Source of the DNA: Chloroflexota bacterium
GTDB taxonomy: Bacteria > Chloroflexota > Anaerolineae > Anaerolineales > VGOW01
NCBI GenBank assembly: GCA_016197225.1
Contig: JACPWC010000104.1
Span: forward strand, 1 to 62,348
DNA length: 62,348 nt
Direction of reading: 5' to 3'
This document shows, one piece after another, positions 1 to 62,348 of the stretch. Under the pieces are notes generated by a model. The model had not been told where the DNA came from and made no database searches. It worked only from the letters and a program-made list of their open reading frames with translations. Each line of letters starts with the position of its first letter. The stretch's first letter is position 1. The position numbers were made by a program, and so were the translations under genes.

Positions 1-65
1 CCCATTTGAATCAGCATGCCGATCAATAACGGAATGTCATCTATTCGGGTCGAGGTTATGGGGAG

Positions 66-86
66 CTGGGGTATCATATACCCCAG
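66..86. repeat. short perfect hairpin
   Basis: CTGGGGTAT (66-74) is followed by CAT and its exact complement ATACCCCAG (78-86), giving a 9-bp stem with a 3-base loop. No T-run follows on the plus strand, so it may be a repeat rather than a terminator. The rest of 1-139 shows no gene. Confidence 0.45.
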
Positions 87-139
87 CATAACTCACCTAA
101 TTCAACTTTAACCCTAAAATTTTACTCGAAACGGGAGAT

Positions 140-310
140 ATGAGTCTCGCACTATATAATTTGGGCGAACAAGAGAAGGCTAAAGCTCATGCTGAAGCTG
201 CGCTTAAAATCCTTGAGGAGATTGAAGACCAATATGCGAAGAAGGTGAGGAAGAAGCTGGCGGAGTGGCGGGGAGAGGAGGCGGAGGGAGATCACGAATC
301 TTCGGAATAG
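140..310 (+). pseudogene. C-terminal remnant of a TPR protein
   Basis: A 56-residue frame from ATG 140 to TAG 310 reads like the last repeat of a bacterial tetratricopeptide protein: LALYNLGEQEKAKAHAEAAL followed by a charged tail. The same frame is open upstream only to a stop at 98-100. The residues before the ATG (ETGD) also fit a TPR context, which suggests that the rest of the gene was lost by deletion. The spacing of hydrophobic residues and the A/E-rich second helix fit the tail of large STAND/TPR proteins common in Chloroflexota and Cyanobacteria (family knowledge). With a single repeat it is unlikely to have a function of its own. It could be a short real gene, but no ribosome binding site is obvious. 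Confidence 0.45.
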
Positions 311-352
311 GCGGATCGAATCCGTTCACCCTCAGCATTTCACGAAAAGGTA

Positions 353-495
353 GCACCCTGAGCGGAGGCCCGCGTGCTGTTCGCGGGCTGTAGTCGAAGG
401 GTGCGGTGCTGGCGCGAGACTTACCCTGAGCATAGCCTAAGGGGCCGCGTCCTTCGACTGCGCGCGGAAACAACACCGCGCTCCGCTCAGGACGC
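353..495. repeat. REP-like inverted-repeat spacer
   Basis: The spacer between the TPR remnant and the kinase gene is built of inverted pairs: GCACCCT (353-359) with AGGGTGC (398-404), CCCGCG (369-374) with CGCGGG (382-387), and GCGTCCT (447-453) with AGGACGC (489-495). The phrases CCCTGAGC and CCTTCGACTG occur here; they resemble dispersed repeats seen in many environmental bacterial genomes. No convincing gene is present. Confidence 0.5.
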
Positions 496-510
496 TTAGC
501 GATCTACCGA

Positions 511-2673
511 TTAATCCGTTGACAGCACGGGGAGGCCGCTCTTCGGCAACGCCAACGACACACGAGTGAATTCGCCCGCCGCGCTCTCCACCGCCAGCGA
601 ACCGCCGACCACGGCCATCATCGTGCTATGCAGGGCCAGCCCCTGCCCACTGCCACGATTGACTCCTTGCGAAGCTTCGAGGCCAATGCCGTCGTCTTCA
701 ATCACCAGCGTTGAATCGTTCAGCGTGAGGCGAAGGTGCAAAGGCCGAGTCGAGTCGGCGCGGCCATAGCGGGCCGCGTTGCGAATTGCCTCACGAGCGG
801 CGTAGAAGATCACTTCGGCAGTGAGGGGCGGGAGATCGCGGGCTTTGCCTTCGGCTTCAGGTTCGATGTTCCAGATGACCTCATCGAAGGCGTCTTTCAG
901 TTCTTCGTTCACCGTCTGTCTCAGCGCGCCGATCAGGCCAAGCCGGGCAACTTCGGGCGCGGCGGCGGCGGGCATCTCGCGCAGAAGGTCGGACAGTTGG
1001 TGATGGGCGTCGGTGAGCAACGTCAAGACTTCGGAAGTCTTAACGCCTGCCGGAAAACGCTCTCCAACCGCGTCCTCGCGGTTGGCCGAATCGCCCGCGA
1101 GGACGCGGGCTACGAGCGGGTTTTCATTTGAGTCATTAAGCTTCAACGTTGCGGCGTGAAGCGAGGGCAGAACGTCGTCGTGAATGATGCGCCGGGCGCG
1201 GCGGTCAAGCAATTGGCTCTCGGCCAGGCGCTGGCGTTGCAAGCCCATGAGCCGCCGCGCCAGTTCGGCGCTGGCCTGGGTGTCAATCAGCCGCTCGCCG
1301 CTGGCGCGGGCGATTTCGATTTCCTCTTGCGTGTATAAATCGCCGTCCACTTTTTCGCCCAATAGTAAAACGCCAACCAGTCCGCGCTCGCTCCACAGCG
1401 GCACGGCCCACAGCAGGCCGTCGTGTTCAGCCGCGTTCAGCGGCAGGCCCACGAGTTGCGGAGAGGTGAATTTGGAGAACAAGGCCGTTGTCGCGGGCGG
1501 CGGTTGCCCCGATGGAAAACTCATCGGCTTCACCAGCGGGGCCAGAGTCCCAATCGGAATCAAATGGGCCTGACGAGTCCCAAGCACGTCACTGCACAGC
1601 GCGTAAAACGGAGTCGCCGTGTCCATTTGCGAGTCGGATCGTTCGAGCAAGTTGTCGTAGAGGCGCTGGCTGGCGACGAACGGGCGCAGGTGATTGATGT
1701 AACGCTCGCGTTCGGCGAAGGAGCGCCAACTGAATAGGCCATAAAAGACGGTCATGAGCACGGCGGTGAGGAGCAGGCTGTAGATGGGGCGCAGTTCGAG
1801 GGTGAAGCTCCAACTGATGACGGCGCCGTAACCGGCAGCCAGGATGATGCCGTTGCGCCACTGGCGAAGCAGGCCGCCGCGAGGCAGGGTCTTGCCGGTG
1901 AAGACTTCGTAGGCGACGACGGCCTGGCCGATGCAGATGATGGCGAAGCCAATGAGCGTTTCGATCACAAGGTCGAAGCCGCCGATGGTGAGAATGACAG
2001 GCTCGAAACTGAAGCGGATGGTTTGAATGGCCCAGACCATCACCCAGGCGACGAGCAGAGTGACTAGCAAAAGAACAATGGATGTTGTGATGAGCCAGGG
2101 GCGGGCGCGGCGGCGAGCGAGGTCGCCCATCATGCGTTCGGAGGGACTCGGGCGGCGCAGAGCGGCGAGTGAGAGGCCGGTGCAGAGCATGATGTAGAGC
2201 GGGTAGATGAGGATGAGGAGGGGGAGGCCGCCAACTTCGGGGGTGGCCGAGAGATCGGAGCGGGCGACTTGATCGAAGGAGGGCAGGGGGTTGGCGAACA
2301 AGTCGAGGCCGATGAGGAGAATGGCGACAGCAACGGTGACGATGAACGAAGCCTGTTGCTGTTTGGTCTTCCACACGCCGGTGTAGTCGAGCACAACCAG
2401 ATACCAGATAAAGGGCAGGGTGATGACGGGAACCCCACCGACATGCCACCAGAAGTCTGCGCCGCGGCTGATGTTGTTGAGGCCGTTGCTGAGAATAGCC
2501 GAGTGGCTGATGAAGAAGGCGCTGGCTAAAATCATGCCGCAACCGGCCAGCCAGATGCTCCAATTGCGGCGTTCGGCGTTGAGCAGAACCGTGAGGCCCA
2601 GCCAGAGCGGGAGGATGGTGTTGAAGAGCGAGACGGCCATCAAGGCCCAGTCGAGGAGGAAGTTGTTGGTCAT
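511..2673 (-). CDS. membrane-bound sensor histidine kinase (HisKA_3-like)
   Basis: Sensor kinase of 720 residues that should autophosphorylate on His and pass phosphate to the regulator encoded just upstream. The first ~330 residues contain about eight hydrophobic segments, followed by a GAF-like region (~330-470), a DHp helix with the H-box RRIIHDDVLPSL (His498) and a HATPase domain with N-box REAIRNAARYG and G-box DDGIGL. The chosen start, MTNNFLL at 2673, overlaps the regulator stop as ATGA, which indicates translational coupling; a start five codons further upstream (2688) is possible. The loop between the two DHp helices carries about 28 residues of repeat-derived sequence (see the repeat at 1025-1108). 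The stimulus is unknown. Confidence 0.88.
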   Translation of the reverse strand: MTNNFLLDWALMAVSLFNTILPLWLGLTVLLNAERRNWSIWLAGCGMILASAFFISHSAILSNGLNNISRGADFWWHVGGVPVITLPFIWYLVVLDYTGVWKTKQQQASFIVTVAVAILLIGLDLFANPLPSFDQVARSDLSATPEVGGLPLLILIYPLYIMLCTGLSLAALRRPSPSERMMGDLARRRARPWLITTSIVLLLVTLLVAWVMVWAIQTIRFSFEPVILTIGGFDLVIETLIGFAIICIGQAVVAYEVFTGKTLPRGGLLRQWRNGIILAAGYGAVISWSFTLELRPIYSLLLTAVLMTVFYGLFSWRSFAERERYINHLRPFVASQRLYDNLLERSDSQMDTATPFYALCSDVLGTRQAHLIPIGTLAPLVKPMSFPSGQPPPATTALFSKFTSPQLVGLPLNAAEHDGLLWAVPLWSERGLVGVLLLGEKVDGDLYTQEEIEIARASGERLIDTQASAELARRLMGLQRQRLAESQLLDRRARRIIHDDVLPSLHAATLKLNDSNENPLVARVLAGDSANREDAVGERFPAGVKTSEVLTLLTDAHHQLSDLLREMPAAAAPEVARLGLIGALRQTVNEELKDAFDEVIWNIEPEAEGKARDLPPLTAEVIFYAAREAIRNAARYGRADSTRPLHLRLTLNDSTLVIEDDGIGLEASQGVNRGSGQGLALHSTMMAVVGGSLAVESAAGEFTRVSLALPKSGLPVLSTD
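1025..1108. repeat. composite palindromic repeat inside the kinase gene
   Basis: Two palindromes lie inside the coding frame: AAGACTTCGGAAGTCTT (1025-1041), and 14-bp perfect arms at 1068-1081 and 1095-1108 separated by 13 bp. They encode about residues 522-550 of the kinase (ARVLAGDSANREDAVGE is part of it), between the two dimerisation helices. A close inverted relative lies in the spacer at 15007-15092. Confidence 0.75.
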
Positions 2674-3401
2674 TCCCACACCACCCACTCCTTCTTCTCA
2701 TTCATCACCCTCGCCACACCCTCAGCATCCCAAACAATCAACCGCCCCTCGCGGGCGATGACGGCGGCGCGGGTGCGGGCCACCTTTTCGTCGGTGGCGC
2801 TGTCGGCCAAACCCCAGGTTGCGTAAATTTGGCCGTTGGTGCGGCTGATGGTGCGCTTGTCGCGGAAGCCAAGCCGGGCCGCGATCTGCTCGTTGGTCAT
2901 GCCCTGGGCCAACATGCGAGCCACCGCCTGCTCGTTCGGCTCCAACAAGGCCATCGGCGATTGCTCGTCTTTGTGACGAACCTCCTGCACCCGCGACTCG
3001 ATCTCCGGGTCAATGAAACTGCGCCCGGCGGCGGCATCTTTCAAAAGCGGCACGATCATTTGCGGCAAGAGGTAGTTGGATTTGCGAACGTAGGCATAAT
3101 GGCTGAGGATGCCGGAGCGTTGGAAGTCGCGGTAGTAGCTGTCGTCGTCCTGGATGGAGTAGAAGACGACGGGCAGACGCGGGAACTCGCGGCGGATGGC
3201 GACGGCGGCCTGGATGCCGTTCTTCTCCCCGGCCAGTTGAACGTCCATCAAAATCACGTCGGGTGGCTCGGCGAGGCAGTGGGCCAGCGCCTCTTCGCCT
3301 GAGTCGCAGTCGTGGGCGATGTGCACGGCCTCACCTTCCAGCCCGGCTTTCAGGGCGGCGCGGAGTTTTTCGTTGTCTTCGACGAGGAGGAGGTTGAGCA
3401 T
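2670..3401 (-). CDS. NarL/LuxR-type response regulator
   Basis: Receiver plus helix-turn-helix regulator of 243 residues, cognate to the kinase that follows it with an ATGA overlap. The receiver begins LNLLLVEDNEK, and the phosphoacceptor is Asp53 in ILMDVQL. The C-terminal half contains a LuxR-like helix-turn-helix region, EQAVARMLAQGMTNEQIAAR, followed by the recognition helix region DKRTISRTNGQIY. The tail after the HTH (to residue 243) is longer than in most NarL proteins. It probably binds DNA as a phosphorylated dimer; targets cannot be read from the sequence. No clear promoter was identified upstream. Confidence 0.88.
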   Translation of the reverse strand: MLNLLLVEDNEKLRAALKAGLEGEAVHIAHDCDSGEEALAHCLAEPPDVILMDVQLAGEKNGIQAAVAIRREFPRLPVVFYSIQDDDSYYRDFQRSGILSHYAYVRKSNYLLPQMIVPLLKDAAAGRSFIDPEIESRVQEVRHKDEQSPMALLEPNEQAVARMLAQGMTNEQIAARLGFRDKRTISRTNGQIYATWGLADSATDEKVARTRAAVIAREGRLIVWDAEGVARVMNEKKEWVVWE

Positions 3402-3509
3402 GGGTTCAAGGGTACTTCAAGGCCGGGATGTGTCAAGCACTCAGGTGCTCAGGCTTGTGACGCTAAAGGGTAGAATGAGCAAGGCGGTTTCTGTAAGATG
3501 GGCTTCAAC

Positions 3510-3536
3510 GTAGGGCAAATCGTCAATTTGCCCTAC
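3510..3536. repeat. palindromic spacer repeat
   Basis: GTAGGGCAAAT (3510-3520) and ATTTGCCCTAC (3526-3536) form an 11-bp perfect stem around a 5-base loop. It lies between the start of the response regulator gene and the next plus-strand genes, with no T-run. It looks like a dispersed hairpin repeat. Confidence 0.6.
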
Positions 3537-3614
3537 AAAGGAGCCACCATGAAAACTGATATCATTATCGCCTACATGTTGATGCCTCTCAACTCACTCG
3601 AAGGAGAATGATCT

Positions 3615-3716
3615 ATGCAAGCTCAACCTTCTCGCTATCTTGTTTTCGTCAGCGCGCTCGCCTTGCTGGATGAGCGCGATCCATTCGTTTACGCGAAGCG
3701 GTTCAATATTCGTTGA
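3615..3716 (+). CDS. possible 33-residue leader peptide
   Basis: A short frame (MQAQPSRYLVFVSALALLDE...) begins 13 bases after AAGGAG (3601-3606) and ends 15 bases before the next gene. It has a short hydrophobic stretch. No homologous family is recognised. It may be an untranslated accident or a degraded gene start; only its position and the upstream purine-rich site support it. Confidence 0.2.
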   Translation: MQAQPSRYLVFVSALALLDERDPFVYAKRFNIR

Positions 3717-3731
3717 CAGAAACTGACCTTC

Positions 3732-4214
3732 ATGAACGCCAATTCCAAAGAAAGCTTGCCCTTCCTCACTCTCTTCCTGATCACAGTCCTCGTCGCCGCG
3801 CTGGGCCTGTTCTTTTCGGTCAAGGCCCGTCACAAACTCATCGCCGCCATCGCGCCCTACATTTCGGCGATTGTGATAGCGGCGCTAATTGGCTATGTTG
3901 ATCAGCACAACGACGAAGTCTGGGCGGCGCTGATCCTGATGTTGCCGTCGGTGTTTATCTTTGGCTTTCTCCTGCCCCGGCAGGCCTGGCAGTGGGCGCT
4001 CATCATCGGCGGAAGCGTGTTCTTCGCCAGCTTGATCGGCGTGACAATTGGTTACGTGCCGCCGTGCCATCCCGGCCTCGATTGTCCGCCGCCCAGCTTC
4101 GGCAATTCGCTTCAGGCCCTCATTGCCCTCATCCCGGCCTTCGTCGGCGCTTACGTTGGGGCCGCGCTGAGATGGGGAACATCCTATCTTCACACTCAAA
4201 TTGTCAAGGAGTAG
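3732..4214 (+). CDS. hypothetical four-TM membrane protein
   Basis: A 160-residue protein of unknown family. Four hydrophobic segments can be seen, roughly at residues 8-27, 37-55, 63-80 and 85-108, with a further one near 125-148. Between the last two is a small loop with two Cys (YVPPCHPGLDCPPP) that could form a disulfide outside the cell; that is an inference. It is followed directly (1 base) by another membrane-protein gene, so the two are probably cotranscribed and may act together. No catalytic motif was found. Confidence 0.7.
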   Translation: MNANSKESLPFLTLFLITVLVAALGLFFSVKARHKLIAAIAPYISAIVIAALIGYVDQHNDEVWAALILMLPSVFIFGFLLPRQAWQWALIIGGSVFFASLIGVTIGYVPPCHPGLDCPPPSFGNSLQALIALIPAFVGAYVGAALRWGTSYLHTQIVKE

Positions 4215-4215
4215 C

Positions 4216-4923
4216 ATGGCGAACAGGAACGAATTTAATCGCTGGCTTGCCGTCGTCTTCTTTGCGGCGGCCATGGCCTGGGTCGAAGCGGCGGCGGTGT
4301 TGTATCTGCGGGTCATGCTGAATCGAATCATCCCTTATCAACCTAACCCTCTGCCGGTGTCGGTTGGCCTGGGGCAAGTCGAACTGGTGCGCGAAGCGGC
4401 CACCCTGGTCATGTTGCTCACTGTAGGCTGGCTGGCCGGGGGAACGTGGCGCAGTCGTTTGGCCTATTCCATGATCGCCTTCGGCGCCTGGGACATTTTC
4501 TATTACATCTTTCTCGTTCCAATGAGTGGCTGGCCGAAGTCTTTGCTGGATTGGGACGTTCTCTTCTTGTTGCCTTTGCCCTGGTGGGGGCCGGTGTTGG
4601 CCCCGGTGCTAGTTTCGGTTCTGCTCATCGTCGGCGGCACTCTCATCGCCCAATTTGATCGGCCCGAGCGTCCGCTTTGGCCGGGGCGGCTGACGCGCTG
4701 GTTGAATCTGGTTGGCGTAATTTTGGCGCTCTATATTTTTATGGCCGACACGATTCGAGTTGCGGGCGCTGGCGAGGAAGCCGTTCGGAATGTGTTGCCG
4801 ACGTGGTTTAATTGGCCCCTGTTCATCGTCGCCCTCTTGCTCATGGCCGCGCCCGTTGCAGATTTGAGCTGGCAGATTTGGGGAGGCAAGCTCGACCGGA
4901 TGCAGTCTGCTGGAATAGCATAA
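4216..4923 (+). CDS. hypothetical multi-TM membrane protein
   Basis: A 235-residue protein with about six hydrophobic segments. The ATG at 4216 is preferred over an in-frame TTG at 4201 because GGAG (4208-4211) lies just before it. The N-terminal segment is WLAVVFFAAAMAWVEAAAVL. A conserved-looking WDIFYYIFL motif and a PWWGPVLAPVLVS segment lie in the middle. I do not recognise a named family. It follows the preceding membrane-protein gene after one base and precedes the PAP2-VanZ fusion gene by about 115 bases, so the three may form one unit. Confidence 0.72.
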   Translation: MANRNEFNRWLAVVFFAAAMAWVEAAAVLYLRVMLNRIIPYQPNPLPVSVGLGQVELVREAATLVMLLTVGWLAGGTWRSRLAYSMIAFGAWDIFYYIFLVPMSGWPKSLLDWDVLFLLPLPWWGPVLAPVLVSVLLIVGGTLIAQFDRPERPLWPGRLTRWLNLVGVILALYIFMADTIRVAGAGEEAVRNVLPTWFNWPLFIVALLLMAAPVADLSWQIWGGKLDRMQSAGIA

Positions 4924-4940
4924 CTGCATGGGCTAAGCCG

Positions 4941-4983
4941 GGAACGCGGATGAACGCGGATAATACGCAGATTTTCGCTGATC
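4941..4983. repeat. CGCGGATNA/CGCAGATT stutter repeat, copy 1
   Basis: Short near-repeats (AACGCGGATGAACGCGGATA, then ACGCAGATTTTCGCTGATC) in the spacer before the PAP2 gene. The same phrase family recurs at 6965-7040 and 16937-17022. Confidence 0.55.
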
Positions 4984-5039
4984 CAATTTGGTTTATCTGT
5001 GTTCCAGTTAAGAACAACCTCAATTACGAAACAGCCCGG

Positions 5040-5918
5040 ATGGATGACACGCTGCTGATCTTCTTCAACCAAACACTTGCCAATCCGATTCTCGACGCAA
5101 TCATGGTGATCATCACCTACGCCGGGCTGGCCTTGCTTCCGGCGATTGGCGTGCTGTTGATTGTTGCCAAGCAACGTCGGGCTGGGCTTGCTGTTTTGGC
5201 GGCGTTGCTGGTTGGCGAAGTGTTCACACTTGCCTTTCAATTTCTGGCTCTGCGCCCGCGCCCGGTTGACGTTCGGGCCGTCATCCCCACGCCGAACTTT
5301 CCCTCATTCCCAAGCGGCCACGCCGCCGCCGCGTTTGCCGTTGCCGCCGTGCTGATGTTGAGCTATCGCCGCTGGCGGGTGTGGTTGCCGACTCTGATCG
5401 GGGCGGGCCTGATCGCCTTTAGCCGGGTCTATCTTGGCGTTCACTACTTTTCGGATATTTTGGGCGGGGCGGTGGTGGGGTTGGGGGCCGGGGCGGCCTG
5501 CTACGGCCTCTTTGCCTTGAACCGGCCCGACTGGCGCTGGTTGCTCTGGATACAAGTGGCGGTTGTTATCGTGATCAGTGAGATGGCCTATCTTTCCATT
5601 TTGCCGGACGCCAGCCTGCTCAAAGCGCCGATGGACAAGATTCTGCACTTCGTCCTGTTTGGCGCTGTCACCTTTTGGCTCAACCTGTGGCTGGGCCGTT
5701 CGGCCAAAATCAAGTTTGTGCCACTGGCTGTGCTTATCCCCTTCCTCATCGCTGTGCTGGAAGAAGGCGCACAATTCTTCTCGCCCGTTCGCACCGCCGA
5801 CTTTGCCGACCTGTTCAGCGACCTGAGCGGCATGTTGTTCTTCTGGTGGATGAGCGAACAGGCGTTGAAGCTTCGGATCAAAGAGAAGCCAGCACCTCAA
5901 TCTCAGTCAACCACTTGA
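5040..5918 (+). CDS. PAP2 phosphatase fused to a VanZ-like domain
   Basis: A 292-residue membrane protein. Residues 1-~165 form a PAP2 (type 2 phosphatidic acid phosphatase) domain with the three signature motifs: LRPRPVD, FPSGHAAAAF and SRVYLGVHYFSDILGG, containing the catalytic His residues. Such enzymes remove phosphate from lipid phosphates or undecaprenyl pyrophosphate at the outer face of the membrane (family knowledge). Residues ~190-280 match the VanZ pattern: PMDKILHFVLFGAV, then EEGAQFFSPVRTADFADLFSD. The ATG at 5040 is chosen because upstream in-frame sequence is a spacer repeat. Its last 41 bases overlap the convergent oxidoreductase gene. The substrate is unknown. Confidence 0.85.
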   Translation: MDDTLLIFFNQTLANPILDAIMVIITYAGLALLPAIGVLLIVAKQRRAGLAVLAALLVGEVFTLAFQFLALRPRPVDVRAVIPTPNFPSFPSGHAAAAFAVAAVLMLSYRRWRVWLPTLIGAGLIAFSRVYLGVHYFSDILGGAVVGLGAGAACYGLFALNRPDWRWLLWIQVAVVIVISEMAYLSILPDASLLKAPMDKILHFVLFGAVTFWLNLWLGRSAKIKFVPLAVLIPFLIAVLEEGAQFFSPVRTADFADLFSDLSGMLFFWWMSEQALKLRIKEKPAPQSQSTT

Positions 5919-6912
5919 CCCACTGCCAGCCTCGCCGTGAGGGCACGACGGCCCGCAGAGGGAAGCCGTGCCAGTGATCAAAGGTTTGGCCGCCGACGTG
6001 GGTGGCTAGCAACACCTCTCCAGCCTCGGCCATTGTCAGGAGGGCCGGGTATCCCGAAACGTCTTTCAACAGAATACCGACTGCCTCCGGGTGCAGACCG
6101 GCCTGGGCCAGCAAATCGGCGAGCGGCACGCCCTGCCAGACTTGAGTGGTGTACCAGCCGCTGGTGCAGTCGAGCGTCGCAGTCAGTTCGGAAGGTGGCC
6201 AGGCAAGCATGTCTGCGTAAGTCAAAGACAGAGGAGCGTTGACCGCGCCGCCGACGGTCAACCGCCACGTGTCGGGGTTGAGGACGATCTGGCCCTGACC
6301 AACAGTGTTTGTTACTGGATACCCCAGCCCGGTGAACGACCCTTCTTCACGCGAGCCGGTGGAACTTCGCGGCGACTCCGCGTTCTGCCGCGCGCGGGAA
6401 ATTGCTCCAGCCACGCCCCAGGCGGCCACGGCGGCTCCCCCCAGAACCAAAAACCGGAGCGCGCTACGGCGTGAGGCAAAGTCAACCGGCTTCGGGCGGG
6501 GCCAGCGTCGCCAAACGTGAATGGCAAGTGGTATCAAGAGTCCCAGCGCCAGCATCCAGTGCCAGGAGATCACCGCGTCGCCGTAAGCGCCAAGCCACAA
6601 TATGTCGGGGCCGACGCGCCAGGCCCACATTAACCCGAAGGTGAGGACAGTTACGACGAGCGTTGCCAGAACGAGAGAAACGACGATGACGAGACTGCGG
6701 TCGAAGCGGCGATCCAGGCCGCGCCGGAGCGAGCGTACAGCGATGAGGCTCTTCCACGGAATGAGGGCAATGAGCGCCCAACCCGCGCCGCGATGAATTT
6801 CAAACAGCAATGACGGCAGGGGCCACATCAGGCCGTACAGGCCGGTGAGGGTGAGCAGGGTGATGAGAGCGAGAATGATAGTGTTGGTGAAGCGGAGTAG
6901 CCAGCCGTTCAT
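5878..6912 (-). CDS. membrane-anchored molybdopterin oxidoreductase (sulfite-oxidase fold)
   Basis: A 344-residue protein with an N-terminal membrane region of about five helices (residues 8-185) carrying possible haem-ligand His residues (FEIHRGAG, ISWHWML, LAIHVW), like small cytochrome b subunits. It is followed by an extracytoplasmic molybdopterin-binding domain (~205-344). TLDCTSGWYT contains the Cys expected to bind molybdenum, and GGQTFDHWHGFPLR and RGWQWVKWLTEIEV are typical of the family. The Tat-like twin Arg (SRRSALRFLVLGG) precedes the last helix. It is likely an electron-transfer enzyme related to MsrP/YedY; the substrate cannot be told. The gene converges with the PAP2-VanZ gene and overlaps its end. 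Confidence 0.85.
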   Translation of the reverse strand: MNGWLLRFTNTIILALITLLTLTGLYGLMWPLPSLLFEIHRGAGWALIALIPWKSLIAVRSLRRGLDRRFDRSLVIVVSLVLATLVVTVLTFGLMWAWRVGPDILWLGAYGDAVISWHWMLALGLLIPLAIHVWRRWPRPKPVDFASRRSALRFLVLGGAAVAAWGVAGAISRARQNAESPRSSTGSREEGSFTGLGYPVTNTVGQGQIVLNPDTWRLTVGGAVNAPLSLTYADMLAWPPSELTATLDCTSGWYTTQVWQGVPLADLLAQAGLHPEAVGILLKDVSGYPALLTMAEAGEVLLATHVGGQTFDHWHGFPLRAVVPSRRGWQWVKWLTEIEVLASL

Positions 6913-6964
6913 GGAACCTTCTTTCTTCTGCTGAAAATCGGCGGCTGTTCAAGCCAGATTTTTG

Positions 6965-7040
6965 ATCCGCAGATTACGCAGATTTCCGCAGATTTATGTT
7001 TTGGTCATCTGCGTTAATCTGTGAAAATCTGTGGATAAAT
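6965..7040. repeat. CGCAGATT stutter repeat, copy 2
   Basis: This occupies part of the 341-base divergent spacer 6913-7253. CGCAGATTACGCAGATTTCC is followed by an inverted relative (ATCTGCGTTAATCTGTG), so the element is roughly palindromic. The remainder of the spacer holds no gene; it must contain the promoters of both flanking genes, but no strong -35/-10 pair was found. Confidence 0.6.
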
Positions 7041-7253
7041 AATGGTGTTCATGCAAGCTCAGCGCCAAGTTTTAGTGGTTGCGAGTTTCGATTGATACGG
7101 TGACGATAACAGAACTTATCCAGGAAGACCTGATAAAGCGCTGACAAGAAGTTGACAGGTCGAAATAGCACGACCGTGCCTCCGCCCGGCACGATTTAGC
7201 GCCGCCCGTCTGTTCGGTTTTGCAGTAGTATAAAGGGCAACAGGAGTTACGCC

Positions 7254-9515
7254 ATGTTACCCTACCGCCAGCACCTTGCCTACGATCCCTTCCTCGCCCC
7301 GCGCCGCTGGATGTTGCGCCTCGGCTCGCGCTTTTATTATCCCATCGCCGCCGTCGCCGTCATGCTCATCATTGGCATCGTCGTGCGCGACGCTTTGCTG
7401 TTCAACGACAATCTTCGCCGCCTGGCCGATCTTGTCCTCATCGGCGGGGTGTGCACCCTCGTCATCTTCTGGCGGGCCGAGCGCATGTGGTTGCGCGGGG
7501 CCGAGAACTGGCTGGTGCGGCTGGCCCGGCCTGACCTGGGCTTCTTGTGGTCGGGCCTGGCGGTGGTGTTGATCGCCCTTGGCCTCATCGCCTTCATTCG
7601 AATCACCGGCCCCAACAGCGTGGCCGCCAACCACCTCTGGCCGCTCTTCATCTTCCCCTTGTTCTTCCTCTCCGAACGGGTGCGGACGGTTCCGTACTTT
7701 CTGGTTCTGTTCCTCACTTGCCTGGTGCTCACGCTTCTGCGCTTCTCGGTCAGCAACACTCTGGCCGGGGTGCTCACCCCGCCGCTGTGGCTGGCCACGC
7801 TGGCCATGTCCAACTTCTATTTGGCTCGCCGCCACGCCCTTCTGCAAATTCGCACCGAACTTCTGCGCCAGATCGCCAACGAGCTTTCCAACACGCCCGA
7901 CATCGAAACGTCGTTTGAGACGATTGCCGAAACGATCGGCTATCGGTTGCGCTACGATCATGTGCGGCTGTGGCTGCTCGACCACGCCAGCAACCGTCTC
8001 GTTTTATACGCCGCGCGCGGCACGCCCAAAGCCAAATGGGAGAATCAAAGCCTCCCCGCGAACGGCGGCATCTCCGGATCGGTTTTGACGAATCGCCGTT
8101 CGGAGCGTTGGGATAACGTCAACCAATGTCCTCATTACGAAAGTCAACCGCCGTTTGAATGGGTGCACTCGACTCTGGCCGTGCCCGTCGTCGTCGCCGG
8201 GCAGGCCGTCGGCGTGCTCGACGTGATCAGCCAGAACGTGGCTGAGTTCTGGGAGATTGACGAAGAGCAACTCAACCTGATGGCCGACTCGATTGGCATT
8301 GCCCTGGCCCGAAGCCAGCACGCGCGCCACGAGGCCGAGCGGTTGCGCGACACCCTCTGGCTGGCCGTGAGCCAGTTGAGCGACTGCGCCTCTATTCAAG
8401 AGATGTTCGACACCATCGCCCGCGAGGCGCGCTCGCATTTTGGCGCTGACCTGGTGGCGCTGTATCAACTTGCGCCCGGCACCGGCTACCCGCTCATGCC
8501 GCCGCTGTTCACCGGCGACTTTCATCATCCCGATGATCTGCGCCAGTTGTCGGTGACGGAAGACTCGGTGCTGTTTGATTTGCTCGAACGCTGGGAACCT
8601 TACTACAGCACTGACGCAACCGCCGACTCGACTCTGGGTGGAACCGGCTCGGCGGACATCGCCTTTCTCTCCGGTGAAGCTGTGCGCTCGGTGGCCTTCC
8701 TGCCATTGGGAAGCCGCAGTGAAAGGGTTGGCGTGTTGTTTCTGCTCTATCGCTCGCCGCGCGAATTTTCGCCGCTCGACAAGCTCTCGCTCGAAGCCTT
8801 TGCCAGCCTGGCCGCCGAACCGATCAACCGCGAGCGCGACCACTGGCGCAAGTACGAAGCCTTTGGCGGGGTGATGTTTGGCGTGCACGGCCCGCTGACC
8901 CTCAGCGCCGACTCCCTGCGCCGCCTGATCGGCTCGGCCCGCGAGGTGATGCAGACCGACCCGGCCACGGCCCAGGCCGCACTTGAGCGGGCGCAGGAGG
9001 TGGCCCGCAAACTCGAAATGGCCGCCATGCTCACCCGCCTGGCCCAGCGCGACGAACTGGACACGACCAGAATCAGCGACGAACTAAGACGCGCCGCCAC
9101 CAAGATCGTCCAGTTCGTCGAACCGCGCGGCGCGTGCCGCGTCTTCACCGACATCCCGCCCGAAGCCGACGACCTGCCGATTGAAGTGCTGGATGCCGTT
9201 TACTGTTTGGCGATGGAGGCGATTGCCAACGCCGCCTTTCACGGCCATGCCCGCCGGATTGACATTGCTGTAGAATTGGAGCCGACCCAGATTCGCCTGG
9301 AAGTGTCCGACAACGGCACGGGCTTCGACACCGCCACCGCCCGCCACGGCCCGAACGGAATCTTTGAAGGGCTGGAACTGGTGCAGGCCCAGTTTGCCGC
9401 GCAAGGTTCTATCGAAAGCCAGCCGGGAGCCGGGACGCGTTTGGAAGTGACGTTTCCGTGCTTGGCGGATGTGACGAGTGTGGAAGAGGTTACTGAAGGA
9501 TTAGGATTACAATAG
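7254..9515 (+). CDS. GAF-domain sensor histidine kinase, atypical
   Basis: A 753-residue kinase preceded by AGGAG (7242-7246). About six membrane helices lie in residues 20-195. Two GAF domains follow (~202-365 and ~375-535), then a DHp-like helix with a divergent H-box (FGVHGPLTLS, His545) instead of the usual R-E-L-H-D, then a HATPase domain with N-box EAIANAAFHGHA (~656) and D-box SDNGTGFD. The G2 region (GIFEGLELVQAQF) lacks the usual glycine-rich lid, so activity may be reduced or changed. No regulator gene is directly adjacent; the nearest is at 11030. Unusual residues are seen directly; the reduced activity is inference. Confidence 0.82.
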   Translation: MLPYRQHLAYDPFLAPRRWMLRLGSRFYYPIAAVAVMLIIGIVVRDALLFNDNLRRLADLVLIGGVCTLVIFWRAERMWLRGAENWLVRLARPDLGFLWSGLAVVLIALGLIAFIRITGPNSVAANHLWPLFIFPLFFLSERVRTVPYFLVLFLTCLVLTLLRFSVSNTLAGVLTPPLWLATLAMSNFYLARRHALLQIRTELLRQIANELSNTPDIETSFETIAETIGYRLRYDHVRLWLLDHASNRLVLYAARGTPKAKWENQSLPANGGISGSVLTNRRSERWDNVNQCPHYESQPPFEWVHSTLAVPVVVAGQAVGVLDVISQNVAEFWEIDEEQLNLMADSIGIALARSQHARHEAERLRDTLWLAVSQLSDCASIQEMFDTIAREARSHFGADLVALYQLAPGTGYPLMPPLFTGDFHHPDDLRQLSVTEDSVLFDLLERWEPYYSTDATADSTLGGTGSADIAFLSGEAVRSVAFLPLGSRSERVGVLFLLYRSPREFSPLDKLSLEAFASLAAEPINRERDHWRKYEAFGGVMFGVHGPLTLSADSLRRLIGSAREVMQTDPATAQAALERAQEVARKLEMAAMLTRLAQRDELDTTRISDELRRAATKIVQFVEPRGACRVFTDIPPEADDLPIEVLDAVYCLAMEAIANAAFHGHARRIDIAVELEPTQIRLEVSDNGTGFDTATARHGPNGIFEGLELVQAQFAAQGSIESQPGAGTRLEVTFPCLADVTSVEEVTEGLGLQ

Positions 9516-9520
9516 AGGCT

Positions 9521-9853
9521 ATGACTGACGCCACGCCGCCGGATGAAATGTTGTTTGAAGTTCTAACCCCGCTTGGGTTTCGCGTGCGCGTGACGCGCTC
9601 CTATTGGGAATTGATTATCACCATCAAGCATCCCGTCATGGCCGGGCGCGAAGCTGATGTAAAGGAAGCGCTTCAAAATCCGAGCGAAATACGGCGAAGC
9701 AAAAGCGATTTGGATGTGTACTTGTTCTACAAACCTGAACGCATCGGGCGCTGGGTCTGTGCTGTTGCCAAACGGCTTGATGATGAAGGTTTTTTGATTA
9801 CTGCTTACCCAACCGACGCCATCAAAGAAGGAGAATTGATATGGCCCAAGTAA
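9521..9853 (+). CDS. small protein paired with DUF2283, possible toxin-like
   Basis: A 110-residue protein of a family I know only as a hypothetical encoded beside DUF2283 proteins. The motif run is TPLGFRVRVTRSYWELII, then VKEALQNPSEIRRSKSD, VYLFYKPERIGRWVCAV and the end FLITAYPTDAIKEGE. The pattern of a small alpha/beta protein with conserved K, R, Y and a C-terminal YPTD resembles small RelE/PBECR-like nuclease folds, but no catalytic assignment is proven. It overlaps the next gene by 13 bases, the usual arrangement for a coupled pair. It begins 5 bases after the kinase stop. Confidence 0.7.
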   Translation: MTDATPPDEMLFEVLTPLGFRVRVTRSYWELIITIKHPVMAGREADVKEALQNPSEIRRSKSDLDVYLFYKPERIGRWVCAVAKRLDDEGFLITAYPTDAIKEGELIWPK

Positions 9854-10053
9854 AAGTATTTTACGATGAAGTTGGCAATACGCTTACAGTTTGGTTTGGT
9901 AATCCCCAGGACGAATATGTCGCCGAAGAAACCGGCGACGAGGTTATCCTGATGAAAGACAAAGACGGGAAAGTCATCGGCTTCGAGAAATTGAATTTTT
10001 CGATTGCCAGGCCCAGGCATTTGCAGGTGGCCTTTGAAACCGTCGCCGCGTGA
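9841..10053 (+). CDS. DUF2283 domain protein
   Basis: A 70-residue protein with the DUF2283 pattern: VKVFYDEVGNTLTVWFG, then ETGDEVILMKDKDGKVIGFE and LNFS. It overlaps the preceding gene by 13 bases. DUF2283 proteins are small beta-rich proteins often encoded next to small putative nucleases or toxins, for which an antitoxin role has been guessed but not shown (family knowledge). The start ATG at 9841 follows AAGGAG (9828-9833). An independent role, such as a metal- or nucleotide-binding chaperone, cannot be excluded. Confidence 0.8.
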   Translation: MAQVKVFYDEVGNTLTVWFGNPQDEYVAEETGDEVILMKDKDGKVIGFEKLNFSIARPRHLQVAFETVAA

Positions 10054-10154
10054 AAACACGGGTACATGCCAAGCCAGCGTAGAGTCTCTAAAAGCATAGG
10101 TCGAGGTCGCCCTGCACTGCTTAAATGCAAACATAGCAGTTCCCTGTGAAAATC

Positions 10155-10820
10155 ATGGCTAAATGCGCTTCTTGTAAAACTGAATTCGAAGAAGACCCAA
10201 ATGAACGGATGCCATGTCCCAAATGCGGGGCTACCGGCCGAATCGTAGAACTGGTTGCAACTGCTTACGGATCCTCATGGGCTACTGCACGCCTCGAAGT
10301 CATACCAGCCAACGCAGTGCCTTTGTCTTTCGGTGCAATTGTTACTTATGAGCGAAGTGTGCTTGAGGGCCAAGTAATCACTCTAGTAGAGCCAGTCTAT
10401 CGTGAGGTTATACGCCGACTTCATAGTGATCCACAATTTGCAGTCAACATCTCCCCAAGACAATGGGAAGAAATTGTGGCGGCCGTTTATGATAAAGCCG
10501 GTTTTGATGAGGTAATACTCACGCCCCGTTCCAGCGATCTTGGTCGAGATGTTATTGCTATAAAGCGCGGATTCGGGGCAGTGCGTTTCATTGAACAGGT
10601 CAAAGCTTACAATCCTGGTCATGTTGTGAAGGCCGACGAAGTGAGAGCACTTCTTGGGGTTCTGAGTGCCGATCTAAATGCAACAAAAGCGATTTTCACA
10701 ACCACATCGTCTTTTGCCCCTCGGTTGGCCGAAGATGCTCTGATTCGGCAGTTCCTTCCTTATCGGCTCGAACTCGTCGATAGAGATAAGCTCTACGAGA
10801 GATTAATCAGAAGCCTATGA
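10155..10820 (+). CDS. zinc-ribbon plus Mrr-type restriction endonuclease
   Basis: A 221-residue protein. Residues 3-30 hold a zinc ribbon, CASCKTEF...CPKCGATG. Residues ~95-215 match the Mrr catalytic fold (PD-(D/E)XK): RQWEEIVAAVYDKAGFDEV, TPRSSDLGRDVIA with the catalytic Asp, then RFIEQVKAY with the Q-x-K pair, and LLGVLSADLNATKAIFTTTS. Mrr-like enzymes cleave modified or foreign DNA (family knowledge); here the target is unknown and no methylase is adjacent. ATG 10155 is chosen over a GTG at 10146. The stop overlaps the next gene as ATGA. Local GC is low (27 of 60 bases at 10381-10440), which suggests horizontal acquisition. Confidence 0.8.
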   Translation: MAKCASCKTEFEEDPNERMPCPKCGATGRIVELVATAYGSSWATARLEVIPANAVPLSFGAIVTYERSVLEGQVITLVEPVYREVIRRLHSDPQFAVNISPRQWEEIVAAVYDKAGFDEVILTPRSSDLGRDVIAIKRGFGAVRFIEQVKAYNPGHVVKADEVRALLGVLSADLNATKAIFTTTSSFAPRLAEDALIRQFLPYRLELVDRDKLYERLIRSL

Positions 10821-11020
10821 GTCAAATTGGCGTGAACTTCAAACCAGGCGACAAAGTAATTTGGTGGAAGCGTATCCCGGGTGGCGACTATGTTTATCCG
10901 GTAGCGGCGGTTGTGATTGCTCTAACCGCAAAGCGCATCAAAATTCAAGGGGACGATGACGGGGAAATTGTCATTCGCTTTGTGCCGCCGGAAAGCCTGC
11001 AAAAGCGGGAATCAATTTAG
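10817..11020 (+). CDS. small hypothetical protein coupled to the Mrr-like gene
   Basis: A 67-residue protein starting in the ATGA overlap with the nuclease gene. The sequence FKPGDKVIWWKRIPGGDYVY, then VVIALTAKRIKIQ and IVIRFVPPESLQ, looks like a small SH3-like or KOW-like beta barrel; that is an inference from pattern. It could be an accessory or modulator of the nuclease, because the two are translationally coupled. No named family is recognised. The gene ends 9 bases before the following response regulator start. Confidence 0.65.
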   Translation: MSQIGVNFKPGDKVIWWKRIPGGDYVYPVAAVVIALTAKRIKIQGDDDGEIVIRFVPPESLQKRESI

Positions 11021-11029
11021 GGGTTGCCA

Positions 11030-11698
11030 ATGACCGACCACCACCGCCCTGTCCTCAACGTCTTGATGGTTGAAGATTACCCGCAATACTACGAAGGCCT
11101 GCGGTTTGAGCTACAGCCGCAGGTTCTGCTTGAGAACGCGCCGGACGTGGCAACGGCTTTGCAGATGCTGGCCCGCAAGCAGTACGACGCCATGCTGGTT
11201 GATCTGGCTCTGCCGCCCACCCACTCGCTGAAAGAAGGGCTGGGTCTGGTCGAAAAAATTGCCGCCGACCAGGAGCGCGTCCTGCCGATGATCGTGCTCA
11301 CTTCCAAAGACACCGATGCCGGGCTTCTGCGCAAACTGCTCGGCTGGCGCGTTTCGATGATCCACAAGGATGACCGGCCCTCGGGCGCTGAAGTGGAATA
11401 TGCTTTGCGTTTGGCGCTGAAGGGATATTTTTTGCTATCGCGCCTGCCCGCCGGCGATTTGCCCGCTGTCGCCGCCAGCGCGCCCGCCGCCTCGTCCGAG
11501 CTTTTCTCCGAGCGCGACTTCGCCATCTTCAAACTGGTCTCCGAAGAAGGGCTGACCAACCAGCAAATTGCCTATCGTTTGGGCATCAAGGAAGATGCGG
11601 TGAAGAAGGGCGTCCAGCGCATCTTTCGCCGCACCGGCGTTGCCAGCCGGGCGGAGGCTGTGCGCTGGTGGTTTGAGCATAAGGAAGAGTTGCAGTAG
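11030..11698 (+). CDS. response regulator with LuxR-type HTH
   Basis: A 222-residue regulator. The receiver domain begins VLNVLMVEDYPQYYEGL; phosphoacceptor Asp58 lies in MLVDLALPP; the conserved Thr/Ser is in IVLTSKD and Lys in MIHKDDRP. The C-terminal HTH is SERDFAIFKLVSEEGLTNQQ followed by IAYRLGIKEDAVKKGVQRIF. The ATG at 11030 is preferred to TTG at 11024. No kinase gene is adjacent on the same strand; the atypical GAF kinase at 7254 is the nearest candidate partner, separated by the small-gene patch at 9.5-11.0 kb, which may have been inserted between them (inference). Confidence 0.85.
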   Translation: MTDHHRPVLNVLMVEDYPQYYEGLRFELQPQVLLENAPDVATALQMLARKQYDAMLVDLALPPTHSLKEGLGLVEKIAADQERVLPMIVLTSKDTDAGLLRKLLGWRVSMIHKDDRPSGAEVEYALRLALKGYFLLSRLPAGDLPAVAASAPAASSELFSERDFAIFKLVSEEGLTNQQIAYRLGIKEDAVKKGVQRIFRRTGVASRAEAVRWWFEHKEELQ

Positions 11699-11709
11699 TT
11701 GGCGCTTCA

Positions 11710-11741
11710 GACCCTAAGGGTTTCCAAAAACCCTTAGGGTC
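11710..11741. repeat. perfect palindrome, possible terminator
   Basis: GACCCTAAGGGTTT (11710-11723) and AAACCCTTAGGGTC (11728-11741) form a 14-bp perfect stem with loop CCAA, 11 bases after the regulator stop. There is no T-run on the plus strand. A very similar palindrome is at 54061-54093. Confidence 0.6.
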
Positions 11742-11903
11742 TCGAATGTCGGCACGAACGTGCCGCCCACCGTCACCGACGGCCTCCCCGTCGCATCCAG
11801 CTCGTTTCACCAACGTCCATCTCGACTCGGCACGCCGACTGTCATATCCTGCTTGCAAGTCGGGGCGAAGCGTTCGCCTCAACAAAACAGGGAGGATTGC
11901 CAG

Positions 11904-12419
11904 ATGGAAACCACGCTTGCCGACACCCGCCGCAGTTTCGCCAAACTTGCCATGCTCGTCTTGCTGGCCGGGCTGGTCTGGCGAATAGCGCAAGTTGCCT
12001 TCGGCGGATTTTCGACGACAGCAACAACGGCTAACCCGGCCCCGGTCACGGTGAAAGTGACCTCGCAACCGACGTTCGTCCGCCTCGAATGGATCAACCT
12101 GTGTGAGCCGACGCAACAGGGATTGGCGTTGTACACCGTTGGCGACAACCCTTGCCAGCCCGGTCAGACGGCATCGCTAGCGTGGCTGCAAAGCCAGTTG
12201 ACGACCAAAGGCCTTCTGGCTTCAACCGAGTATTTGGAGTGGGTGGATTCTCCGGCGGACGTGGCCTGCCGCACGGCAGTGCTGGCCGGGCCGGACGGGG
12301 CGCCCGCCGGCTGGGTGTGCGCCGATTGGCGCGGCATGTACCGGGTGAATTTGAACGGCGGAGACTCCGGCCAGCGTTTGCAGTTTTGGAGTGACGGCAA
12401 CTGGGTGCAAAGCAGGTAA
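11904..12419 (+). CDS. hypothetical single-TM exported protein
   Basis: A 171-residue protein preceded by GGAGG (11891-11895) at good spacing from ATG 11904. Residues ~13-34 (KLAMLVLLAGLVWRIAQVAF) form a membrane anchor or signal; the rest is predicted outside the cell. It contains four Cys (INLCEPT, DNPCQPG, DVACRTAV, GWVCADWRG), which could form two disulfides. No named family is recognised. The spacer upstream (11742-11903) holds no clear gene, only GC-rich repeat-like sequence. Confidence 0.7.
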   Translation: METTLADTRRSFAKLAMLVLLAGLVWRIAQVAFGGFSTTATTANPAPVTVKVTSQPTFVRLEWINLCEPTQQGLALYTVGDNPCQPGQTASLAWLQSQLTTKGLLASTEYLEWVDSPADVACRTAVLAGPDGAPAGWVCADWRGMYRVNLNGGDSGQRLQFWSDGNWVQSR

Positions 12420-12501
12420 AGAAGCCCGCCGCTTGAGGAGACGGCATCCCCGGATGCAGGTTCCGCATCGGCATCTATAGCAAATTGCAGTTGGATTGAC
12501 G

Positions 12502-12540
12502 AGACCGACGCGGTTTTCGCGCAGCGTACCGCGTCGGTCT
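12502..12540. repeat. 39-bp repeat, inverted copy at 14932-14970
   Basis: Exact inverted copy of 14932-14970. Each copy starts and ends with the arms AGACCGACGCGGT/ACCGCGTCGGTCT, so each is itself a hairpin of 13-bp arms around 13 bases. The two copies bracket the histidine kinase gene at 12601-14841. Flanking bases (GATTGACGAGACC against its complement) are also partly shared. Confidence 0.8.
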
Positions 12541-12600
12541 AATTGCTCCAGGGACGCCGGTCTCCTCATTTTCACAAAGTTGAGCAGCGAAGGACACAAC

Positions 12601-14841
12601 TTACCTGTGGTTGTTGTGCGCCCACAAAATTTGCACTCGCGCTCCGCGCTGGGGTGTTGAATAAATTTGCAGGTTGGCGCTCACCAGCGCCGCGCGTTCA
12701 AACATCCCGGCCACCCCGTAGTGTTTGTTGGCCAGCCAGCCGTTCAGGTCCAACTGCTGGCCGGGTTCAAACCCCACCCCGTCATCTTCAATCATCAGCG
12801 AAACGCGCCCCGGCTCCAACTGGCCGTGAAGGCGGATGGTGTTGGCCCGCGCATGTTGCAAGGCGTTCTCGCACGCTTGCTGAACGATGCGATACAGATG
12901 TTGCTCCATCTGCAAATCATAGCGGATGTCGCTTTCGGGAATGTCGAGCACCAGCAGCGGGTTTTCGTTTGTGCGGTCGTTCAAGTCGTCCACCAGAGCC
13001 TTGAGGGCGACGTAAAGGCCGTAGTTCAAAATGGCCGGGCGCAGGCCGCTGACCACCTCGCGCAAATTGAGGATGGTGTCGTCCCAGTGTTGCAGGAAGT
13101 CCGTTGAAAGGGATATCTTGTCAAACTCCATTTTTAGCACCGCCATCTGGTTGAGAACGTTGTCGTGCAGTTCGCGGGCCAGGTCGGCGCGCTCGTTTTC
13201 GCGCCGATCAATATTGGCCTGATAGAGGGCGTGCAGATGATCGGTTTGGGTGATGTGATTCAGGGCGATGGCCATTTGACTGGCGAGCGCCTGCAGGGCG
13301 GCCACATCGTTCGGGCTGTAGTCATCGTCGGGGTCGCGGCGACCGAGCACCCACACCCCGACCACTTTCTGGCCGACGGCCAGCGGGAGCACCAGCCGGA
13401 TCCAACCGTAGAATGGGTGAGAGTTGTGATCGTTGGCAGAGAGGCGCTCCTGCTTCAGCGAAAGGAGGGTAGGCAAGTCGGGATAATACGGGATGGACTC
13501 GGGCGGGACGCCGACGGCGTCAATGACTACTAAAAGCTCATCGCGGCAATCCAGGAGAAGAGATTGGTGGATGAGAAGGGATGGCAGAATCTCGCGCTGA
13601 ACCAGGCGGATGAGGGTGGCGGTGTCGGGGCTGGCGGCAATTTGCCCGGGGAAGTTTTCCAGCATTTCGGTGCGCGACATGGGGATGTGGAGTAGCCGCT
13701 TCTCGACAAAATGCTGAAAGGGTTTGTAGGTGAAGATGACGACGACGACAATGAGCAAATTAAAGAAGACGCCGACGAAAAGAATGCCGGTCGGGATATT
13801 GAGAAAGTCGTCGGCCAACGGGATGAGCAACATCATGCCCAGGCCAGACACCAGGAGAAAAAGGTACAAAGAAACGAGGCGGTTGCCCCGAATTTCCAGG
13901 CCGCTCAGTTGCCGGTGATAGGCTGAGTAGAGATAGGCCGCCGGCAGGATTGGGAGAAAGAACAAAGGATAAACACCAGTTTCGGCGAGTAGCTTCATTG
14001 AGGTGAGAGCCGAAGGCAGGAGGGCCAGCATGGCGGCCAGCAGGAGCAGACTGGACTGCTTTCGTTGGCCTTTTTTGAAAATGACACGACCCAATAAGAT
14101 CAACACGCTCCCGAACACGGCGAATGTAAAGCCTATCGAGTAAAGGCCGGGGTGGGGCAACTGCAATAGCTCGGCCAGGGCAAAGGCAACGCCGCCTAAG
14201 TGCAGAACAGGCCAGACAATTTTGGGCAGAGAGGCAACCGGCCTGGGCAGTACCCAGTGCAGGTGCAGATAAACAGGTAGGCTTAACCAGATCCCCATTC
14301 TCAACAGGACGGCGCTTTCCAGCAAGTGATGCTCAGAGGCCGTGCTGGTGGCAAAGCAGAAGGCCATTAGAAAATTGAAGGCCAGAAACAATCGCCAACG
14401 GGTGTCTTTGGGCCGAAGCGCCAAAAGGGTGATGAGGCCGAAGAACCAAAAGACAAAAGCCAGCCACCACTGGCCACTGAGGCGGCGCAGGAATTCAGCC
14501 AGGTTGTATCCGGGAAACTTATATTGAATGGTTTGGGTTAGGCCATCGCGTTGGAAGCGGATTGAGATCAGGTCGCCGGGCTGAAGGCCCAGGAAAATGG
14601 ACTGGCGTATATCTAAATAAATCTCTGGCATCGTGAGAGGGCCGATTTGCAGCATAACATCGCCAATCTGCAGCGGCGAGGGGACAAAGATTTCTTCCAC
14701 CTGCCCGTCGGAATTCCAGTGGAAGCCGCTGTAAGGGGCAATGACAAAAAAGGCGTAGGTGTAAAAAACGATGACGCCCAGCACCAGCCCGGCGAGGCTT
14801 TGTTCCAAAATTTGTTGCAGGCGCGGCGAGAGTCTCATCAT
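12601..14841 (-). CDS. membrane sensor histidine kinase (HisKA_3) with PDZ-like N-terminus
   Basis: A 746-residue kinase. After a first helix (~13-35) comes an extracytoplasmic region (~45-115) that includes LQPGDLISIRFQRDG, resembling a PDZ-like fold. About seven more helices follow (~120-375), then a GAF domain (~400-540), the H-box ADLARELHDNVLNQM (His559) and a HATPase domain with N-box QQACENALQHARA and G-box DDGVGFEP. It belongs to the NarX/DesK class, which normally pairs with NarL-type regulators. Its likely partner is the regulator at 15128-15817, upstream on the same strand, but 286 bases of repeats separate them. The gene is bracketed by inverted 39-bp repeats. Confidence 0.87.
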   Translation of the reverse strand: MMRLSPRLQQILEQSLAGLVLGVIVFYTYAFFVIAPYSGFHWNSDGQVEEIFVPSPLQIGDVMLQIGPLTMPEIYLDIRQSIFLGLQPGDLISIRFQRDGLTQTIQYKFPGYNLAEFLRRLSGQWWLAFVFWFFGLITLLALRPKDTRWRLFLAFNFLMAFCFATSTASEHHLLESAVLLRMGIWLSLPVYLHLHWVLPRPVASLPKIVWPVLHLGGVAFALAELLQLPHPGLYSIGFTFAVFGSVLILLGRVIFKKGQRKQSSLLLLAAMLALLPSALTSMKLLAETGVYPLFFLPILPAAYLYSAYHRQLSGLEIRGNRLVSLYLFLLVSGLGMMLLIPLADDFLNIPTGILFVGVFFNLLIVVVVIFTYKPFQHFVEKRLLHIPMSRTEMLENFPGQIAASPDTATLIRLVQREILPSLLIHQSLLLDCRDELLVVIDAVGVPPESIPYYPDLPTLLSLKQERLSANDHNSHPFYGWIRLVLPLAVGQKVVGVWVLGRRDPDDDYSPNDVAALQALASQMAIALNHITQTDHLHALYQANIDRRENERADLARELHDNVLNQMAVLKMEFDKISLSTDFLQHWDDTILNLREVVSGLRPAILNYGLYVALKALVDDLNDRTNENPLLVLDIPESDIRYDLQMEQHLYRIVQQACENALQHARANTIRLHGQLEPGRVSLMIEDDGVGFEPGQQLDLNGWLANKHYGVAGMFERAALVSANLQIYSTPQRGARVQILWAHNNHR

Positions 14842-14931
14842 AAGAGCCGGCGATAGAGGATGGCTGCCGGAGCGAGGCGAATTATAGACTGAAGTTTCAG
14901 AGATGTGGTGAGCTTTTAAATGACAAACAGC

Positions 14932-14970
14932 AGACCGACGCGGTACGCTGCGCGAAAACCGCGTCGGTCT
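14932..14970. repeat. 39-bp repeat, inverted copy at 12502-12540
   Basis: Reverse complement of 12502-12540, base for base. It lies between the kinase start and the regulator stop, in a spacer that also holds the element at 15007-15092. Confidence 0.8.
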
Positions 14971-15006
14971 CGTCTATCCAATTGCAATAGATTTTATTGA
15001 AAATAA

Positions 15007-15092
15007 GCTCATAGCCCGCGTCCTCGCAGGCCCCTTCGGGCAACCGCGTCCCACCGGAATGCTTCGCGAAGGATGCGGTTGGGGAGCGTCCT
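15007..15092. repeat. GCGTCCTCGC repeat, relative of the intragenic copy at 1057-1127
   Basis: The spacer carries GCTCATAGCCCGCGTCCTCG, then GGGCAACCGCGTCC and GATGCGGTTGGGGAGCG in this order. The complement of 1057-1127 inside the first kinase gene carries GCTCGTAGCCCGCGTCCTCG, CGGCCAACCGCG and GACGCGGTTGGAGAGCG in the same order. Confidence 0.75.
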
Positions 15093-15127
15093 AATGTTAT
15101 TCCCGATAAGCTTTAATGTGTTATAGG

Positions 15128-15817
15128 TCATGCCTGCAGGATTTTTTCCTGGGGCGGCGTGATCAGCCCAAGTTGCTGGGCCTTGGCAATGGCGGCATTG
15201 CGGTTGCGCACCCCCAGCCGCATGTACGCGCCGGAGAGCAAATTGCGGGCGGTAGAGTTCATCACCCCCATTTTGGTGGCCAGTTCCACCAGCGTGCTTT
15301 CAGGGTAAGCGGCGCACAACGAGAGCGCCTCCAACTGGCGGGGAGTCAGACCCGGATCAAGCTCTTGAAGCTGGCGTCGGAAGAGGAGTTGGTGCGCCTG
15401 CTGGCTGAGGTAAATGCCGCCGCCGGCCACCGAAAGCACAACTGGCCCCAATTGCTGAATAGCTGTGCGGTCTTCCTTGAGAATGTAGCCGCTGGCCCCG
15501 GCGTCCATCACCGCCCGGATCAGAGCGCGTTCGCCGATCATCGAAACCACCAGGATATTGATGTTTGGATAAGTCTGAAGAATTTGCGGGATGACGTGCA
15601 GGATCGGGTAAGGGTTGGTGTTCTCAGGCGAGGTATGCACGTTAACGTCCAACATCAGCACGTCCACTTCGTGCTCGGCCAACAGCGGCTCCAGATCCGA
15701 GCCAAAATAGGCCGTGCCGACGACTTCAATCTGCGAAGTCTCTTTCAGCCGCGCCAGGTAGCCGTCTACAATGCTCTGATGATCGTCCAGGATTGCCACT
15801 CGGGTTTTTGTAGTCAT
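15128..15817 (-). CDS. NarL-type response regulator
   Basis: A 229-residue regulator. The receiver begins TRVAILDDHQSIVDGYLARL; phosphoacceptor Asp57 is in LMLDVNV, followed by an inserted loop (HTSPENTNPYP) in place of the usual short PG turn. The conserved Ser is in ILVVSMIG and Lys in YILKEDR. The C-terminal LuxR-type HTH contains LTPRQLEALSLCAAYPESTL, then VELATKMGVMNSTARNLLSG. It is likely the partner of the HisKA_3 kinase encoded downstream. Because the spacer between them carries two repeat elements, cotranscription is uncertain. Confidence 0.87.
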   Translation of the reverse strand: MTTKTRVAILDDHQSIVDGYLARLKETSQIEVVGTAYFGSDLEPLLAEHEVDVLMLDVNVHTSPENTNPYPILHVIPQILQTYPNINILVVSMIGERALIRAVMDAGASGYILKEDRTAIQQLGPVVLSVAGGGIYLSQQAHQLLFRRQLQELDPGLTPRQLEALSLCAAYPESTLVELATKMGVMNSTARNLLSGAYMRLGVRNRNAAIAKAQQLGLITPPQEKILQA

Positions 15818-15919
15818 AGCGATCTCACTTCCTTGTCAACAGCATAGCAAGATTGATCGCCAAATACAATACCCAGTACCGAGATTCAGTACAAACGCCT
15901 ATGCTTTGACGCAACCCGT

Positions 15920-16876
15920 CTATGGTTTGGCGACAATTAACCTCTCCACCTCTGGCACAATTGTTCCCCAGTCGTAGCCGCCGACGAATTTGTAACCGGC
16001 CTCGCCCAGCGCCGCCCGCCTGGCTGGGTCGTTGATCAACGTCAGGACGGCGCGGGCGAACCCCTCGGCCTCGTGGTATCTGTTCGATCATCAGCATCAG
16101 CGGTATCTGTTCGATCATCAGCAAATACAATTGAAACAACGAATGAATATTTGTCTGACCTTGAGAATGCCAATCAAATGAGGGCGGGTAGTCGAGTAGT
16201 CGGGTGGTTGGGCGTAGTCTGAAAGGAAGATGCCGTTGGGGATGACGCGCGGGCTGGCCCTGCCCGGGGCCGGGTTGAGGGTCGGAGCGAGGCCGCGCAG
16301 GGCGGCGGCGTCTTCGGCGGAGACGCAGGTGACGTGGGCGGCCCGCTGGCAAACCTGCGCCTCGAAGCGCGCCAGCCTGTTCGCCTGAATGAGCGAGTAT
16401 AGAGCGGCAGGCCAGCGACGGGGTTGACGCAAGTCGGTCTCGAAGGCGCGGCGCTGGAGGACGGTTTCGCAGTTGTGAGCGTCGAAGACGGTGATGAGCG
16501 ATGAGGATTGAGTTTCGAGCAGGAAAGGAGCAAGTTCAAGGCCTTCGACGAAAAGGACGTCGAACGATCCGGCTTGCAGGAGGGTTTCAAGGCGGGCGCT
16601 GAAGGCGGGCGAGGCCAGACGGTGGGCAAGATCGGGCCGGGCTGAAAGAAAGAGATCGCGGAGGCGGTGCAAGCGAGTTCGCCGGGGCGGGGCCACGATT
16701 TCAATGCGTTGGCAGGCGGCGCGAAGCTCGGGCGTGATTGGCTCGTCTTTTTCGGCAAAGGCCAGCAGAGTGATTGCGTGCCGGGCGGCGAGGCTCTTGA
16801 TGAGTCCCCAGTTTCGGATGGCGGTTCCCTGCCGGGGCGGGTGCGGGAGTTGCGGGGTGAGGAAGAGAAGATTCAC
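15920..16876 (-). pseudogene. GT4-like glycosyltransferase, centre deleted
   Basis: The N-terminal half is intact from ATG 16876 (MNLLFLTPQLPHPPRQGTA) through RVIPNGIFLSDYAQPP, the end of the first Rossmann domain of a GT4/WcaI-like sugar transferase. It then runs through unrelated residues to a stop at 16118-16120. In the same frame, after two 27-base tandem repeat units containing stops, the C-terminal end reappears at about 15920-16078: YHEAEGFARAVLTLINDPAR through DWGTIVPEVERLIVAKP and a stop. The nucleotide-sugar-binding middle domain, roughly 130 residues, is missing. This is a broken gene; the two ends are seen directly and the deletion is inferred. Confidence 0.75.
16075..16123. repeat. 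two tandem 27-base repeat units at the pseudogene junction
   Basis: A 22-base phrase beginning GGTATCTGTTCGATCATC is present at 16075-16096 and again at 16102-16123, a period of 27 bases. It sits exactly where the middle of the glycosyltransferase gene is missing. Confidence 0.75.
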
Positions 16877-17022
16877 AGTGGACAGTGGAGGGTAAACAGT
16901 GAGCAGGCTTGTAACTACTCACGAGGCAAGAAATTAGAACGCAGATTACGCAGATTCACGCAGATATTTTGAAAAAAAATCAGCGAAGATCAGCGTTTTA
17001 TCTGCGTTCATCAGCGTTCTAT
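16875..17022. repeat. stutter repeats between two glycosyltransferase genes
   Basis: CACAGTGGACAGTGGAGGG (16875-16893) begins within the start of the pseudogene side of the spacer. Copy 3 of the CGCAGATT family follows at 16937-17022 (CGCAGATTACGCAGATTC, then inverted forms with TCTGCGTTCATCAGCG). Confidence 0.55.
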
Positions 17023-18122
17023 TGGTTGATGACTTTTCGATAGACGGCCAACGTTTCTCTGGCGCACTTTTCCCACGAGAAGTCTTTCACGCGAGCATGG
17101 CCTTTCGCGATAAGCGATAAACGATAAGCGGAATCTGACAGTATGCTTTCAATTGCGCCGACGATGCTGGCCGGGTCGTCGGGGTTGCAAAGGGCGGCGG
17201 CGCCGCCGGCGATTTCGGGCAGGGAGGCGCGGTTGGCGATGACGACCGGCGTGCCACAGGCAAAGGCTTCAAGGACGGGCAGGCCGAAGCCTTCGTAGTG
17301 TGAGGGCAGGACGAGGGCGATTGCGCCGTGATAAAGGGCGGGCAGGTCGGCGGCGGCGAAGTCTGGCCGGAAATAGACGCGGTCTTTGAGTTGAAGCTTG
17401 TCAATGAGGGCAACAACATCGTCGAAGAGCCAGCCTTTGTTGCCGGCGAGGACGAGAGGCGGCGCGTCGAGCGGCAACTGGGCGTAGGCAGTTAAGAGGC
17501 CAGGCACGTTTTTGCGCGGCTCGAAGGTGCCGACGAACAATAAATAACGTTGGGGAAGATTCAGGCGCGCCGGAGCAGGTTCAACAGCCTCACCAGGCCG
17601 GGGTTGAAAGATCGGGTCGGGGGCAAGATGAACGGTGACGACTTTGTCGGCGGCCACACCGAGGAGTTCGAGCACGTCGGCGCGGGTGGCATTTGAGTCC
17701 GTCAGGATCGCATCGGCCCTTTTCACTGCCTCGTGAATCTGATCGTTGTAGTAGCGCCTGCTCTGGGCGGTGAGAAATTGCGGATAGCGCAGGAAGGTGA
17801 GGTCGTGAATGGTGATGACGGAGCGAAAGAGGCCGAGCGGCGGGATGAAGTCGGGGGAGTGCAGGAGGCTGAGGCCCTGTGGCAGAAGCTCAACGCCCAG
17901 CGCAAGCCGTTCGAGGCGATGATGGGCAGGCGTCCAGCAGTCGGCGCGGCGGGCGTTCGCGCCAGCGGGGAGGGTTAGAGTCTCGCTGGCTTTGCGCGAG
18001 TGGAAGATGAGGTAGTCGTTGGCCGGGTCGAGGCCGGGCAGGGTTGCCGCCAGTTGCCGAATGTAGAAAGCGATTCCGCCGCGCGTGTAGTAGGTGAGAC
18101 GGGCATCGAGGCCGATTTTCAT
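17019..18122 (-). CDS. GT4 family glycosyltransferase
   Basis: A 367-residue retaining glycosyltransferase of the GT-B fold, likely acting on a cell-surface polysaccharide precursor in the cytoplasm. It starts MKIGLDARLTYYTRGGIAFY, with the Gly-rich loop, at 18122; an upstream extension to 18179 lacks support. Motifs include LPQRYLLFVGTFEPRKNVPG at the start of the second domain and the donor-binding PSHYEGFGLPVLEAFACGTP (E-x7-E). Near the end, SAYRLSLIAKGHARV is encoded by a stuttering phrase (17106-17132, CGATAAGCGATAAACGATAA), apparently repeat-derived. It is divergent from the coiled-coil gene at 18199. The substrate sugar is unknown. Confidence 0.87.
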   Translation of the reverse strand: MKIGLDARLTYYTRGGIAFYIRQLAATLPGLDPANDYLIFHSRKASETLTLPAGANARRADCWTPAHHRLERLALGVELLPQGLSLLHSPDFIPPLGLFRSVITIHDLTFLRYPQFLTAQSRRYYNDQIHEAVKRADAILTDSNATRADVLELLGVAADKVVTVHLAPDPIFQPRPGEAVEPAPARLNLPQRYLLFVGTFEPRKNVPGLLTAYAQLPLDAPPLVLAGNKGWLFDDVVALIDKLQLKDRVYFRPDFAAADLPALYHGAIALVLPSHYEGFGLPVLEAFACGTPVVIANRASLPEIAGGAAALCNPDDPASIVGAIESILSDSAYRLSLIAKGHARVKDFSWEKCARETLAVYRKVINQ

Positions 18123-18198
18123 CAGCCGGATGATACCAGTTTTTGCGCTGGGGAGCGTCTGGGCTATAATCTTCGTCATCTGTTGGAGGTGGATATTT

Positions 18199-19380
18199 AT
18201 GGAAGAAATTCATCAGTTGATACAGCGACTCGATTGGCTGGATAAAGAACGCCAGAAGGATCAACAGAAGATTACGACGCTCACCGAGCGAATTGCGGCG
18301 CTGGAGAAGGACAAGACAACGCTCGAGCAACGCCTGAAGAGCATGGACGGCGACATCACCAAAGCCGTGACCACTGCCAACCGGACAAACGTGATTGATA
18401 CCCTGCTGGGCCAGGTGCGGGCCGACGTGACCAAGCAGATCGAGACCCTTGAATCGCGCCGGGCCGACAGCGAACGCGAGCAGGAGCGTTTGCGGAAGAT
18501 CGAGCGCGAGGGGACGAACCGGGTTTTGGCCGAGGTGCGGAAGGCGCTGGACGCCTTGCCGCGCCTGGAGCAGGACATCGCCGCCCGCAAGGAAGAAGAG
18601 CGGCGGATGAACAAGCTGATGACCGAACTGCAAACGAAGGTCACAGAAGTCGCCCGCCGCGACGAAGAACGCGGCCGTTCGATGGCCGCGCTGGAAGAAG
18701 GCCGCCGCCAGGATGCCAAGCGCGTGGTGGACGTTCAGGCCGAATTGCCCGAACTGCGCAAGCGCGGCGACGAGAACAGAACCAAGCTGGAAATCCTGGA
18801 AGACCTGGTGCGGCGCAACGACATGCGAGTGGGTGAAATGCTGGCCCTTGAAAACGACCGCAAACTCTCGCAAATGGCCTGGATGGAGACACAGGCCGTG
18901 GCCGGCGCCGAACGCGAGCGCGCCTGGAACGACCTCAAACAACGCGCCGAAACCGTCGTCCGCGACACCGAAGACTTTTCGCGGCGGATGGAAGTGTATG
19001 GCGAGACTCACCGTCAGATGAAGAAGGCCATTGAAGATTATTACCTCCACACCGAGCGCACCGACCGCCGCATTGCCGAAGCCGCCGAAATTCAACGCTT
19101 GAGCGAAGAGCGCTTCCGGCAGGAGTGGAACGCCTTTTTGGCCGACGAGCAGAAACGCTGGACGACCCACATGCTGTTGCGTGACGAGCAATGGCGCGAC
19201 CACGACCGCCAGTCGGGCAAAATCGCCGATCGCCTGGCGACCATCGAAGAACAACTGCCCGACCTTCGCGAAACCGTTCGCGGCATGCAGGCCATCGATC
19301 AGGCGCGCTTGCAGGCCGTCTTCAACCTGGCCCGTGAACTGGTGGCCGAGTATGATCAAACGCTGACGAAAGTTCGTTAG
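18199..19380 (+). CDS. long coiled-coil protein
   Basis: A 393-residue protein without membrane segments, with ATG 18199 preceded by GGAGGTGG (18184-18191). It is almost entirely heptad-like and highly charged: DWLDKERQKDQQKITTLTER, IAALEKDKTTLEQRL, and further E/R/K-rich stretches to the end. Heptads are broken around MDGDITKAVTTANRT. No enzymatic motif is present. It resembles structural or scaffolding coiled-coil proteins, but no specific family is recognised. Its stop is 6 bases before selB, so the two are probably cotranscribed; a functional link to SelB is not evident. Confidence 0.75.
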   Translation: MEEIHQLIQRLDWLDKERQKDQQKITTLTERIAALEKDKTTLEQRLKSMDGDITKAVTTANRTNVIDTLLGQVRADVTKQIETLESRRADSEREQERLRKIEREGTNRVLAEVRKALDALPRLEQDIAARKEEERRMNKLMTELQTKVTEVARRDEERGRSMAALEEGRRQDAKRVVDVQAELPELRKRGDENRTKLEILEDLVRRNDMRVGEMLALENDRKLSQMAWMETQAVAGAERERAWNDLKQRAETVVRDTEDFSRRMEVYGETHRQMKKAIEDYYLHTERTDRRIAEAAEIQRLSEERFRQEWNAFLADEQKRWTTHMLLRDEQWRDHDRQSGKIADRLATIEEQLPDLRETVRGMQAIDQARLQAVFNLARELVAEYDQTLTKVR

Positions 19381-19386
19381 CACTTT

Positions 19387-21273
19387 ATGCGCGTCATTGG
19401 CACCGCCGGCCACGTAGACCACGGCAAGTCGGCGCTCGTTCAGGCCCTCACCGGCACTCACCCCGACCGCCTCAAAGAAGAACGCGAACGCGAGATGACG
19501 ATTGATCTCGGCTTCGCCTGGTTCAACCTGCCAAACGGCGAGCCGGTGGGCGTGATTGACGTTCCCGGACATCGCGACTTCATCGAGAACATGCTGGCCG
19601 GGGTGGGCGGCATTGACGCCGCCCTCTTCGTGGTGGCCGCCGACGAGGGCGTGATGCCGCAAACTCGCGAACACCTGGCCATCCTCGATCTACTGCAAAT
19701 CAACAACGGCGTGGTCGCCCTCACCAAAGCCGACTTAGCCGAGTCGGATGAGTGGCTCGATCTGATTTCCGAAGAGGTGAGGGGACTGATCAAAGGAACG
19801 GCTCTGGACGGGGCCGCCGTCATTCCCGTGTCGGCCCGCAGTGGCCGGGGACTCGACGACCTGCGCGCCGCCCTCGTCAAATGTTTGGCCGCCGTCCCGG
19901 CCCGCCCCGACCTGGCCCGTCCGCGCCTGCCCATCGATCGCGTGTTCACCATCGCCGGTTTTGGCACCGTCGTCACTGGAACGTTGATGGACGGCTCACT
20001 GTCCGTCGGCGACGAAGTCCTCGTCCTGCCCTCCAATCGCCCGGCCCGCGTTCGCGGCCTGCAAACGCACAAGACCAAACTCGACCGGGCCGTGCCCGGA
20101 AGCCGTGTGGCCGTCAACCTGACCGGCGTCCAGGTCGCCGACATTCAACGCGGCGAAGTGGTGTGCCACCCTGACACTCTCCGCTTGACCGATCTGCTTG
20201 ACGTTCAATTTCGCCATTTAGCCGAAGCCGAGGCGTCCCTCAAACACAACGCCGAAGTCAAACTCTTCGTCGGCGCGTCGGAGACAGTGGCCCGCGCTCG
20301 CGTGTTGAGCGGCGAGGCCCTGCCGCCCGGCGAGACCGGCTGGTTGCAGATTGTCTTGTCAGCGCCCGTCGTTGTCACCAAAGGCGACCGTTTCATTCTG
20401 CGCCGACCCTCGCCCGGGGCCACCATCGGCGGCGGCGTTATCGTCGAGCCGCACCCGGCCCGCAAACACAAACGACAGGACGCAACCGTCCTCAACCGCC
20501 TGCAAACGCTCTTGCGCGGTACGCCGGGCGAGATTCTTTTGCAAGCGGTGGATGCGCTCGGCCCCGGCCCGTTCTCGGCGGCGATTGCCAAAGCCGGGCT
20601 GGATGCCTCCGCTACTGCCGAAGCGTTGGGGGAACTGGCGATGACCGGCGATTTGCTCACTCTCGAAGGCACGTTGCCGGCTAGCAATGCTCTTGTTCTC
20701 TCACGCGCAACCCTGGCCCGCCTGACTCGCGAAGCCACCGACCTACTTACGGCTTATCACGCCTCGCACCCGCTCAAGATCGGCCTCTCGCGCGAAGAAC
20801 TCAAGAGCCGCCTCAAGCTCGCGCCCAAAGTCTTCAACGCCTTCATCGCCCGCGCAGTTGCTGAAGGCCGTGTGGCCGAGGCCGGGGCCTTCGTCCGGCT
20901 GGCGACCCACGAGATCAAACTAACGCCTGCCCAGCAAGCCAGCGCCGACTCGCTCCTGGCCGCTTTTCGTCGTGACCCGTACAACACACCTTCGGTGAAA
21001 GACTCGGCGGCGATGGTGGGCGACGATGTGCTGGCCGTGTTGATTGAGCGCGGCGATCTCGCCCAGGTCTCGCCCGAGGTGTTGTTCCTGAGAAGCACTT
21101 ACGACGCGCTCGTGGCCGCCGTGCGCCGACATTTGGCCGCCAACCCGTCCCTCACCGTCGCCCAGTTCCGCGACATGTTCAGCACCAGCCGCAAATACGC
21201 CCTGGCCTTTTTGGAGCATTTGGATGCGGTTGGAATTACGGTTCGCAGGGGCGACGAGCGGGTGTTGAAATAG
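19387..21273 (+). CDS. selB: selenocysteine-specific elongation factor SelB
   Basis: A 628-residue translational GTPase that delivers Sec-tRNA to UGA codons followed by a SECIS element. G1 is GTAGHVDHGKSALVQALTGT (residues 4-23). The switch region is EREREMTIDLGFAW, G3 is DVPGHRDFIENML, and G4 is ALTKADL. Beta-barrel domains follow (FGTVVTGTLMDGSLSVGDEV), then C-terminal winged-helix repeats that bind SECIS RNA, ending LTVAQFRDMFSTSRKYALAF and VGITVRRGDERVLK. Length and order fit SelB. No selA, selD or selC is in the window and no in-frame TGA selenoprotein was seen, so selenocysteine use is inferred from SelB alone. Confidence 0.93.
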   Translation: MRVIGTAGHVDHGKSALVQALTGTHPDRLKEEREREMTIDLGFAWFNLPNGEPVGVIDVPGHRDFIENMLAGVGGIDAALFVVAADEGVMPQTREHLAILDLLQINNGVVALTKADLAESDEWLDLISEEVRGLIKGTALDGAAVIPVSARSGRGLDDLRAALVKCLAAVPARPDLARPRLPIDRVFTIAGFGTVVTGTLMDGSLSVGDEVLVLPSNRPARVRGLQTHKTKLDRAVPGSRVAVNLTGVQVADIQRGEVVCHPDTLRLTDLLDVQFRHLAEAEASLKHNAEVKLFVGASETVARARVLSGEALPPGETGWLQIVLSAPVVVTKGDRFILRRPSPGATIGGGVIVEPHPARKHKRQDATVLNRLQTLLRGTPGEILLQAVDALGPGPFSAAIAKAGLDASATAEALGELAMTGDLLTLEGTLPASNALVLSRATLARLTREATDLLTAYHASHPLKIGLSREELKSRLKLAPKVFNAFIARAVAEGRVAEAGAFVRLATHEIKLTPAQQASADSLLAAFRRDPYNTPSVKDSAAMVGDDVLAVLIERGDLAQVSPEVLFLRSTYDALVAAVRRHLAANPSLTVAQFRDMFSTSRKYALAFLEHLDAVGITVRRGDERVLK

Positions 21274-21362
21274 GGTCAACGGATTTATCGAATTGAGCGG
21301 ATACGAAAGAAGAAATGAGTGGAGTATAATCCGCCTCAGCAAATTCTGACGTGGAGAAGAGA

Positions 21363-22109
21363 ATGTCCAAGAAGAAAAACAAGAACAAGACAACCAAACA
21401 ACACAAAGGTTCGGGCGGGGGCGGCCAGGCCGGGGAGCCGATCAAAGTTAATTGGTGGGTGATCGGCGGGGCAGTGGTGATCATCGCCGGGCTGATCTAT
21501 TATTCGATCTCGCAACAACAGAAACCGGCGCCCACCACCAGCGCCGCCACCAGCGTTAGCGCCAGCGCCGGCGCTACGGATTGCTCCAACGGCCCAACAT
21601 CCAAGCAATATGCCTCGGCCCCGGAAATGACGGTTGACCCGGCGAAGAACTACACCGCCACCTTCAAAATGGCTAAGGGCGGCGAGTTCGTCGTTCAACT
21701 CTATCCTGATAAAGCGCCCATCACCGTCAACAGTTTTGTCTTTCTGGCGCGCGACGGTTACTTCAATTGTGTGACCTTCCACCGGGTGCTCGAAGGCTTC
21801 ATGGCTCAGGGCGGCGACCCGACCGGCACAGGCGGCGGCGGGCCGGGGTATGAGTTCGTCAACGAAGACAGCGATCTGAAGTTCGACAAGGCGGGTGTGG
21901 TGGCGATGGCCAACGCCGGGCGCGACACCAACGGCAGCCAGTTCTTCATCACTTTCCAGGAGACGCCGTCGCTTGATGGCGGCTACACAATATTTGGCCA
22001 GGTGACTGAAGGGATGGAAGTGGTCAACGGCATCACCCGCCGCGATCCCAACACCGCCCCCGATTTTTCAGGCGACGTGATCCAGAGTGTGACAATCTCG
22101 GAGAGTTAG
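21363..22109 (+). CDS. membrane-anchored cyclophilin-type peptidyl-prolyl isomerase
   Basis: A 248-residue protein that should catalyse cis-trans isomerisation of X-Pro bonds outside the membrane. A Lys-rich N-terminus (MSKKKNKNKTTKQ) is followed by one membrane helix (~34-51), a short linker, then a cyclophilin domain (~80-245). Motifs: FVVQLYPDKAPITVNSFVFL, YFNCVTFHRVLEGFMAQGGD with the catalytic Arg, and AMANAGRDTNGSQFFITFQE. ATG 21363 is used; a GTG at 21351 is in frame. It is monocistronic or followed by the pentapeptide gene 33 bases on. TATAAT at 21325-21330 is a possible -10 box without a good -35. Confidence 0.9.
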   Translation: MSKKKNKNKTTKQHKGSGGGGQAGEPIKVNWWVIGGAVVIIAGLIYYSISQQQKPAPTTSAATSVSASAGATDCSNGPTSKQYASAPEMTVDPAKNYTATFKMAKGGEFVVQLYPDKAPITVNSFVFLARDGYFNCVTFHRVLEGFMAQGGDPTGTGGGGPGYEFVNEDSDLKFDKAGVVAMANAGRDTNGSQFFITFQETPSLDGGYTIFGQVTEGMEVVNGITRRDPNTAPDFSGDVIQSVTISES

Positions 22110-22142
22110 GCGAACAGGCAAATGGGCTAAGGAGAATCGGCT

Positions 22143-22502
22143 ATGGCAGAGATAACACGCGTGGAATTGATACTGGCGTTGATCGGCGCTGGGGAGCGTC
22201 CACGCCTGGCGGGCGTGGATCTCAGCGGGCTAAATTTGACCGGCCTCAGACTGAGCGGGGCGCATTTGGAATATGCCATTCTGACTGGAGCAAATTTGAC
22301 GGCGGCTAACCTGGCTGAGGCCGACCTGCGGAACGCCGACCTGGCCGGCGCAAACCTGACCTACGCCGACTTGCAAGAAGCCGACCTGACCGGAGCCAAC
22401 CTGAAAGGCGCGAATCTGACGCATGCCAATTTATCGCGCACCAAGATGACCGGGACAACAATGACTGGGGCCACGATGCCTGACGGCACCAAGCACGAGT
22501 AG
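22143..22502 (+). CDS. pentapeptide-repeat protein
   Basis: A 119-residue protein in which residues ~24-113 are tandem pentapeptides of the A(D/N)LXX type: [40 protein letters not shown] and so on, about 17 units. These build a right-handed quadrilateral beta helix (family knowledge). The N-terminal 20 residues ([20 protein letters not shown]) form a short helical cap. Functions in the family range from DNA mimicry to structural roles and cannot be assigned here. A strong hairpin terminator follows directly. Confidence 0.88.
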
Positions 22503-22503
22503 T

Positions 22504-22532
22504 AGAGACGGCCCGCCGGGTCGTCTCTTTTT
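22504..22532. terminator. bidirectional rho-independent terminator
   Basis: AGAGACGGCCC (22504-22514), loop GCC, and GGGTCGTCTCT (22518-22528) make an 11-bp stem with one G-U pair, followed by TTTTTATTT. It lies between the convergent pentapeptide and dehydrogenase genes. Confidence 0.85.
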
Positions 22533-24075
22533 ATTTGGAAAGCGAGAAAACGAAGGCGATCAGCGATTCAATCTCGGCCTCCGTCAAAACATCGCCATAG
22601 TTTTGGTACATGTAGTCGGAGTTGTAGTTGGGCACAATGTAATCGTTCGGGCGCAGAATGGATTGGCGGACATATTCGACGGCGCTCAATCCTTGAACGC
22701 GCTGATGGGCAACGTCCCTCAGCCCGACCAGCGACGGCCCCAGCCCGGCCCGGTCGTCCAGCAGGTGGCAGGTGAGACAGGGCGGCGCTCCGGCGGCCCC
22801 GTTGCGATACAACGCCTCGCCCGCCGCCACTTGTTCCGGCGAAAACGCAGGTAGCGGCTCGGCAGTGGCCGTCGCCGATTCGGCGGTCACAGTTTCACCC
22901 ACGTAGGCAACCCGATAGACAGCGCCTGTTTGCCATTCCAGGATGTAGAGAGCCTCATCCGGGCCAACCGTCACATCAATGGGGCGAAAGTTCGTCCCGG
23001 TGTTGAAGCGGGCAAACGGCTCCCACTCGCCGTGAAGCGCGCCATCGTCGCCGCGCCTCAGCGGCACGACGACAACCATTTGGCCGTTGGTGATTTGCCG
23101 ATCCAGCGCGACCTGCGCGCCCGTGCCCCACAGCGCCACGTAGACGGCGTTTTGATAAGCTTCTGGAAACTGCCTGCCTGCATAGTAAATCAGCCCGGCC
23201 GAGCCGACCGAGGGATAGAACTCGGTGATGGGGGCGGCGGACGTTGCCCCGAGTGGCGGTTTCCCGTACACGTCGGGGAAACCGTAGTGGCGGCCCTGTT
23301 GCACCAGGTTCAGTTCTTCGGGAACCAGCGAGCGTAGCGTCCGATCAAATTTGCTGGGGTTGTTGTCGGCGGTGAAGAGATCGCCTTCGGGCGAGAAGGT
23401 GAGATCGTAAGGGTTGCGAAAGCCGGCGGCGAAGACTTGCAGATCACTGCCGTCGGCGTTCAGGCGCAGCACCGAAGCTTCCATCGGATCGGTGATCGGG
23501 CCGTGATCGGTGGTGGAGCCGACGCCCACATACAACTTGCCGTCCGGCCCAAAGGCGATGCCGTTGTTGGAGTGATCGGGATAGCGCAAAGAGACCAGCC
23601 CGGTGACGACGGGCGTGAGTGTATCGTAGTCGCCATCGCCATCGTCGTCGCTCAACACGCTAATGCGGCCACTGTCGGAAAGATAGAGCTTGCCGTCGTG
23701 AAAGGCCAGGCCAACAGCGTGAGTGACTTTGTGCTCACTGCCGTCAAATACCTGCCGCATGGCTTCAGCGTCAGTATTGCCGTCTTTATCTTCAAATTGA
23801 AAGATGTCGCCTTCCAGCGTGAGAAGGTAGAGATTCTCATCCGGCCCAAAGAGAATGGCCGTAGGCAGGTGAATGTCGCGCGGCTCGGCGAAGGACGCTA
23901 TGGCAAAACCCGGCGGAACCCGGATGGTGTTGGTCGCCGGGGCCGGGCTGGAGAGTTGCCGGATCATCCAACGGGCAACTGTGACCGCGCCCACCCCGGC
24001 CAGAGCCAGAACAATCAACCCAATGCCGGCCACCCCGAGGCGGGGCCACCATCGAGTTGGGATCGGGCTTCTCAT
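22531..24075 (-). CDS. PQQ-type glucose/sorbosone dehydrogenase with cytochrome c tail
   Basis: A 514-residue exported protein. An N-terminal signal/anchor helix (~12-35) is followed by a beta-propeller (~50-395) of the glucose/sorbosone dehydrogenase family: PPGFAIASFAEPRDIHLPTA, NGIAFGPDGKLYVGVGSTTD, AAGFRNPYDLTFSPEGDLFT. Residues ~415-514 form a class I cytochrome c with the haem site CLTCH (Cys433, Cys436, His437) and a possible Met ligand in SDYMYQNYGDVL. It probably oxidises a sugar-like substrate and passes electrons to the haem outside the membrane; the substrate is unknown. It overlaps the upstream kelch gene as ATGA, so the two form an operon. Confidence 0.85.
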   Translation of the reverse strand: MRSPIPTRWWPRLGVAGIGLIVLALAGVGAVTVARWMIRQLSSPAPATNTIRVPPGFAIASFAEPRDIHLPTAILFGPDENLYLLTLEGDIFQFEDKDGNTDAEAMRQVFDGSEHKVTHAVGLAFHDGKLYLSDSGRISVLSDDDGDGDYDTLTPVVTGLVSLRYPDHSNNGIAFGPDGKLYVGVGSTTDHGPITDPMEASVLRLNADGSDLQVFAAGFRNPYDLTFSPEGDLFTADNNPSKFDRTLRSLVPEELNLVQQGRHYGFPDVYGKPPLGATSAAPITEFYPSVGSAGLIYYAGRQFPEAYQNAVYVALWGTGAQVALDRQITNGQMVVVVPLRRGDDGALHGEWEPFARFNTGTNFRPIDVTVGPDEALYILEWQTGAVYRVAYVGETVTAESATATAEPLPAFSPEQVAAGEALYRNGAAGAPPCLTCHLLDDRAGLGPSLVGLRDVAHQRVQGLSAVEYVRQSILRPNDYIVPNYNSDYMYQNYGDVLTEAEIESLIAFVFSLSK

Positions 24076-25118
24076 TTATCTGGAGTGAAAATTTCGACAG
24101 CGCCGCTCAGGGTGAATCGCGTTTGTGGGCCGGAGCCGGTCGCGCCGGAGATCACGTACAGTTTGTCATTCGCCACAGCGGCGGCGACGCCATGACGCGG
24201 AGTGGGCAGGGCCGGCCAGGACGACCAGCTATCGGTGGCCGGGTCGTAGACTTCGTGCTGGGCGTAAACGCAAAGCTGAGGGTAGTTCTCGCCGCCGAGG
24301 ATGTGGACTTTGCCGTCGAGTACCGTCACGGCAAATCCACTGCGGGGCGTGGGCATGTCTTGTTTATGCGTCCAGGTATTTGTGGCCGGGTCGTAAACGT
24401 CAACGGAGGCGTAGTTGGCGCTGTGCTTCCAGCGCCCGCCAAAGAGATAGAGCTTGCCGTCCACGGCCACGCCCTTCACGTGATCGCGCGGGCCGGAGAG
24501 CGGGGCCAGCGAGGCGTCCCAGGTGTTCGTGGCCGGGTCGTAGGCCCAGACTTCGATCGGGTTTTCCCAGTCGGGCGCGTCGCCGCCGGCTACGTAGAGC
24601 TTGCCGTTGATGGCAACCATAGCCTGCGCGGCGCGATGGCCGGGCATGTCGGCCAATTGTTTCCACTCGTTCGTTTTGGGATTGTAGACCCAGAGGCCGT
24701 TGACGTTGGGAAAGAATTCGACGGAGTAGCCGCCGCTGACGTAGATGAGGCCGTCAATCACATCCACGCCTACGTGATGCAGACCTTTGGGCAGGGGGGC
24801 CAGCGTCTGCCAGGAATCCGTCGCCGGGTTGTAAACGTCGAACTGAGGTGAGACCTGCCAGTCGGCCAATAAGCCGCCCGGCACGTAGATGAGGCCGTTC
24901 AACACAGCCACTTCCGTTTCGCCGCGCGCCAGCGGCAAGTCACGGCCCGGCGACCACGAGCCGCCAACGGTTGAAGTCGAATCTATATCGCACACTTTGC
25001 CCGGTGTAAACTGGGCCTGTAGCCGGCTTGCGGCTCGTGGGCCGGCGTAAATTGCTAGAGTAGCGACGATGAGAATCGCCGCTATCACGCCTGTAATCTG
25101 AATTCTTGAGAACTTCAT
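24072..25118 (-). CDS. exported kelch-repeat protein
   Basis: A 348-residue protein with an N-terminal anchor/signal (MKFSRIQITGVIAAILIVAT) and a kelch beta-propeller of six repeats, each with a G-G pair and a spaced Tyr/Trp: LIYVPGGLLADWQVSPQFDV, YNPATDSWQTLAPLPKGLHH, DGLIYVSGGYSVEFFPNVNG, GKLYVAGGDAPDWE, GKLYLFGGRWKHS, GKVHILGGENYPQLCVY. Such propellers act as binding scaffolds or, in galactose oxidase, as enzymes; the Cys/Tyr pair of galactose oxidase was not recognised here. It is coupled by an ATGA overlap to the dehydrogenase gene, suggesting a joint extracellular role. Confidence 0.85.
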   Translation of the reverse strand: MKFSRIQITGVIAAILIVATLAIYAGPRAASRLQAQFTPGKVCDIDSTSTVGGSWSPGRDLPLARGETEVAVLNGLIYVPGGLLADWQVSPQFDVYNPATDSWQTLAPLPKGLHHVGVDVIDGLIYVSGGYSVEFFPNVNGLWVYNPKTNEWKQLADMPGHRAAQAMVAINGKLYVAGGDAPDWENPIEVWAYDPATNTWDASLAPLSGPRDHVKGVAVDGKLYLFGGRWKHSANYASVDVYDPATNTWTHKQDMPTPRSGFAVTVLDGKVHILGGENYPQLCVYAQHEVYDPATDSWSSWPALPTPRHGVAAAVANDKLYVISGATGSGPQTRFTLSGAVEIFTPDK

Positions 25119-25190
25119 TAATTTTGTCCCTCATCATTTGAGCTTATTGATACGCTGGGCAAGTATACCGGTTTTTGATGAAGCCATAGG

Positions 25191-28100
25191 CTACTTTCGC
25201 TCAAACAAAGACACCGGCGGATCGCCCATGTCGCCAGTGAGAGTCAAGTGCAACGCCTTGAGCAGTGTGCCATCCTCGCCGCGCAACTCTTTCACTGTTC
25301 CCACCAACTCAAAACCGAATTGACGCAAACCGTCCACAAAGCGGGCCAGGCCTTCGGGCGTGAAAGCCGAGTCCGGTTCGACGATGAACAGGTGCCCGCC
25401 GCCCTGCAGGATACGCGCGGCATGGGTGAAATAGCTTTTGAGATCAGCCGCCGGGCCGTAAAGCGAGAGGCTGTAAATCAGCACATCCGCCGACTTGTCG
25501 GGTAGCGGCGGGTTTTCCATTTTGCCGCGCAGTTGGCCGGGGCGGTCGTGCCGATCCAGCCCGGTAACGTGGCAAGGCAAGTCGGCAAAGCGGTTGAGGC
25601 CACAACCCATGTCTACCACGGCCAGGTCGGGCCGCATGAGGGGCGTGAGCCGACCGCGCAGCCATTGATGCGACAGTTTGGCGGCAGTGGACGTTTCGAG
25701 GTGGGCCAGGAATTGGCGGGTGTAGTCCGGGTCGGCAAAAACTTCGTCGGCGCGGGCGGCGCTGAGGCCGCGCAACCGCCCGATCTCGCCGCGCCATTTC
25801 TGCGCCTCGCTCTGCGTTTCGGGGCGGCGCTCCACTGCCAGCGGCTCGACCCCGATCTCGCGGGCTTGCTTGAGCCAGCGGCGCAGGGCCTTCTGCACTT
25901 TGTCGGCGGCATCGGTCGTGTCGTACTTGCCGTCAATCGCCACATCTGACAGTTCGCGTTTGCCCTCGATCAGCGCCCAGATGCGCTCGTCAAGGGTGTG
26001 ATGAGCCGAGCCATCGCGCAGGGTCGCCATCGTCGTGGTGTGCAGAACGTCCACCCGCACGATTTTCTTTTGGCCCTCGCGGTGCAAGCGGGCCAGCCCC
26101 TGCTCAAACTCGGCCCAGGTGTAGGGCAAGTCGGCGAAGATGATTTCGTTGGCCGTGTCGGCCTGCTTGGGATCGAACAGAGTCAGCCCTACGCCAATCG
26201 TCCCGATTGTCCCTACCAAAACCCGCGCTCCGTCTGGCGAACGAAACGAGTCGAGCAGTGTTTGGCGCTCGTTCTTGTGGATCAAACCGTTGATGTGGGC
26301 AATTTGACCGGGGAGGAACTCCTCGAGGTAGGCGGCGATTTTCTCGGAGACATCGTCGGTGAGGTAGGTGAGAATGAGTAGTTTCCGCGCCGCCTGCGCC
26401 CGCTGAAGCAGGTAGGGCAGTTTGGCCTCGGCGGCGAGTTTGCGGAGTTCGACCAATGCGTGCGAGGCTTGCGATCTGGGCCAGCCGTAAATCTCCAGCA
26501 TTTGTGCGTCGAGGTCGAGCGGCAGGGGAATATCCACCGTTCGCACTTCACAGCCGGGCAGGTGCAAAAGCACTTCGCGCTTGCGGCGGCGCACGACGTG
26601 TGGAAGCAAGGCCTCGAAGACATCGGCGATGTCGCGCAGGCGGCGACTGCTCAGGCGCGAATGATCGAACTGCGGCGCGTGCTGGCTGAGGGTTTGCAGG
26701 AGCGACATCGGCTCGGCCAGTTCGTTGACCAGCGGCGTGCCGGTCAGGCCAATGGCGGCCCGGGCTGAGGCGCGCAGTTTTTCCAGCGCCTCCCGGCGGC
26801 GGGTGAGGTCTTGCCCGGCCCGTTGCTTGATGAAGTGAATCTCGTCGAGGCACAGGCAATCGAACGGCCTTTCGGCCAGGGCGGCGACAGCATCTTCGTT
26901 TAGCAGTTCTTCGTAGTGCAGAACGTAAAACGTCAGGCGTGAAGCAGGCAGGTCGGCGAGGGTTCGTTCGAGGCCTCGTGTGATACGAGCCTGCGGCAAG
27001 CGAGTCTTGATTTCGCCGCGTGGGCCGCACCAAGTATCGTCGGCCACTGTTTTGGGCGCGACGATCACGATATTGCGAATCCCGGACGCCGCCACCGCCG
27101 CGAGGAACGAGGCCGATTTGCCCATGCCGGGGTCGTCGGCGTTGAGGAGGAAGTGGCGGTTAGACGCTTCGCGCCCACCAACGAGAGGCACAAAGTCGGC
27201 CTCCGCCGACTCGGGTTTAGCCTGCGAAGGCAGGCTTCGCGCTTCTGTTGCGGCGACTTCCAGTCGCCCGGCACCCAAAACATCCGCCATCCTCCGAGCC
27301 GCATCGGCCTGATGCAGTCGCAAGCGCGGGCCGCGCCAGCCGTAATCCGGCAAGGCCGCCGCAAAGTTCACCGCCTGTTCTACTTCAAGCGTGAACAGCG
27401 CCGAGGCCTCGGCCACAAATTCGTTGGCCGTGTGTTCGGGATAGGCGGCGAGGATGGCGGCCTCGACATCGTCGGCGGTGACGGTTTGGGTGGCGTCGAG
27501 CGAGCCGTACCAGGCATACAGCCGCTTGTAAAATTCTTGCCACAGGATTTTCGAGGTGAGCAGACTCAACACTTCGTCCAACGGCAAGCGCAGTTCGCCC
27601 AGCGCCGAGAGGCCGCGAATGATGGCCTGCTCGCCTTCCGTGTCGGGCGCGGTAGGGGTCAGCAGGGTTGGGGCGAGAGTTGAACTCTCGCCCATCCCCA
27701 GCCCCTCGCCCAACAACGCCTCGGCCTCCGCCGCCGTGAGGTCGTCGCGCTCTTCAAGGGCGACGGTCTCAGTCGCAATCTCTTCGCCCCCGCTCACCAA
27801 ATTGGCAAGGGCCGACTCGATCTCGGCGTGATCGCCACGCGCCAGACTCGCGCCCAACTTGACAACGCGCTGATTGCGAAACTCCAACAGCCCCGCCCGC
27901 CGCAGGATGACCATGACTTGGGCGGGGCTGAGGAGGTTGGACTCGGCGAGGGGTTGAAGGGCGCGGGCAGTTTTTTCGACGGAGGAGGCGGTGCGAGGGG
28001 TGATGATTTCGTAGCCAATGTAAGCAAGACCGAGGCGGTGAGCGATAGCTGAGAAACCACCATATCTGCCAATTGCACTTATTAAGTCGTGTCTCTGTTC

Positions 28101-29477
28101 AGCAATTAATTCACGTACCAATGGCATGATGCCATTTTTACCCTGTTTTGTAATGAAGGTGAGCAGTTCCCGTTCGACGTTCGCGAAATCGCTCCAATAG
28201 CCTGTTGGCTTATTGGTCTGTTCCAGACCAAGCCTTTCAGCTACAACTGGTATGCCGCCGTGCTTGCGGATCGCATTTGCTAGATCATCACGGCCCGAAA
28301 TGGTCAATTCTCGGGCAGTTGGCATAACACCATCTATGCTGTGCTCAGCGATAAAGGCGCGTAGTTCCATCTCAACATTCGTAAAATTCTCCCAGTAACC
28401 TGGTGATACGTGAGTACGCTGTAACCCAAGCCGCTTTGCCACAGCCGGAAAGCCGCCTTGCTTGCTAATTCCACCAACCAACCTGCTATATCCTGAAGCG
28501 ATCATTTCGGGTTCAGTTGGCATGATGCCTGCCGTGCCATGCTTGGCAATAAAGGCTCTGAGTTCCCTTTCGACATTCTCAAATTCATCCCAATAACCTT
28601 TGTGCTTGCGAGTGTCTGGCCGTTCCAGTCGAAGCCGCTTCGCTACAGCCGAAAAGCCACCATGCCTATAAATTGCATCAGCCAAGTGTCTATGATCGGT
28701 GTCAGTCAACTGGATATAGGTTGGCATGATGCCATTTGTACCGTACTCAGCGATAAAAGCTCGCAACCCTCGTTCGACATTCGCGAAATCGTCCCAGTAG
28801 CCCATAGGTTTGTGGGCGCTTGGGCGCTTCAAGCCAAGTCGCTCAGCTACCGTTTGAAAGTCACCATGCCTACCAATCGCCGCATTCAAATCAAAACGCT
28901 TCTCAGTAGCTAGCTCGGCCTGGGTTGGCATGTTGCCGTCCGTGCCATGTTCAGTGATAAAAGCGCGTAACTCTTGCTCAAGATTCGCAAATTCATCCCA
29001 ATAGCCTGCTGGTTTATTGGCGTGTGGGCGTTCCAGACCCAGTTGCTTGGCTACAGCCGCAAAGCCACCATGCTGGCGAATCGCTGCAGCCAAACTGCCA
29101 TGCCCTGCATCGCGGAGTTTGCGGTTGGTTGGCATGACATCACTGACACCCTGTTCAGCGATGAATATCCGCAGTTCTTCTTCAACGTTTTTGAAATCGC
29201 TCCAGTGACCTTTAGATCTATGGGCATTGGGTCGCTCAAGACCAAGCTTCTTGGCTACAGCCGGAAAGCTGCCGTGCTTGCCAATTGCACTAATCAGATC
29301 TACACGCCCTGAAGAGATCAACTTCTCTACAGTCGGCATGACACTACCCGTGTCATGTTCGGCAATGAAGGAGCGCAGTTCTCGCTCAAGATTGGCGAAG
29401 TCGTTCCAATAACCGGGAGGCTTTGGTGGGCGACGCTTGGCTTTTGGCTTAGGCGGGGCTGGCTTCTTCTTAGGCAT
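25191..29477 (-). CDS. GYW-repeat / SNF2-like helicase / RRP8-like methyltransferase fusion
   Basis: A 1428-residue protein. Residues 1-21 are K/P-rich. Residues 22-~486 are seven repeats of 66-68 residues. Residues ~490-730 are helical and unassigned. The SF2 helicase core follows: Walker A ADDPGMGKSAS (Lys787), VAPKTVADDTW, DEIH box (878-881), LTGTPLVNELAEPM, and the C-terminal RecA lobe with TIGTIGVGLTLFDP and QGLARLHREGQKK. The end (~1260-1428) is a Rossmann methyltransferase: VVDMGCG (1287-1293), ENPPLPDKSADVLIYSLSLY, GGGHLFIVEP. The last pattern matches the nucleolar RRP8 family (known for rRNA base methylation), but the target here may be DNA or RNA. It lies 3 bases after the DUF4760-like gene. 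A defence or DNA-processing role is inferred. Confidence 0.85.
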   Translation of the reverse strand: MPKKKPAPPKPKAKRRPPKPPGYWNDFANLERELRSFIAEHDTGSVMPTVEKLISSGRVDLISAIGKHGSFPAVAKKLGLERPNAHRSKGHWSDFKNVEEELRIFIAEQGVSDVMPTNRKLRDAGHGSLAAAIRQHGGFAAVAKQLGLERPHANKPAGYWDEFANLEQELRAFITEHGTDGNMPTQAELATEKRFDLNAAIGRHGDFQTVAERLGLKRPSAHKPMGYWDDFANVERGLRAFIAEYGTNGIMPTYIQLTDTDHRHLADAIYRHGGFSAVAKRLRLERPDTRKHKGYWDEFENVERELRAFIAKHGTAGIMPTEPEMIASGYSRLVGGISKQGGFPAVAKRLGLQRTHVSPGYWENFTNVEMELRAFIAEHSIDGVMPTARELTISGRDDLANAIRKHGGIPVVAERLGLEQTNKPTGYWSDFANVERELLTFITKQGKNGIMPLVRELIAEQRHDLISAIGRYGGFSAIAHRLGLAYIGYEIITPRTASSVEKTARALQPLAESNLLSPAQVMVILRRAGLLEFRNQRVVKLGASLARGDHAEIESALANLVSGGEEIATETVALEERDDLTAAEAEALLGEGLGMGESSTLAPTLLTPTAPDTEGEQAIIRGLSALGELRLPLDEVLSLLTSKILWQEFYKRLYAWYGSLDATQTVTADDVEAAILAAYPEHTANEFVAEASALFTLEVEQAVNFAAALPDYGWRGPRLRLHQADAARRMADVLGAGRLEVAATEARSLPSQAKPESAEADFVPLVGGREASNRHFLLNADDPGMGKSASFLAAVAASGIRNIVIVAPKTVADDTWCGPRGEIKTRLPQARITRGLERTLADLPASRLTFYVLHYEELLNEDAVAALAERPFDCLCLDEIHFIKQRAGQDLTRRREALEKLRASARAAIGLTGTPLVNELAEPMSLLQTLSQHAPQFDHSRLSSRRLRDIADVFEALLPHVVRRRKREVLLHLPGCEVRTVDIPLPLDLDAQMLEIYGWPRSQASHALVELRKLAAEAKLPYLLQRAQAARKLLILTYLTDDVSEKIAAYLEEFLPGQIAHINGLIHKNERQTLLDSFRSPDGARVLVGTIGTIGVGLTLFDPKQADTANEIIFADLPYTWAEFEQGLARLHREGQKKIVRVDVLHTTTMATLRDGSAHHTLDERIWALIEGKRELSDVAIDGKYDTTDAADKVQKALRRWLKQAREIGVEPLAVERRPETQSEAQKWRGEIGRLRGLSAARADEVFADPDYTRQFLAHLETSTAAKLSHQWLRGRLTPLMRPDLAVVDMGCGLNRFADLPCHVTGLDRHDRPGQLRGKMENPPLPDKSADVLIYSLSLYGPAADLKSYFTHAARILQGGGHLFIVEPDSAFTPEGLARFVDGLRQFGFELVGTVKELRGEDGTLLKALHLTLTGDMGDPPVSLFERK
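27190..27245. repeat. in-frame palindromic repeat before the Walker A motif
   Basis: AGTCGGC (27194-27200) pairs with GCCGACT (27205-27211), and GCCTGC (27220-27225) with GCAGGC (27230-27235). They encode roughly residues 745-763 of the helicase (LPSQAKPESAEADFV), a linker shortly before Walker A. Confidence 0.65.
27671..27693. repeat. in-frame perfect palindrome in the helicase gene
   Basis: GGGCGAGAGTT (27671-27681), one base, then AACTCTCGCCC (27683-27693). It encodes part of the low-complexity linker GMGESSTLAPTLL. Confidence 0.6.
28020..29414 (-). repeat. seven tandem GYW...LGL protein repeats
   Basis: Units start at residues 22, 90, 158, 226, 294, 360 and 426 of the fusion protein. 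Consensus seen: GYWxxFxNvExELrxFI, then MPTxxEL, DLxxAIxxhGGF and AVAkrLGLeR. The pattern resembles HNH/homing-endonuclease-associated repeats, small helical DNA-binding modules (inference). The DNA is lower in GC than the helicase core (27 of 60 bases at 28681-28740 against 42 of 60 at 26701-26760). Confidence 0.85.
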
Positions 29478-29480
29478 GCG

Positions 29481-30032
29481 CTATCGAAGAGAATTCTTCA
29501 GCGGATTAGAAAACAGACGTTTTATGCGCCGTTTATTAGCGAGTCGTTTTTCTGCCTTGCTTGCCTTACTAGCAAGCCACTCAAACTCAGCGTAGTAATC
29601 CTCATCACCTAACATCTGTCTCCATCCGAGAATGAATGGTTTGAGCCGCTTCCACATGTCTAAGATGTTCCGATTGTACGTTTCTGCAACGATATTCGCG
29701 GGGAGTAGTTTATGACGGCACAACAGCCCGATGTTGTCAAAATCTCTACAGATGGCATGTAGCTTTTCGGTATTTTCTGGTGAAAGAGGTCTGACAGCTT
29801 TCTCTAACTCTTGGTACACCCATTTGCGATTGTTGGCTGCTTGCTCAGTCGCTATTAAGTCTCTGACAAATTTCATGCCATCTAAATATCGAGCATTGAT
29901 CGACTCGCGAAGTTCTCTTGCAAATATAAATGCAAAGATCAATAACGACATTTCAACAATCGACTGAACTGCCTGAATGATCGGTTGGATCGGCTGTAAA
30001 AGCCTTGCAATATCTGTTAGCAGTTGTAGCAT
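29481..30032 (-). CDS. DUF4760-like membrane-associated protein
   Basis: A 183-residue protein. One hydrophobic segment lies near residues 18-40 (PIIQAVQSIVEMSLLIFAFI). The remainder is helical: NARYLDGMKFVRDLIATEQA, ELEKAVRPLSPENTEKLHAI, CRDFDNIGLLCRHKLLPANI, VAETYNRNILDMWKRLKPFI, and EDYYAEFEWLASKASKAEKR. This pattern matches DUF4760, a family of unknown function with an N-terminal helix. The gene ends 3 bases before the helicase fusion, so both are probably expressed together. It has lower GC than its neighbours (28 of 60 at 29701-29760), like the repeat-coding part of the fusion gene, suggesting joint horizontal transfer. Confidence 0.72.
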   Translation of the reverse strand: MLQLLTDIARLLQPIQPIIQAVQSIVEMSLLIFAFIFARELRESINARYLDGMKFVRDLIATEQAANNRKWVYQELEKAVRPLSPENTEKLHAICRDFDNIGLLCRHKLLPANIVAETYNRNILDMWKRLKPFILGWRQMLGDEDYYAEFEWLASKASKAEKRLANKRRIKRLFSNPLKNSLR

Positions 30033-30134
30033 ATTTCACCTGGCATGAGGGTTGCTGGAAAGAGGCTAACGCCAGCCCATAGGGTTACCGGGCACATCAA
30101 AGTCTTATGGGGATTATAGAACGAGATTGAAAAC

Positions 30135-30159
30135 AGAGACGACCTCAAGGGTCGTCTCT
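30135..30159 (-). terminator. terminator after asnS
   Basis: AGAGACGACC (30135-30144) and GGTCGTCTCT (30150-30159) form a 10-bp stem with a 5-base loop. Read on the minus strand it is followed by GTTTTC. It lies 6 bases past the asnS stop. Confidence 0.7.
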
Positions 30160-30164
30160 GTAAT

Positions 30165-31502
30165 TTACGGGTAATTCCTCTGTAGCATCCTCGGAAACGG
30201 GTTCGTCTCCCGGATATGCTCCGTGCCGCAAATCCAGGCCACGGTGCGCTCCACGCCCAGGCCGAAGCCGGAGTGGGGCACGGTTCCATACTTCCGCAGG
30301 TCGAGATACCATTTATAGTTCTCAACCGGCAGTTTGTGATCGTGGATGCGCTGGAGCAGGGTGTCGTGATCGGAGATGCGCTCCGAGCCGCCGATGATTT
30401 CGCCGTAGCCTTCGGGCGCGAGCAAATCAGCCGACTTGCACACTTCGGGGCGGCCCGGCCACGGTTCCATGTAAAAGGCCTTTATTGCCGTTGGGTAGCC
30501 GACGACGAACACCGGCTTCTCGAATTGCCTGGTTAGCTCGGTCTCGTGCGGCGAGCCAAAGTCGTCGCCCCATTCAATTTTCAACAACTCTTTCTTTTCC
30601 GGGTCGGTCTCTTCGGCGGCGAGTTTCTTCAACCGTTCGACGGCTTCGTCGTAAGTGATGCGCGGGAAGGGCGGAACCATCTTTTCGAGAACGCTGGTGT
30701 CGCGGCCCAGCGCCTTGAGTTCGGCGGCTCGCTCGCGCAGGCAAGTCTGCACGATGTGCGACACAAAATTTTCTTCAATCACTAATAACTGATCTAAATC
30801 GCAATAGGCAATCTCAGGTTCGACCATCCAGAATTCAGTGAGGTGGCGGCGGGTCTTGGACTTTTCGGCGCGGAAGGTGGGGCCGAAGCAATAGACTTTG
30901 CCGAACGCGCCGATGTTGGCTTCGTTATAAAGTTGGCCGGTCTGGGCCAGGTAGGCGCTCTCCCCGAAGTAATCAATCTCAAACAGGGTGCTGGTGCCCT
31001 CCGCCGCCGACGGGGTGATGATCGGGGTGGACATTTCCAGAAAGCCATTCGTGTCCAGCCACTCGCGGATGGCGCGCATGATGGTGGCCCGGATTCGCAG
31101 GATGGCCCACTGGCGCGACGAGCGAATCCATAAGTGCCGCCAGTCCATCAAAAATTCGACGCCGTGATCTTTGGGCGAGATGGGGTACTCGTGGGCGACC
31201 TGTCCCACGCGCGCGTCGGCCACACCGAGTTCGAAGCCGCCGGGTGTGCCGGGGGCGCGCGGCTCGGCTCGCACCGTGCCCGTCACTTCCACCGACGACT
31301 CTTGAGTTAGTTTGGCGGCCGCGTTGAACACGTCCTCCGATACATCTTTCTTGAACACGACGCACTGCACGACGCCGGTTCCGTCGCGCACTTGCAGGAA
31401 TTGCAACTTGCCCTTGTCGGTGCGGGCGTAGAGCCAGCCTTGCAGAGTCACGGTCTCGCCCGCGTGGGCGGCGATGTCTTGGATGCGAATGATGGTAGTC
31501 AA
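30165..31502 (-). CDS. asnS: asparaginyl-tRNA synthetase
   Basis: A 445-residue class IIb synthetase that charges tRNA-Asn with asparagine. The N-terminal OB-fold anticodon-binding domain contains [20 protein letters not shown]. Motif 1 region: [20 protein letters not shown]. Motif 2 contains [20 protein letters not shown]. Motif 3 is [28 protein letters not shown] and [14 protein letters not shown] distinguish it from AspRS (family knowledge). Length fits AsnRS. The stretch [11 protein letters not shown] is encoded by a phrase (30774-30800, AATCACTAATAACTGATC) that also occurs in modified form in rsmA. A hairpin terminator follows the stop. Confidence 0.93.
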
Positions 31503-31520
31503 AGAGGTTCTCCAGGTAAT

Positions 31521-31964
31521 TTATGAAGCTTTGGCTTTGTAGGTATCGAGCCACGTTGATGGAGTCATTGTCGAAACAACTGCCGCGCCGCGATTCAACA
31601 TTTCGTCGTCCCACGTAATCAGTATGGCGTCAAATTCTTGGGCAACGGCAACATAGACGGAATCCGCGCCTCTCAGAAGGTGAGTTGCGGCAATGGTTGC
31701 TGCCTGACGGGCAAGGGGCGTAGTGAGAGTCGCCAGGTTCAGCCCCTGAAAATTTTCAATCAAGGCGACAAGCGCTTCCGCTAGTGCTGGATTTCCGGTC
31801 GGCCTGGCAATGGCGGCTGAACATTCTGCCAGGACCAGAGTTGGGCAGACAATGACTGTATTCGGTTCCTGTGCTTGCCGCAGGAATTCTACGCTGACAG
31901 CGTAGTGTGTTTCGGCAGTTCGAGCCGCGGCGACAAAAACACTGGCATCTATTACGTAGTTCAT
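31521..31964 (-). CDS. PIN-domain toxin (VapC-like)
   Basis: A 147-residue PIN-fold ribonuclease, likely the toxin of the pair. Acidic residues in the expected places: VIDASVFVAA (Asp6), LVLAECSAAI (Glu), RGADSVYVAVA (Asp) and ILITWDDEML (Asp pair). VapC toxins cleave tRNA or rRNA when freed from antitoxin (family knowledge). Its start overlaps the antitoxin stop as ATGA. It is longer than many VapC proteins (~130). It lies 18 bases upstream of asnS on the same strand. Confidence 0.85.
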   Translation of the reverse strand: MNYVIDASVFVAAARTAETHYAVSVEFLRQAQEPNTVIVCPTLVLAECSAAIARPTGNPALAEALVALIENFQGLNLATLTTPLARQAATIAATHLLRGADSVYVAVAQEFDAILITWDDEMLNRGAAVVSTMTPSTWLDTYKAKAS

Positions 31965-32224
31965 CGCCGCATTTCCGTCAAGGTTTCGATCGCGCTTTTG
32001 TCACTTTTCCAGGCCTGGCTGATTTCTTCGGCTAGCGTTTCCCATTTCAGGAGCCAGTCAGGAGCAGGTGGTTGAACAGGCGCTGGCTTAAGGGAGATCA
32101 AGATAGCTGCTGGCGCGCCGTCGGGCGTAACAAGTGTGATGGTTTCGCCGAGACGAAGACGGCTAAGCAAACCTTTCAGATCGCTTCCCAGTTTTTCAAT
32201 CGTGATGGCTGTAGAAGTAGACAT
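31961..32224 (-). CDS. VapB/Phd-like antitoxin
   Basis: An 87-residue protein upstream of and overlapping the PIN toxin gene. The N-terminal part, AITIEKLGSDLKGLLSRLRL, GETITLVTPDGAPAAILISL, follows the Phd/YefM-type DNA-binding antitoxin pattern. The C-terminal part (DWLLKWETLAEEISQAWKSD) is probably the toxin-neutralising arm. Such antitoxins usually repress their own operon; no operator was identified. Confidence 0.8.
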   Translation of the reverse strand: MSTSTAITIEKLGSDLKGLLSRLRLGETITLVTPDGAPAAILISLKPAPVQPPAPDWLLKWETLAEEISQAWKSDKSAIETLTEMRR

Positions 32225-32243
32225 GGCAATTTCTCCTGAGTGC

Positions 32244-35200
32244 TTATTTTATCACTGCTCCCAACCGCGCCCGCATTCCTGACGGCAGAACGCTGATCAA
32301 TTGCGCCTGTTCGTCACCATTGAACGCCCTCAGCCCCAAAATCAGCCCAACGTAGAGGATGCCGCCCAACGCGAGTCCAAGCAGAGGGTGAATTTGCCAC
32401 CCGGCCCAGGTCACACCAAACATGACCGTTGCGCTCAGGGCTGGCCGCCACAAAATGTTAAACCAGGGAATGGGCGCCAGAGTCCGGTGGAGGGTGATGT
32501 AGAACGGCAGGCCTTCGACGATCTCCGAGAGAATGGTGATGATGGCGGCGGCAGGATACCCATAGATCGGCAGGAAGATCAGGTTGGCGACGACGTTGAA
32601 GGTCAGGCCGATGATGAAGGCGCGAGTGAGGGCGCGTTGCTGGCCGATGGCGATCAGCACGTAGTTGGTCACGCTGTTGATCCAGCCGACCGGAATTGAC
32701 CAGACCATGAGGGTGAGGGCGATCCCGCCGTACGGCAGATAATCATTCCCGGCCAGAACGCCGATTAGGATCGACGACAGGAAGGTGGTGACGACGGCCA
32801 CTGGCAGGGCGACCGTCACTAAAAGTTTGACCGCCAACTGATACGACCGGACGAGGGCGGGGCGGTCTTCGTTAGCTTGGCGGCTCATCACCGGAAAGAG
32901 GGCAAAGGTGAAGAACGAGGGGATGATGTTGTAGGCTTCGATGAATTTGTAGGCGGTGCTGTACCAGCCCACTTCCACGTCGCCGCGAATGGGCTTGAGC
33001 AGGGTCACGTCCACTTTGAAGAACAGTGTCGCCAGCAAGTGGTTGATCATCAGCGGCCACGACTCGCGGAGCATGGTGCGCTGAAGCGGCGACTCAAACT
33101 CGAAGCGCGGCCTGAAGAACAGCCGGGCAACCAGCACGCCGAGGATGATCATGGTGACGGTGTTGACCAGAATACTCACAGCGGCCAGACCGACGAAACT
33201 GTAGCCGAGCAGTAACGCCAGCGCGCCGAACGTCACCTTGAGCAGGGTGGTGAGCGTGGTAATGGCCGCCGGATATTCCGCTTTCTCGTAAGAGTAGAAG
33301 AGGGCGGTGAGGCCGGTGGAAATGGACGAGGGCGCAAGGCCAATGGCCAGCAAGATGATTGCCAGCGATGTGTCGCCGTCGAGCGTGGAGAAGCGCGACA
33401 GCAAAAGCATGACCAGAGCCAGCACCGGAAATGAAAGCGCGCCGAGGCTGAAGCGCAAGATGGTGGTGTTTGAGAGGTAACGGTTGGCGTGAGCGCGGTC
33501 GCGGGCCACCTCACGGGTGAGGTAAGTGTTGAGGCCGAAGTTCGTCCAGATTTCGAACCAGGTGATGAGCACGCCGGCGAAGTAGTATTTGCCGGCATCG
33601 CCCGGCCCCAGCAGGCGCAACATGAAAGCGGCGAAGACCAGGTCAATGGCCCGGTTCATCAGCGTGAGCGCCATCGGCGCAATGCTGTTCTTGGCGACGC
33701 GGCGGGCGGTGGAGTCTTCGGCGCTCTCGCGGTAGAAATAGCGCCACAGCCACATGCCAACGGCCAGAGCCAGGGCCAGCCCGGCAATGGCCGAGGTGAA
33801 GCCGCCGAACTTCACTGAGTTGGGGCTGTATTTGAAGCGAATCGTCCAGCCGCTTTGAGTTGCATCCAGCTTCACGGCGCGAAAGTTGCCGTTGACTTTG
33901 TAGAGCTGGACTTCCTGCTCCTGTTTTTCATCCGCGTCAACCGGGCGGAGGAAGGCCCGCCAGTCTTTCGTGTAAGAGTCGGCCAGGATGAGATAAGACG
34001 GCTCGACCGGGCCGATGTTGACGGTGACTTCGTTGATGCCGTAAGCGATGATGTCGGCGGGAACAGGATTGCAGGAGGAGATGGGGAGAGAGGGTTGGGT
34101 GGTTAGGTGGTTGGGTTGTGGGTCGAAGATGACGAAGTGGCGCGGGTCGTATTGTTGAACGGCGGTGGCAAAGTTGTCGGCGAGGGCGCAACCTTCGGGC
34201 AGGGTGAAGGCGCGCGACGAGACGCCAAGATTTTCATACACTTTCACTTCGGCATCATAGACGAGTTTGTATTTGGGGAGCGGGATGTCAACCAGCGAAA
34301 TGACGTATTTGACGTTGAGCAGGTCGAGCAGGGGCGAGTCTAGCGATTGGAGATTGGAGATTGGGGCGATGCGGTTGAATTGCAGTTCACCCTGCGGCTC
34401 GATGAGGGCCGTGTATTCGGCGTATTGCTTGGGGATAACAGACTCGTAGCCGCGCACATCGTAGAAATCGTAGAACCAGCCGGCGTTGGCGTTGAAGGGT
34501 TTTTTGCCTTCGGGGTCAAAGGTGGTGAATCGCCAGAGAGAAGTGTCCTGTTTGAGGAACTCCACGACGGGCGGGGTGTAGTTGAGGATGGCCGGGTCGG
34601 CGGCGGAGTTGAACCCGGCGCTGGCGGTGAGCAGGTCAACGGCGATGAGAGCGACGGCGAGAGTCTGCCAGAGTCGGCCAGACCGGCGAGCCAGGTAGAG
34701 GATCACACCTGAGGCCAGCAGTAATCCGCCGAGTCGCGCCAGCCACACAGCTTCATACGAGAAGAACATTCGCGCGTCGGCAAAGGCGGTGTCCGCGAGG
34801 GCGAGGTCGTGGAGGAGATTGGAGATTGGAGATTGGAAGCTGGAGAAGTTGAGACGGATGAGGGCAAGGGCGGCGAGGAGGGTGAAGCCGGTGAGGAGTG
34901 AAACGACATACGACAAACGTGAAACGACAGGCACAGCCCACGAAAGGCGCGTGAGCGACAAACGAGATTGGCGTCCGCAGAGATAGTCGAAGCCAAAACC
35001 GGCGAGGGCGGCGATGCACAGGCTGAACGGCCACACCCAGCGAAAGGGCGAGTGAAGCTGGTTGACGCCGGGCAAGTAATAGATCAGAGCATAAAGCGGT
35101 GTGCCAAACGCGAAGGCGAGCGCCAGGGCCGCAAGGAGGGTAAAGAATATTTTTTGCTGGCGATGCTCTGTTTGCCCAAAGATGGAGACGACGCCCAACG

Positions 35201-36353
35201 CGGCCAACAGCATCGGCAGGATTCCAACGTACGCGCCGCCTTCGACGTAGTTGGTGATCGGCGGGCCCCAGTCAATTTTGGTGATGGGCTGGCCGAGGGC
35301 GTTGACGGTGGCCGGTGTCCACTGCCAGGTGAATAGATCGAAGTAGCTGTGGTGAGCCGGGTTGCCAAAAACATTGGGGATGAAGAAGGCCAGGATGTGC
35401 CGCGCCGGGTAGCCCCAGCCGCGCACCTGTTCGAGTGTGGCCGAGCCGACACGGAAGTTATATTGAAGAACATCTACCAGCGGGATGAGTTGCACTGCGC
35501 CGAGAGCCACGCCGAGGGCGACCATGACCAAAAGGTAAAGGGAAGGGCGAATGAGGCGTGAAACGTCAAACGACAAACGTGAAGTGTTTTGCCTGCCATG
35601 TAACGCGTTTCCTAGCAGAGCAAATATGGAATAAGCGCCAGAGATCAGGAGCGTGTAGTAGACGACTTCAGGGTGGCCGGCGAGGATTTGGCAACCGAGG
35701 GCGAGGCCGCCGAGGGCAACCCAGGGCAGGGAGGCGGGCCGCCCGCCGAGCGCCGGTTGCTGGCGCAGTATCCATTCGACGCAAGCCAGGACGAGCGGCA
35801 GCCAGACCGCGCCAGCGACGATCATCGGGAAGGTGACGCTGACGACCATGAAGAGGCTGAACTCGTAGATCAGCCCACCGGCGAAGGATGCGACACGGCT
35901 CTGGCCGAGGGCGCGCAGGAAGATGTAGGCAAACAGCCCGGCTAAGAAAAACTGCGAGACGATGAACCAGCCGAACATGCGAAGCGGGTCGAGGCCGGGA
36001 ATGTAAAAGAGAACGCTGAACGGATAGAGAGCCGAGTGTTGCCCGGTTGCCAGGAACGGCGCTCCGGCAAATTGATGTGGATTCCACAGCGGCAGTTCAC
36101 CGGCTTGAATGGATTTGACGATGAAGCGCTTCCAGGGATAGTTTTCGAGCAGTAAGTCGAGCGGCAGGTCGTTGTGCGGCGTTTCGGGCGGCAGGGCGTT
36201 GAACTGCTCACGAACAGAAGACCACGGCGCGAAGAAGAATAAGTTATCTGCTGGAATGAGGGTGCGATTGCCGAGCGTGACCGGCCAGAAGAGAACGAAG
36301 GGCAGGATGAGAAAGCCGAGGGCGGCGAGGAGGTCGGAACGGATGCGAGGCAT
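32244..36353 (-). CDS. YfhO-type membrane protein fused to a Wzx-like flippase
   Basis: A 1369-residue polytopic membrane protein. Residues 1-~870 match YfhO-like proteins: LPFVLFWPVTLGNRTLIPAD, LPLDLLLENYPWKRFIVKSI, GELPLWNPHQFAGAPFLATG, about 11 helices, then a large extracytoplasmic domain. YfhO proteins are GT-C-like and are linked to lipid or teichoic acid glycosylation in Firmicutes (family knowledge). Residues ~880-1369 are a polysaccharide flippase of the MOP superfamily: NSIAPMALTLMNRAIDLVFA, GPGDAGKYYFAGVLITWFEI, TREVARDRAHANRYLSNTTI. One protein may thus combine glycosyl transfer and lipid-linked oligosaccharide translocation. Several segments are encoded by stutter repeats that keep the frame. 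Confidence 0.85.
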   Translation of the reverse strand: MPRIRSDLLAALGFLILPFVLFWPVTLGNRTLIPADNLFFFAPWSSVREQFNALPPETPHNDLPLDLLLENYPWKRFIVKSIQAGELPLWNPHQFAGAPFLATGQHSALYPFSVLFYIPGLDPLRMFGWFIVSQFFLAGLFAYIFLRALGQSRVASFAGGLIYEFSLFMVVSVTFPMIVAGAVWLPLVLACVEWILRQQPALGGRPASLPWVALGGLALGCQILAGHPEVVYYTLLISGAYSIFALLGNALHGRQNTSRLSFDVSRLIRPSLYLLVMVALGVALGAVQLIPLVDVLQYNFRVGSATLEQVRGWGYPARHILAFFIPNVFGNPAHHSYFDLFTWQWTPATVNALGQPITKIDWGPPITNYVEGGAYVGILPMLLAALGVVSIFGQTEHRQQKIFFTLLAALALAFAFGTPLYALIYYLPGVNQLHSPFRWVWPFSLCIAALAGFGFDYLCGRQSRLSLTRLSWAVPVVSRLSYVVSLLTGFTLLAALALIRLNFSSFQSPISNLLHDLALADTAFADARMFFSYEAVWLARLGGLLLASGVILYLARRSGRLWQTLAVALIAVDLLTASAGFNSAADPAILNYTPPVVEFLKQDTSLWRFTTFDPEGKKPFNANAGWFYDFYDVRGYESVIPKQYAEYTALIEPQGELQFNRIAPISNLQSLDSPLLDLLNVKYVISLVDIPLPKYKLVYDAEVKVYENLGVSSRAFTLPEGCALADNFATAVQQYDPRHFVIFDPQPNHLTTQPSLPISSCNPVPADIIAYGINEVTVNIGPVEPSYLILADSYTKDWRAFLRPVDADEKQEQEVQLYKVNGNFRAVKLDATQSGWTIRFKYSPNSVKFGGFTSAIAGLALALAVGMWLWRYFYRESAEDSTARRVAKNSIAPMALTLMNRAIDLVFAAFMLRLLGPGDAGKYYFAGVLITWFEIWTNFGLNTYLTREVARDRAHANRYLSNTTILRFSLGALSFPVLALVMLLLSRFSTLDGDTSLAIILLAIGLAPSSISTGLTALFYSYEKAEYPAAITTLTTLLKVTFGALALLLGYSFVGLAAVSILVNTVTMIILGVLVARLFFRPRFEFESPLQRTMLRESWPLMINHLLATLFFKVDVTLLKPIRGDVEVGWYSTAYKFIEAYNIIPSFFTFALFPVMSRQANEDRPALVRSYQLAVKLLVTVALPVAVVTTFLSSILIGVLAGNDYLPYGGIALTLMVWSIPVGWINSVTNYVLIAIGQQRALTRAFIIGLTFNVVANLIFLPIYGYPAAAIITILSEIVEGLPFYITLHRTLAPIPWFNILWRPALSATVMFGVTWAGWQIHPLLGLALGGILYVGLILGLRAFNGDEQAQLISVLPSGMRARLGAVIK
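34094..34118. repeat. in-frame stutter repeat in the YfhO gene, site 1
   Basis: GGGTTGGGTGGTTAGGTGGT and neighbours encode PQPNHLTTQPSLP in the extracytoplasmic domain. It resembles the phrase at 16186-16212 and 53227-53266. Confidence 0.5.
34345..34364. repeat. in-frame stutter repeat in the YfhO gene, site 2
   Basis: GATTGGAGATTGGAGATTGG encodes ISNLQS on the minus strand. The same phrase extends over three units at 34814-34844. Confidence 0.65.
34814..34844. repeat. in-frame stutter repeat in the YfhO gene, site 3
   Basis: Three copies of GGAGATT followed by GGAAGCTGGA, encoding SSFQSPISNLL at a loop between helices. Confidence 0.65.
34899..34929. repeat. in-frame stutter repeat in the YfhO gene, site 4
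   Basis: GTGAAACGACATACGACAAA followed by CGTGAAACGAC; encodes VSRLSYVVSLLT. A related phrase lies at 35556-35586. Confidence 0.6.
35556..35586. repeat. in-frame stutter repeat in the YfhO gene, site 5
   Basis: GCGTGAAACGTCAAACGACA followed by AACGTGAAGTG; encodes TSRLSFDVSRLI in a cytoplasmic or extracytoplasmic loop. Confidence 0.6.
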
Positions 36354-36380
36354 TACAGAGAGCGATCAAAAGCGCATAAA

Positions 36381-36407
36381 TAAAAAAAGAGCCGTCGGCG
36401 GCGGCCC
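36381..36407 (-). terminator. terminator after the degenerate-GGDEF regulator gene
   Basis: On the minus strand GGGCCG (36407-36402), a 7-base loop and CGGCTC (36394-36389) are followed by TTTTTTTA. It lies 20 bases past the stop of the gene at 36427. Confidence 0.75.
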
Positions 36408-36426
36408 TGATGATCAGAATTTTACT

Positions 36427-37287
36427 TCAGGCGTTGCTGACGTTCTGAATAGCGGCCTTGAGCGAACTCATGTCGCTGAAGCGGCCCTCGCCGGCGCTGA
36501 TAGTTTTGGTGACCAGGGCCAGTCGTCCGCCGTGAGCAGGGCCGCTTTCCGCCTGCCGATCTTTGAGCGGGTAGAAATAATCCATGCTCTGGGTGAGGCG
36601 GGTGTGAACCCGGTCGGCGATTTGGTGGGCCCGGGCGGCGGAGGTGATGACAATGAACTGGCTGGGCGAGGCATGACCCACAAAGTCGTTCTCGCCGCCC
36701 GCCTCGCGAACGATGTTGCTGATCATAAGGCTGACCGCCCGGAGCACGTCATCGGCGGCCACAAAACCATAGGTGTCGCGGAAAGCGTCCAGCCCCCGCA
36801 CCTGCATGGCCAGGGCCACCCAGTCGTTCGACTTGAGCAGTTTCTCCAACTGTTCGTCGAGCAACTTGCCTTCAGGCAAATTGGTGACCGGGTTGATCAG
36901 CGTTTCCTGGTTGGCCCGGCGCAGGGCGTTGCGGACTCGCAGGCGCAGTTCCTGAATGTCGAACGGCTTGGTGATGTAATCCACGATGCCAAGCTCCAAA
37001 CCCTGAAGCTTGTCCACACGATCGCGGCGTTCGGTGAGGAAAATGATGGGCAGGTTTTCGGTGCGGCGGTGCGCCCGGAGCTGGCGGCAGACTTCGTAGC
37101 CGTCAATGTCGGGCAGGCGAATGTCCAGCAGGGCAATGTCGGGGGTGGAACGTTGGGAGATACGAATGGCGTCTTCTCCCCAGGCGGCAGTGTGCACCTC
37201 GTAGCCTTGAACGCGGAAATAAGCGTTGAGCATTTCTGCCAGGTCGAGGTCATCCTCCACAATCAGGATGGACTGTTTTTCGGCCAC
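36427..37287 (-). CDS. response regulator with degenerate GGDEF domain
   Basis: A 286-residue protein. The receiver (1-~120) has MAEKQSILIVEDDLDLAEML, phosphoacceptor Asp55 in ALLDIRLPD, FLTERRDR and DYITKPFD. Residues ~140-280 follow the diguanylate cyclase fold (NPVTNLPEGKLLDEQLEKLL, VALAMQVRGLDAFRDTYGFV), but where GGDEF is expected the sequence is HASPSQFIVIT, so c-di-GMP synthesis is very unlikely. The domain may bind a ligand or a partner instead. It is the last gene of an apparent three-gene unit with V4R and roadblock genes, and a strong terminator follows. Confidence 0.85.
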   Translation of the reverse strand: MAEKQSILIVEDDLDLAEMLNAYFRVQGYEVHTAAWGEDAIRISQRSTPDIALLDIRLPDIDGYEVCRQLRAHRRTENLPIIFLTERRDRVDKLQGLELGIVDYITKPFDIQELRLRVRNALRRANQETLINPVTNLPEGKLLDEQLEKLLKSNDWVALAMQVRGLDAFRDTYGFVAADDVLRAVSLMISNIVREAGGENDFVGHASPSQFIVITSAARAHQIADRVHTRLTQSMDYFYPLKDRQAESGPAHGGRLALVTKTISAGEGRFSDMSSLKAAIQNVSNA

Positions 37288-37307
37288 TCAGCGGCCTCCG
37301 TGTTGGG

Positions 37308-37937
37308 TCAACTGATGGGTTCTTTTTGAATGACAAAAGCGCACACATCATCGCCCAACGCGACGCACTTTTCTTCATTCACCCGGAACTCATGGCCGCC
37401 TGACACCCACTTGAAGCACTCCTGGAGCAGACCGGTGGCAGTATAGCAGGCCGGCTTGTCGGTCTTCCGGCCCCAACAGCAGGGGCATTTATGGATGACG
37501 TAGACGTACTCATTATCACGTTCTTCAACCGTGGAGTGCTGATCGGAAAGCTGGGTAAAGACTTTGGCGACGGAGGGCAGGCCGACTTTGATTTTGACGG
37601 GCAGAGGGAGAACTTTGAAGGCCATGTCACCAACGCCGGCCAGGGCGCCAAAGTTTTTCAGGGCCGAACTGAAGACGGCGCGCCCGGCGCGCAGGGCCAG
37701 CCCCCGGCCTCCGCGCGGGCCGTACATTTCCTCCAGCGCCGCGTGCAAAGATGAGTAGTCGGAAAAATCAAACTCTCGCTCCAGATTGTCAAGCGGGTAA
37801 TTATCAATCAGGTGACTCAGGCTGGCCATGTTCAAAATGGCGTTAAGGCCATTCTTGCCCATGACTTCTTCCATTGCCAGGATGGTGATGCGGGCAAACT
37901 TATTGGGATAAAACAAACTACTTTTGGGAATTGCCAC
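37308..37937 (-). CDS. V4R (4-vinyl reductase) domain protein
   Basis: A 209-residue soluble protein. The C-terminal ~65 residues have the V4R pattern, HKCPCCWGRKTDKPACYTAT, LLQECFKWVSGG and EEKCVALGDDVCAFVI, with several Cys that may bind metal or sense small molecules. The N-terminal ~120 residues (MAIPKSSLFYPNKFARITIL) are mostly helical, as in XylR/bacteriochlorophyll-type V4R proteins, which bind hydrocarbons or porphyrin precursors (family knowledge). It sits between a roadblock gene and a response regulator gene, so a sensory role is inferred. Confidence 0.82.
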   Translation of the reverse strand: MAIPKSSLFYPNKFARITILAMEEVMGKNGLNAILNMASLSHLIDNYPLDNLEREFDFSDYSSLHAALEEMYGPRGGRGLALRAGRAVFSSALKNFGALAGVGDMAFKVLPLPVKIKVGLPSVAKVFTQLSDQHSTVEERDNEYVYVIHKCPCCWGRKTDKPACYTATGLLQECFKWVSGGHEFRVNEEKCVALGDDVCAFVIQKEPIS

Positions 37938-37961
37938 AGTTGCCTCCGAGTATCCTGCGCG

Positions 37962-38333
37962 TTAGATCATCTTTGTCAGATCGGTCACGGCCCGACGCAT
38001 ATCGAGCAACAACAACCCCAACCTGGCATCTTTGCGGGCCAAAACGGTGAGGACGGCCTCAGCCCCGACGGCCATCAGAAACACGTATCCGTTTTCACCC
38101 TTGATATAGACTTGATCAAGATTGCCGCGCCCCAACTCACTGGCAATGCGCTCACCAAGAGAAAGCATGGCCGCCGACATCGCTGAGACCCTGTCTTCTT
38201 CAACCTCGCGAGGCAGAGCGGAAGCCATGGTAAGACCATCAACGCTCACCACTGCCGCCGCTTCAACGTCAGGCGAACTGACTTGCAGATCGCGCAAGCG
38301 ACCCACCATTGTTTCACTCCGAGATTTAGTCAA
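37962..38333 (-). CDS. roadblock/LC7 domain protein
   Basis: A 123-residue roadblock/LC7 protein: VSSPDVEAAAVVSVDGLTMA, SAMSAAMLSLGERIASELGR, YIKGENGYVFLMAVGAEAVL and VLARKDARLGLLLLDMRRAV. These small proteins form dimers and, as with MglB, may act on small Ras-like GTPases (family knowledge). No GTPase gene is in the window. The next gene, V4R, begins 24 bases downstream, so these probably share a transcript and a signalling pathway with the degenerate-GGDEF regulator. Confidence 0.85.
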   Translation of the reverse strand: MTKSRSETMVGRLRDLQVSSPDVEAAAVVSVDGLTMASALPREVEEDRVSAMSAAMLSLGERIASELGRGNLDQVYIKGENGYVFLMAVGAEAVLTVLARKDARLGLLLLDMRRAVTDLTKMI

Positions 38334-38484
38334 GGCATGTCTCCTTACCCCAAATGACCTTTCCTGATAGCCAGCGCCGAGTAATTTAGCATATCGCTAT
38401 AGGCTTGTCAAGCAAACTACCGCGTAAACAGCCTTGTTTTGTGGTAAAGTTGCGCTCACTACTTCAACCAAACAGGAATGTATC

Positions 38485-39156
38485 ATGCCTTTCAATACAG
38501 AGCAAATCGTCGAATTCATCACCCGCTACGGCGCCAATGTCGGCTACACCCTCTTGTTCATCATCATCTTTGCCGAATCAGGGTTGTTCTTTGGGTTTTT
38601 TCTGCCAGGCGACAGCCTGCTTTTGACTGCCGGACTGCTGGCCTCACGCGGCCTGTTGAACATCTGGTTTTTAGCGCCGCTCATGTTCATCGCCGCCGTG
38701 GTTGGGGACAACGTCGGTTACTGGTTTGGCGCGAAGACCGGGCCGCGCATCTTCAACCGCGAAAACTCCCTGCTGTTCAAACGCAAGAACCTGCTGGCCG
38801 CCAAAGCCTTCTACGACAAACATGGCGGCAAGACTATCATCCTGGCCCGGTTCATGCCGTTCATCCGCACCTTTGCCCCGATTGTGGCCGGGGCGGTGGA
38901 AATGGAATACCGCAAATTCTTTTTTTTCAACTTGACTGGCGGCGTGTTGTGGGGAATCGGCGTGACTCTGGCCGGCTACTTCCTGGCTCAACTCTTCCCG
39001 CCGGAAGTGTTAGACAAGTATTTCCTGATCATCGTGGTAGCCGTCATTGTTATATCGGTGCTGCCAACGGCCATTCACCTCTGGAATGACAACCGACGCG
39101 AGATCATTGCCTGGCTCAAAACAGTTCTTGCCCGCCGTTCCCGCGACGCCAATTAA
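38485..39156 (+). CDS. DedA family membrane protein
   Basis: A 223-residue integral membrane protein of the DedA/VTT family, thought to move lipids such as undecaprenyl phosphate across the membrane (family knowledge). Signature parts: IIFAESGLFFGFFLPGDSLL, GDNVGYWFGAKTGPRIF, the basic motif ILARFMPFIRTFAPIVAGAV with conserved Arg residues, and RKFFFFNLTGGVLWGIGVTL. The start ATG 38485 lies nine bases after AGGA; an upstream in-frame extension to 38434 is not supported. A strong terminator follows the stop. Confidence 0.92.
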   Translation: MPFNTEQIVEFITRYGANVGYTLLFIIIFAESGLFFGFFLPGDSLLLTAGLLASRGLLNIWFLAPLMFIAAVVGDNVGYWFGAKTGPRIFNRENSLLFKRKNLLAAKAFYDKHGGKTIILARFMPFIRTFAPIVAGAVEMEYRKFFFFNLTGGVLWGIGVTLAGYFLAQLFPPEVLDKYFLIIVVAVIVISVLPTAIHLWNDNRREIIAWLKTVLARRSRDAN

Positions 39157-39168
39157 TGAGGCCCAAAG

Positions 39169-39205
39169 AAAAACTCCCGAAGAGTGTCATCCTTCGGGAG
39201 TTTTT
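39169..39205. terminator. bidirectional rho-independent terminator
   Basis: AAAAACTCCCGAAG (39169-39182) and CTTCGGGAGTTTTT (39192-39205) form a 14-bp stem including A/T tracts on both sides, between the convergent dedA-like and lipoprotein genes. Confidence 0.92.
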
Positions 39206-39209
39206 GATT

Positions 39210-40652
39210 CTACGGCTTCAACTTCTCGTCCCAGGGGACAAACGCATCATCCTTTGAGGCGGTCAACCCGCCGTAGGCGGCAGTGGCCGAGTAAAACATG
39301 AAGTCGCCCGGCTTGTAGGATTTGAGCTTGAAGGTCACTGAGGCGAAACCGTTGGCGTCTGTGGCGTTGATAACATACTTTAACTCGCCGCTCGGCGTGT
39401 TCATCACAAACGTCACCCTGGCCCCGACCACGGGCAAGCCGTTTTCGTCGGCCACCCAGGCCCGCAAAGTTTGTTGCTTCTTCTCGGCCTCCAGAACCGA
39501 GAATTCCGGCTCGGTGACAACGAAGAGCATTTGCGGTTGCACTGACGGCGGTAATGTAAAAGAGGGTTGAGGCGGCAGAGTCCTCTGCCCCAGATTCATC
39601 AACTGCACGGCTTGATCCGTCGGCAGGTTCAAATGCCAGGTAATGGCGATGTTTTCAAAGTGTTGCTCCAGATGATCGCCCGCCACATGAAGCTCATCGA
39701 GCGGGAAACCGAAGACCGCTTCGCCGCCATACTTCCTGTAAAAATCATACACGCCATAAGCCACGTTGTGGCCGTACTTGTCGAAATATCCTGAATTGGG
39801 ATCGTCCAGTTGTGGCGCGCTCGGCGCCGGGCCGCCAAGTGTTTGCAGGCCCAGCGGCCGAAAACTTACACCTTCAGAGGCGGCGGGATTTTCGTAAAGG
39901 ACTGCGTTTTCAAAAACCTGCTCAACCGCGCTGTCGCTTCCTGTTTGTCGTCCGCCGAGCGGCAAGCCAAACACTCTTTCCCCGCCGTGTGTCAAATAGA
40001 ACGCCTCAATCGTGTCAAGCGTGGGTGGAGCGGTTGGGGTCGAAGTTCTGATATTTTCAGAGCTGGGAGGAATCAAACAATTGTTGTTGGCACAAGCCCG
40101 GCTTCCAAGCCTGGCCAGGCCAAACTGTTGATCTTCAGCCCGGGCGCCATCCCAGACAATGGCCATCCGCTCAAACACTTGCATCAAATGGCCGTCTTCG
40201 ACGTATGCCTCAGAGATGGGATAGCCAAAGAAAGATACGCCGCCGTATTTCTCAAAGAAGGGCCTGAACTCGGGGCGCACTGAATGACAAGTGGCGCTAA
40301 AATACAGCGCGCCCGACACTACACTCTCGGGCGGAACGCAGGGCGAGGGGCCATAAGTTATTTCACCCAGGTTGGCTAAAATGATCTGGCTCTCTGCCGG
40401 CAACTGAGGATGATATTCCAAGCGCCCGTTCTCAAAGTATTGAACGAGGACGCCGTCTTCCGCAAACTCAGGCGAGATAGCCGCGCCCAACGTGTGTGGG
40501 CCATCACGGCTCTCATAAAAATGGGTGAAAGTTTCTGAAACCGGGTAATAACCTTCGCCGAGCACCCCTGCGGTCGGCGTTCCCTCAGAACCGCAGGCGG
40601 CTAACATGAAGATCAACAAAATCCAGATAAGGGCAATTTTTCGTGCTCTCAT
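39210..40652 (-). CDS. lipoprotein with LGFP-like repeats and an Ig-like domain
   Basis: A 480-residue exported lipoprotein: signal IALIWILLIFMLAAC with lipobox LAAC. At least four repeats of ~50-60 residues resemble LGFP repeats: FFEKYGGVSFFGYPISEAYV, FYLTHGGERVFGLPLGGRQT, FYRKYGGEAVFGFPLDELHV and the more diverged FYESRDGPHTLGAAISPEFA, each followed by an aromatic strand such as QVFERMAIVWD. The C-terminal ~100 residues (LPVVGARVTFVMNTPSGELK, DANGFASVTFKL) look like a bacterial Ig-like fold. LGFP repeats are linked to cell-wall attachment in actinobacteria; the role here is unknown. Confidence 0.8.
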   Translation of the reverse strand: MRARKIALIWILLIFMLAACGSEGTPTAGVLGEGYYPVSETFTHFYESRDGPHTLGAAISPEFAEDGVLVQYFENGRLEYHPQLPAESQIILANLGEITYGPSPCVPPESVVSGALYFSATCHSVRPEFRPFFEKYGGVSFFGYPISEAYVEDGHLMQVFERMAIVWDGARAEDQQFGLARLGSRACANNNCLIPPSSENIRTSTPTAPPTLDTIEAFYLTHGGERVFGLPLGGRQTGSDSAVEQVFENAVLYENPAASEGVSFRPLGLQTLGGPAPSAPQLDDPNSGYFDKYGHNVAYGVYDFYRKYGGEAVFGFPLDELHVAGDHLEQHFENIAITWHLNLPTDQAVQLMNLGQRTLPPQPSFTLPPSVQPQMLFVVTEPEFSVLEAEKKQQTLRAWVADENGLPVVGARVTFVMNTPSGELKYVINATDANGFASVTFKLKSYKPGDFMFYSATAAYGGLTASKDDAFVPWDEKLKP

Positions 40653-40768
40653 ATAAGGATGGGGTGTAGAATTAAATTACAATGATGATCGAAAGCCCGC
40701 ACTGCGTGGATTATATACCCAATACTACAAATAAGAAACAATTACATCTCTAAAATTCTCTACGTAAA

Positions 40769-40790
40769 TGTACTGATTTGAAGCAGTACA
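40769..40790. promoter_or_regulatory. candidate operator (inverted repeat) in an AT-rich divergent spacer
   Basis: TGTACTG (40769-40775), an 8-base spacer and CAGTACA (40784-40790), 37 bases before the GNAT start. The whole 174-base spacer 40653-40826 is much richer in A/T than its surroundings and holds no gene; it should contain promoters for both divergent genes. Confidence 0.4.
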
Positions 40791-40826
40791 CCGCCGATTT
40801 TTTTAGAACATACGAACTAAAACGCG

Positions 40827-41537
40827 ATGACTAACTCTGATGAACGCACAGCAGTGCGCCAATTTATTGATGAGGCTTCACCTGCCGACGCTTTTGCCGC
40901 CTATTACGCATTGCATCACAACCCTAGCCGCGTCTCTCTGTTTACGCATCGCGACTCAGCGAATCGAATTGACGGATTTTTAGTTCAGGCACAGACCGGC
41001 ATGGATCTGTTCCGGCCCGTCGTCTCAGTCCGGGCCGCCTCTGATCAGGCGGCCCTTTCCCTGTTCCAAACCGGACTCGCGCCCAACCGGGCCTATTACC
41101 TGACTGCGCCGCTCTCGCTGGCAAACGCCGTCAACCAACATCTCATCATTACCGATCCCGAATTGTTGTTGATCTACCGCCTCGACCCGGCGAAGTTCGA
41201 GCCGCAGATCAACGTCATGGTAGTCTCAAACCCGACGCCTGATGGCTGGCCGCGATTCGAGATCAACGCCAACGGCGTCGCCGTTGCCAGCGCCGGCGTC
41301 AACTGGCGCTCGCCCCGGTTCGCCGAAGTCTATGTTTACACTGAAACGGCGGCCCGGAGCCGTGGCTGGGGCAAAGCCGTGCTCTCGGCGCTGACCGCCG
41401 CGCTGATCAAAGACGGGCGACTACCACTCTACTTTGTCAACGAGCAGAACACGGCCTCCATTCGGCTGGCGGAAAGCGTGGGGTTCGTGGATACTGGCGC
41501 CAGAGAATATACCGGGCAAGCCTCTCTCAAAGGATGA
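40827..41537 (+). CDS. GNAT family N-acetyltransferase
   Basis: A 236-residue protein. The C-terminal part has the GNAT fold: SPRFAEVYVYTETAARSRGW contains the R/Q-x-x-G-x-G/A-like acetyl-CoA loop (ARSRGWGKAVLSAL), then LPLYFVNEQNTASIRLAESV and GFVDTG. The N-terminal ~110 residues (AFAAYYALHHNPSRVSLFTH) are an additional domain, as in two-domain GNAT proteins. The acceptor is unknown. The start ATG at 40827 has no strong ribosome binding site. The next gene, a GH1 glycosidase, starts 3 bases after the stop, so they are cotranscribed. Confidence 0.82.
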   Translation: MTNSDERTAVRQFIDEASPADAFAAYYALHHNPSRVSLFTHRDSANRIDGFLVQAQTGMDLFRPVVSVRAASDQAALSLFQTGLAPNRAYYLTAPLSLANAVNQHLIITDPELLLIYRLDPAKFEPQINVMVVSNPTPDGWPRFEINANGVAVASAGVNWRSPRFAEVYVYTETAARSRGWGKAVLSALTAALIKDGRLPLYFVNEQNTASIRLAESVGFVDTGAREYTGQASLKG

Positions 41538-41540
41538 CGA

Positions 41541-42878
41541 ATGACGATCATAGCCACCCATACTTTTCCGCGCGGTTTCAAATGGGGAACAGCCACTGCC
41601 GCCCACCAGGTGGAAGGCGGAGCGACTAACAGCGATTGGGCCGTTTGGGAAAAACAGCCCGGTAACATCAACGAGGGCGGCACGGCGGCAGTGGCCTGCG
41701 ACTGGTGGAGCGGACGCTGGCGCGAGGATTTTGATCGCGCCGCCGCCGACGGCCAAACAGCCCACCGGCTGAGCGTGGATTGGAGCCGCATTGAACCCCG
41801 GCTGGCCGTTTGGGACGAAGAGGCGCTCGATCATTATCGTGAAATGGTCAAAGGCTTGCGCGAGCGCGGCCTGGAGCCATTGGTCACTCTGCATCACTTC
41901 ACGAATCCGTTGTGGCTGGCTGAGAAGGGCGGATGGGAGAACTCCGCAGTCGTTGGCTACTTTGAGCGGTTTGCGCGCAAAGTGGTAAAAGCATTAAGCG
42001 ACTATGTTGATGTTTGGTGCACGATCAATGAGATCAATATCTTCGCTTATCAAAGCTATCTGGTGGGCCTGTGGCCGCCACAAAAGAAAGACATCCAGCT
42101 TTACTTCAAAGTCATTCGCCACGTGTTGTTGGCGCACACGGCGGCTTATCGAGTCATCCACGAACTTCAGCCGGCGGCAAAGGTGGGGATCGCCCACCAC
42201 CTGCAACTGATCGATCCGGCCAAACCGGAGTCCGCGCCTGATGGCTGGGTGTCGCGCCTGCAGCACCGGCTCTTCAACGAGGCGATCCCGCAGGCGCTTC
42301 ACACCGGGAAATTATTTTTTCCGCTGGGCCGGGTCAACGAACGCTTGCCAGAGTTGGCCGGGACGATGGACTACATGGGCGTCAACTACTATTCGCGCCG
42401 CCGCTCGACGTTTGATCTCTCACAACCTGCCGCCTTGTTCGGGCGCACGTTTCACACACCGGAAGCAGAGCTGGATCATTTAGGTCTCAATGAACTTTAC
42501 CCTGAAGGGCTGTACCGGGCGATCAAGTGGGCGGCCAGGTTCAAAAAGCCAATTATGATTACCGAGAACGGCTGGGGCGATGAAGACGAAGGCCGGCGCA
42601 ACCGGGCGATGATTCTGCACTTGCGGCAGTTGTGGTCGGCCATCAACTTCAACTGGCCGGTGACAGCTTATTATTATTGGACGCTGGTGGACAATTTTGA
42701 GTGGGAGCGCGGCTGGTCGCAACGCTTTGGCCTGTACGAGCTTGACCTGGCGACGCAGGAACGCCGGCCACGCCCGGCGGCCAAACTCTACGCCGAGGTT
42801 TGCCAGACCAATACGCTGAGTTCGGAGATGGCGGCCCGTTACGCGCCTGAGCTTCTGCCGACAATGTTTCCGGGGTGA
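41541..42878 (+). CDS. GH1 family beta-glycosidase
   Basis: A 445-residue cytoplasmic retaining glycosidase, probably beta-glucosidase or beta-galactosidase. It begins with the GH1 N-terminal signature FPRGFKWGTATAAHQVEG. The acid/base Glu164 lies in CTINEINIF (the usual NEP has I in place of P), the nucleophile Glu342 in IMITENGWGDED, and aglycone-site residues in YWTLVDNFEWERGW. The NEI variant is unusual but keeps the Glu. Length fits GH1. No signal peptide or sugar transporter is nearby; it forms an operon with the upstream GNAT gene. Confidence 0.92.
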   Translation: MTIIATHTFPRGFKWGTATAAHQVEGGATNSDWAVWEKQPGNINEGGTAAVACDWWSGRWREDFDRAAADGQTAHRLSVDWSRIEPRLAVWDEEALDHYREMVKGLRERGLEPLVTLHHFTNPLWLAEKGGWENSAVVGYFERFARKVVKALSDYVDVWCTINEINIFAYQSYLVGLWPPQKKDIQLYFKVIRHVLLAHTAAYRVIHELQPAAKVGIAHHLQLIDPAKPESAPDGWVSRLQHRLFNEAIPQALHTGKLFFPLGRVNERLPELAGTMDYMGVNYYSRRRSTFDLSQPAALFGRTFHTPEAELDHLGLNELYPEGLYRAIKWAARFKKPIMITENGWGDEDEGRRNRAMILHLRQLWSAINFNWPVTAYYYWTLVDNFEWERGWSQRFGLYELDLATQERRPRPAAKLYAEVCQTNTLSSEMAARYAPELLPTMFPG

Positions 42879-43559
42879 CTAATCACTCATCCGGTAGCCA
42901 AAGCCGCGCACGGTTTGGATGATTTCGGGGTTGGAGGGGTCGCGCTCCAGTTTTTGCCGCAGGAACCAGATGTAGCGGCGCACGTAGCCTCGCTCCACAC
43001 CCTCTTCCAGCCCCCACACCGCCTGAAGCAACTCCTCTTCCGAGATTGCCCGGCCCTTGTTCTCCACCAAAAACTTGAGCATCCTGAACTCGGTCGGCGA
43101 GAGTGAGACGGCCTCGTTGTCTTTGGTCACGTTCCAGCGATCGAGATCAATCGAAACACTGCCAAAGACGTGCAGTTGCCGTTCGGCGGCTGAAGAGTCG
43201 CGGGCGCGGCTGAGAATGGCGTTGATGCGGGCCGCCAGTTCGGCGAAACTGAAAGGCTTGGTCACGTAGTCGTCCACGCCGATGCGGAAGCCGCGCAGTT
43301 TGTCGGACTCGGACGTTTTGCCGGTGAGCATGATCATCGGCACCGACGAGATTTCGCGGATGCGCGAGGCCAGCACAAAGCCGTCCATGCCGGGCATCAT
43401 CACGTCCAGGACGACAATATTGGGCCGCTCGTCGTAGAGAATCCGCAACGCCGTTTCGCTTTTGTCGGTGGTGAAGACCGTGAGGCTGGTGTCGCGCAGG
43501 TACTCGCCCAAAAATTTCAGCAGGGTGCTATCGTCATCAATCACAAGAACAGTGGTCAC
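42879..43559 (-). CDS. OmpR/PhoB-type response regulator
   Basis: A 226-residue regulator. Receiver: TTVLVIDDDSTLLKFLGEYL; phosphoacceptor Asp52 in IVVLDVMMPGMDGF; MIMLTGK and DDYVTKPFS. The C-terminal winged helix contains VSLSPTEFRMLKFLVENKGR, AISEEELLQAVWG and YIWFLRQKLERDPSNPEIIQ, TVRGFGYRM. It follows the kinase-coding gene with an ATGA overlap on the minus strand (kinase 3' end 43556, regulator start 43559), so the kinase gene comes first in the operon. It converges tail to tail with the GH1 gene without a spacer. Confidence 0.92.
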   Translation of the reverse strand: MTTVLVIDDDSTLLKFLGEYLRDTSLTVFTTDKSETALRILYDERPNIVVLDVMMPGMDGFVLASRIREISSVPMIMLTGKTSESDKLRGFRIGVDDYVTKPFSFAELAARINAILSRARDSSAAERQLHVFGSVSIDLDRWNVTKDNEAVSLSPTEFRMLKFLVENKGRAISEEELLQAVWGLEEGVERGYVRRYIWFLRQKLERDPSNPEIIQTVRGFGYRMSD

Positions 43560-45664
43560 AGGTTTGCTCTCCGTAAGCTAACGCAGAATGTAGCCCCGCC
43601 GCCGGGAGTGTTTTCCAAAGCAATGCTCCCTTCCATGGCGTCCATGAAGCGGCGGGAGGTGTGAAGCCCGAGGCCGTAGCCATACACTTTTTGCGAATCG
43701 CTTTGCTGGGCGCGATGGAACTTGCCGAACACTTTGCCCTGCTGGTCGCTCGGGATGCCGGGGCCATGATCGCTGACCCGGATTTGGATCATAGTGTCGT
43801 TGCAGTGGGCCGAAATTTCAACAGGACTTTCGGGTGCATATTTGAAGGCATTGTCAATAAGTTGAAACAAAACGCTCCGCAACCCGCGCTCGTCGCCCAG
43901 GACGGGCGGCAGGTCGGGCGGCAGGTTCAGGTTAAGACGGTCAACGTTGGGGTTGGAGAGGAATTGCTCGACCACTGAAGGCAGGAGCGAGTTGAGCGAA
44001 AGGGGGGCGATCTTGATGGGCAACTGCCCGGCCTCAAAGGCTGAGATGTCGAGAATGGTTTCGACGATCTTGGTCAGGCGGCGCGCTTCGCGGCTCATGA
44101 GGGTGAGGGCCTCGCGCGACTTGAGCGACATCTCTTTGTCACGGGTGAGCATCAACTCCAGGCCGCCGTTGAGGTTGGTGAGCGGGGCGCGTAGTTCGTG
44201 CGAGACCAGGGAGATGAATTCGGATTTGAGTTCGTCGAGCGTTTGCAGTTCGGCGTTTTGTTGTTCGAGCTGGCGGTTGGCCGACTCCAGGTTGGCGGTG
44301 CGCTCGGTCACTTTGAGCTCGAGGTCGGCGTTGGCGCGCATGAGGCGATCCTGGGCTTCGAGCAGTTGGGCGTTGAGGCTGCGAAGCTTGGACTCCATGT
44401 GTTTGCGCTCGGTGACGTCGCGCCCGACTCCGACCAGCCCGGCCACGATCCCGGCCTCGTCGCGCAGGGTGTTCAGGGAAAGCGCCAGCGTGATGGGACG
44501 GCTCCCCGTTTTGGCCGAGCCTTCGCCCTGCCAGCTGCCGGTTCGGGCCAGGACGAGAATCTCCCCGACCGAGGCGGGTGGCAGGGGTTGAAAGAGGTCG
44601 GCCAGAGTCCGGTTGCCCAGTTCGTCGCCGGGTTGCAGTCCGAGCAGGTTATAAGTCACCGGGTTGGCCAGCAGGAGCCGGCCATCTTCTTTGCAAACGA
44701 AGGCGGCGTCGGTGGTGCTGTTAACGAGTTGGGCGTATTGTTGGAGATCGGTTTCGCCAAGCAGAACACCCTGCCGCACGACGAGCAGGGCGCTGAAGAG
44801 GATGGCCAGGTAGAGGCTGGTGGCGTCGGCCTGGCTGGTGACGAATTGTAGAGAGATGGTTTCGACAAAAAGGGTGAGCACGGCCAGCACCGGCAGGAAG
44901 CGCTGGGCAATTTGGATGAGGCGGGTGCGGCGGCTTCCGAGGCGGGGCAGGTCGAGGCCGGGCCACGCGCCCGCGCCGACTAGGAGCGCGCCCAAGCCGA
45001 TGATGATTTGCCCTAGCGCCGGGCTAAAGTTGACGGCGGTGATGAGGCCGACGGCGACGATGATGAGGGAGGCGTGCAGGCCGGCAGGCGGGGCGCGTAA
45101 GATTACGGCCACAGCGGCCAGGGTGAGCAGGAGTGCGGCAAAAGGATAAACCGCCTGCCAGATGATAATGGCTGGTTCTGTAAACGTCGCCTGGGCCGTT
45201 GCCAACAGGGGCCGCAGGCTGAGGTCGTAGATGATGGCGGCGGCACAACCGACGGCCAGGAGCAGGTCGAGCAGGACGCGCAGGCGGGTGGCGCGGTTGC
45301 GGGCGCCCATAGGATAGCGCCACAGACCGAAGGCCAGGAGCGGGTAGCCGACGAGGCGGATCAAGTCAATGATAGACGGCGCAAGGGAAGTGGAGCGGGT
45401 GAAGGCCTCCAGCAGGGCCGTGAGCAGATTGCTGACCAGCCAGATGAAGAGGCCGACGGCCAACGCATCCCAAGCCGGCTGGAGGGCAGGTTGGCTCTTG
45501 GCCCGAAGCTGGAGGGCCAATGCGACGACGATGGCTTCCAGGGCAAACTGCAGGAGACGGGCGAAGGGCCAGTCTATTTGTTGCGCCAACAGCGAGAGCA
45601 AACCGGCCACGCTCAGGGCCGTCAGCCAGCGTTGCCAGGTTTGTGAGAAGGGCGCGGAAGACAT
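43556..45664 (-). CDS. membrane PAS histidine kinase
   Basis: A 702-residue sensor kinase. About eight or nine helices lie in residues 10-305. A PAS domain follows (~315-430: YAQLVNSTTDAAFVCKEDGR, LLANPVTYNLLGLQPGDELG), then a coiled coil, the HisKA domain with H-box FISLVSHELRAPLTNLNGGL (His489) and a HATPase domain with N-box IDNAFKYAPESP, G1 DHGPGIPS, F-box GKFHRAQQ and G2 GYGLGLHTSRRFMDAM. All catalytic boxes are intact. It is coupled by ATGA to the OmpR-type regulator gene downstream. The signal is unknown, but the many membrane helices suggest a membrane-derived or extracellular cue. Confidence 0.92.
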   Translation of the reverse strand: MSSAPFSQTWQRWLTALSVAGLLSLLAQQIDWPFARLLQFALEAIVVALALQLRAKSQPALQPAWDALAVGLFIWLVSNLLTALLEAFTRSTSLAPSIIDLIRLVGYPLLAFGLWRYPMGARNRATRLRVLLDLLLAVGCAAAIIYDLSLRPLLATAQATFTEPAIIIWQAVYPFAALLLTLAAVAVILRAPPAGLHASLIIVAVGLITAVNFSPALGQIIIGLGALLVGAGAWPGLDLPRLGSRRTRLIQIAQRFLPVLAVLTLFVETISLQFVTSQADATSLYLAILFSALLVVRQGVLLGETDLQQYAQLVNSTTDAAFVCKEDGRLLLANPVTYNLLGLQPGDELGNRTLADLFQPLPPASVGEILVLARTGSWQGEGSAKTGSRPITLALSLNTLRDEAGIVAGLVGVGRDVTERKHMESKLRSLNAQLLEAQDRLMRANADLELKVTERTANLESANRQLEQQNAELQTLDELKSEFISLVSHELRAPLTNLNGGLELMLTRDKEMSLKSREALTLMSREARRLTKIVETILDISAFEAGQLPIKIAPLSLNSLLPSVVEQFLSNPNVDRLNLNLPPDLPPVLGDERGLRSVLFQLIDNAFKYAPESPVEISAHCNDTMIQIRVSDHGPGIPSDQQGKVFGKFHRAQQSDSQKVYGYGLGLHTSRRFMDAMEGSIALENTPGGGATFCVSLRRANL

Positions 45665-45727
45665 GGGCAGATTATAAAGTAAAACCGGGCGCGGCGCAGT
45701 TAGGACAAAGGTGCTTTGGCAAAAAGA

Positions 45728-45758
45728 AAGACCCTCCGGGTTTTGCCCGAAGGGTCTT
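45728..45758 (-). terminator. terminator after the TadE-like gene cluster
   Basis: AAGACCCTCCGGG (45728-45740) pairs with CCCGAAGGGTCTT (45746-45758) with one mismatch, loop of 5. On the minus strand it is followed by TCTTTTT. Confidence 0.85.
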
Positions 45759-45781
45759 GAACTGAAGCTGGAAGAGAATGG

Positions 45782-47875
45782 TTAGCCACCGGGAGGGATT
45801 GGTGTTCTGGTGTTCGTCGGCGTGGGCGTCTTCGACGGCGTCGGTGAGTTGGTGTAGGTCGGCGTGAAGAGTAACGTCGCCGTCGGTGTGTTCGTCCGCG
45901 TGGCCGTATTCGTGCGGGTGAACGTCGCCGAGGGAACCAGAGTCTTCGTCGGCGTGTTCGACGGCGGGGAGGTGCTGGTCGGCGGCGCGGGCGTGAAGGT
46001 CTGGCTCGGCGTGAAGGTCTTGGTCGGCGTCCGGGTGATCGTCGGCGTGTTGGTCGGGCCGGGGGTGTTGGTGGGCGGAGGCGTGTTCGTCCGGGTGAAT
46101 GTCGGCGACGGCGTGAGTGTTGGCGCGTTGAGCGAGATCGTGGCTATGATTCGCGTTACCTGCTTATGCGGGTCGTTGTCTTTGGCGGTGATGTAAATTG
46201 TGTAGTTGTCGTTGGTGATCAGACCGCCGCCGGGGCCGCTGTTGTTGCTGGCCGGCCAGTTGAGGCCGGGAGTGAGAGTCTTGCACACCCCGCCCGTGTC
46301 GCCATTCACGCAGTAAGGCGCGCCGGTCTCGCGCCACGACAGCACTTTGATTCCGGCGGAATTGTAGATGTCGAACACCACTTCGTTGATCGAGCCCGCT
46401 TCACCTGTGTCGGCGGCGTTGGCCCCAATGGTGAACGGCCCGTTGACGACGCCGGCCGGCACATTGGCGGTGACGGTTGGCCCATAGCGGCCCTGAACCA
46501 GAATGCTACAGTTCAAACCGCCGACAGTGTAGTTAATAGTCAATCGGAAGTCGCGGCCATGCAGGTAGGACTCGTTGAGTGCCAGGAGTAGCTTGAATTT
46601 CGCATTGGTGCTCTTGCTAATCGTGCGGGCGGCGGCGCTGGCCGTAAAGGTATGGGTGACGTTTATTGCGCCTGTGCTAAGGCTTAGGTCAGGCGAGAGG
46701 TCCAAAATGTCGTTATTGCCCAATTGATACTTGGTGAGAGTTTGCCCGGCCAGCGTGCCCACCTGATCGTGCCAGCCGCCGTTCCAGTCCAGCCTGACGC
46801 TGGTGAGGATGGCGTCGTAGGTCGGGCTGACGTTGGTCAGCAGGGAGATGATCCGGTTGTTGCCGCCATCACTTGTGATGCCAGTGCCGTAGAGCGGCTC
46901 GGTTGAATCGGTGGTGAGAATGCCGCAACTGGGCGAGGCAGTAGCACTGGCCGTGTTGGTCGGAGCAGTGGTGTTAGTGGAGGTCGCCGTGTTGGTAGGC
47001 GTAAAGGTCTTGGTAGCCGTGAAGGTGTTGGTGGGCGTAAACGTCTTCGTGGCTGTAGAGGTAGGCGTAAAGGTGGGCGTATGCGAAGCTGTAGATGTGG
47101 GCGTAAAAGTTTCGGTTCTAGTGCTGAAGTTCTGGCCCACCTCAGCGACATCCGAAATGCGGAAGCGTTCGACGATGCCCTCGCGCTGGGCACGCAGGGT
47201 GACCTGACTGCCGAAGCCGGGCGGCGCGCCGGTAGCGTTGCCGTAGAAACTCAACAGACCGGTGATGGGTGTGATGAGGGGATGGTTGAACCGCACCATG
47301 ACGATGACTTTATCGCCGGGGCCGCCTGCATCTTCGGTGGGTTGGCAGTCTTCCAGGTCGCCGTCAGGCGGAAAGCCGGGGCCAAGAGGGGTGAAGTCAG
47401 GGATTTCACCTTTGCCATAGGGTTTTCCATCATTATTGTCATCGTCAGGGCCATCTCGCGTAGAGCAAATAGTCGTGTAGAAGAAAGCGATTTTTTCGCG
47501 ATCTGGCGAATATTTGTTGGAGGGTGCTGGCCCCATGGAAATGCCGGCTCCACCGGCCCGGGCCGCGTCACGAATGGAGGGCAGGCGGGCGGCATCCTGC
47601 TCGGCAGATGATGAGCACTTTTCGGTATCAGCATCCGCTTGCGGATGGGGTGATTGAAAATCCTCGCAGTAAGCATCATCCCATTGGCCGCTGGTGGCGT
47701 AGCGCACAGCAAAGCGGGCGGCGTTCTCCACCGCCAGAAAGGCGTGCAACATACGGGCAAATTCCACGATACCCATGATCAAAAGAAGCAGGATGGGTAG
47801 GGAGAGCGCGAACTCGACCATGCTTTGCGCTCGAAGGGTTCGATGGCGTTGATGTTTGGGTGAAGGAGAAGTCAT
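45782..47875 (-). CDS. TadE-like protein with PT-rich surface stalks
   Basis: A 697-residue protein. The N-terminus has the TadE class III signal/anchor, AQSMVEFALSLPILLLLIMG followed by VEFARML, typical of pseudopilins of tight-adherence (Tad) pili. Two long T/P-rich stretches follow: about residues 255-315 (FTPTSTATKTFTPTNTF) and about 590-697 up to the C-terminus (PTPSKTPTPTNTRTPIPPGG). Between them is a ~280-residue folded region with two candidate beta domains (DILDLSPDLSLSTGAINVTH; VNGPFTIGANAADTGEAGSI). The TP stretches are likely extended, O-glycosylated stalks (inference). It is the last of three cotranscribed Tad-like genes; no TadA ATPase or Flp gene is in view. Confidence 0.82.
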   Translation of the reverse strand: MTSPSPKHQRHRTLRAQSMVEFALSLPILLLLIMGIVEFARMLHAFLAVENAARFAVRYATSGQWDDAYCEDFQSPHPQADADTEKCSSSAEQDAARLPSIRDAARAGGAGISMGPAPSNKYSPDREKIAFFYTTICSTRDGPDDDNNDGKPYGKGEIPDFTPLGPGFPPDGDLEDCQPTEDAGGPGDKVIVMVRFNHPLITPITGLLSFYGNATGAPPGFGSQVTLRAQREGIVERFRISDVAEVGQNFSTRTETFTPTSTASHTPTFTPTSTATKTFTPTNTFTATKTFTPTNTATSTNTTAPTNTASATASPSCGILTTDSTEPLYGTGITSDGGNNRIISLLTNVSPTYDAILTSVRLDWNGGWHDQVGTLAGQTLTKYQLGNNDILDLSPDLSLSTGAINVTHTFTASAAARTISKSTNAKFKLLLALNESYLHGRDFRLTINYTVGGLNCSILVQGRYGPTVTANVPAGVVNGPFTIGANAADTGEAGSINEVVFDIYNSAGIKVLSWRETGAPYCVNGDTGGVCKTLTPGLNWPASNNSGPGGGLITNDNYTIYITAKDNDPHKQVTRIIATISLNAPTLTPSPTFTRTNTPPPTNTPGPTNTPTITRTPTKTFTPSQTFTPAPPTSTSPPSNTPTKTLVPSATFTRTNTATRTNTPTATLLFTPTYTNSPTPSKTPTPTNTRTPIPPGG

Positions 47876-47883
47876 GTTGGTTG

Positions 47884-49716
47884 TTACTCCGTAATCCGGG
47901 TAAAGATTTCATCGGCGATCTGAGTAAAGATGGCGGCCAGATTGGCCCCGCCCTGAGCGTAGAAATAATTACCACAGGAAGTGCCAATGGTGGCCTGATA
48001 CAACCAGTTGGCGTCGCGGCTACACTCCGAACCAACGCTACCGTCGCCCTGATCGGCGATGTAACGTAAGAGTTGCTCGCCGCTCGGCAAACTGTCCGAA
48101 TTGCACTGCGCCGCCGGGCAACTGGTGTCACTGCCCACGCCGGGGTTTTGCGTCACTTCTGCCCCCAGGCCAATGGTGAAGAGAATAGTGGGTTTGTCTG
48201 GGTCAACAAAAACATCAGCCTGATCACGGGCATAATCGTCGGCATCGTAGTTAATGTCAGTGTTGGCATGCCGGGTACTCAAGCTTGAGTTGCCGTCAGC
48301 GGAGCACGGTCTATAAAAGAAGTAATCGGGATCGTTGGTTAAGTTGTTAGGACAGGCATACTTGCCGGGCGCTCCCCAGGCTTGGGCGGCAGTGGGCAAT
48401 GAGCCGGTGGCCGCGCCATCCGAAAGGAAGATAACGAAGCGCAAAGCGTTCTGCCGCGAGTACAAGTCCAGGTCTTCTTTGGCGATTTTTAGTCCATCAC
48501 CAGTGTCAGTTGAGTAGCAAGCGCCGAGCGCGCCGGGCAAAGTGTTGTACCAATCGTTGTTGGGGTTGCCATCGGTATCCGGGTCTTCGCAATATGGCGG
48601 CACCGAAACGTCAATGGCCTTGAGAGCATTGACAGTGGCTGTGACGCTGGTTGAGTTGGTGCTACCCACACTCTGGATCAATCCCATGCCATTGGTAGCC
48701 GGGTTGGTGGACTGCTGGGCGAAGGTGACGATGCCCACCCGGTCGTAGGGGAATTTGACATAGGTGGACACAAACCTTACGGCGGCGTCACGCACCCATT
48801 CAAACGGCCTGCAAGCATGGATCGGGCTGGCAATCGTGCCTACATCTGAGGGGATGTACTCGGTTGGCAGGTAGGACTGAGCCGGACTGCCGTAAGTGAA
48901 ACCGTACAGCCCCGATCCGCCCGACATCGGATCGCCAATCGTCGGGTTGCCCTGCGCCGTCACCAAATTACAATTAGGCCTCAGATCAACGCCATCGCCA
49001 TCACCTGCAGAAGGCACTAGGTCAACTACTTGTCTCAGCCAGTTGTCGTTCAGGTTGTTGGCGTCACAGCCTTGCCCGGCGGTTTCATCCACACAACCGT
49101 CATGGTCGTCGTCCACGCCGTTGGAACCCGATGAGTCGTATACCATCGAATACGAAGTATCAATCACCAGAATCACTTCCAACGAAGCGGCTTCGGACAC
49201 GGCATAGGTGGTGAGCGGGATCGGGTCGCGCCAGCCGAAGAGTTGCATGAAGGCCAGTTGCACGTTAGTTGTCACCGTCACCCGCACAAGCTTACGCACC
49301 GGGAAGGTGCAAATGGACGGGTCGAGGAGCACTTTGCCATGGGTTTTGCTGTCCGGGATTTCGCCAAACGTGGGCACCGAGTCAGCGCATGTTTCAACGA
49401 CCACGTCGCCGGCACCCACCTGAATGTTTTGCAGGCGGACGTACTGGGTGGCGGCCTCAGTAATTTGATTGATTGGGCGCGCTTCACGTAGCTGGCTGGC
49501 GGCGCTCAAGGCCGCCGCATCGGCGGCGCGGCGCAGTTGGCCGAAGCTCATGTAAATGATGCCAGCGTCAGTCGCCAGGCCCACAAAGGCCAGCAGGGAG
49601 ATGAACATGAGCGCCAAAATGACGGCGCTCTGGCCGCGTTCGGCGAGCGTGTGTTGCGCCGAGGAGCGATTAGGGCGTTGGCGTGGGTTCCGCCGAAACA
49701 AGTGGGAAGATGGCAT
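47884..49716 (-). CDS. TadG-like protein with von Willebrand A domain
   Basis: A 610-residue protein with the TadG N-terminus: ERGQSAVILALMFISLLAFV, then GLATDAGIIYMSFGQLRRAA and DAAALSAASQL. Residues ~190-600 form a von Willebrand factor A-like domain with the MIDAS start VILVIDTSYSMVYDSSGS, an acidic insertion DDDHDGCVDETAGQGCDANN resembling a Ca-binding loop, and RFVIFLSDGAATGSL. Such proteins sit on the cell surface with Tad pili and may bind adhesion targets (family knowledge). Its start at 49716 overlaps the preceding TadE gene stop by 47 bases; a shorter start is not evident. It precedes the PT-rich TadE gene by 8 bases. Confidence 0.83.
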   Translation of the reverse strand: MPSSHLFRRNPRQRPNRSSAQHTLAERGQSAVILALMFISLLAFVGLATDAGIIYMSFGQLRRAADAAALSAASQLREARPINQITEAATQYVRLQNIQVGAGDVVVETCADSVPTFGEIPDSKTHGKVLLDPSICTFPVRKLVRVTVTTNVQLAFMQLFGWRDPIPLTTYAVSEAASLEVILVIDTSYSMVYDSSGSNGVDDDHDGCVDETAGQGCDANNLNDNWLRQVVDLVPSAGDGDGVDLRPNCNLVTAQGNPTIGDPMSGGSGLYGFTYGSPAQSYLPTEYIPSDVGTIASPIHACRPFEWVRDAAVRFVSTYVKFPYDRVGIVTFAQQSTNPATNGMGLIQSVGSTNSTSVTATVNALKAIDVSVPPYCEDPDTDGNPNNDWYNTLPGALGACYSTDTGDGLKIAKEDLDLYSRQNALRFVIFLSDGAATGSLPTAAQAWGAPGKYACPNNLTNDPDYFFYRPCSADGNSSLSTRHANTDINYDADDYARDQADVFVDPDKPTILFTIGLGAEVTQNPGVGSDTSCPAAQCNSDSLPSGEQLLRYIADQGDGSVGSECSRDANWLYQATIGTSCGNYFYAQGGANLAAIFTQIADEIFTRITE

Positions 49717-50473
49717 AAGAGACTACCGGAATGGGATTTGGGATGACGTCGCCGAAGCCGGGGACGTTGAACAATTGATAATGTCGCTTGAAAACTTCCA
49801 CCAGCACAAAGGCGGTGTTGGGCACCAGCGGGATGTTAGTGCCGCTGAGTCGGGTGGTAATCTGGGCAATGGTCACGGCTGAACACATATTGCCAACGCC
49901 GCCGAAGCTGGTAGACATGAAATCGTCCATCAGTGACCAACCACTTTGGTTGGTGTCTTCAACAAGCTGACCGACGCCACCCGACACCTGGTTGTTGTCG
50001 TAGCGTTTAAGTTCCAACGTTTCTGAGCCAGAGGCGCCAACTCTGGCAATTGAAAAAATTGAAATTACAATGTCATCCTGAAAAGTCGCGCTCTGGCCCG
50101 TGCCATTGCAGGTGTTGACGACAGCGCCGCTATACGGCGTGCTCAAATTCATTTTGAGCGGGCCTAAGCCGTCGTTGGTATTGCAACCGGTCCGCCGGAA
50201 GAAGTTCTGGGTGGTTGAGCAATCTTTGTAGTCGTCGTAAGCGCCAGACACAGCTGATGGCGGAGCTGAATCAACATTGCCGGGGAATGGGTCGCTGTCG
50301 CTCGACTCGCGGGAGCCATTGCGCACAGCGTCCAGCATTTGCAGGTAGTCGTTAAATAAAAAGGTAACCTCGACCATCCCGGCCAACAGCAGAATCAGGA
50401 TTGGCATGAAGATGGCAAGTTCCGTAAAACTTTGGCCGCGTTTGTGGTGAGTTTTGCCTTTCATGACTCCCAT
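49670..50473 (-). CDS. TadE-like pseudopilin
   Basis: A protein of 267 residues from ATG 50473 (MGVMKGKT; a start three codons later is possible; a longer frame to 50569 runs through spacer sequence). The TadE signature is GQSFTELAIFMPILILLLAG followed by MVEVTFLFNDYLQMLDAVRN. The rest is extracytoplasmic, with several Cys (DCSTTQNFFRRTGCNTNDG, NTCNGTG, GNMCSAVTI). It is the first gene of the Tad-like unit 50473-45782. No clear ribosome binding site was found. Confidence 0.78.
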   Translation of the reverse strand: MGVMKGKTHHKRGQSFTELAIFMPILILLLAGMVEVTFLFNDYLQMLDAVRNGSRESSDSDPFPGNVDSAPPSAVSGAYDDYKDCSTTQNFFRRTGCNTNDGLGPLKMNLSTPYSGAVVNTCNGTGQSATFQDDIVISIFSIARVGASGSETLELKRYDNNQVSGGVGQLVEDTNQSGWSLMDDFMSTSFGGVGNMCSAVTIAQITTRLSGTNIPLVPNTAFVLVEVFKRHYQLFNVPGFGDVIPNPIPVVSYAIFPLVSAEPTPTP

Positions 50474-50563
50474 TTTATAAGGATTCGGCTCGCTGTCGCT
50501 TGTTCTGGCCTGCTCAAGCCCTGTTTTTGAAACGGCCCTGAAACAATTGAGGAACGTAATGCG

Positions 50564-50651
50564 CCTCACCCCCGGCCCCTCCCCCTCTCCTGTCGAGCAA
50601 CGCCGACAGGAGAGGGGGAGGGGTGGCCGACAGGCCGGGGTGGGGGTGAGG
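50564..50651. repeat. long imperfect palindrome upstream of tRNA-Ser
   Basis: CCTCACCCCCGGCCCCTCCC and CCTCTCCTGTCG pair with CGACAGGAGAGG, GGGAGGGG and CCGGGGTGGGGGTGAG after a short loop, leaving one ~12-base bulge. It resembles dispersed hairpin repeats and could act as a terminator or processing site. Confidence 0.65.
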
Positions 50652-50656
50652 CATGA

Positions 50657-50662
50657 TATAAT
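50657..50662 (+). promoter_or_regulatory. -10 box for tRNA-Ser
   Basis: TATAAT lies 17 bases before the first tRNA base. No good -35 hexamer is seen in the palindrome upstream. Confidence 0.5.
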
Positions 50663-50678
50663 CTCCCGCGTCCAACCT

Positions 50679-50764
50679 GGAGAGGTCGCATAGTTGGTCT
50701 AGTGCGCTCGCTTGGAAAGCGAGTATGGGTAACACCATCGTGGGTTCGAATCCCACCCTCTCCG
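50679..50764 (+). tRNA. tRNA-Ser (anticodon GGA)
   Basis: An 86-base tRNA. The acceptor stem GGAGAGG pairs with CCTCTCC at the end, followed by discriminator G. The anticodon loop TTGGAAA holds GGA at 50714-50716 between CTCGC and GCGAG stems. The long variable arm (TATGGGTAACACCAT) is typical of tRNA-Ser, and the T arm is GTGGGTTCGAATCCCAC. The 3' CCA is not encoded. Confidence 0.95.
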
Positions 50765-50770
50765 CTCTGG

Positions 50771-50776
50771 TATAAT
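50771..50776 (+). promoter_or_regulatory. -10 box for SRP RNA
   Basis: TATAAT begins 7 bases after the tRNA end and 12 bases before the first paired base of the SRP RNA. Confidence 0.6.
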
Positions 50777-50782
50777 GCTTCT

Positions 50783-50916
50783 CGCGACGGTGGGGCGTTG
50801 AAGGCTTGGCCCTGCGCGGCCAGAACTTCCCGAATCCCGCCAGGCCCGAGAGGGAGCACCGGTACGGAATCATTCTGGGGTGCCGCAGTCTGCCGAGCTG
50901 GAGTTTCATCGTCGCG
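50783..50916 (+). ncRNA. ffs: signal recognition particle RNA, small bacterial type
   Basis: About 134 bases folding into one long hairpin. The 5' end CGCGACG pairs with 3' CGTCGCG, GCTTGGC with GCCGAGC, CTGCG with CGCAG, and CCAGAA with TTCTGG. The Ffh-binding tip is CCAGGCCCGAGAGGGAGCAC, with a GNRA tetraloop (GAGA) and the symmetric CAGG/AGCA loop. The gene has its own -10 box (50771-50776). The Alu domain of Bacillus-type 6S-like RNA is absent. Confidence 0.9.
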
Positions 50917-50927
50917 GGACTTATTTG

Positions 50928-51012
50928 TTAGCTGTCAGCGGTCAGCAATTAGCCATCAGCGAGCGTCTTCTCCACGCCAACCACTGAGGGCTGATCACTG
51001 ACCGCTGATTGC
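50928..51012. repeat. CAGCGGTCAGCAATTAGCC stutter repeat
   Basis: TTAGCTGTCAGCGGTCAGCA and ATTAGCCATCAGC (50928-50960) face an inverted counterpart, AGGGCTGATCACTGACCGCT and GATTGC (50987-51012). It fills the spacer between the SRP RNA and the YabE-like gene. Confidence 0.6.
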
Positions 51013-51017
51013 TTTTC

Positions 51018-52427
51018 ATGTCTGGCTACCCACTGCCTCGCTGGCTCATTCTCATCCTCCCGGTCAGCCTCGTCATCCTCGGCCTGGCCGGTTTTGCCCT
51101 GACGCAGAAAACGGTCACCCTTCACGACGGCGGCTCAACCGTGACCTTCAACACCGGGGCCGGAACCGTCGGCGAAGCAGTGAGCGCCGCCGGGATCGCC
51201 CTCCAGCCTGAAGACATCCTCCAGCCGGGCGCGGACGAGCCGTTGGGATCAGGCCAAACTATCACCCTCATCCGCACCCAGGCGGTGCAAATTGTAGACA
51301 GCGGCCAGACCACCACCATCCACACTCACCAGAAAAAACTCTCGGCCATTCTCCTCGAAGCAGGCCGCACCCTCGCGCCCGACGATTCCGTTTACGTGGA
51401 CGGCAAACGCCTCGCGCCCGATGCAGACGCGTTCAACACGGCAGGCGCTGTGCCGCACACCGTCGTCATCCAACGCGCCAGGCCGATCACTATTCTCGAT
51501 AACAGCATTCAGCAAACACTGATCACCTCGGCCCTCACGGTTGGCGAGGCGCTGGCCGAGGCGGACATCGCCACTTATTTGGCCGATGGCGTGACGCCCT
51601 CGCTTGACTCGCCGCTCACGCCCGGCCTCACCGTCACCATCACTCGCGCCCTGCCGGTGACGATTGAGGTGGACGGGGCGACGATGACGACGCGCACCCG
51701 GCGGGCGACCGTGGCCGAAGTGCTGGCCGAGGCCGGGGTGGCCGTCGTGGGGCTGGACATCGTCGCCCCCTCTTTAGCCGACCCGCCGCCCGCCGACGGT
51801 TCACCCATTCGAGTGGTTCGCGTCGTCGAGCAAATTGCCACCGAACAACAACCGCTCGCTTACACCACCCAATTCCAGGCTTTGCCCGATCTGGAAATTG
51901 ACAACACGCGCCTCGTGCAAGCCGGGACGAACGGCGTGACGGCCTCGCGCCTGCGCGTGCGCTTCGAAAATGGGATCGAAGTTTCGCGGACGGTTGAAGA
52001 TCAATGGGTGGCCGCCCAACCCCAGCCGCGCATCATCGGCTACGGCACTCAAATCGTCCTGCGCTCGCTCGACACGGCAGGCGGTCCGGTTCAATACTGG
52101 CGGGCGGTGCGAATGTATGCTACTTCGTATTCAGCCGCGCGCGCCGGCACGCCGCGAACCGCGCCCTGGTATGGCCGCACCCGCTCCGGCAAGACGCTCA
52201 CCATCGGCATGGCCGCTATTGACCTCAACGTGATGCCGCTCGGCACGCAACTTTACGTGTCGGGCTACGGCTTTGTCGCCGCCGAGGACACCGGCGGCGG
52301 TGTCAAAGGCAAAATGATTGACCTGGGCTACGACGACTGGAACTACGTCTCGTGGCACGACTACGTCACCGTCTACTTTGTTGGCCCTGTGCCGCCCGCC
52401 GACCAGATCAAATGGATTTTGCCCTGA
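51018..52427 (+). CDS. YabE-like protein with DUF348, G5 and 3D domains
   Basis: A 469-residue exported protein. The N-terminal helix (~8-30, LILILPVSLVILGLAGFALT) is followed by three DUF348-type ubiquitin-like repeats (~34-80, ~90-150, ~205-260), a G5 domain (~265-340: VVEQIATEQQPLAYTTQFQA) and a C-terminal 3D domain (~365-465) with the three Asp motifs AIDLNVMPLG, AAEDTGGGVKG and MIDLGYDD. Such proteins are related to Rpf/YabE and likely cleave peptidoglycan (family knowledge). It lies 1 base before rsmA, the same order as yabE-ksgA in Bacillus. ATG 51018 is preferred over TTG 51009. Confidence 0.88.
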   Translation: MSGYPLPRWLILILPVSLVILGLAGFALTQKTVTLHDGGSTVTFNTGAGTVGEAVSAAGIALQPEDILQPGADEPLGSGQTITLIRTQAVQIVDSGQTTTIHTHQKKLSAILLEAGRTLAPDDSVYVDGKRLAPDADAFNTAGAVPHTVVIQRARPITILDNSIQQTLITSALTVGEALAEADIATYLADGVTPSLDSPLTPGLTVTITRALPVTIEVDGATMTTRTRRATVAEVLAEAGVAVVGLDIVAPSLADPPPADGSPIRVVRVVEQIATEQQPLAYTTQFQALPDLEIDNTRLVQAGTNGVTASRLRVRFENGIEVSRTVEDQWVAAQPQPRIIGYGTQIVLRSLDTAGGPVQYWRAVRMYATSYSAARAGTPRTAPWYGRTRSGKTLTIGMAAIDLNVMPLGTQLYVSGYGFVAAEDTGGGVKGKMIDLGYDDWNYVSWHDYVTVYFVGPVPPADQIKWILP

Positions 52428-52428
52428 A

Positions 52429-53238
52429 ATGGATTTGAGTGACACCCTTCGCCGCTTCAAAGTCAAGCCCAAAAAGAGTCTCGGCCAGAATTTTTTGTTT
52501 GACGAGGCTGTGCTGAGCCGGATCGTGGCCGCCGCCGACGTTGGGCTGGGCGACGTGGTTCTGGAAATTGGGCCGGGGGCCGGGAGCCTCACTCGGCAAC
52601 TCGCCCAAGCGGCGGCTCGCGTCGTCGCCGTCGAACTGGATGATCGCCTCATCCCGGTCTTGCGCCACACCCTCGCCGGCTTTCACAACGTCACCCTCCT
52701 TCACGGCGACATCCTCACCGTCAATCTTCAATCACTAATTACTAGTAACTATAAAGTCGTTGCCAACATCCCGTATTACCTCACCTCAGCCATTATCCGC
52801 CGCCTGCTCGAAGCCGAGTTTCAACCCTCGGTCATCGTCCTCACCGTCCAGCGTGAAGTGGCCGGGCGCATTTGCGCCGCGCCGCCCGACATGAGCCTGC
52901 TGGCCGTGAGCGTGCAGTTCTACGGCCAACCGCACCTCGTCGGCCACATTCCGGCGGGCGCGTTCTATCCCAAGCCGGATGTGGACTCGGCCATCGTCCG
53001 CATCAATCTTTTCGATCAGCCGCCTCTGCGCGGGACGGAGGCCGATCGTTTCTTCGAGGTGGTCAAAGCGGGGTTTAGCCAGAAGCGCAAGCAGATCAAA
53101 AACTCGCTGTCTGCCGGGCTGAAGTTGAATGGTGCCGAGGCGGAGAAGCTACTGCGCGCCGCCGAGATCGATCCGGCGCGCCGGGCCGAGACGTTGACGA
53201 TTGAGGAGTGGAGGCGGTTGAGCCATCCGACCACCTGA
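52429..53238 (+). CDS. rsmA: 16S rRNA dimethyladenosine transferase RsmA (KsgA)
   Basis: A 269-residue enzyme that dimethylates two adjacent adenosines near the 3' end of 16S rRNA. It begins RFKVKPKKSLGQNFLFDEAV. SAM binding is by VVLEIGPGAGSLTRQLA and VAVELDDRLIP. The catalytic motif is VVANIPYYLTSAIIR, and FYPKPDVDSAIVRI is diagnostic. The segment SLITSNYK just before the catalytic motif is encoded by the phrase AATCACTAATTACTAGTAAC (52730-52749), and the last residues and stop lie in the repeat 53227-53266. ATG 52429 follows the YabE-like stop by 1 base. Confidence 0.93.
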   Translation: MDLSDTLRRFKVKPKKSLGQNFLFDEAVLSRIVAAADVGLGDVVLEIGPGAGSLTRQLAQAAARVVAVELDDRLIPVLRHTLAGFHNVTLLHGDILTVNLQSLITSNYKVVANIPYYLTSAIIRRLLEAEFQPSVIVLTVQREVAGRICAAPPDMSLLAVSVQFYGQPHLVGHIPAGAFYPKPDVDSAIVRINLFDQPPLRGTEADRFFEVVKAGFSQKRKQIKNSLSAGLKLNGAEAEKLLRAAEIDPARRAETLTIEEWRRLSHPTT

Positions 53239-53266
53239 CTACCCGACTACTCGACTACCTGATCAC
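53227..53266. repeat. CCGACTACTCGACTACC stutter repeat at the rsmA stop
   Basis: CCGACCACCTGACTACCCGA continues as CTACTCGACTACCTGATCAC. The rsmA stop TGA (53236-53238) lies in it. Similar phrases are at 16186-16212 and 34094-34118. Confidence 0.6.
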
Positions 53267-53756
53267 ACACTTCTCTGAATCCGCACGCCCTGCAACGGGC
53301 CGCCGAGTTGTGCGAGCGAGCCACATCGTCGGCTTCCCCGTCGGCCCGAATCTCGTCCAGTAGTTCCAGCAAGTCAGATTCCAACTGAGGCGTAAAGTCT
53401 ATGGCCAGCGTTTTGTCGGCGTACTTGATTAGGCCGCGCGAGGGGCGCTGGCCGTAAGCCTCGGCCACCAGCAGGCAATACGCGGCCAGTTGATAGATGT
53501 GTGAGGCATGTGCGCCCTCGGCGGGCGCTCGCCCCGACTTGACCTCAACCGGAACGTAGCCCGACCTCTCACGCATCAGATAATCCGGCTTGCCAGTGAG
53601 TTGATACCGGGCTGAGAAGAGCGGCTTCTCCAGCCGGCCCCACGCTCCGGTGTCGGTGTACACCACACGCCCGGTTGGCAGGCCGCTGGCGCGTTGCGCT
53701 CTCTGCGAAAGAAACCAGAAGAGCAGGGCCAGCAGAATCAGAAAGAGGGGGAGCAT
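53247..53756 (-). CDS. Cas4-like PD-(D/E)XK nuclease, C-terminal half, membrane anchored
   Basis: A 169-residue protein. It starts with a membrane helix (MLPLFLILLALLFWFLSQRA) and then carries the catalytic part of a RecB/Cas4-like nuclease: LTGKPDYLM (Asp), VPVEVKSGRAP (Glu-x-Lys), HIYQLAAYCLL (Q-x-x-x-Y), and three Cys at the C-terminus (CRACGFREVC) expected to bind an iron-sulfur cluster. The fourth Cys and the N-terminal helix of the fold are in the upstream gene 53815-54051, in a different frame. The two are separated by a 58-base repeat-like spacer. It is either a broken gene or a two-subunit enzyme. Confidence 0.75.
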   Translation of the reverse strand: MLPLFLILLALLFWFLSQRAQRASGLPTGRVVYTDTGAWGRLEKPLFSARYQLTGKPDYLMRERSGYVPVEVKSGRAPAEGAHASHIYQLAAYCLLVAEAYGQRPSRGLIKYADKTLAIDFTPQLESDLLELLDEIRADGEADDVARSHNSAARCRACGFREVCDQVVE

Positions 53757-53814
53757 GTCGTGGACACCAGGACACGAAGAAAAGCTTTAGGGCTTTGTGC
53801 CTTTGTGTTCTAAA
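53757..53814. repeat. inverted repeat splitting the Cas4-like nuclease gene
   Basis: AGGACACGAAG (53768-53778) and CTTTGTGTTCT (53801-53811) are imperfect complements. The phrase is related to 61085-61153 in another spacer. Confidence 0.55.
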
Positions 53815-54051
53815 TCAGGATGGGAATAAGAAAGAGACGGCGAAGAAGAGCAGGGCGGCGAGAAAGAGAATCAAGGCCGCCACGCGCAAGGCGGCTGAGG
53901 CTTGAACCAGCCAGCCGTGCCGGGCGTGAGCCGCCGTGCCGCCAGCCAGTTCGCGAACGTTGGCCGATCTCAAGCCGCGAACGTGCCGCAACCACCAGGC
54001 CCGGCGGCAAAACACGTACTCGCCAATCTCAGAAGCGCGGATGACTCGCAT
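53815..54051 (-). CDS. Cas4-like nuclease, N-terminal half, membrane anchored
   Basis: A 78-residue protein: IRASEIGEYVFCRRAWWLRH holds the N-terminal Cys (Cys15) and basic/aromatic cluster of Cas4-like nucleases, then ELAGGTAAHARHGWLV with the motif I His. It ends with a membrane helix (LRVAALILFLAALLFFAVSF). The rest of the nuclease is the next gene on the same strand. In the intact family the two helices would be consecutive (inference). A start at 54051 fits; the palindrome at 54061-54093 lies just upstream. Confidence 0.65.
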   Translation of the reverse strand: MRVIRASEIGEYVFCRRAWWLRHVRGLRSANVRELAGGTAAHARHGWLVQASAALRVAALILFLAALLFFAVSFLFPS

Positions 54052-54060
54052 GCAAAGGTT

Positions 54061-54093
54061 AGACCCTAAAGGTCTTCGAGACCTTTAGGGTCT
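54061..54093. repeat. perfect palindrome, relative of 11710-11741
   Basis: AGACCCTAAAGGTCT (54061-54075), TCG, then AGACCTTTAGGGTCT (54079-54093). A 15-bp perfect stem, placed between the plsC stop and the nuclease half gene. Confidence 0.7.
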
Positions 54094-54107
54094 GGGAATA
54101 TATCGCG

Positions 54108-54818
54108 TTACGGTTTCGGATGGCGCTTGTGCTTTTTCAACGGCGGCGTTGCGGCCCTGATCTCGGCGATGCGCGGGTCGCCCCGATAAACACCGTGATA
54201 GTCTTCGGGCAGGAGCGCGGCCAGGCGGCACATGATCTCGTGGGTGTGCGCCTCCAGAGCTTCGGTCTTCGACTCGCGGTCGAGCGGCGGCAGGGTGAAG
54301 GCCGGGCCGACTCTGAGCGTGATGTCGGTGCGCCGGAGCCGTTTGAAGCCGGCGTAAACTTTTTCGGTTCCCGTCATCACCACCGGCAAAAGTTGCACGC
54401 CCACTTTGGCGGCGATGAACGCCGCCCCGGTCTTGCCTTCAATGAGGGCGTGACTCGAACTGCGCGTGCCTTCCGGGGCCATGCCCAGAATCTTGCCCTG
54501 CTTCAATACGTCGAGCGCCGCCTTCATTGCGCCCCGGTCGCCCGAGCCGCGGTTGATCCACACCCCGCCTATCGTTTCGACTATCCATTTCATGAAGAGG
54601 TTGGTCTTGTATTTGTCTGCCGCCAACACCACCATGTCGGGCAGGCGGAAGGCGGTGTAAACAAACGGCGGATCAATGATGCTCAGGTGATTCACCACTA
54701 TCAGGAACGGCCCGTGTTGCGGAGTGTTCTCCAGGCCATAATACGCGCGGCGCGTGAGCGTCCAAAACGCCAGATCAAAAGTTCCGCGAATGAGTCTCTT
54801 GGCCAAATTGTCTTTCAT
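54108..54818 (-). CDS. 1-acyl-glycerol-3-phosphate acyltransferase (PlsC-like)
   Basis: A 236-residue membrane-associated acyltransferase of phospholipid synthesis. The catalytic motif is VVNHLSIIDPPFVYTAF (H-x4-D), the substrate-binding motif is GMAPEGTRSSSHALIEGKTG, and VWINRGSGDRGAMKAALDVL lies between them. It is coupled by ATGA to the upstream LysM lipoprotein gene. Specificity for the sn-2 position is inferred from family and size. Confidence 0.88.
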   Translation of the reverse strand: MKDNLAKRLIRGTFDLAFWTLTRRAYYGLENTPQHGPFLIVVNHLSIIDPPFVYTAFRLPDMVVLAADKYKTNLFMKWIVETIGGVWINRGSGDRGAMKAALDVLKQGKILGMAPEGTRSSSHALIEGKTGAAFIAAKVGVQLLPVVMTGTEKVYAGFKRLRRTDITLRVGPAFTLPPLDRESKTEALEAHTHEIMCRLAALLPEDYHGVYRGDPRIAEIRAATPPLKKHKRHPKP

Positions 54819-55780
54819 CGAGTGCGGCCTTGTGCGATGGCGGCCCAGCGGGCAACATCGCCAACGCCCGGCAAGGCGATTGAAAAAGCGGCGTCGGCGT
54901 TGGCGGCCAAAGGCTCCTCAAGCGTGATTTTGCGATAGCCGGCCACCGAGCCAGACGAATTATACACAGTGGCGATCACGACGATTGAGTGAACATTGGC
55001 GGGAAAAGAGTTGGCGATGATCCCGTTCACGGTAAAGCCGCCTTCTGTCGGGACGCCGTTGAGGTCGTTCACCGTCAACAGCGTGAAGCGGTCGGCCAGG
55101 CCTGCGCCCGAGTCGGCCTGGGCCACCGAGGCGACGGCCTGGCGGCCAGAGGCCGGGGCCGGGAAGACGACGGCCAGCGGCACGGCGGCGCCGGGCGGGA
55201 TCAGGTCGAGGGGTGAATAAGCCACTCCCACAGAGCCGACGGCCCCGTCGTCGTTCGTCAGCGTCGCTTGCACGGCCAGGTTGACAATGGAGTCATTCGT
55301 CGAGTTCACAAATTCGCTCAAACAGATCAGGCTGGCCGCTGGCGTGGTTTGGCAGGTGAACGGGTCCGCCGTCACCGAAAGCGGGGCGAGCGTCGGCGCC
55401 GTCAGCGGCGCGGCAGAGTCCACGCCGCCGGGCGGGATGATGAGGGTTTGGCCGGGTTGCAGGTTGGCCGGGTCGAGGCCGAGGTTGAGGGCTTCCAGCG
55501 CTTCGAGGGTGATGTTGAAGCGAACGGCAATGCCGATCAACGTGTCGCCGCTTTGCACAACGTAGACGACGGGCGTCGGGCTGGCCGCCATGGGCTCCGC
55601 CCACGGGGCGAGCGTTGGGGCGACGGTGGTTGTGGGTAATGAGGCGAGAGTCGGCAAGACCGGCGTGAAGGTCGAAGAGGGCAGGGGGCGCAGAATCGCT
55701 GTTGGCACGCCCAGCGTGGGCGCAGGCGTTGCCCCACAAGCCGCCAGCCAGAGGGTGAGCCAGAAGAATCGTTTGAGCAT
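54815..55780 (-). CDS. LysM-domain lipoprotein
   Basis: A 321-residue exported lipoprotein: signal MLKRFFWLTLWLAACG with lipobox LAAC. A T/P-rich linker (~18-70) is followed by a LysM domain (~72-118): YVVQSGDTLIGIAVRFNITL, NLQPGQTLIIPPGG. The remaining ~190 residues form a beta-rich region (LVNLAVQATLTNDDGAVGSV, NSIVVIATVYNSSGSVAGYR) resembling FxLYD-type domains. LysM binds peptidoglycan. It precedes plsC with an ATGA overlap; a link between wall binding and lipid synthesis is not clear. Confidence 0.87.
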   Translation of the reverse strand: MLKRFFWLTLWLAACGATPAPTLGVPTAILRPLPSSTFTPVLPTLASLPTTTVAPTLAPWAEPMAASPTPVVYVVQSGDTLIGIAVRFNITLEALEALNLGLDPANLQPGQTLIIPPGGVDSAAPLTAPTLAPLSVTADPFTCQTTPAASLICLSEFVNSTNDSIVNLAVQATLTNDDGAVGSVGVAYSPLDLIPPGAAVPLAVVFPAPASGRQAVASVAQADSGAGLADRFTLLTVNDLNGVPTEGGFTVNGIIANSFPANVHSIVVIATVYNSSGSVAGYRKITLEEPLAANADAAFSIALPGVGDVARWAAIAQGRTR

Positions 55781-55847
55781 TGTCCGCGATTATACAGCCC
55801 GCAATCGAATTGTCCCTCGTATCAATCCATGCTAAACTTTGACCGAT

Positions 55848-57722
55848 ATGTCCAGCCCCGTTGTTGACAACCAATTGCTTGTTGAAGGCATTGACGCCGC
55901 CCGGCGCGGCGAACGCGCTAAAGCGCGAGACAAGTTCACCCGCTACCTGCGCTACGACCAGAAGAACGAGCAGGCCTGGCTGTGGATGAGCTCGGTCGTA
56001 GAGTCGGATCGTGAGCGCGTCTATTGCCTGAACGCCGTCCTCAAACTCAACCCGAACAACAAGACGGCCAAGCGCGGGCTGGCCCTGCTGGGCGCTTTGC
56101 CGCCCGAGATGCGGGCTGACCTGAACATTGAAGTGATCGGCGTCACGCCCGAAACCAGGACTCAACCTCAGGCCCGGCGCGGCGGACTTGGCTTCCGCCG
56201 CAGCCGCCGTTTGGAAACGCTACTCATCGTCACTTTGTTGGCCGTCATTTTAGGGGCAGGCGGATTCCTGGCTTTCAACTTTATTGTCGAACGCAACCGG
56301 CTGGCCAACCTCACCCCGCCGCCGACGAATACCCCAACTCTCACCTTAACGGCCACCGCCACCGAAATCCCCAGCGCCACCCCGGCCATTCGCACCGCCA
56401 CACCCATCGTTGGCGCAAACCTCACCCCGGTTGAATTCTTCCTGGGGTTGCCGGCGACTCTCACGCCCACACCCCCGCCGTTCACGCCTGTGTTCTTTGC
56501 CGAGGAAGCCTACTCTCGTGGCAAGAACGCTTATGATGCAGGCGACCTTGACCTGGCGCTCTCGTTGTTCAAAGACGCGCTTCAGGAAAACAAGGATAAC
56601 TATGTGGCGCATTACTACAGCGGCGAGATTTATTTGCAGAAGAAAGACTACAACCGGGCATTTAGTTCTTTCACCTCGGCCCTCCGGATCAACTCCAATT
56701 TTGCCCCGGCGCACCTGGGGCATGGTCGGGCCAACTTTGCCCTGGGCGGCAATCCGATCAACGATTACGAGCAGGCCAAGTCCAACGAACCGGCCTGGGC
56801 CGAGCCTTACATTGCCGCCGCCGACTTTTATATCAGCCGGGGTAATCGGGAGAATGCGCTCGTCGAACTGGAACTGGCGCAAGGCCTGGCCCCGGACAAT
56901 GTTGAGGTGTTGTGGCGGCTGGCCGAGCAATACTTCATCACCGGCCAAACCGAAGACGCCCGCGCCGCGCTGGAAACCGGGCTGGACGTTGACCCGACGG
57001 CGCTGGATTTGCATCGGGTGAAAGCCAGGCTGGCTCTGGCAACTGACGACTTTTCGACGGCGCAGGAAGCGATGAACCTGTATCTGGCCTACCGGCCCGA
57101 TGATGCCGAAGGCTGGGTGCTGTCTGGGAAGGCTTTTCTTGGACTGGGCAACACGCCGACAGCCCTCACCAGTTTTAGCAAAGCCATTGAGCTTGACCCG
57201 AGATTGCAGGAGGCGTTTGTCGCCCGGGGCGAGCTTCAACTCGTTCTGGCCGACGCGGCGGCGGCCCGCCAGGACTTCGACTCGGCCATTCGCCTCGGCT
57301 CGACGGTTGAGTTGCGCCTGCGAATTGGCAAGGCCTATTATGAAGGCGGCGATTATGCCTCGGCAATCCCTGAATTCAGGCGGGCCGCCTCCAGCGCCCC
57401 CGACCTGTTTGAGCCTAATTTTTGGCTGGGTCTGGCGCAAATTGGGGCCGAAGCCTACGCCGACGCAACCCACAGTTTGACCAATGCCCTCGACCAGGCA
57501 ACTACCGAGACCGAAAAATTCGATGCCCTCTATCAGCGCGGGTTGGCGTACAATGGAGCTGGGGAGAGCGAGAGCGCCGTTGCCGATTTGCGGGCCTCGC
57601 TTCAATTGAACGTAACAGACCGTGACGAAGATCGAACTGCCGCAACCGAACTGTTGGCCGACCTGGGCGGCCCCGGGCCGGACGCGACGAATACACTCGC
57701 GCCTACAACACCCACACCTTAA
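55848..57722 (+). CDS. membrane-anchored TPR protein
   Basis: A 624-residue protein. Residues 1-~95 form a first TPR-like region (VEGIDAARRGERAKARDKFT, EQAWLWMSSVVESDRERVYC). One membrane helix follows (~123-146, TLLIVTLLAVILGAGGFLAF), a T/P-rich linker (~160-215) and about ten TPR units (~220-610): KNAYDAGDLDLALSLFKDAL, GEIYLQKKDYNRAFSSFTSA, AFVARGELQLVLADAAAARQ. TPRs are protein-binding scaffolds. It is two bases upstream of the large histidine kinase, so it may be part of the same sensory unit. ATG 55848 chosen over TTG 55839. Confidence 0.85.
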   Translation: MSSPVVDNQLLVEGIDAARRGERAKARDKFTRYLRYDQKNEQAWLWMSSVVESDRERVYCLNAVLKLNPNNKTAKRGLALLGALPPEMRADLNIEVIGVTPETRTQPQARRGGLGFRRSRRLETLLIVTLLAVILGAGGFLAFNFIVERNRLANLTPPPTNTPTLTLTATATEIPSATPAIRTATPIVGANLTPVEFFLGLPATLTPTPPPFTPVFFAEEAYSRGKNAYDAGDLDLALSLFKDALQENKDNYVAHYYSGEIYLQKKDYNRAFSSFTSALRINSNFAPAHLGHGRANFALGGNPINDYEQAKSNEPAWAEPYIAAADFYISRGNRENALVELELAQGLAPDNVEVLWRLAEQYFITGQTEDARAALETGLDVDPTALDLHRVKARLALATDDFSTAQEAMNLYLAYRPDDAEGWVLSGKAFLGLGNTPTALTSFSKAIELDPRLQEAFVARGELQLVLADAAAARQDFDSAIRLGSTVELRLRIGKAYYEGGDYASAIPEFRRAASSAPDLFEPNFWLGLAQIGAEAYADATHSLTNALDQATTETEKFDALYQRGLAYNGAGESESAVADLRASLQLNVTDRDEDRTAATELLADLGGPGPDATNTLAPTTPTP

Positions 57723-57724
57723 GC

Positions 57725-60700
57725 ATGAACGCTTATCAAATCCGTAACACTATTCGTATCGCGCTGGGCCTGGCGGCGCTCTTGCTGTTGTCGCTGTTCG
57801 CCATCGCCTTTCCACGCGAAATAACTTCTTTCGGATTCCAGTTCATCGTCGTTCTGGTGGCTGTGGCCGTCATCGTCAACTTCAACATTCCGCTTTACAC
57901 CGGCGAAGGATCGCTGGTTCACCTGGTAGGTCTGGCCGCCGTTTTGCTCTTCACACCCACGCGCATGGTGGCCGCCGTCGTCGGCGGCGTTCTGCTGGGC
58001 GGCCTAGTGCGGAGCTTCTGGCGGTTCAGCCCCAGCTTCCGCGACATGCCCCGCGACGAGCAATGGGGTTTCCTGGCATTCGACATTGCTCATCAAATTG
58101 TGAGCTTGATGCTTGCCGCCGTTGGCTACCGGCTGGCCGGCGGCAAATATCCCCTCGTCGCCCGGACCAACCAGAGCGCCATTGCTCTGGCAGGCTATGT
58201 CGTCGGCTTTCTAGTCGGCTACATTCTGATGTTGCTGATTGATCTGGGCTTGCGGGCCGAGACGCTTCAACGCTACCTCTCTCTCAATGGTGGCCGCCTG
58301 GCCCTCATTGCCATTTTGCCGTTGCCCATCGCCATTTACGCCGTGCTGGCTTCCAATCAATTTGGCGTTTCCACTTTCACTATTTTTGCGGTGTTGGCCT
58401 GCGTCATTGCCATTGTCGTCCATAATTTCACCTGGGCGCAGATCACCGCCGAGAAACGGTTGCGCGAACTCAGCCTGCTCAACAAAGTAAGCCAGGCCAT
58501 GGGCTCAAACCTTGATCTTGATACCCTGCTTGAGACCATTTATGCCCAGGTAGCCTCCCTCATCGGCGTCGCCAACTTCTACATCGCCCTCTACGAGCCT
58601 GAAACCGAAACCATCTCCTTCCCCATCGCCATTCAGAATGGGCAACGGGTTCACTGGAACACCCGCAAGACGGCCAGCCGCCTCACCGACTACGTCATCG
58701 TCAAAGCCGAACCGTTGCTTGTGCCTTACGACATGACCGAGACTCTCAAACGGCTTCGCCTTGAAACGGGCGATAATAACCCCGAGGCCTGGTGCGGTGT
58801 GCCGCTCATCGCCAACGACCGCGCCATTGGCTGCCTGGCGATCATCACTTACGTCCCCGGCGAAACGATCACTCAAGAGACTCAAACCTTGCTGACGACG
58901 GTCGCCGGACAGGCCGGCATCGCCCTGGAGAACGCTCAAATCTATGGCCAGATCAGCCGCCGCGCCACCGAACTGGCGACCCTGACCGAAATTTCCGCCG
59001 CCATCAGCGCCTCACTCGACCCGGAACGCGTGCTGGAACTGGTCTGTTCGTCGGTCAACCGGGTGTTCAACGCCGAGAAGTCGGCCATCTTCCTGCTCGA
59101 CAAGAACCGGCAAGTGCTGGAACTGGCGCGGGCCAAAGGACTCACCGAAGCCTATTTGCTGGCCTCGCGCAGTATCTCGCTGGAAAATTCTGGCCGGGTG
59201 CGGGCTGTCACCACCGGCCAGCCGGTCGTCATTGCGGACGTTAAGATCAGCAAACTGCCGCGAGAGATCATTGACCTCTCGCGCACGGAAGGATTTGCCG
59301 CCTACGCCGAATTGCCTCTGGTGGCTCAGGGCGAAATGATCGGGGTGATGGCCGCCTACTTTGCCCAACCCCACCAGTTCCGCGCCTCCGAGATTGAACT
59401 CCTGCGCACGTTTGCCTCGCAGGCGGCCCTGGCCGTGGCCAACGCCCGTTTGTTTGCCCGCACCGACCAGGCCCTCGTCCGGCGCGTGGATCAGTTGCAG
59501 GCCCTCGACACCATCAGCCGCGAATTGACCTCCATGCTCGATCTGGATCGATTGTTCGACCTGATCCTCTCCCGGGCCATGGACTTCACCAACGCCACGC
59601 TGGGAAGTTTGTATCTGCATAATGTTGAGAAGAACATCCTGCTAGTCGTCGCCTGGCGCGGCTACTCGCCGGAGATTAAGTCGTTCGATCTGAATAAACG
59701 GGCGATGACTGAAACCTCGGTTACGGGCCGGGTGCAAAAATCCGGCGAGATCCATCTGGTGCCGGACGTGCGGGCCGACCTGGAGTACGTGAGCGTTAGT
59801 GAGCAAACCCAATCCATGTTGAGTGTGCCCATCAAGCGCGAGTCGCAAACGCTCGGCGTGATGACGCTGGAAGCGCCCACGCTCTCGGCCTTCGACAAAG
59901 ACGACGCCAACTTCGCCTCGCAACTGGCGGCTCAGGCCGCCATTGCCATCGAAAACGCCCGCCTCTTCCAGAGAGTCACCGAGGGCCGCGACCGGTTGTC
60001 GGCGGTGTTGAACTCCACTCGCGAAGGCGTGCTGGTCATTGACGCCAAAGGGCGGGTGGTGTTGATGAACCCGCGCATCGAAACCATGTGGGCCATTGAT
60101 CGCAGTCAGTTGGTGGATCAATACATGGCCGACCTGCTCGGCCAGGAAGACCTGGGCATCGCCGAGAAGCTCGGCTTCACGCCGCAGACGCTTTTGCAAT
60201 TGCTATCCAACCTGGCCGAAGGCATGACCTTTGACGATCCCAAGCAGACTTACCGGGTCACGTCTCCGGCAGTACGCTTCTTCGAGCGTTCAGGCACGCC
60301 GATGTACGACGAGACCCGCCGCGTGATCGGCTGGGTTATTGTTTTGCGCGACGTGACGGAAGAGAAAGACCTGGAGCAGATTCGTGAAGAAGTGACGGCC
60401 ATGATCGTCCACGACCTGCGCAGCCCGATGACCTCGGTGCTGGGCGGTTTGAAGCTCATCGAGGACGTCGTCGTTCCGACCGACCAGACCGGCATCCTGG
60501 CCCAGGCGGTGGAAGTCTCTCTTCGCTCCAGCAAGAAACTGTTGAACCTGGTGGATTCTCTGCTCGACATCTCCAAGATGGAAGCCGGGCAGATGCACCT
60601 CGACGAACGGCCAACCGCCCTGGATCAGATCGCCGCCGGCGTGGTGGACGAGCAGGTGCAAGTAGCCAATCAGCAGAGCGTCTTCCTGCTCAACGAGGTG

Positions 60701-61084
60701 CCAGCCGACTTGCCGCAACTGCTGATCGACTCAGACAAAGTAGAGCGGGTGCTCACCAACCTGGTGGACAATGCCCTCAAGTTCACGCCCACCAACGGTT
60801 TTGTGATCGTGCGGGCCAGCCCGTACGATGATGTGCCAAGCGAGGATGGCCGTAGCTTTGTGCTATGCCAGGTTCTAGACACCGGCCCCGGCATCCCCGA
60901 CGATTATCGCGCCCGCATCTTCGACCGTTTCGCCCAGGTGCGCGGGCGGCAGGGGCGGCGGCGCGGCACCGGTCTGGGCCTGGCCTTCTGCAAGCTGGCA
61001 GTGGAAGCGCACGGCGGCAAGATTTGGGTGGAGAGCCGGCCTGAGGGTGGCAGTGCCTTCAACTTCACCTTGCCCGCCGCCTAA
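57725..61084 (+). CDS. multi-GAF/PAS membrane histidine kinase
   Basis: A 1119-residue kinase. Residues ~12-235 carry about seven helices resembling a 7TM sensor. Three GAF domains follow (~255-405, ~415-570, ~590-755), each preceded by short coiled coils such as LDTLLETIYAQVASL, then a PAS domain (~760-880: AVLNSTREGVLVIDAKGRVV), the HisKA domain with H-box VTAMIVHDLRSPMTSVLGGL (His896), and HATPase with N-box LVDNALKFTPTNGF, G1 DTGPGIPDD, F-box FDRFAQVRG and G2 RGTGLGLAFCKLAVEAHGG. All catalytic boxes are intact. No regulator gene is adjacent within the window, so it may be an orphan. Confidence 0.92.
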   Translation: MNAYQIRNTIRIALGLAALLLLSLFAIAFPREITSFGFQFIVVLVAVAVIVNFNIPLYTGEGSLVHLVGLAAVLLFTPTRMVAAVVGGVLLGGLVRSFWRFSPSFRDMPRDEQWGFLAFDIAHQIVSLMLAAVGYRLAGGKYPLVARTNQSAIALAGYVVGFLVGYILMLLIDLGLRAETLQRYLSLNGGRLALIAILPLPIAIYAVLASNQFGVSTFTIFAVLACVIAIVVHNFTWAQITAEKRLRELSLLNKVSQAMGSNLDLDTLLETIYAQVASLIGVANFYIALYEPETETISFPIAIQNGQRVHWNTRKTASRLTDYVIVKAEPLLVPYDMTETLKRLRLETGDNNPEAWCGVPLIANDRAIGCLAIITYVPGETITQETQTLLTTVAGQAGIALENAQIYGQISRRATELATLTEISAAISASLDPERVLELVCSSVNRVFNAEKSAIFLLDKNRQVLELARAKGLTEAYLLASRSISLENSGRVRAVTTGQPVVIADVKISKLPREIIDLSRTEGFAAYAELPLVAQGEMIGVMAAYFAQPHQFRASEIELLRTFASQAALAVANARLFARTDQALVRRVDQLQALDTISRELTSMLDLDRLFDLILSRAMDFTNATLGSLYLHNVEKNILLVVAWRGYSPEIKSFDLNKRAMTETSVTGRVQKSGEIHLVPDVRADLEYVSVSEQTQSMLSVPIKRESQTLGVMTLEAPTLSAFDKDDANFASQLAAQAAIAIENARLFQRVTEGRDRLSAVLNSTREGVLVIDAKGRVVLMNPRIETMWAIDRSQLVDQYMADLLGQEDLGIAEKLGFTPQTLLQLLSNLAEGMTFDDPKQTYRVTSPAVRFFERSGTPMYDETRRVIGWVIVLRDVTEEKDLEQIREEVTAMIVHDLRSPMTSVLGGLKLIEDVVVPTDQTGILAQAVEVSLRSSKKLLNLVDSLLDISKMEAGQMHLDERPTALDQIAAGVVDEQVQVANQQSVFLLNEVPADLPQLLIDSDKVERVLTNLVDNALKFTPTNGFVIVRASPYDDVPSEDGRSFVLCQVLDTGPGIPDDYRARIFDRFAQVRGRQGRRRGTGLGLAFCKLAVEAHGGKIWVESRPEGGSAFNFTLPAA

Positions 61085-61153
61085 AGACACCGCGAAGAAC
61101 GCAAAGAGACACCAGGATTTTTTCTTCGTGTTCCTCTGCATTCTTTGTGGCTC
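61085..61153. repeat. CACCGCGAAGAACGCAAAG-type repeat
   Basis: The spacer after the kinase carries CACCGCGAAGAACGCAAAGA followed by inverted TTCTTCGTGTTCC and ATTCTTTGTGG. It is related to 53757-53814. Confidence 0.5.
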
Positions 61154-61167
61154 GAACAGAGTCCCAG

Positions 61168-62172
61168 ATGGAAACCTTTCATCCTCACAAAGGCCCTTAC
61201 ATTCGAGAACTCAAGCCCGGCCAGCGCATCACCGGCTTTTATCTGGTGCGCTATAAACAGCTTGAAGCGTTTCGAGATCGTTCGCGTGGGCAGTTTTTGA
61301 CTCTCTTGCTTGCCGACCGCACCGGCAGTTTGCTGGCCCGCGTTTGGGAAGGCGCGCCCGAACTGGCCGAGACGTTTGAGCAGGGAGCAATCGTCAAAGT
61401 GCAGGGCGATGTCGAAAGCTACCTGGATCGCCCGCAACTCATCACCGCCAAACTGCGCCCGGCCCAGCCCGACGAAATTGACCTGCGCGACTTCCGCCCG
61501 GCCACGGCCAAAAACATCGAGGCCATGCTGGAAACGGTGCGCGGCCTGGTGGGGCGAATCGGCGACCTGCACCTCAACGCCCTCGCCCGCCACTTTTTCG
61601 ACGACCCGGAGTTTATTAAACAGTTCGCCGCCGCCCCCGGCGCGCGGCGGGTGCACCATTCCTACCTGGGCGGCCTGCTTGAACATACCACCTCAGTCGC
61701 CGCGCTGGCCGATTCCGTCATCGCCCTTTATCCCGAAATTAACGCCGACCTGCTGTTGACGGGTGTGCTACTGCACGACATCGGCAAAGTGCGTGAATAC
61801 ACCTGGGAGACTGACATTGATTACACCGACGAAGGGACTCTGGTGGGGCACGTGGTTCTGGGCGATGAGATGGTGACGGCGGTCATGGCCGCCATCACCG
61901 GATTCCCCGAAGACCTGGCTCTGCGAGTCCGGCACATGATGGTCAGCCATCATGGCCGTTACGAGTGGGGGTCGCCCCGCCGCCCGCAAACGCTGGAGGC
62001 CATGGCCTTGCACCAGATCGAAGAACTGGACTCGCAAGTTAACCGCTTCCGCGAACTGCTGGCAACCCGCCCCGAAGGCGAACCCTGGACGCCCTATGAC
62101 CGGTTGCTGGGCAGGTCGTTGTATGCCGGGCGCGATGATTTGGCTATCGAAGAGCAGAGTCGGGAAGAATAA
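61168..62172 (+). CDS. YhaM-like OB-fold and HD-domain nuclease
   Basis: A 334-residue protein resembling 3'-5' exoribonuclease YhaM/CBF1. An OB-fold nucleic-acid-binding domain (~15-100: ITGFYLVRYKQLEAFRDRSR, TLLLADRTGSLLARVWEG, GAIVKVQGDVESYLDRPQLI) is followed by an HD phosphohydrolase domain (~150-300): VHHSYLGGLLEHTTSVAALA, VLLHDIGKVREY, GHVVLGDEM and MMVSHHGRYEWGSPRRPQTL, with the metal-binding His/Asp residues. The start ATG 61168 is preferred over GTG 61147 because the latter lies in the spacer repeat. It may act in RNA turnover or DNA repair. Confidence 0.9.
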   Translation: METFHPHKGPYIRELKPGQRITGFYLVRYKQLEAFRDRSRGQFLTLLLADRTGSLLARVWEGAPELAETFEQGAIVKVQGDVESYLDRPQLITAKLRPAQPDEIDLRDFRPATAKNIEAMLETVRGLVGRIGDLHLNALARHFFDDPEFIKQFAAAPGARRVHHSYLGGLLEHTTSVAALADSVIALYPEINADLLLTGVLLHDIGKVREYTWETDIDYTDEGTLVGHVVLGDEMVTAVMAAITGFPEDLALRVRHMMVSHHGRYEWGSPRRPQTLEAMALHQIEELDSQVNRFRELLATRPEGEPWTPYDRLLGRSLYAGRDDLAIEEQSREE

Positions 62173-62300
62173 AACCCCAAACTTCAAACGTCTAACAATC
62201 TTCTAACGGAGTGCCCGTCAAAGTTTTGGGAGCAGAAGAGAGAGGAGTAAGATAGGGGCACGTTGCGCGTCCGACAGCCCATACCCCTTTTGGAGGCTCC

Positions 62301-62348
62301 ATGAAACGAACCGACTTCGACCGTGCCTGGCGGGAACTGAGTGAAGAA
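62301..62348 (+). CDS. start of an unidentified gene, cut by the window end
   Basis: ATG 62301 is preceded by GGAGG (62292-62296), a strong ribosome binding site. Sixteen residues are visible (MKRTDFDRAWRELSEE). This is too little to identify the protein. The 128-base spacer 62173-62300 shows no other gene. Confidence 0.55.
   Translation, partial: MKRTDFDRAWRELSEE

Follow-up and report, generated by a model that had tools for sequence, protein, structure and literature searches.

Type I restriction-modification systems carry separate HsdS specificity subunits. Motor and methyltransferase occur together in DarB of phage P1 and of conjugative elements, a methylase-SWI2/SNF2 dyad within one polypeptide on mobile elements (PMC5512222), whose domains run LPD36, adenine methylase, SF2 motor from the N terminus; the word "Rrp8" is absent from the main text of that paper. 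Tandem CapR, DUF4379 and DUF723-like domains are found in phage homing endonucleases, which have an EDxHD/Vsr-like nuclease as their effector, and are regarded there as DNA-binding (excerpts of PMC12350094). RRP8 is a eukaryotic rRNA enzyme that makes m1A in 25S/28S rRNA (excerpts of PMC6085284). Here we analyze P0001, a protein encoded in a 62,348-nucleotide stretch of DNA from a Chloroflexota bacterium (the window), in which an RRP8-like methyltransferase is fused behind a SWI2/SNF2-type motor and an array of tandem repeats. The individual parts, and the pairing of a motor with a methyltransferase, are already known. Among matches in the open-licence literature, surveyed in part, we found no description of a fusion between an RRP8-like domain and either SNF2 or these repeats, of this domain order, of differing arrays on one core or of arrays supplied in trans, in line with an earlier note on this DNA that knew of no published system with this architecture. 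These comparisons hint that a methyltransferase may be aimed, in a manner so far undescribed, by swappable arrays on a motor-methyltransferase core. We put at about even the chance that P0001 is a host-resident member of a mobile-element family of array-aimed translocase-methyltransferases that would act on double-stranded DNA.

The earlier note had described a single reading frame with seven repeats, an SF2 core and a C-terminal methyltransferase, and this holds: P0001 is an intact ORF of 1,428 amino acids with an ATG start and zero internal stops, its domains are matched by profiles, and they run in the order array, linker, motor and C-terminal methyltransferase. Its parts are as follows.

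25191 to 29477, minus strand: whole ORF P0001, 1,428 aa, GYW array, linker, SWI2/SNF2 motor and RRP8-like methyltransferase
29211 to 29414, minus strand: GYW repeat 1, residues 22-89
29007 to 29210, minus strand: GYW repeat 2, residues 90-157
28803 to 29006, minus strand: GYW repeat 3, residues 158-225
28599 to 28802, minus strand: GYW repeat 4, residues 226-293
28401 to 28598, minus strand: GYW repeat 5, residues 294-359
28203 to 28400, minus strand: GYW repeat 6, residues 360-425
28011 to 28202, minus strand: GYW repeat 7, residues 426-489, with a step in synonymous GC near its end
27144 to 28010, minus strand: linker helices of the core, residues ~490-778, alignable with other members; model confidence low
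26043 to 27143, minus strand: SWI2/SNF2-type motor, residues ~779-1145, with K787, DEIH at 878-881 and QGLARLHREGQ
25302 to 25628, minus strand: RRP8-like methyltransferase, PF05148 match, residues 1284-1392, with VVDMGCG at 1287

The motif positions given previously (Lys787, DEIH 878-881 and VVDMGCG at 1287) were borne out by alignment, in which the Walker A lysine K787 and D878/E879 of the DEIH box are invariant columns. The motor matches PF00176 (E 5e-8) and PF00271 (E 6e-5), both over the cut-off, as well as the DNA helicase family phrog_62 (E 2.5e-46). The structural model of the core has a pLDDT of 65 overall, higher across most of the motor, and models the linker poorly. The 50 best matches of its motor in the PDB (Z 20.8 to 26.6) are nearly all SWI2/SNF2 remodellers or translocases, led by INO80 (Z 26.6, rmsd 2.9 over 392 residues). 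With a two-lobe SF2 core, Walker A and B, motif VI and the SWI2/SNF2 fold all present, the SNF2 assignment of the earlier note is upheld, and such a motor implies, by analogy with its family, that double-stranded DNA would be the track.

The RRP8-like identity of the C terminus was likewise confirmed. PF05148 scores 42.2 bits in P0001 against a cut-off of 27, and 104 to 159 bits in seven viral members described below; the domain carries the DxGCG and SLSLxG-type motifs, whose positions are largely invariant in 18 cores. Human RRP8 (2zfu) is the best solved-structure sequence match of the P0001 methyltransferase (phmmer E 2.7e-6), and also matches the core-family profile (E 4.8e-50). Like RRP8 (nucleomethylin), P0001 and all seven viral members scanned have a C-terminal PF05148 domain, but in this family, unlike in RRP8, it is fused behind a SNF2 motor and a repeat array. 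The main rival to a DNA-directed enzyme arises here because RRP8 makes m1A in rRNA, and the substrate of the family may therefore be RNA: the repeats or zinc fingers would read RNA, the ATPase would remodel RNA or RNP, and m1A would be placed on rRNA, tRNA or phage mRNA, as a translation takeover or a toxin. The methyltransferase is indeed a real RRP8-family domain, and the m1A activity of RRP8 on rRNA (PMC6085284, in part) speaks for this reading. We nevertheless consider it unlikely, given that the motor is of the SWI2/SNF2 family, said to translocate on dsDNA (PMC5512222, in part), and that homing endonucleases are considered to bind DNA through DUF4379/DUF723-like arrays (PMC12350094). The presence of close RRP8 relatives on viral contigs and plasmids makes the origin of this eukaryotic rRNA enzyme a testable question.

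All methyltransferase matches in P0001 (PF05148, Methyltransf_11 and Methyltransf_23) lie C-terminal to the motor, not N-terminal behind LPD36 as in DarB. The family thus resembles the DarB dyad (PMC5512222), also encoded on mobile elements, in that a single polypeptide contains a methyltransferase and a SWI2/SNF2-clade motor, and differs in having another methyltransferase family, placed after the motor, and tandem-repeat arrays. With the homing endonucleases of PMC12350094 (excerpts) it shares the same zinc-repeat classes in tandem, thought to give DNA specificity, whereas its effector combines motor and methyltransferase; a family search of P0001 at E up to 1 matched no nuclease. PADLOC matches in P0001 cover only the motor, plus a weak mad2 match in the methyltransferase, and PADLOC found in P0001 and the neighbouring DUF4760 gene none of the partners or nucleases of type I restriction-modification, DISARM, BREX or Zorya.

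The GYW repeats begin at residues 22, 90, 158, 226, 294, 360 and 426 (spacing 68, 68, 68, 68, 66 and 66). A profile of the repeat recovered exactly these seven from the 4.8-Mb genome of the window (E 3e-32 to 6e-29; since the profile includes the window repeats, these values show number and place, not independent significance). At E 1e-6 the same profile had no matches in the 399 other Chloroflexota genomes searched; a pattern scan found none on viral contigs, none were found in named phages, and on plasmids they were found in Allocoleopsis only. The array was modelled as four helices plus short strands per repeat (pLDDT 76, pTM 0.28), and this model found no convincing match in the PDB (best Foldseek E 0.55; Z at most 3.7, with TetR at 3.6), nor did the repeats match solved-structure sequences (best E 0.84). 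DNA binding by the GYW repeats is accordingly no more than a tentative prediction. The repeats had been called HNH-type in the earlier note, a label that comparison with PF18780 (HNH_repeat) did not clearly bear out: hhalign gave a probability of 24% against a set of five PF18780 sequences, hmmscan of P0001 did not list the family, and hmmsearch gave zero matches in five proteins.

Within the repeat, P27, L40 and L57 are invariant and G48 varies once, and 11 of the 16 positions with entropy above 2.5 bits fall in three short helices (29-34, 38-46 and 50-57). This pattern would fit a diversifying contact surface, although exposed residues vary anyway and relaxed constraint, too, yields variable surface positions. 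The closest counterpart of any window repeat in the relative L012 is at most 66% identical, little above the 55 to 60% of best matches between repeats within the window protein. Kinship of the GYW repeats with INT, DUF4379 or YDYS repeats was undetectable (hhalign probability 0.1 to 1.8%), as was kinship with the WTYE repeats of contig L150 (1.6%, from an eight-row set with one stray INT row); DUF4379 and YDYS repeats, by comparison, gave 74%.

Proteins of the same order were sought in one pattern-based scan of 84,980 species, which finds close relatives only, and three matched over their full length, all in Chloroflexota metagenome-assembled genomes (L012, L013 and L014, with nine, six and five GYW repeats to the window's seven). 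Two are single unbroken ORFs; the first repeat of L012 holds two unread residues, and the L014 gene is split into two ORFs. Since full-length relatives exist in three other genomes, a chance fusion or an assembly artefact is unlikely, and we rejected it as an origin of P0001. Among 101 genomes (the window's own and 100 relatives), nine match at all; the whole protein is confined to the window's own, and eight match in motor or methyltransferase only, which, together with a near-empty version of the site in one congener (see below), supports the suggestion of a distributed, accessory family. In 400 Chloroflexota genomes, four places in three genomes exceed 100 bits for PF05148, and all four adjoin the same core: L051 has a DUF4379 array, L054 an INT_rpt array over the cut-off, L052 an array that is INT-like by a custom motif only (PF14882 unreported, E 0.01), and in the L053 ORF no array was seen.

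With genome searches centred on Chloroflexota, the core family is known outside this phylum from plasmids and viral contigs only. Three plasmid proteins found by tblastn (two from Rhodococcus, one from Crinalium) have four to seven significant DUF4379 stretches followed by the motor and PF05148 (E 5e-38 to 5e-42). A first viral scan covered the best 80 of 161 relatives, in which L068 to L134 end by residue 709 and therefore match linker or motor only. The core-profile scan of IMG/VR gave 28 relatives, 22 of which match the motor, 19 of these reaching the methyltransferase (L151, L153 and L154 lack it) and the remaining six being short. In 14 of the 22, the same ORF carries an array of INT, HGxKYDYS, DUF4379 or mixed repeats by motif count. 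Pfam searches of seven viral proteins found PF05148 in every one, INT_rpt in L056 and L058, and DUF4379 in L063, L064 and L066. Over six frames of 15 viral records, PF14882 matched in five and exceeded the cut-off in one, so that the viral INT repeats are mostly divergent; in L055 it went unreported at E 0.01. PHROGs matched seven of ten flanking proteins from eight viral loci, and a terminase on L137 and a portal on L148 show, by sequence, at least these two contigs to be phage. In 50,697 named phage records, the core gave motor-level matches only, and the stretches compared around the transposase-plus-core units of L142 and L147 held no 12-base inverted repeats.

Most members found thus sit on viral contigs and plasmids, with that of the window resident in a variable host site. 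This distribution, together with the pairing of methylase and SWI2/SNF2 motor on mobile elements that PMC5512222 (in part) links to antirestriction, would also suit counter-restriction of the DarB kind and nothing more, in which incoming phage or plasmid DNA would be broadly coated or methylated, the arrays would be loading platforms, and their variation would reflect drift or evasion of host factors. We think this quite improbable: DarB dyads, in the same excerpts, have an N-terminal adenine methylase with LPD36 where this family has a C-terminal RRP8-like domain, and the variety of repeat types joined to one and the same core, with the six array genes of a single locus (see below), exceeds what a loading platform would need.

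That the window clade belongs to this wider family is apparent from an hhalign comparison of three GYW cores with 14 others, which gave E 5.8e-50 over 626 collinear columns, which run from the last part of the linker through to the methyltransferase. The motif positions of motor and methyltransferase do not vary among 18 cores, and the window, L012 and L013 cores are 72 to 81% identical in unbroken ORFs. These observations run against a degenerate relic with no current role, to which the split L014 gene and the interrupted members L051, L054 and L156 could point and which we regard as very improbable indeed.

Four repeat types were found on this one core: GYW, DUF4379, INT and HGxKYDYS/DUF723-like. 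A core tree was built from 23 cores, 11 of 34 entries having been left out beforehand, either as fragments or partial (L014a, L051, L054, L151, L153, L154, L156a and L156b) or as near-copies (L144, L149 and L152). DUF4379 members group together, as do GYW members, the latter on a long branch (2.2 changes per column, support 100/100). A single INT group was rejected (p-AU 8.6e-10), as was a single YDYS group (p-AU 2.8e-4), although well-supported branches alone do not force two YDYS origins. If INT was the ancestral array, as it may have been, its scatter could arise without exchange; the INT labels rest partly on a custom motif, and L138 to L140, labelled INT, have one YDYS-type unit ahead of their INT repeats. 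L140 and L142 have cores 69% identical with INT-rich and YDYS arrays, respectively, and the one YDYS unit of L140 is 62% identical to that of L141.

Arrays diverge faster than cores, the array being less alike than the core in all 12 pairs compared. Core and array identities are 81 and 50% for the window and its nearest relative, and 74/46, 72/50, 76/44, 73/46, 64/37, 77/50, 74/52, 51/36 and 69/40 in other pairs; the mildest contrasts are those of the Rhodococcus pair (76/67) and of L140 and L141 (68/62, with only 66 array columns aligned).

On viral contig L145, arrays are encoded apart from the core. Six consecutive array ORFs of 439, 567, 434, 210, 375 and 250 amino acids, with INT and zinc repeats, each have their own start and are separated by three gaps of 3 bases, one of 90 and one 4-base overlap; five of the six have a common C-terminal tail. 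The last ends 31 bases from an 879-aa core that has PF05148 and no array. Of three arrays scanned with Pfam, two exceeded the INT_rpt cut-off and the third those of DUF723 and DUF4379. The six-array layout is known from this one contig, and two single-protein scans for further such loci matched only the contig itself. L143 has an array ORF ahead of an array-less core, and in L154 and L156 array ORFs precede shortened or broken cores, where frame breaks could be the cause. L150 was excluded from this count because a GIY-YIG-like stretch, scoring below the cut-off, lies within the repeat ORFs ahead of its core. By analogy, the array-only genes of L145 may be likened to specificity subunits acting in trans. 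As in type I restriction-modification, specificity-type genes stand beside a constant motor and methyltransferase, a likeness of layout only; unlike there, no restriction subunit was seen, and the methyltransferase and repeats differ.

The SWI2/SNF2 motor, the DNA-binding precedent of DUF4379/DUF723-like arrays and the DarB precedent together lead us to propose an array-aimed translocating methyltransferase, a constant engine of linker, dsDNA translocase and RRP8-like methyltransferase that would be aimed by an exchangeable tandem-repeat array. The array would bind a particular DNA sequence; the ATPase would then grip the duplex and move along it from the array-bound site; and the methyltransferase, whose ancestry makes adenine the likeliest base, would methylate bases at that site or close to it. 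Mobile elements might mark or protect their own DNA with this engine or impair that of a rival, and its target could change through exchange of the array or through several arrays supplied in trans. We infer the DNA substrate, sequence-specific binding, adenine methylation and a role in conflict. A broader version, which we offer tentatively and hold to be less probable than its negation, is a modular, re-targetable nucleic-acid methylation system, one engine with interchangeable arrays in cis or trans, gained as cassettes and replaced more quickly than the engine itself; the six L145 array subunits serving one engine would then make up a weapon or a marking system with several targets, used between mobile elements. 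If arrays do aim the engine, this would be a protein-guided, swappable direction of a translocating methyltransferase, and natural arrays of several repeat classes could be compared for a recognition code. If the proposal is true, another methyltransferase family takes part in phage-plasmid-host conflicts.

In its host, P0001 occupies a site that varies among congeners, and two further features define it.

22503 to 30129, no strand assigned: variable insert between the pentapeptide-repeat gene and asnS; the counterpart gap is ~144 bp in congener G004
29481 to 30032, minus strand: 183-aa DUF4760 gene directly upstream, its end 3 bases ahead of the P0001 ATG; absent from the other three loci

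From asnS to the pentapeptide/PPIase genes, the window has 7.6 kb with the DUF4760 gene, P0001, and Kelch and sugar-dehydrogenase/cytochrome genes. The site is near-empty in G004 (~144 bp over the same span), and G003 (~2.6 kb) and G002 (~6.6 kb) have other genes ahead of the PPIase gene, which on a reading of the ORFs look metabolic, transport or regulatory; in G001 a comparable region was not found. The site is therefore variable and does not look like a defence island. The nuclease or DUF4760 gene proposed as a constant neighbour was not found to be one, the gene just upstream being DUF4760 in the window, a 262-aa gene in L012, coaX in L013 and a 231-aa gene in L014. Clustering of neighbour proteins listed the 20 largest clusters, and a separate blastp of the three upstream genes other than coaX found no similarity among them at E 10. 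Those of L012 and L014 matched zero Pfam, NCBIfam or PADLOC families; against the PDB, the former matched nothing and the latter gave E 0.02 and worse, which look like chance. The L014 upstream gene has relatives in 1 of 201 genomes.

A bacterial antiphage defence gene, with the variable upstream gene as second component or effector, is in our view very unlikely. Its accessory location, the low-GC upstream genes that differ per locus and the matches of ZorD, BrxH and DrmD models to the motor would agree with such a gene, as would an HNH gene and a weak Cas13-ApeA-like match near the G364 member and SspH- and mad2-like genes near two Rhodococcus members. Against this stand the PADLOC results (motor-level and weak mad2 matches in P0001, nothing in DUF4760), the lack of any constant partner found, the contents of the site in two congeners, unlike defence, and the excess of viral contigs over other members found, in collections searched to different depth. 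Of the earlier note's new defence system, then, the accessory family stands and the constant defence partner does not; self-marking, counter-restriction or mobile-element competition fit the viral-contig and plasmid members at least as well as defence.

Array and core of the GYW proteins also differ in base composition. Fourfold-site GC in the window is 0.457 in the array (234 sites) versus 0.836 in the core (550 sites), and the step recurs in L012 (0.394/0.714), L013 (0.413/0.706) and L014 (0.356/0.637, for the first core ORF; the second, at 0.58, is itself low). Fisher tests from rounded site counts gave p values of 7e-26, 1e-18, 9e-12 and 1e-8 for the window, L012, L013 and L014, respectively. 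There is little or no step in L017 (0.82/0.82), L018 (0.65/0.71) and L052 (0.69/0.80). The upstream genes of the window (DUF4760, 0.444), L012 (262 aa, 0.404) and L014 (231 aa, 0.385) are array-like in this respect. We read the upstream gene plus array at GYW loci as a putative foreign segment that became attached to an older core and is replaced too quickly to adapt; alternatively, the codon bias of the array may be under selection. The coaX gene upstream of L013 has a fourfold-site GC of 0.814, and other measured neighbours range from 0.73 to 0.88.

A segment of low synonymous GC spans the upstream gene and the GYW array in the window and in two other Chloroflexota loci with full-length relatives (L012 and L014), and it stops inside the ORF, at the border between the array and the core that follows it.

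Window 28011-30032: low-synonymous-GC segment
L012:8604-11368: low-synonymous-GC segment
L014:5692-7436: low-synonymous-GC segment
L012:8604-9392: 262-aa gene directly upstream of the GYW gene
L014:5692-6387: 231-aa gene directly upstream of the GYW gene

Neither the 262-aa nor the 231-aa gene gave a family match. The former carries PDF...IGIEL, presumably similar to a PD-(D/E)XK-type motif, and the latter RNFAIH, which we take to resemble the HEPN Rx4-6H motif.

An 11-bp direct match lies close to both borders of the window's variable insert.

Window 22518 and 30149: GGGTCGTCTCT

Since an inverted copy overlaps the second direct copy, this sequence may be a terminator stem.

The core gene of two viral contigs lies ~300 bp downstream of an IS1595-type transposase gene (PF12762); such genes are also present, at greater distance from the core gene, in viral contigs L150 and L156.

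L142:4708-5637: IS1595-type transposase gene
L147:4870-5826: IS1595-type transposase gene

These core genes are perhaps transposon passengers; within the stretches compared, no 12-base inverted repeats surround the transposase and core in L142 or L147. One viral locus has a layout for which two scans, with one protein each, found no further locus.

L145:735-10343 (IMGVR_UViG_3300044712_002679, 156894-166502): six tandem array-only genes, then an array-less core

Plasmid loci supplied three further genes.

L015:4320-5816: protein annotated as a terminase subunit, Allocoleopsis plasmid pMIC7113.04
L018:13152-15833: FtsK/SpoIIIE-type gene adjoining a Rhodococcus DUF4379 member
L017:7787-8503: methyltransferase gene followed ~480 bp downstream by the second Rhodococcus member

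The terminase-annotated protein has helix-turn-helix matches followed by ~3 GYW repeats (counted by eye), with neither a motor nor a methyltransferase match. PADLOC matched the FtsK/SpoIIIE-type gene to SspH (E 4e-21) and the methyltransferase gene to mad2 (E 6e-22).

A single PF18780 HNH_repeat ends two-domain proteins, which we read as DNA-methylase-like, in five Chloroflexota genomes, including the window's own (L182-L186).
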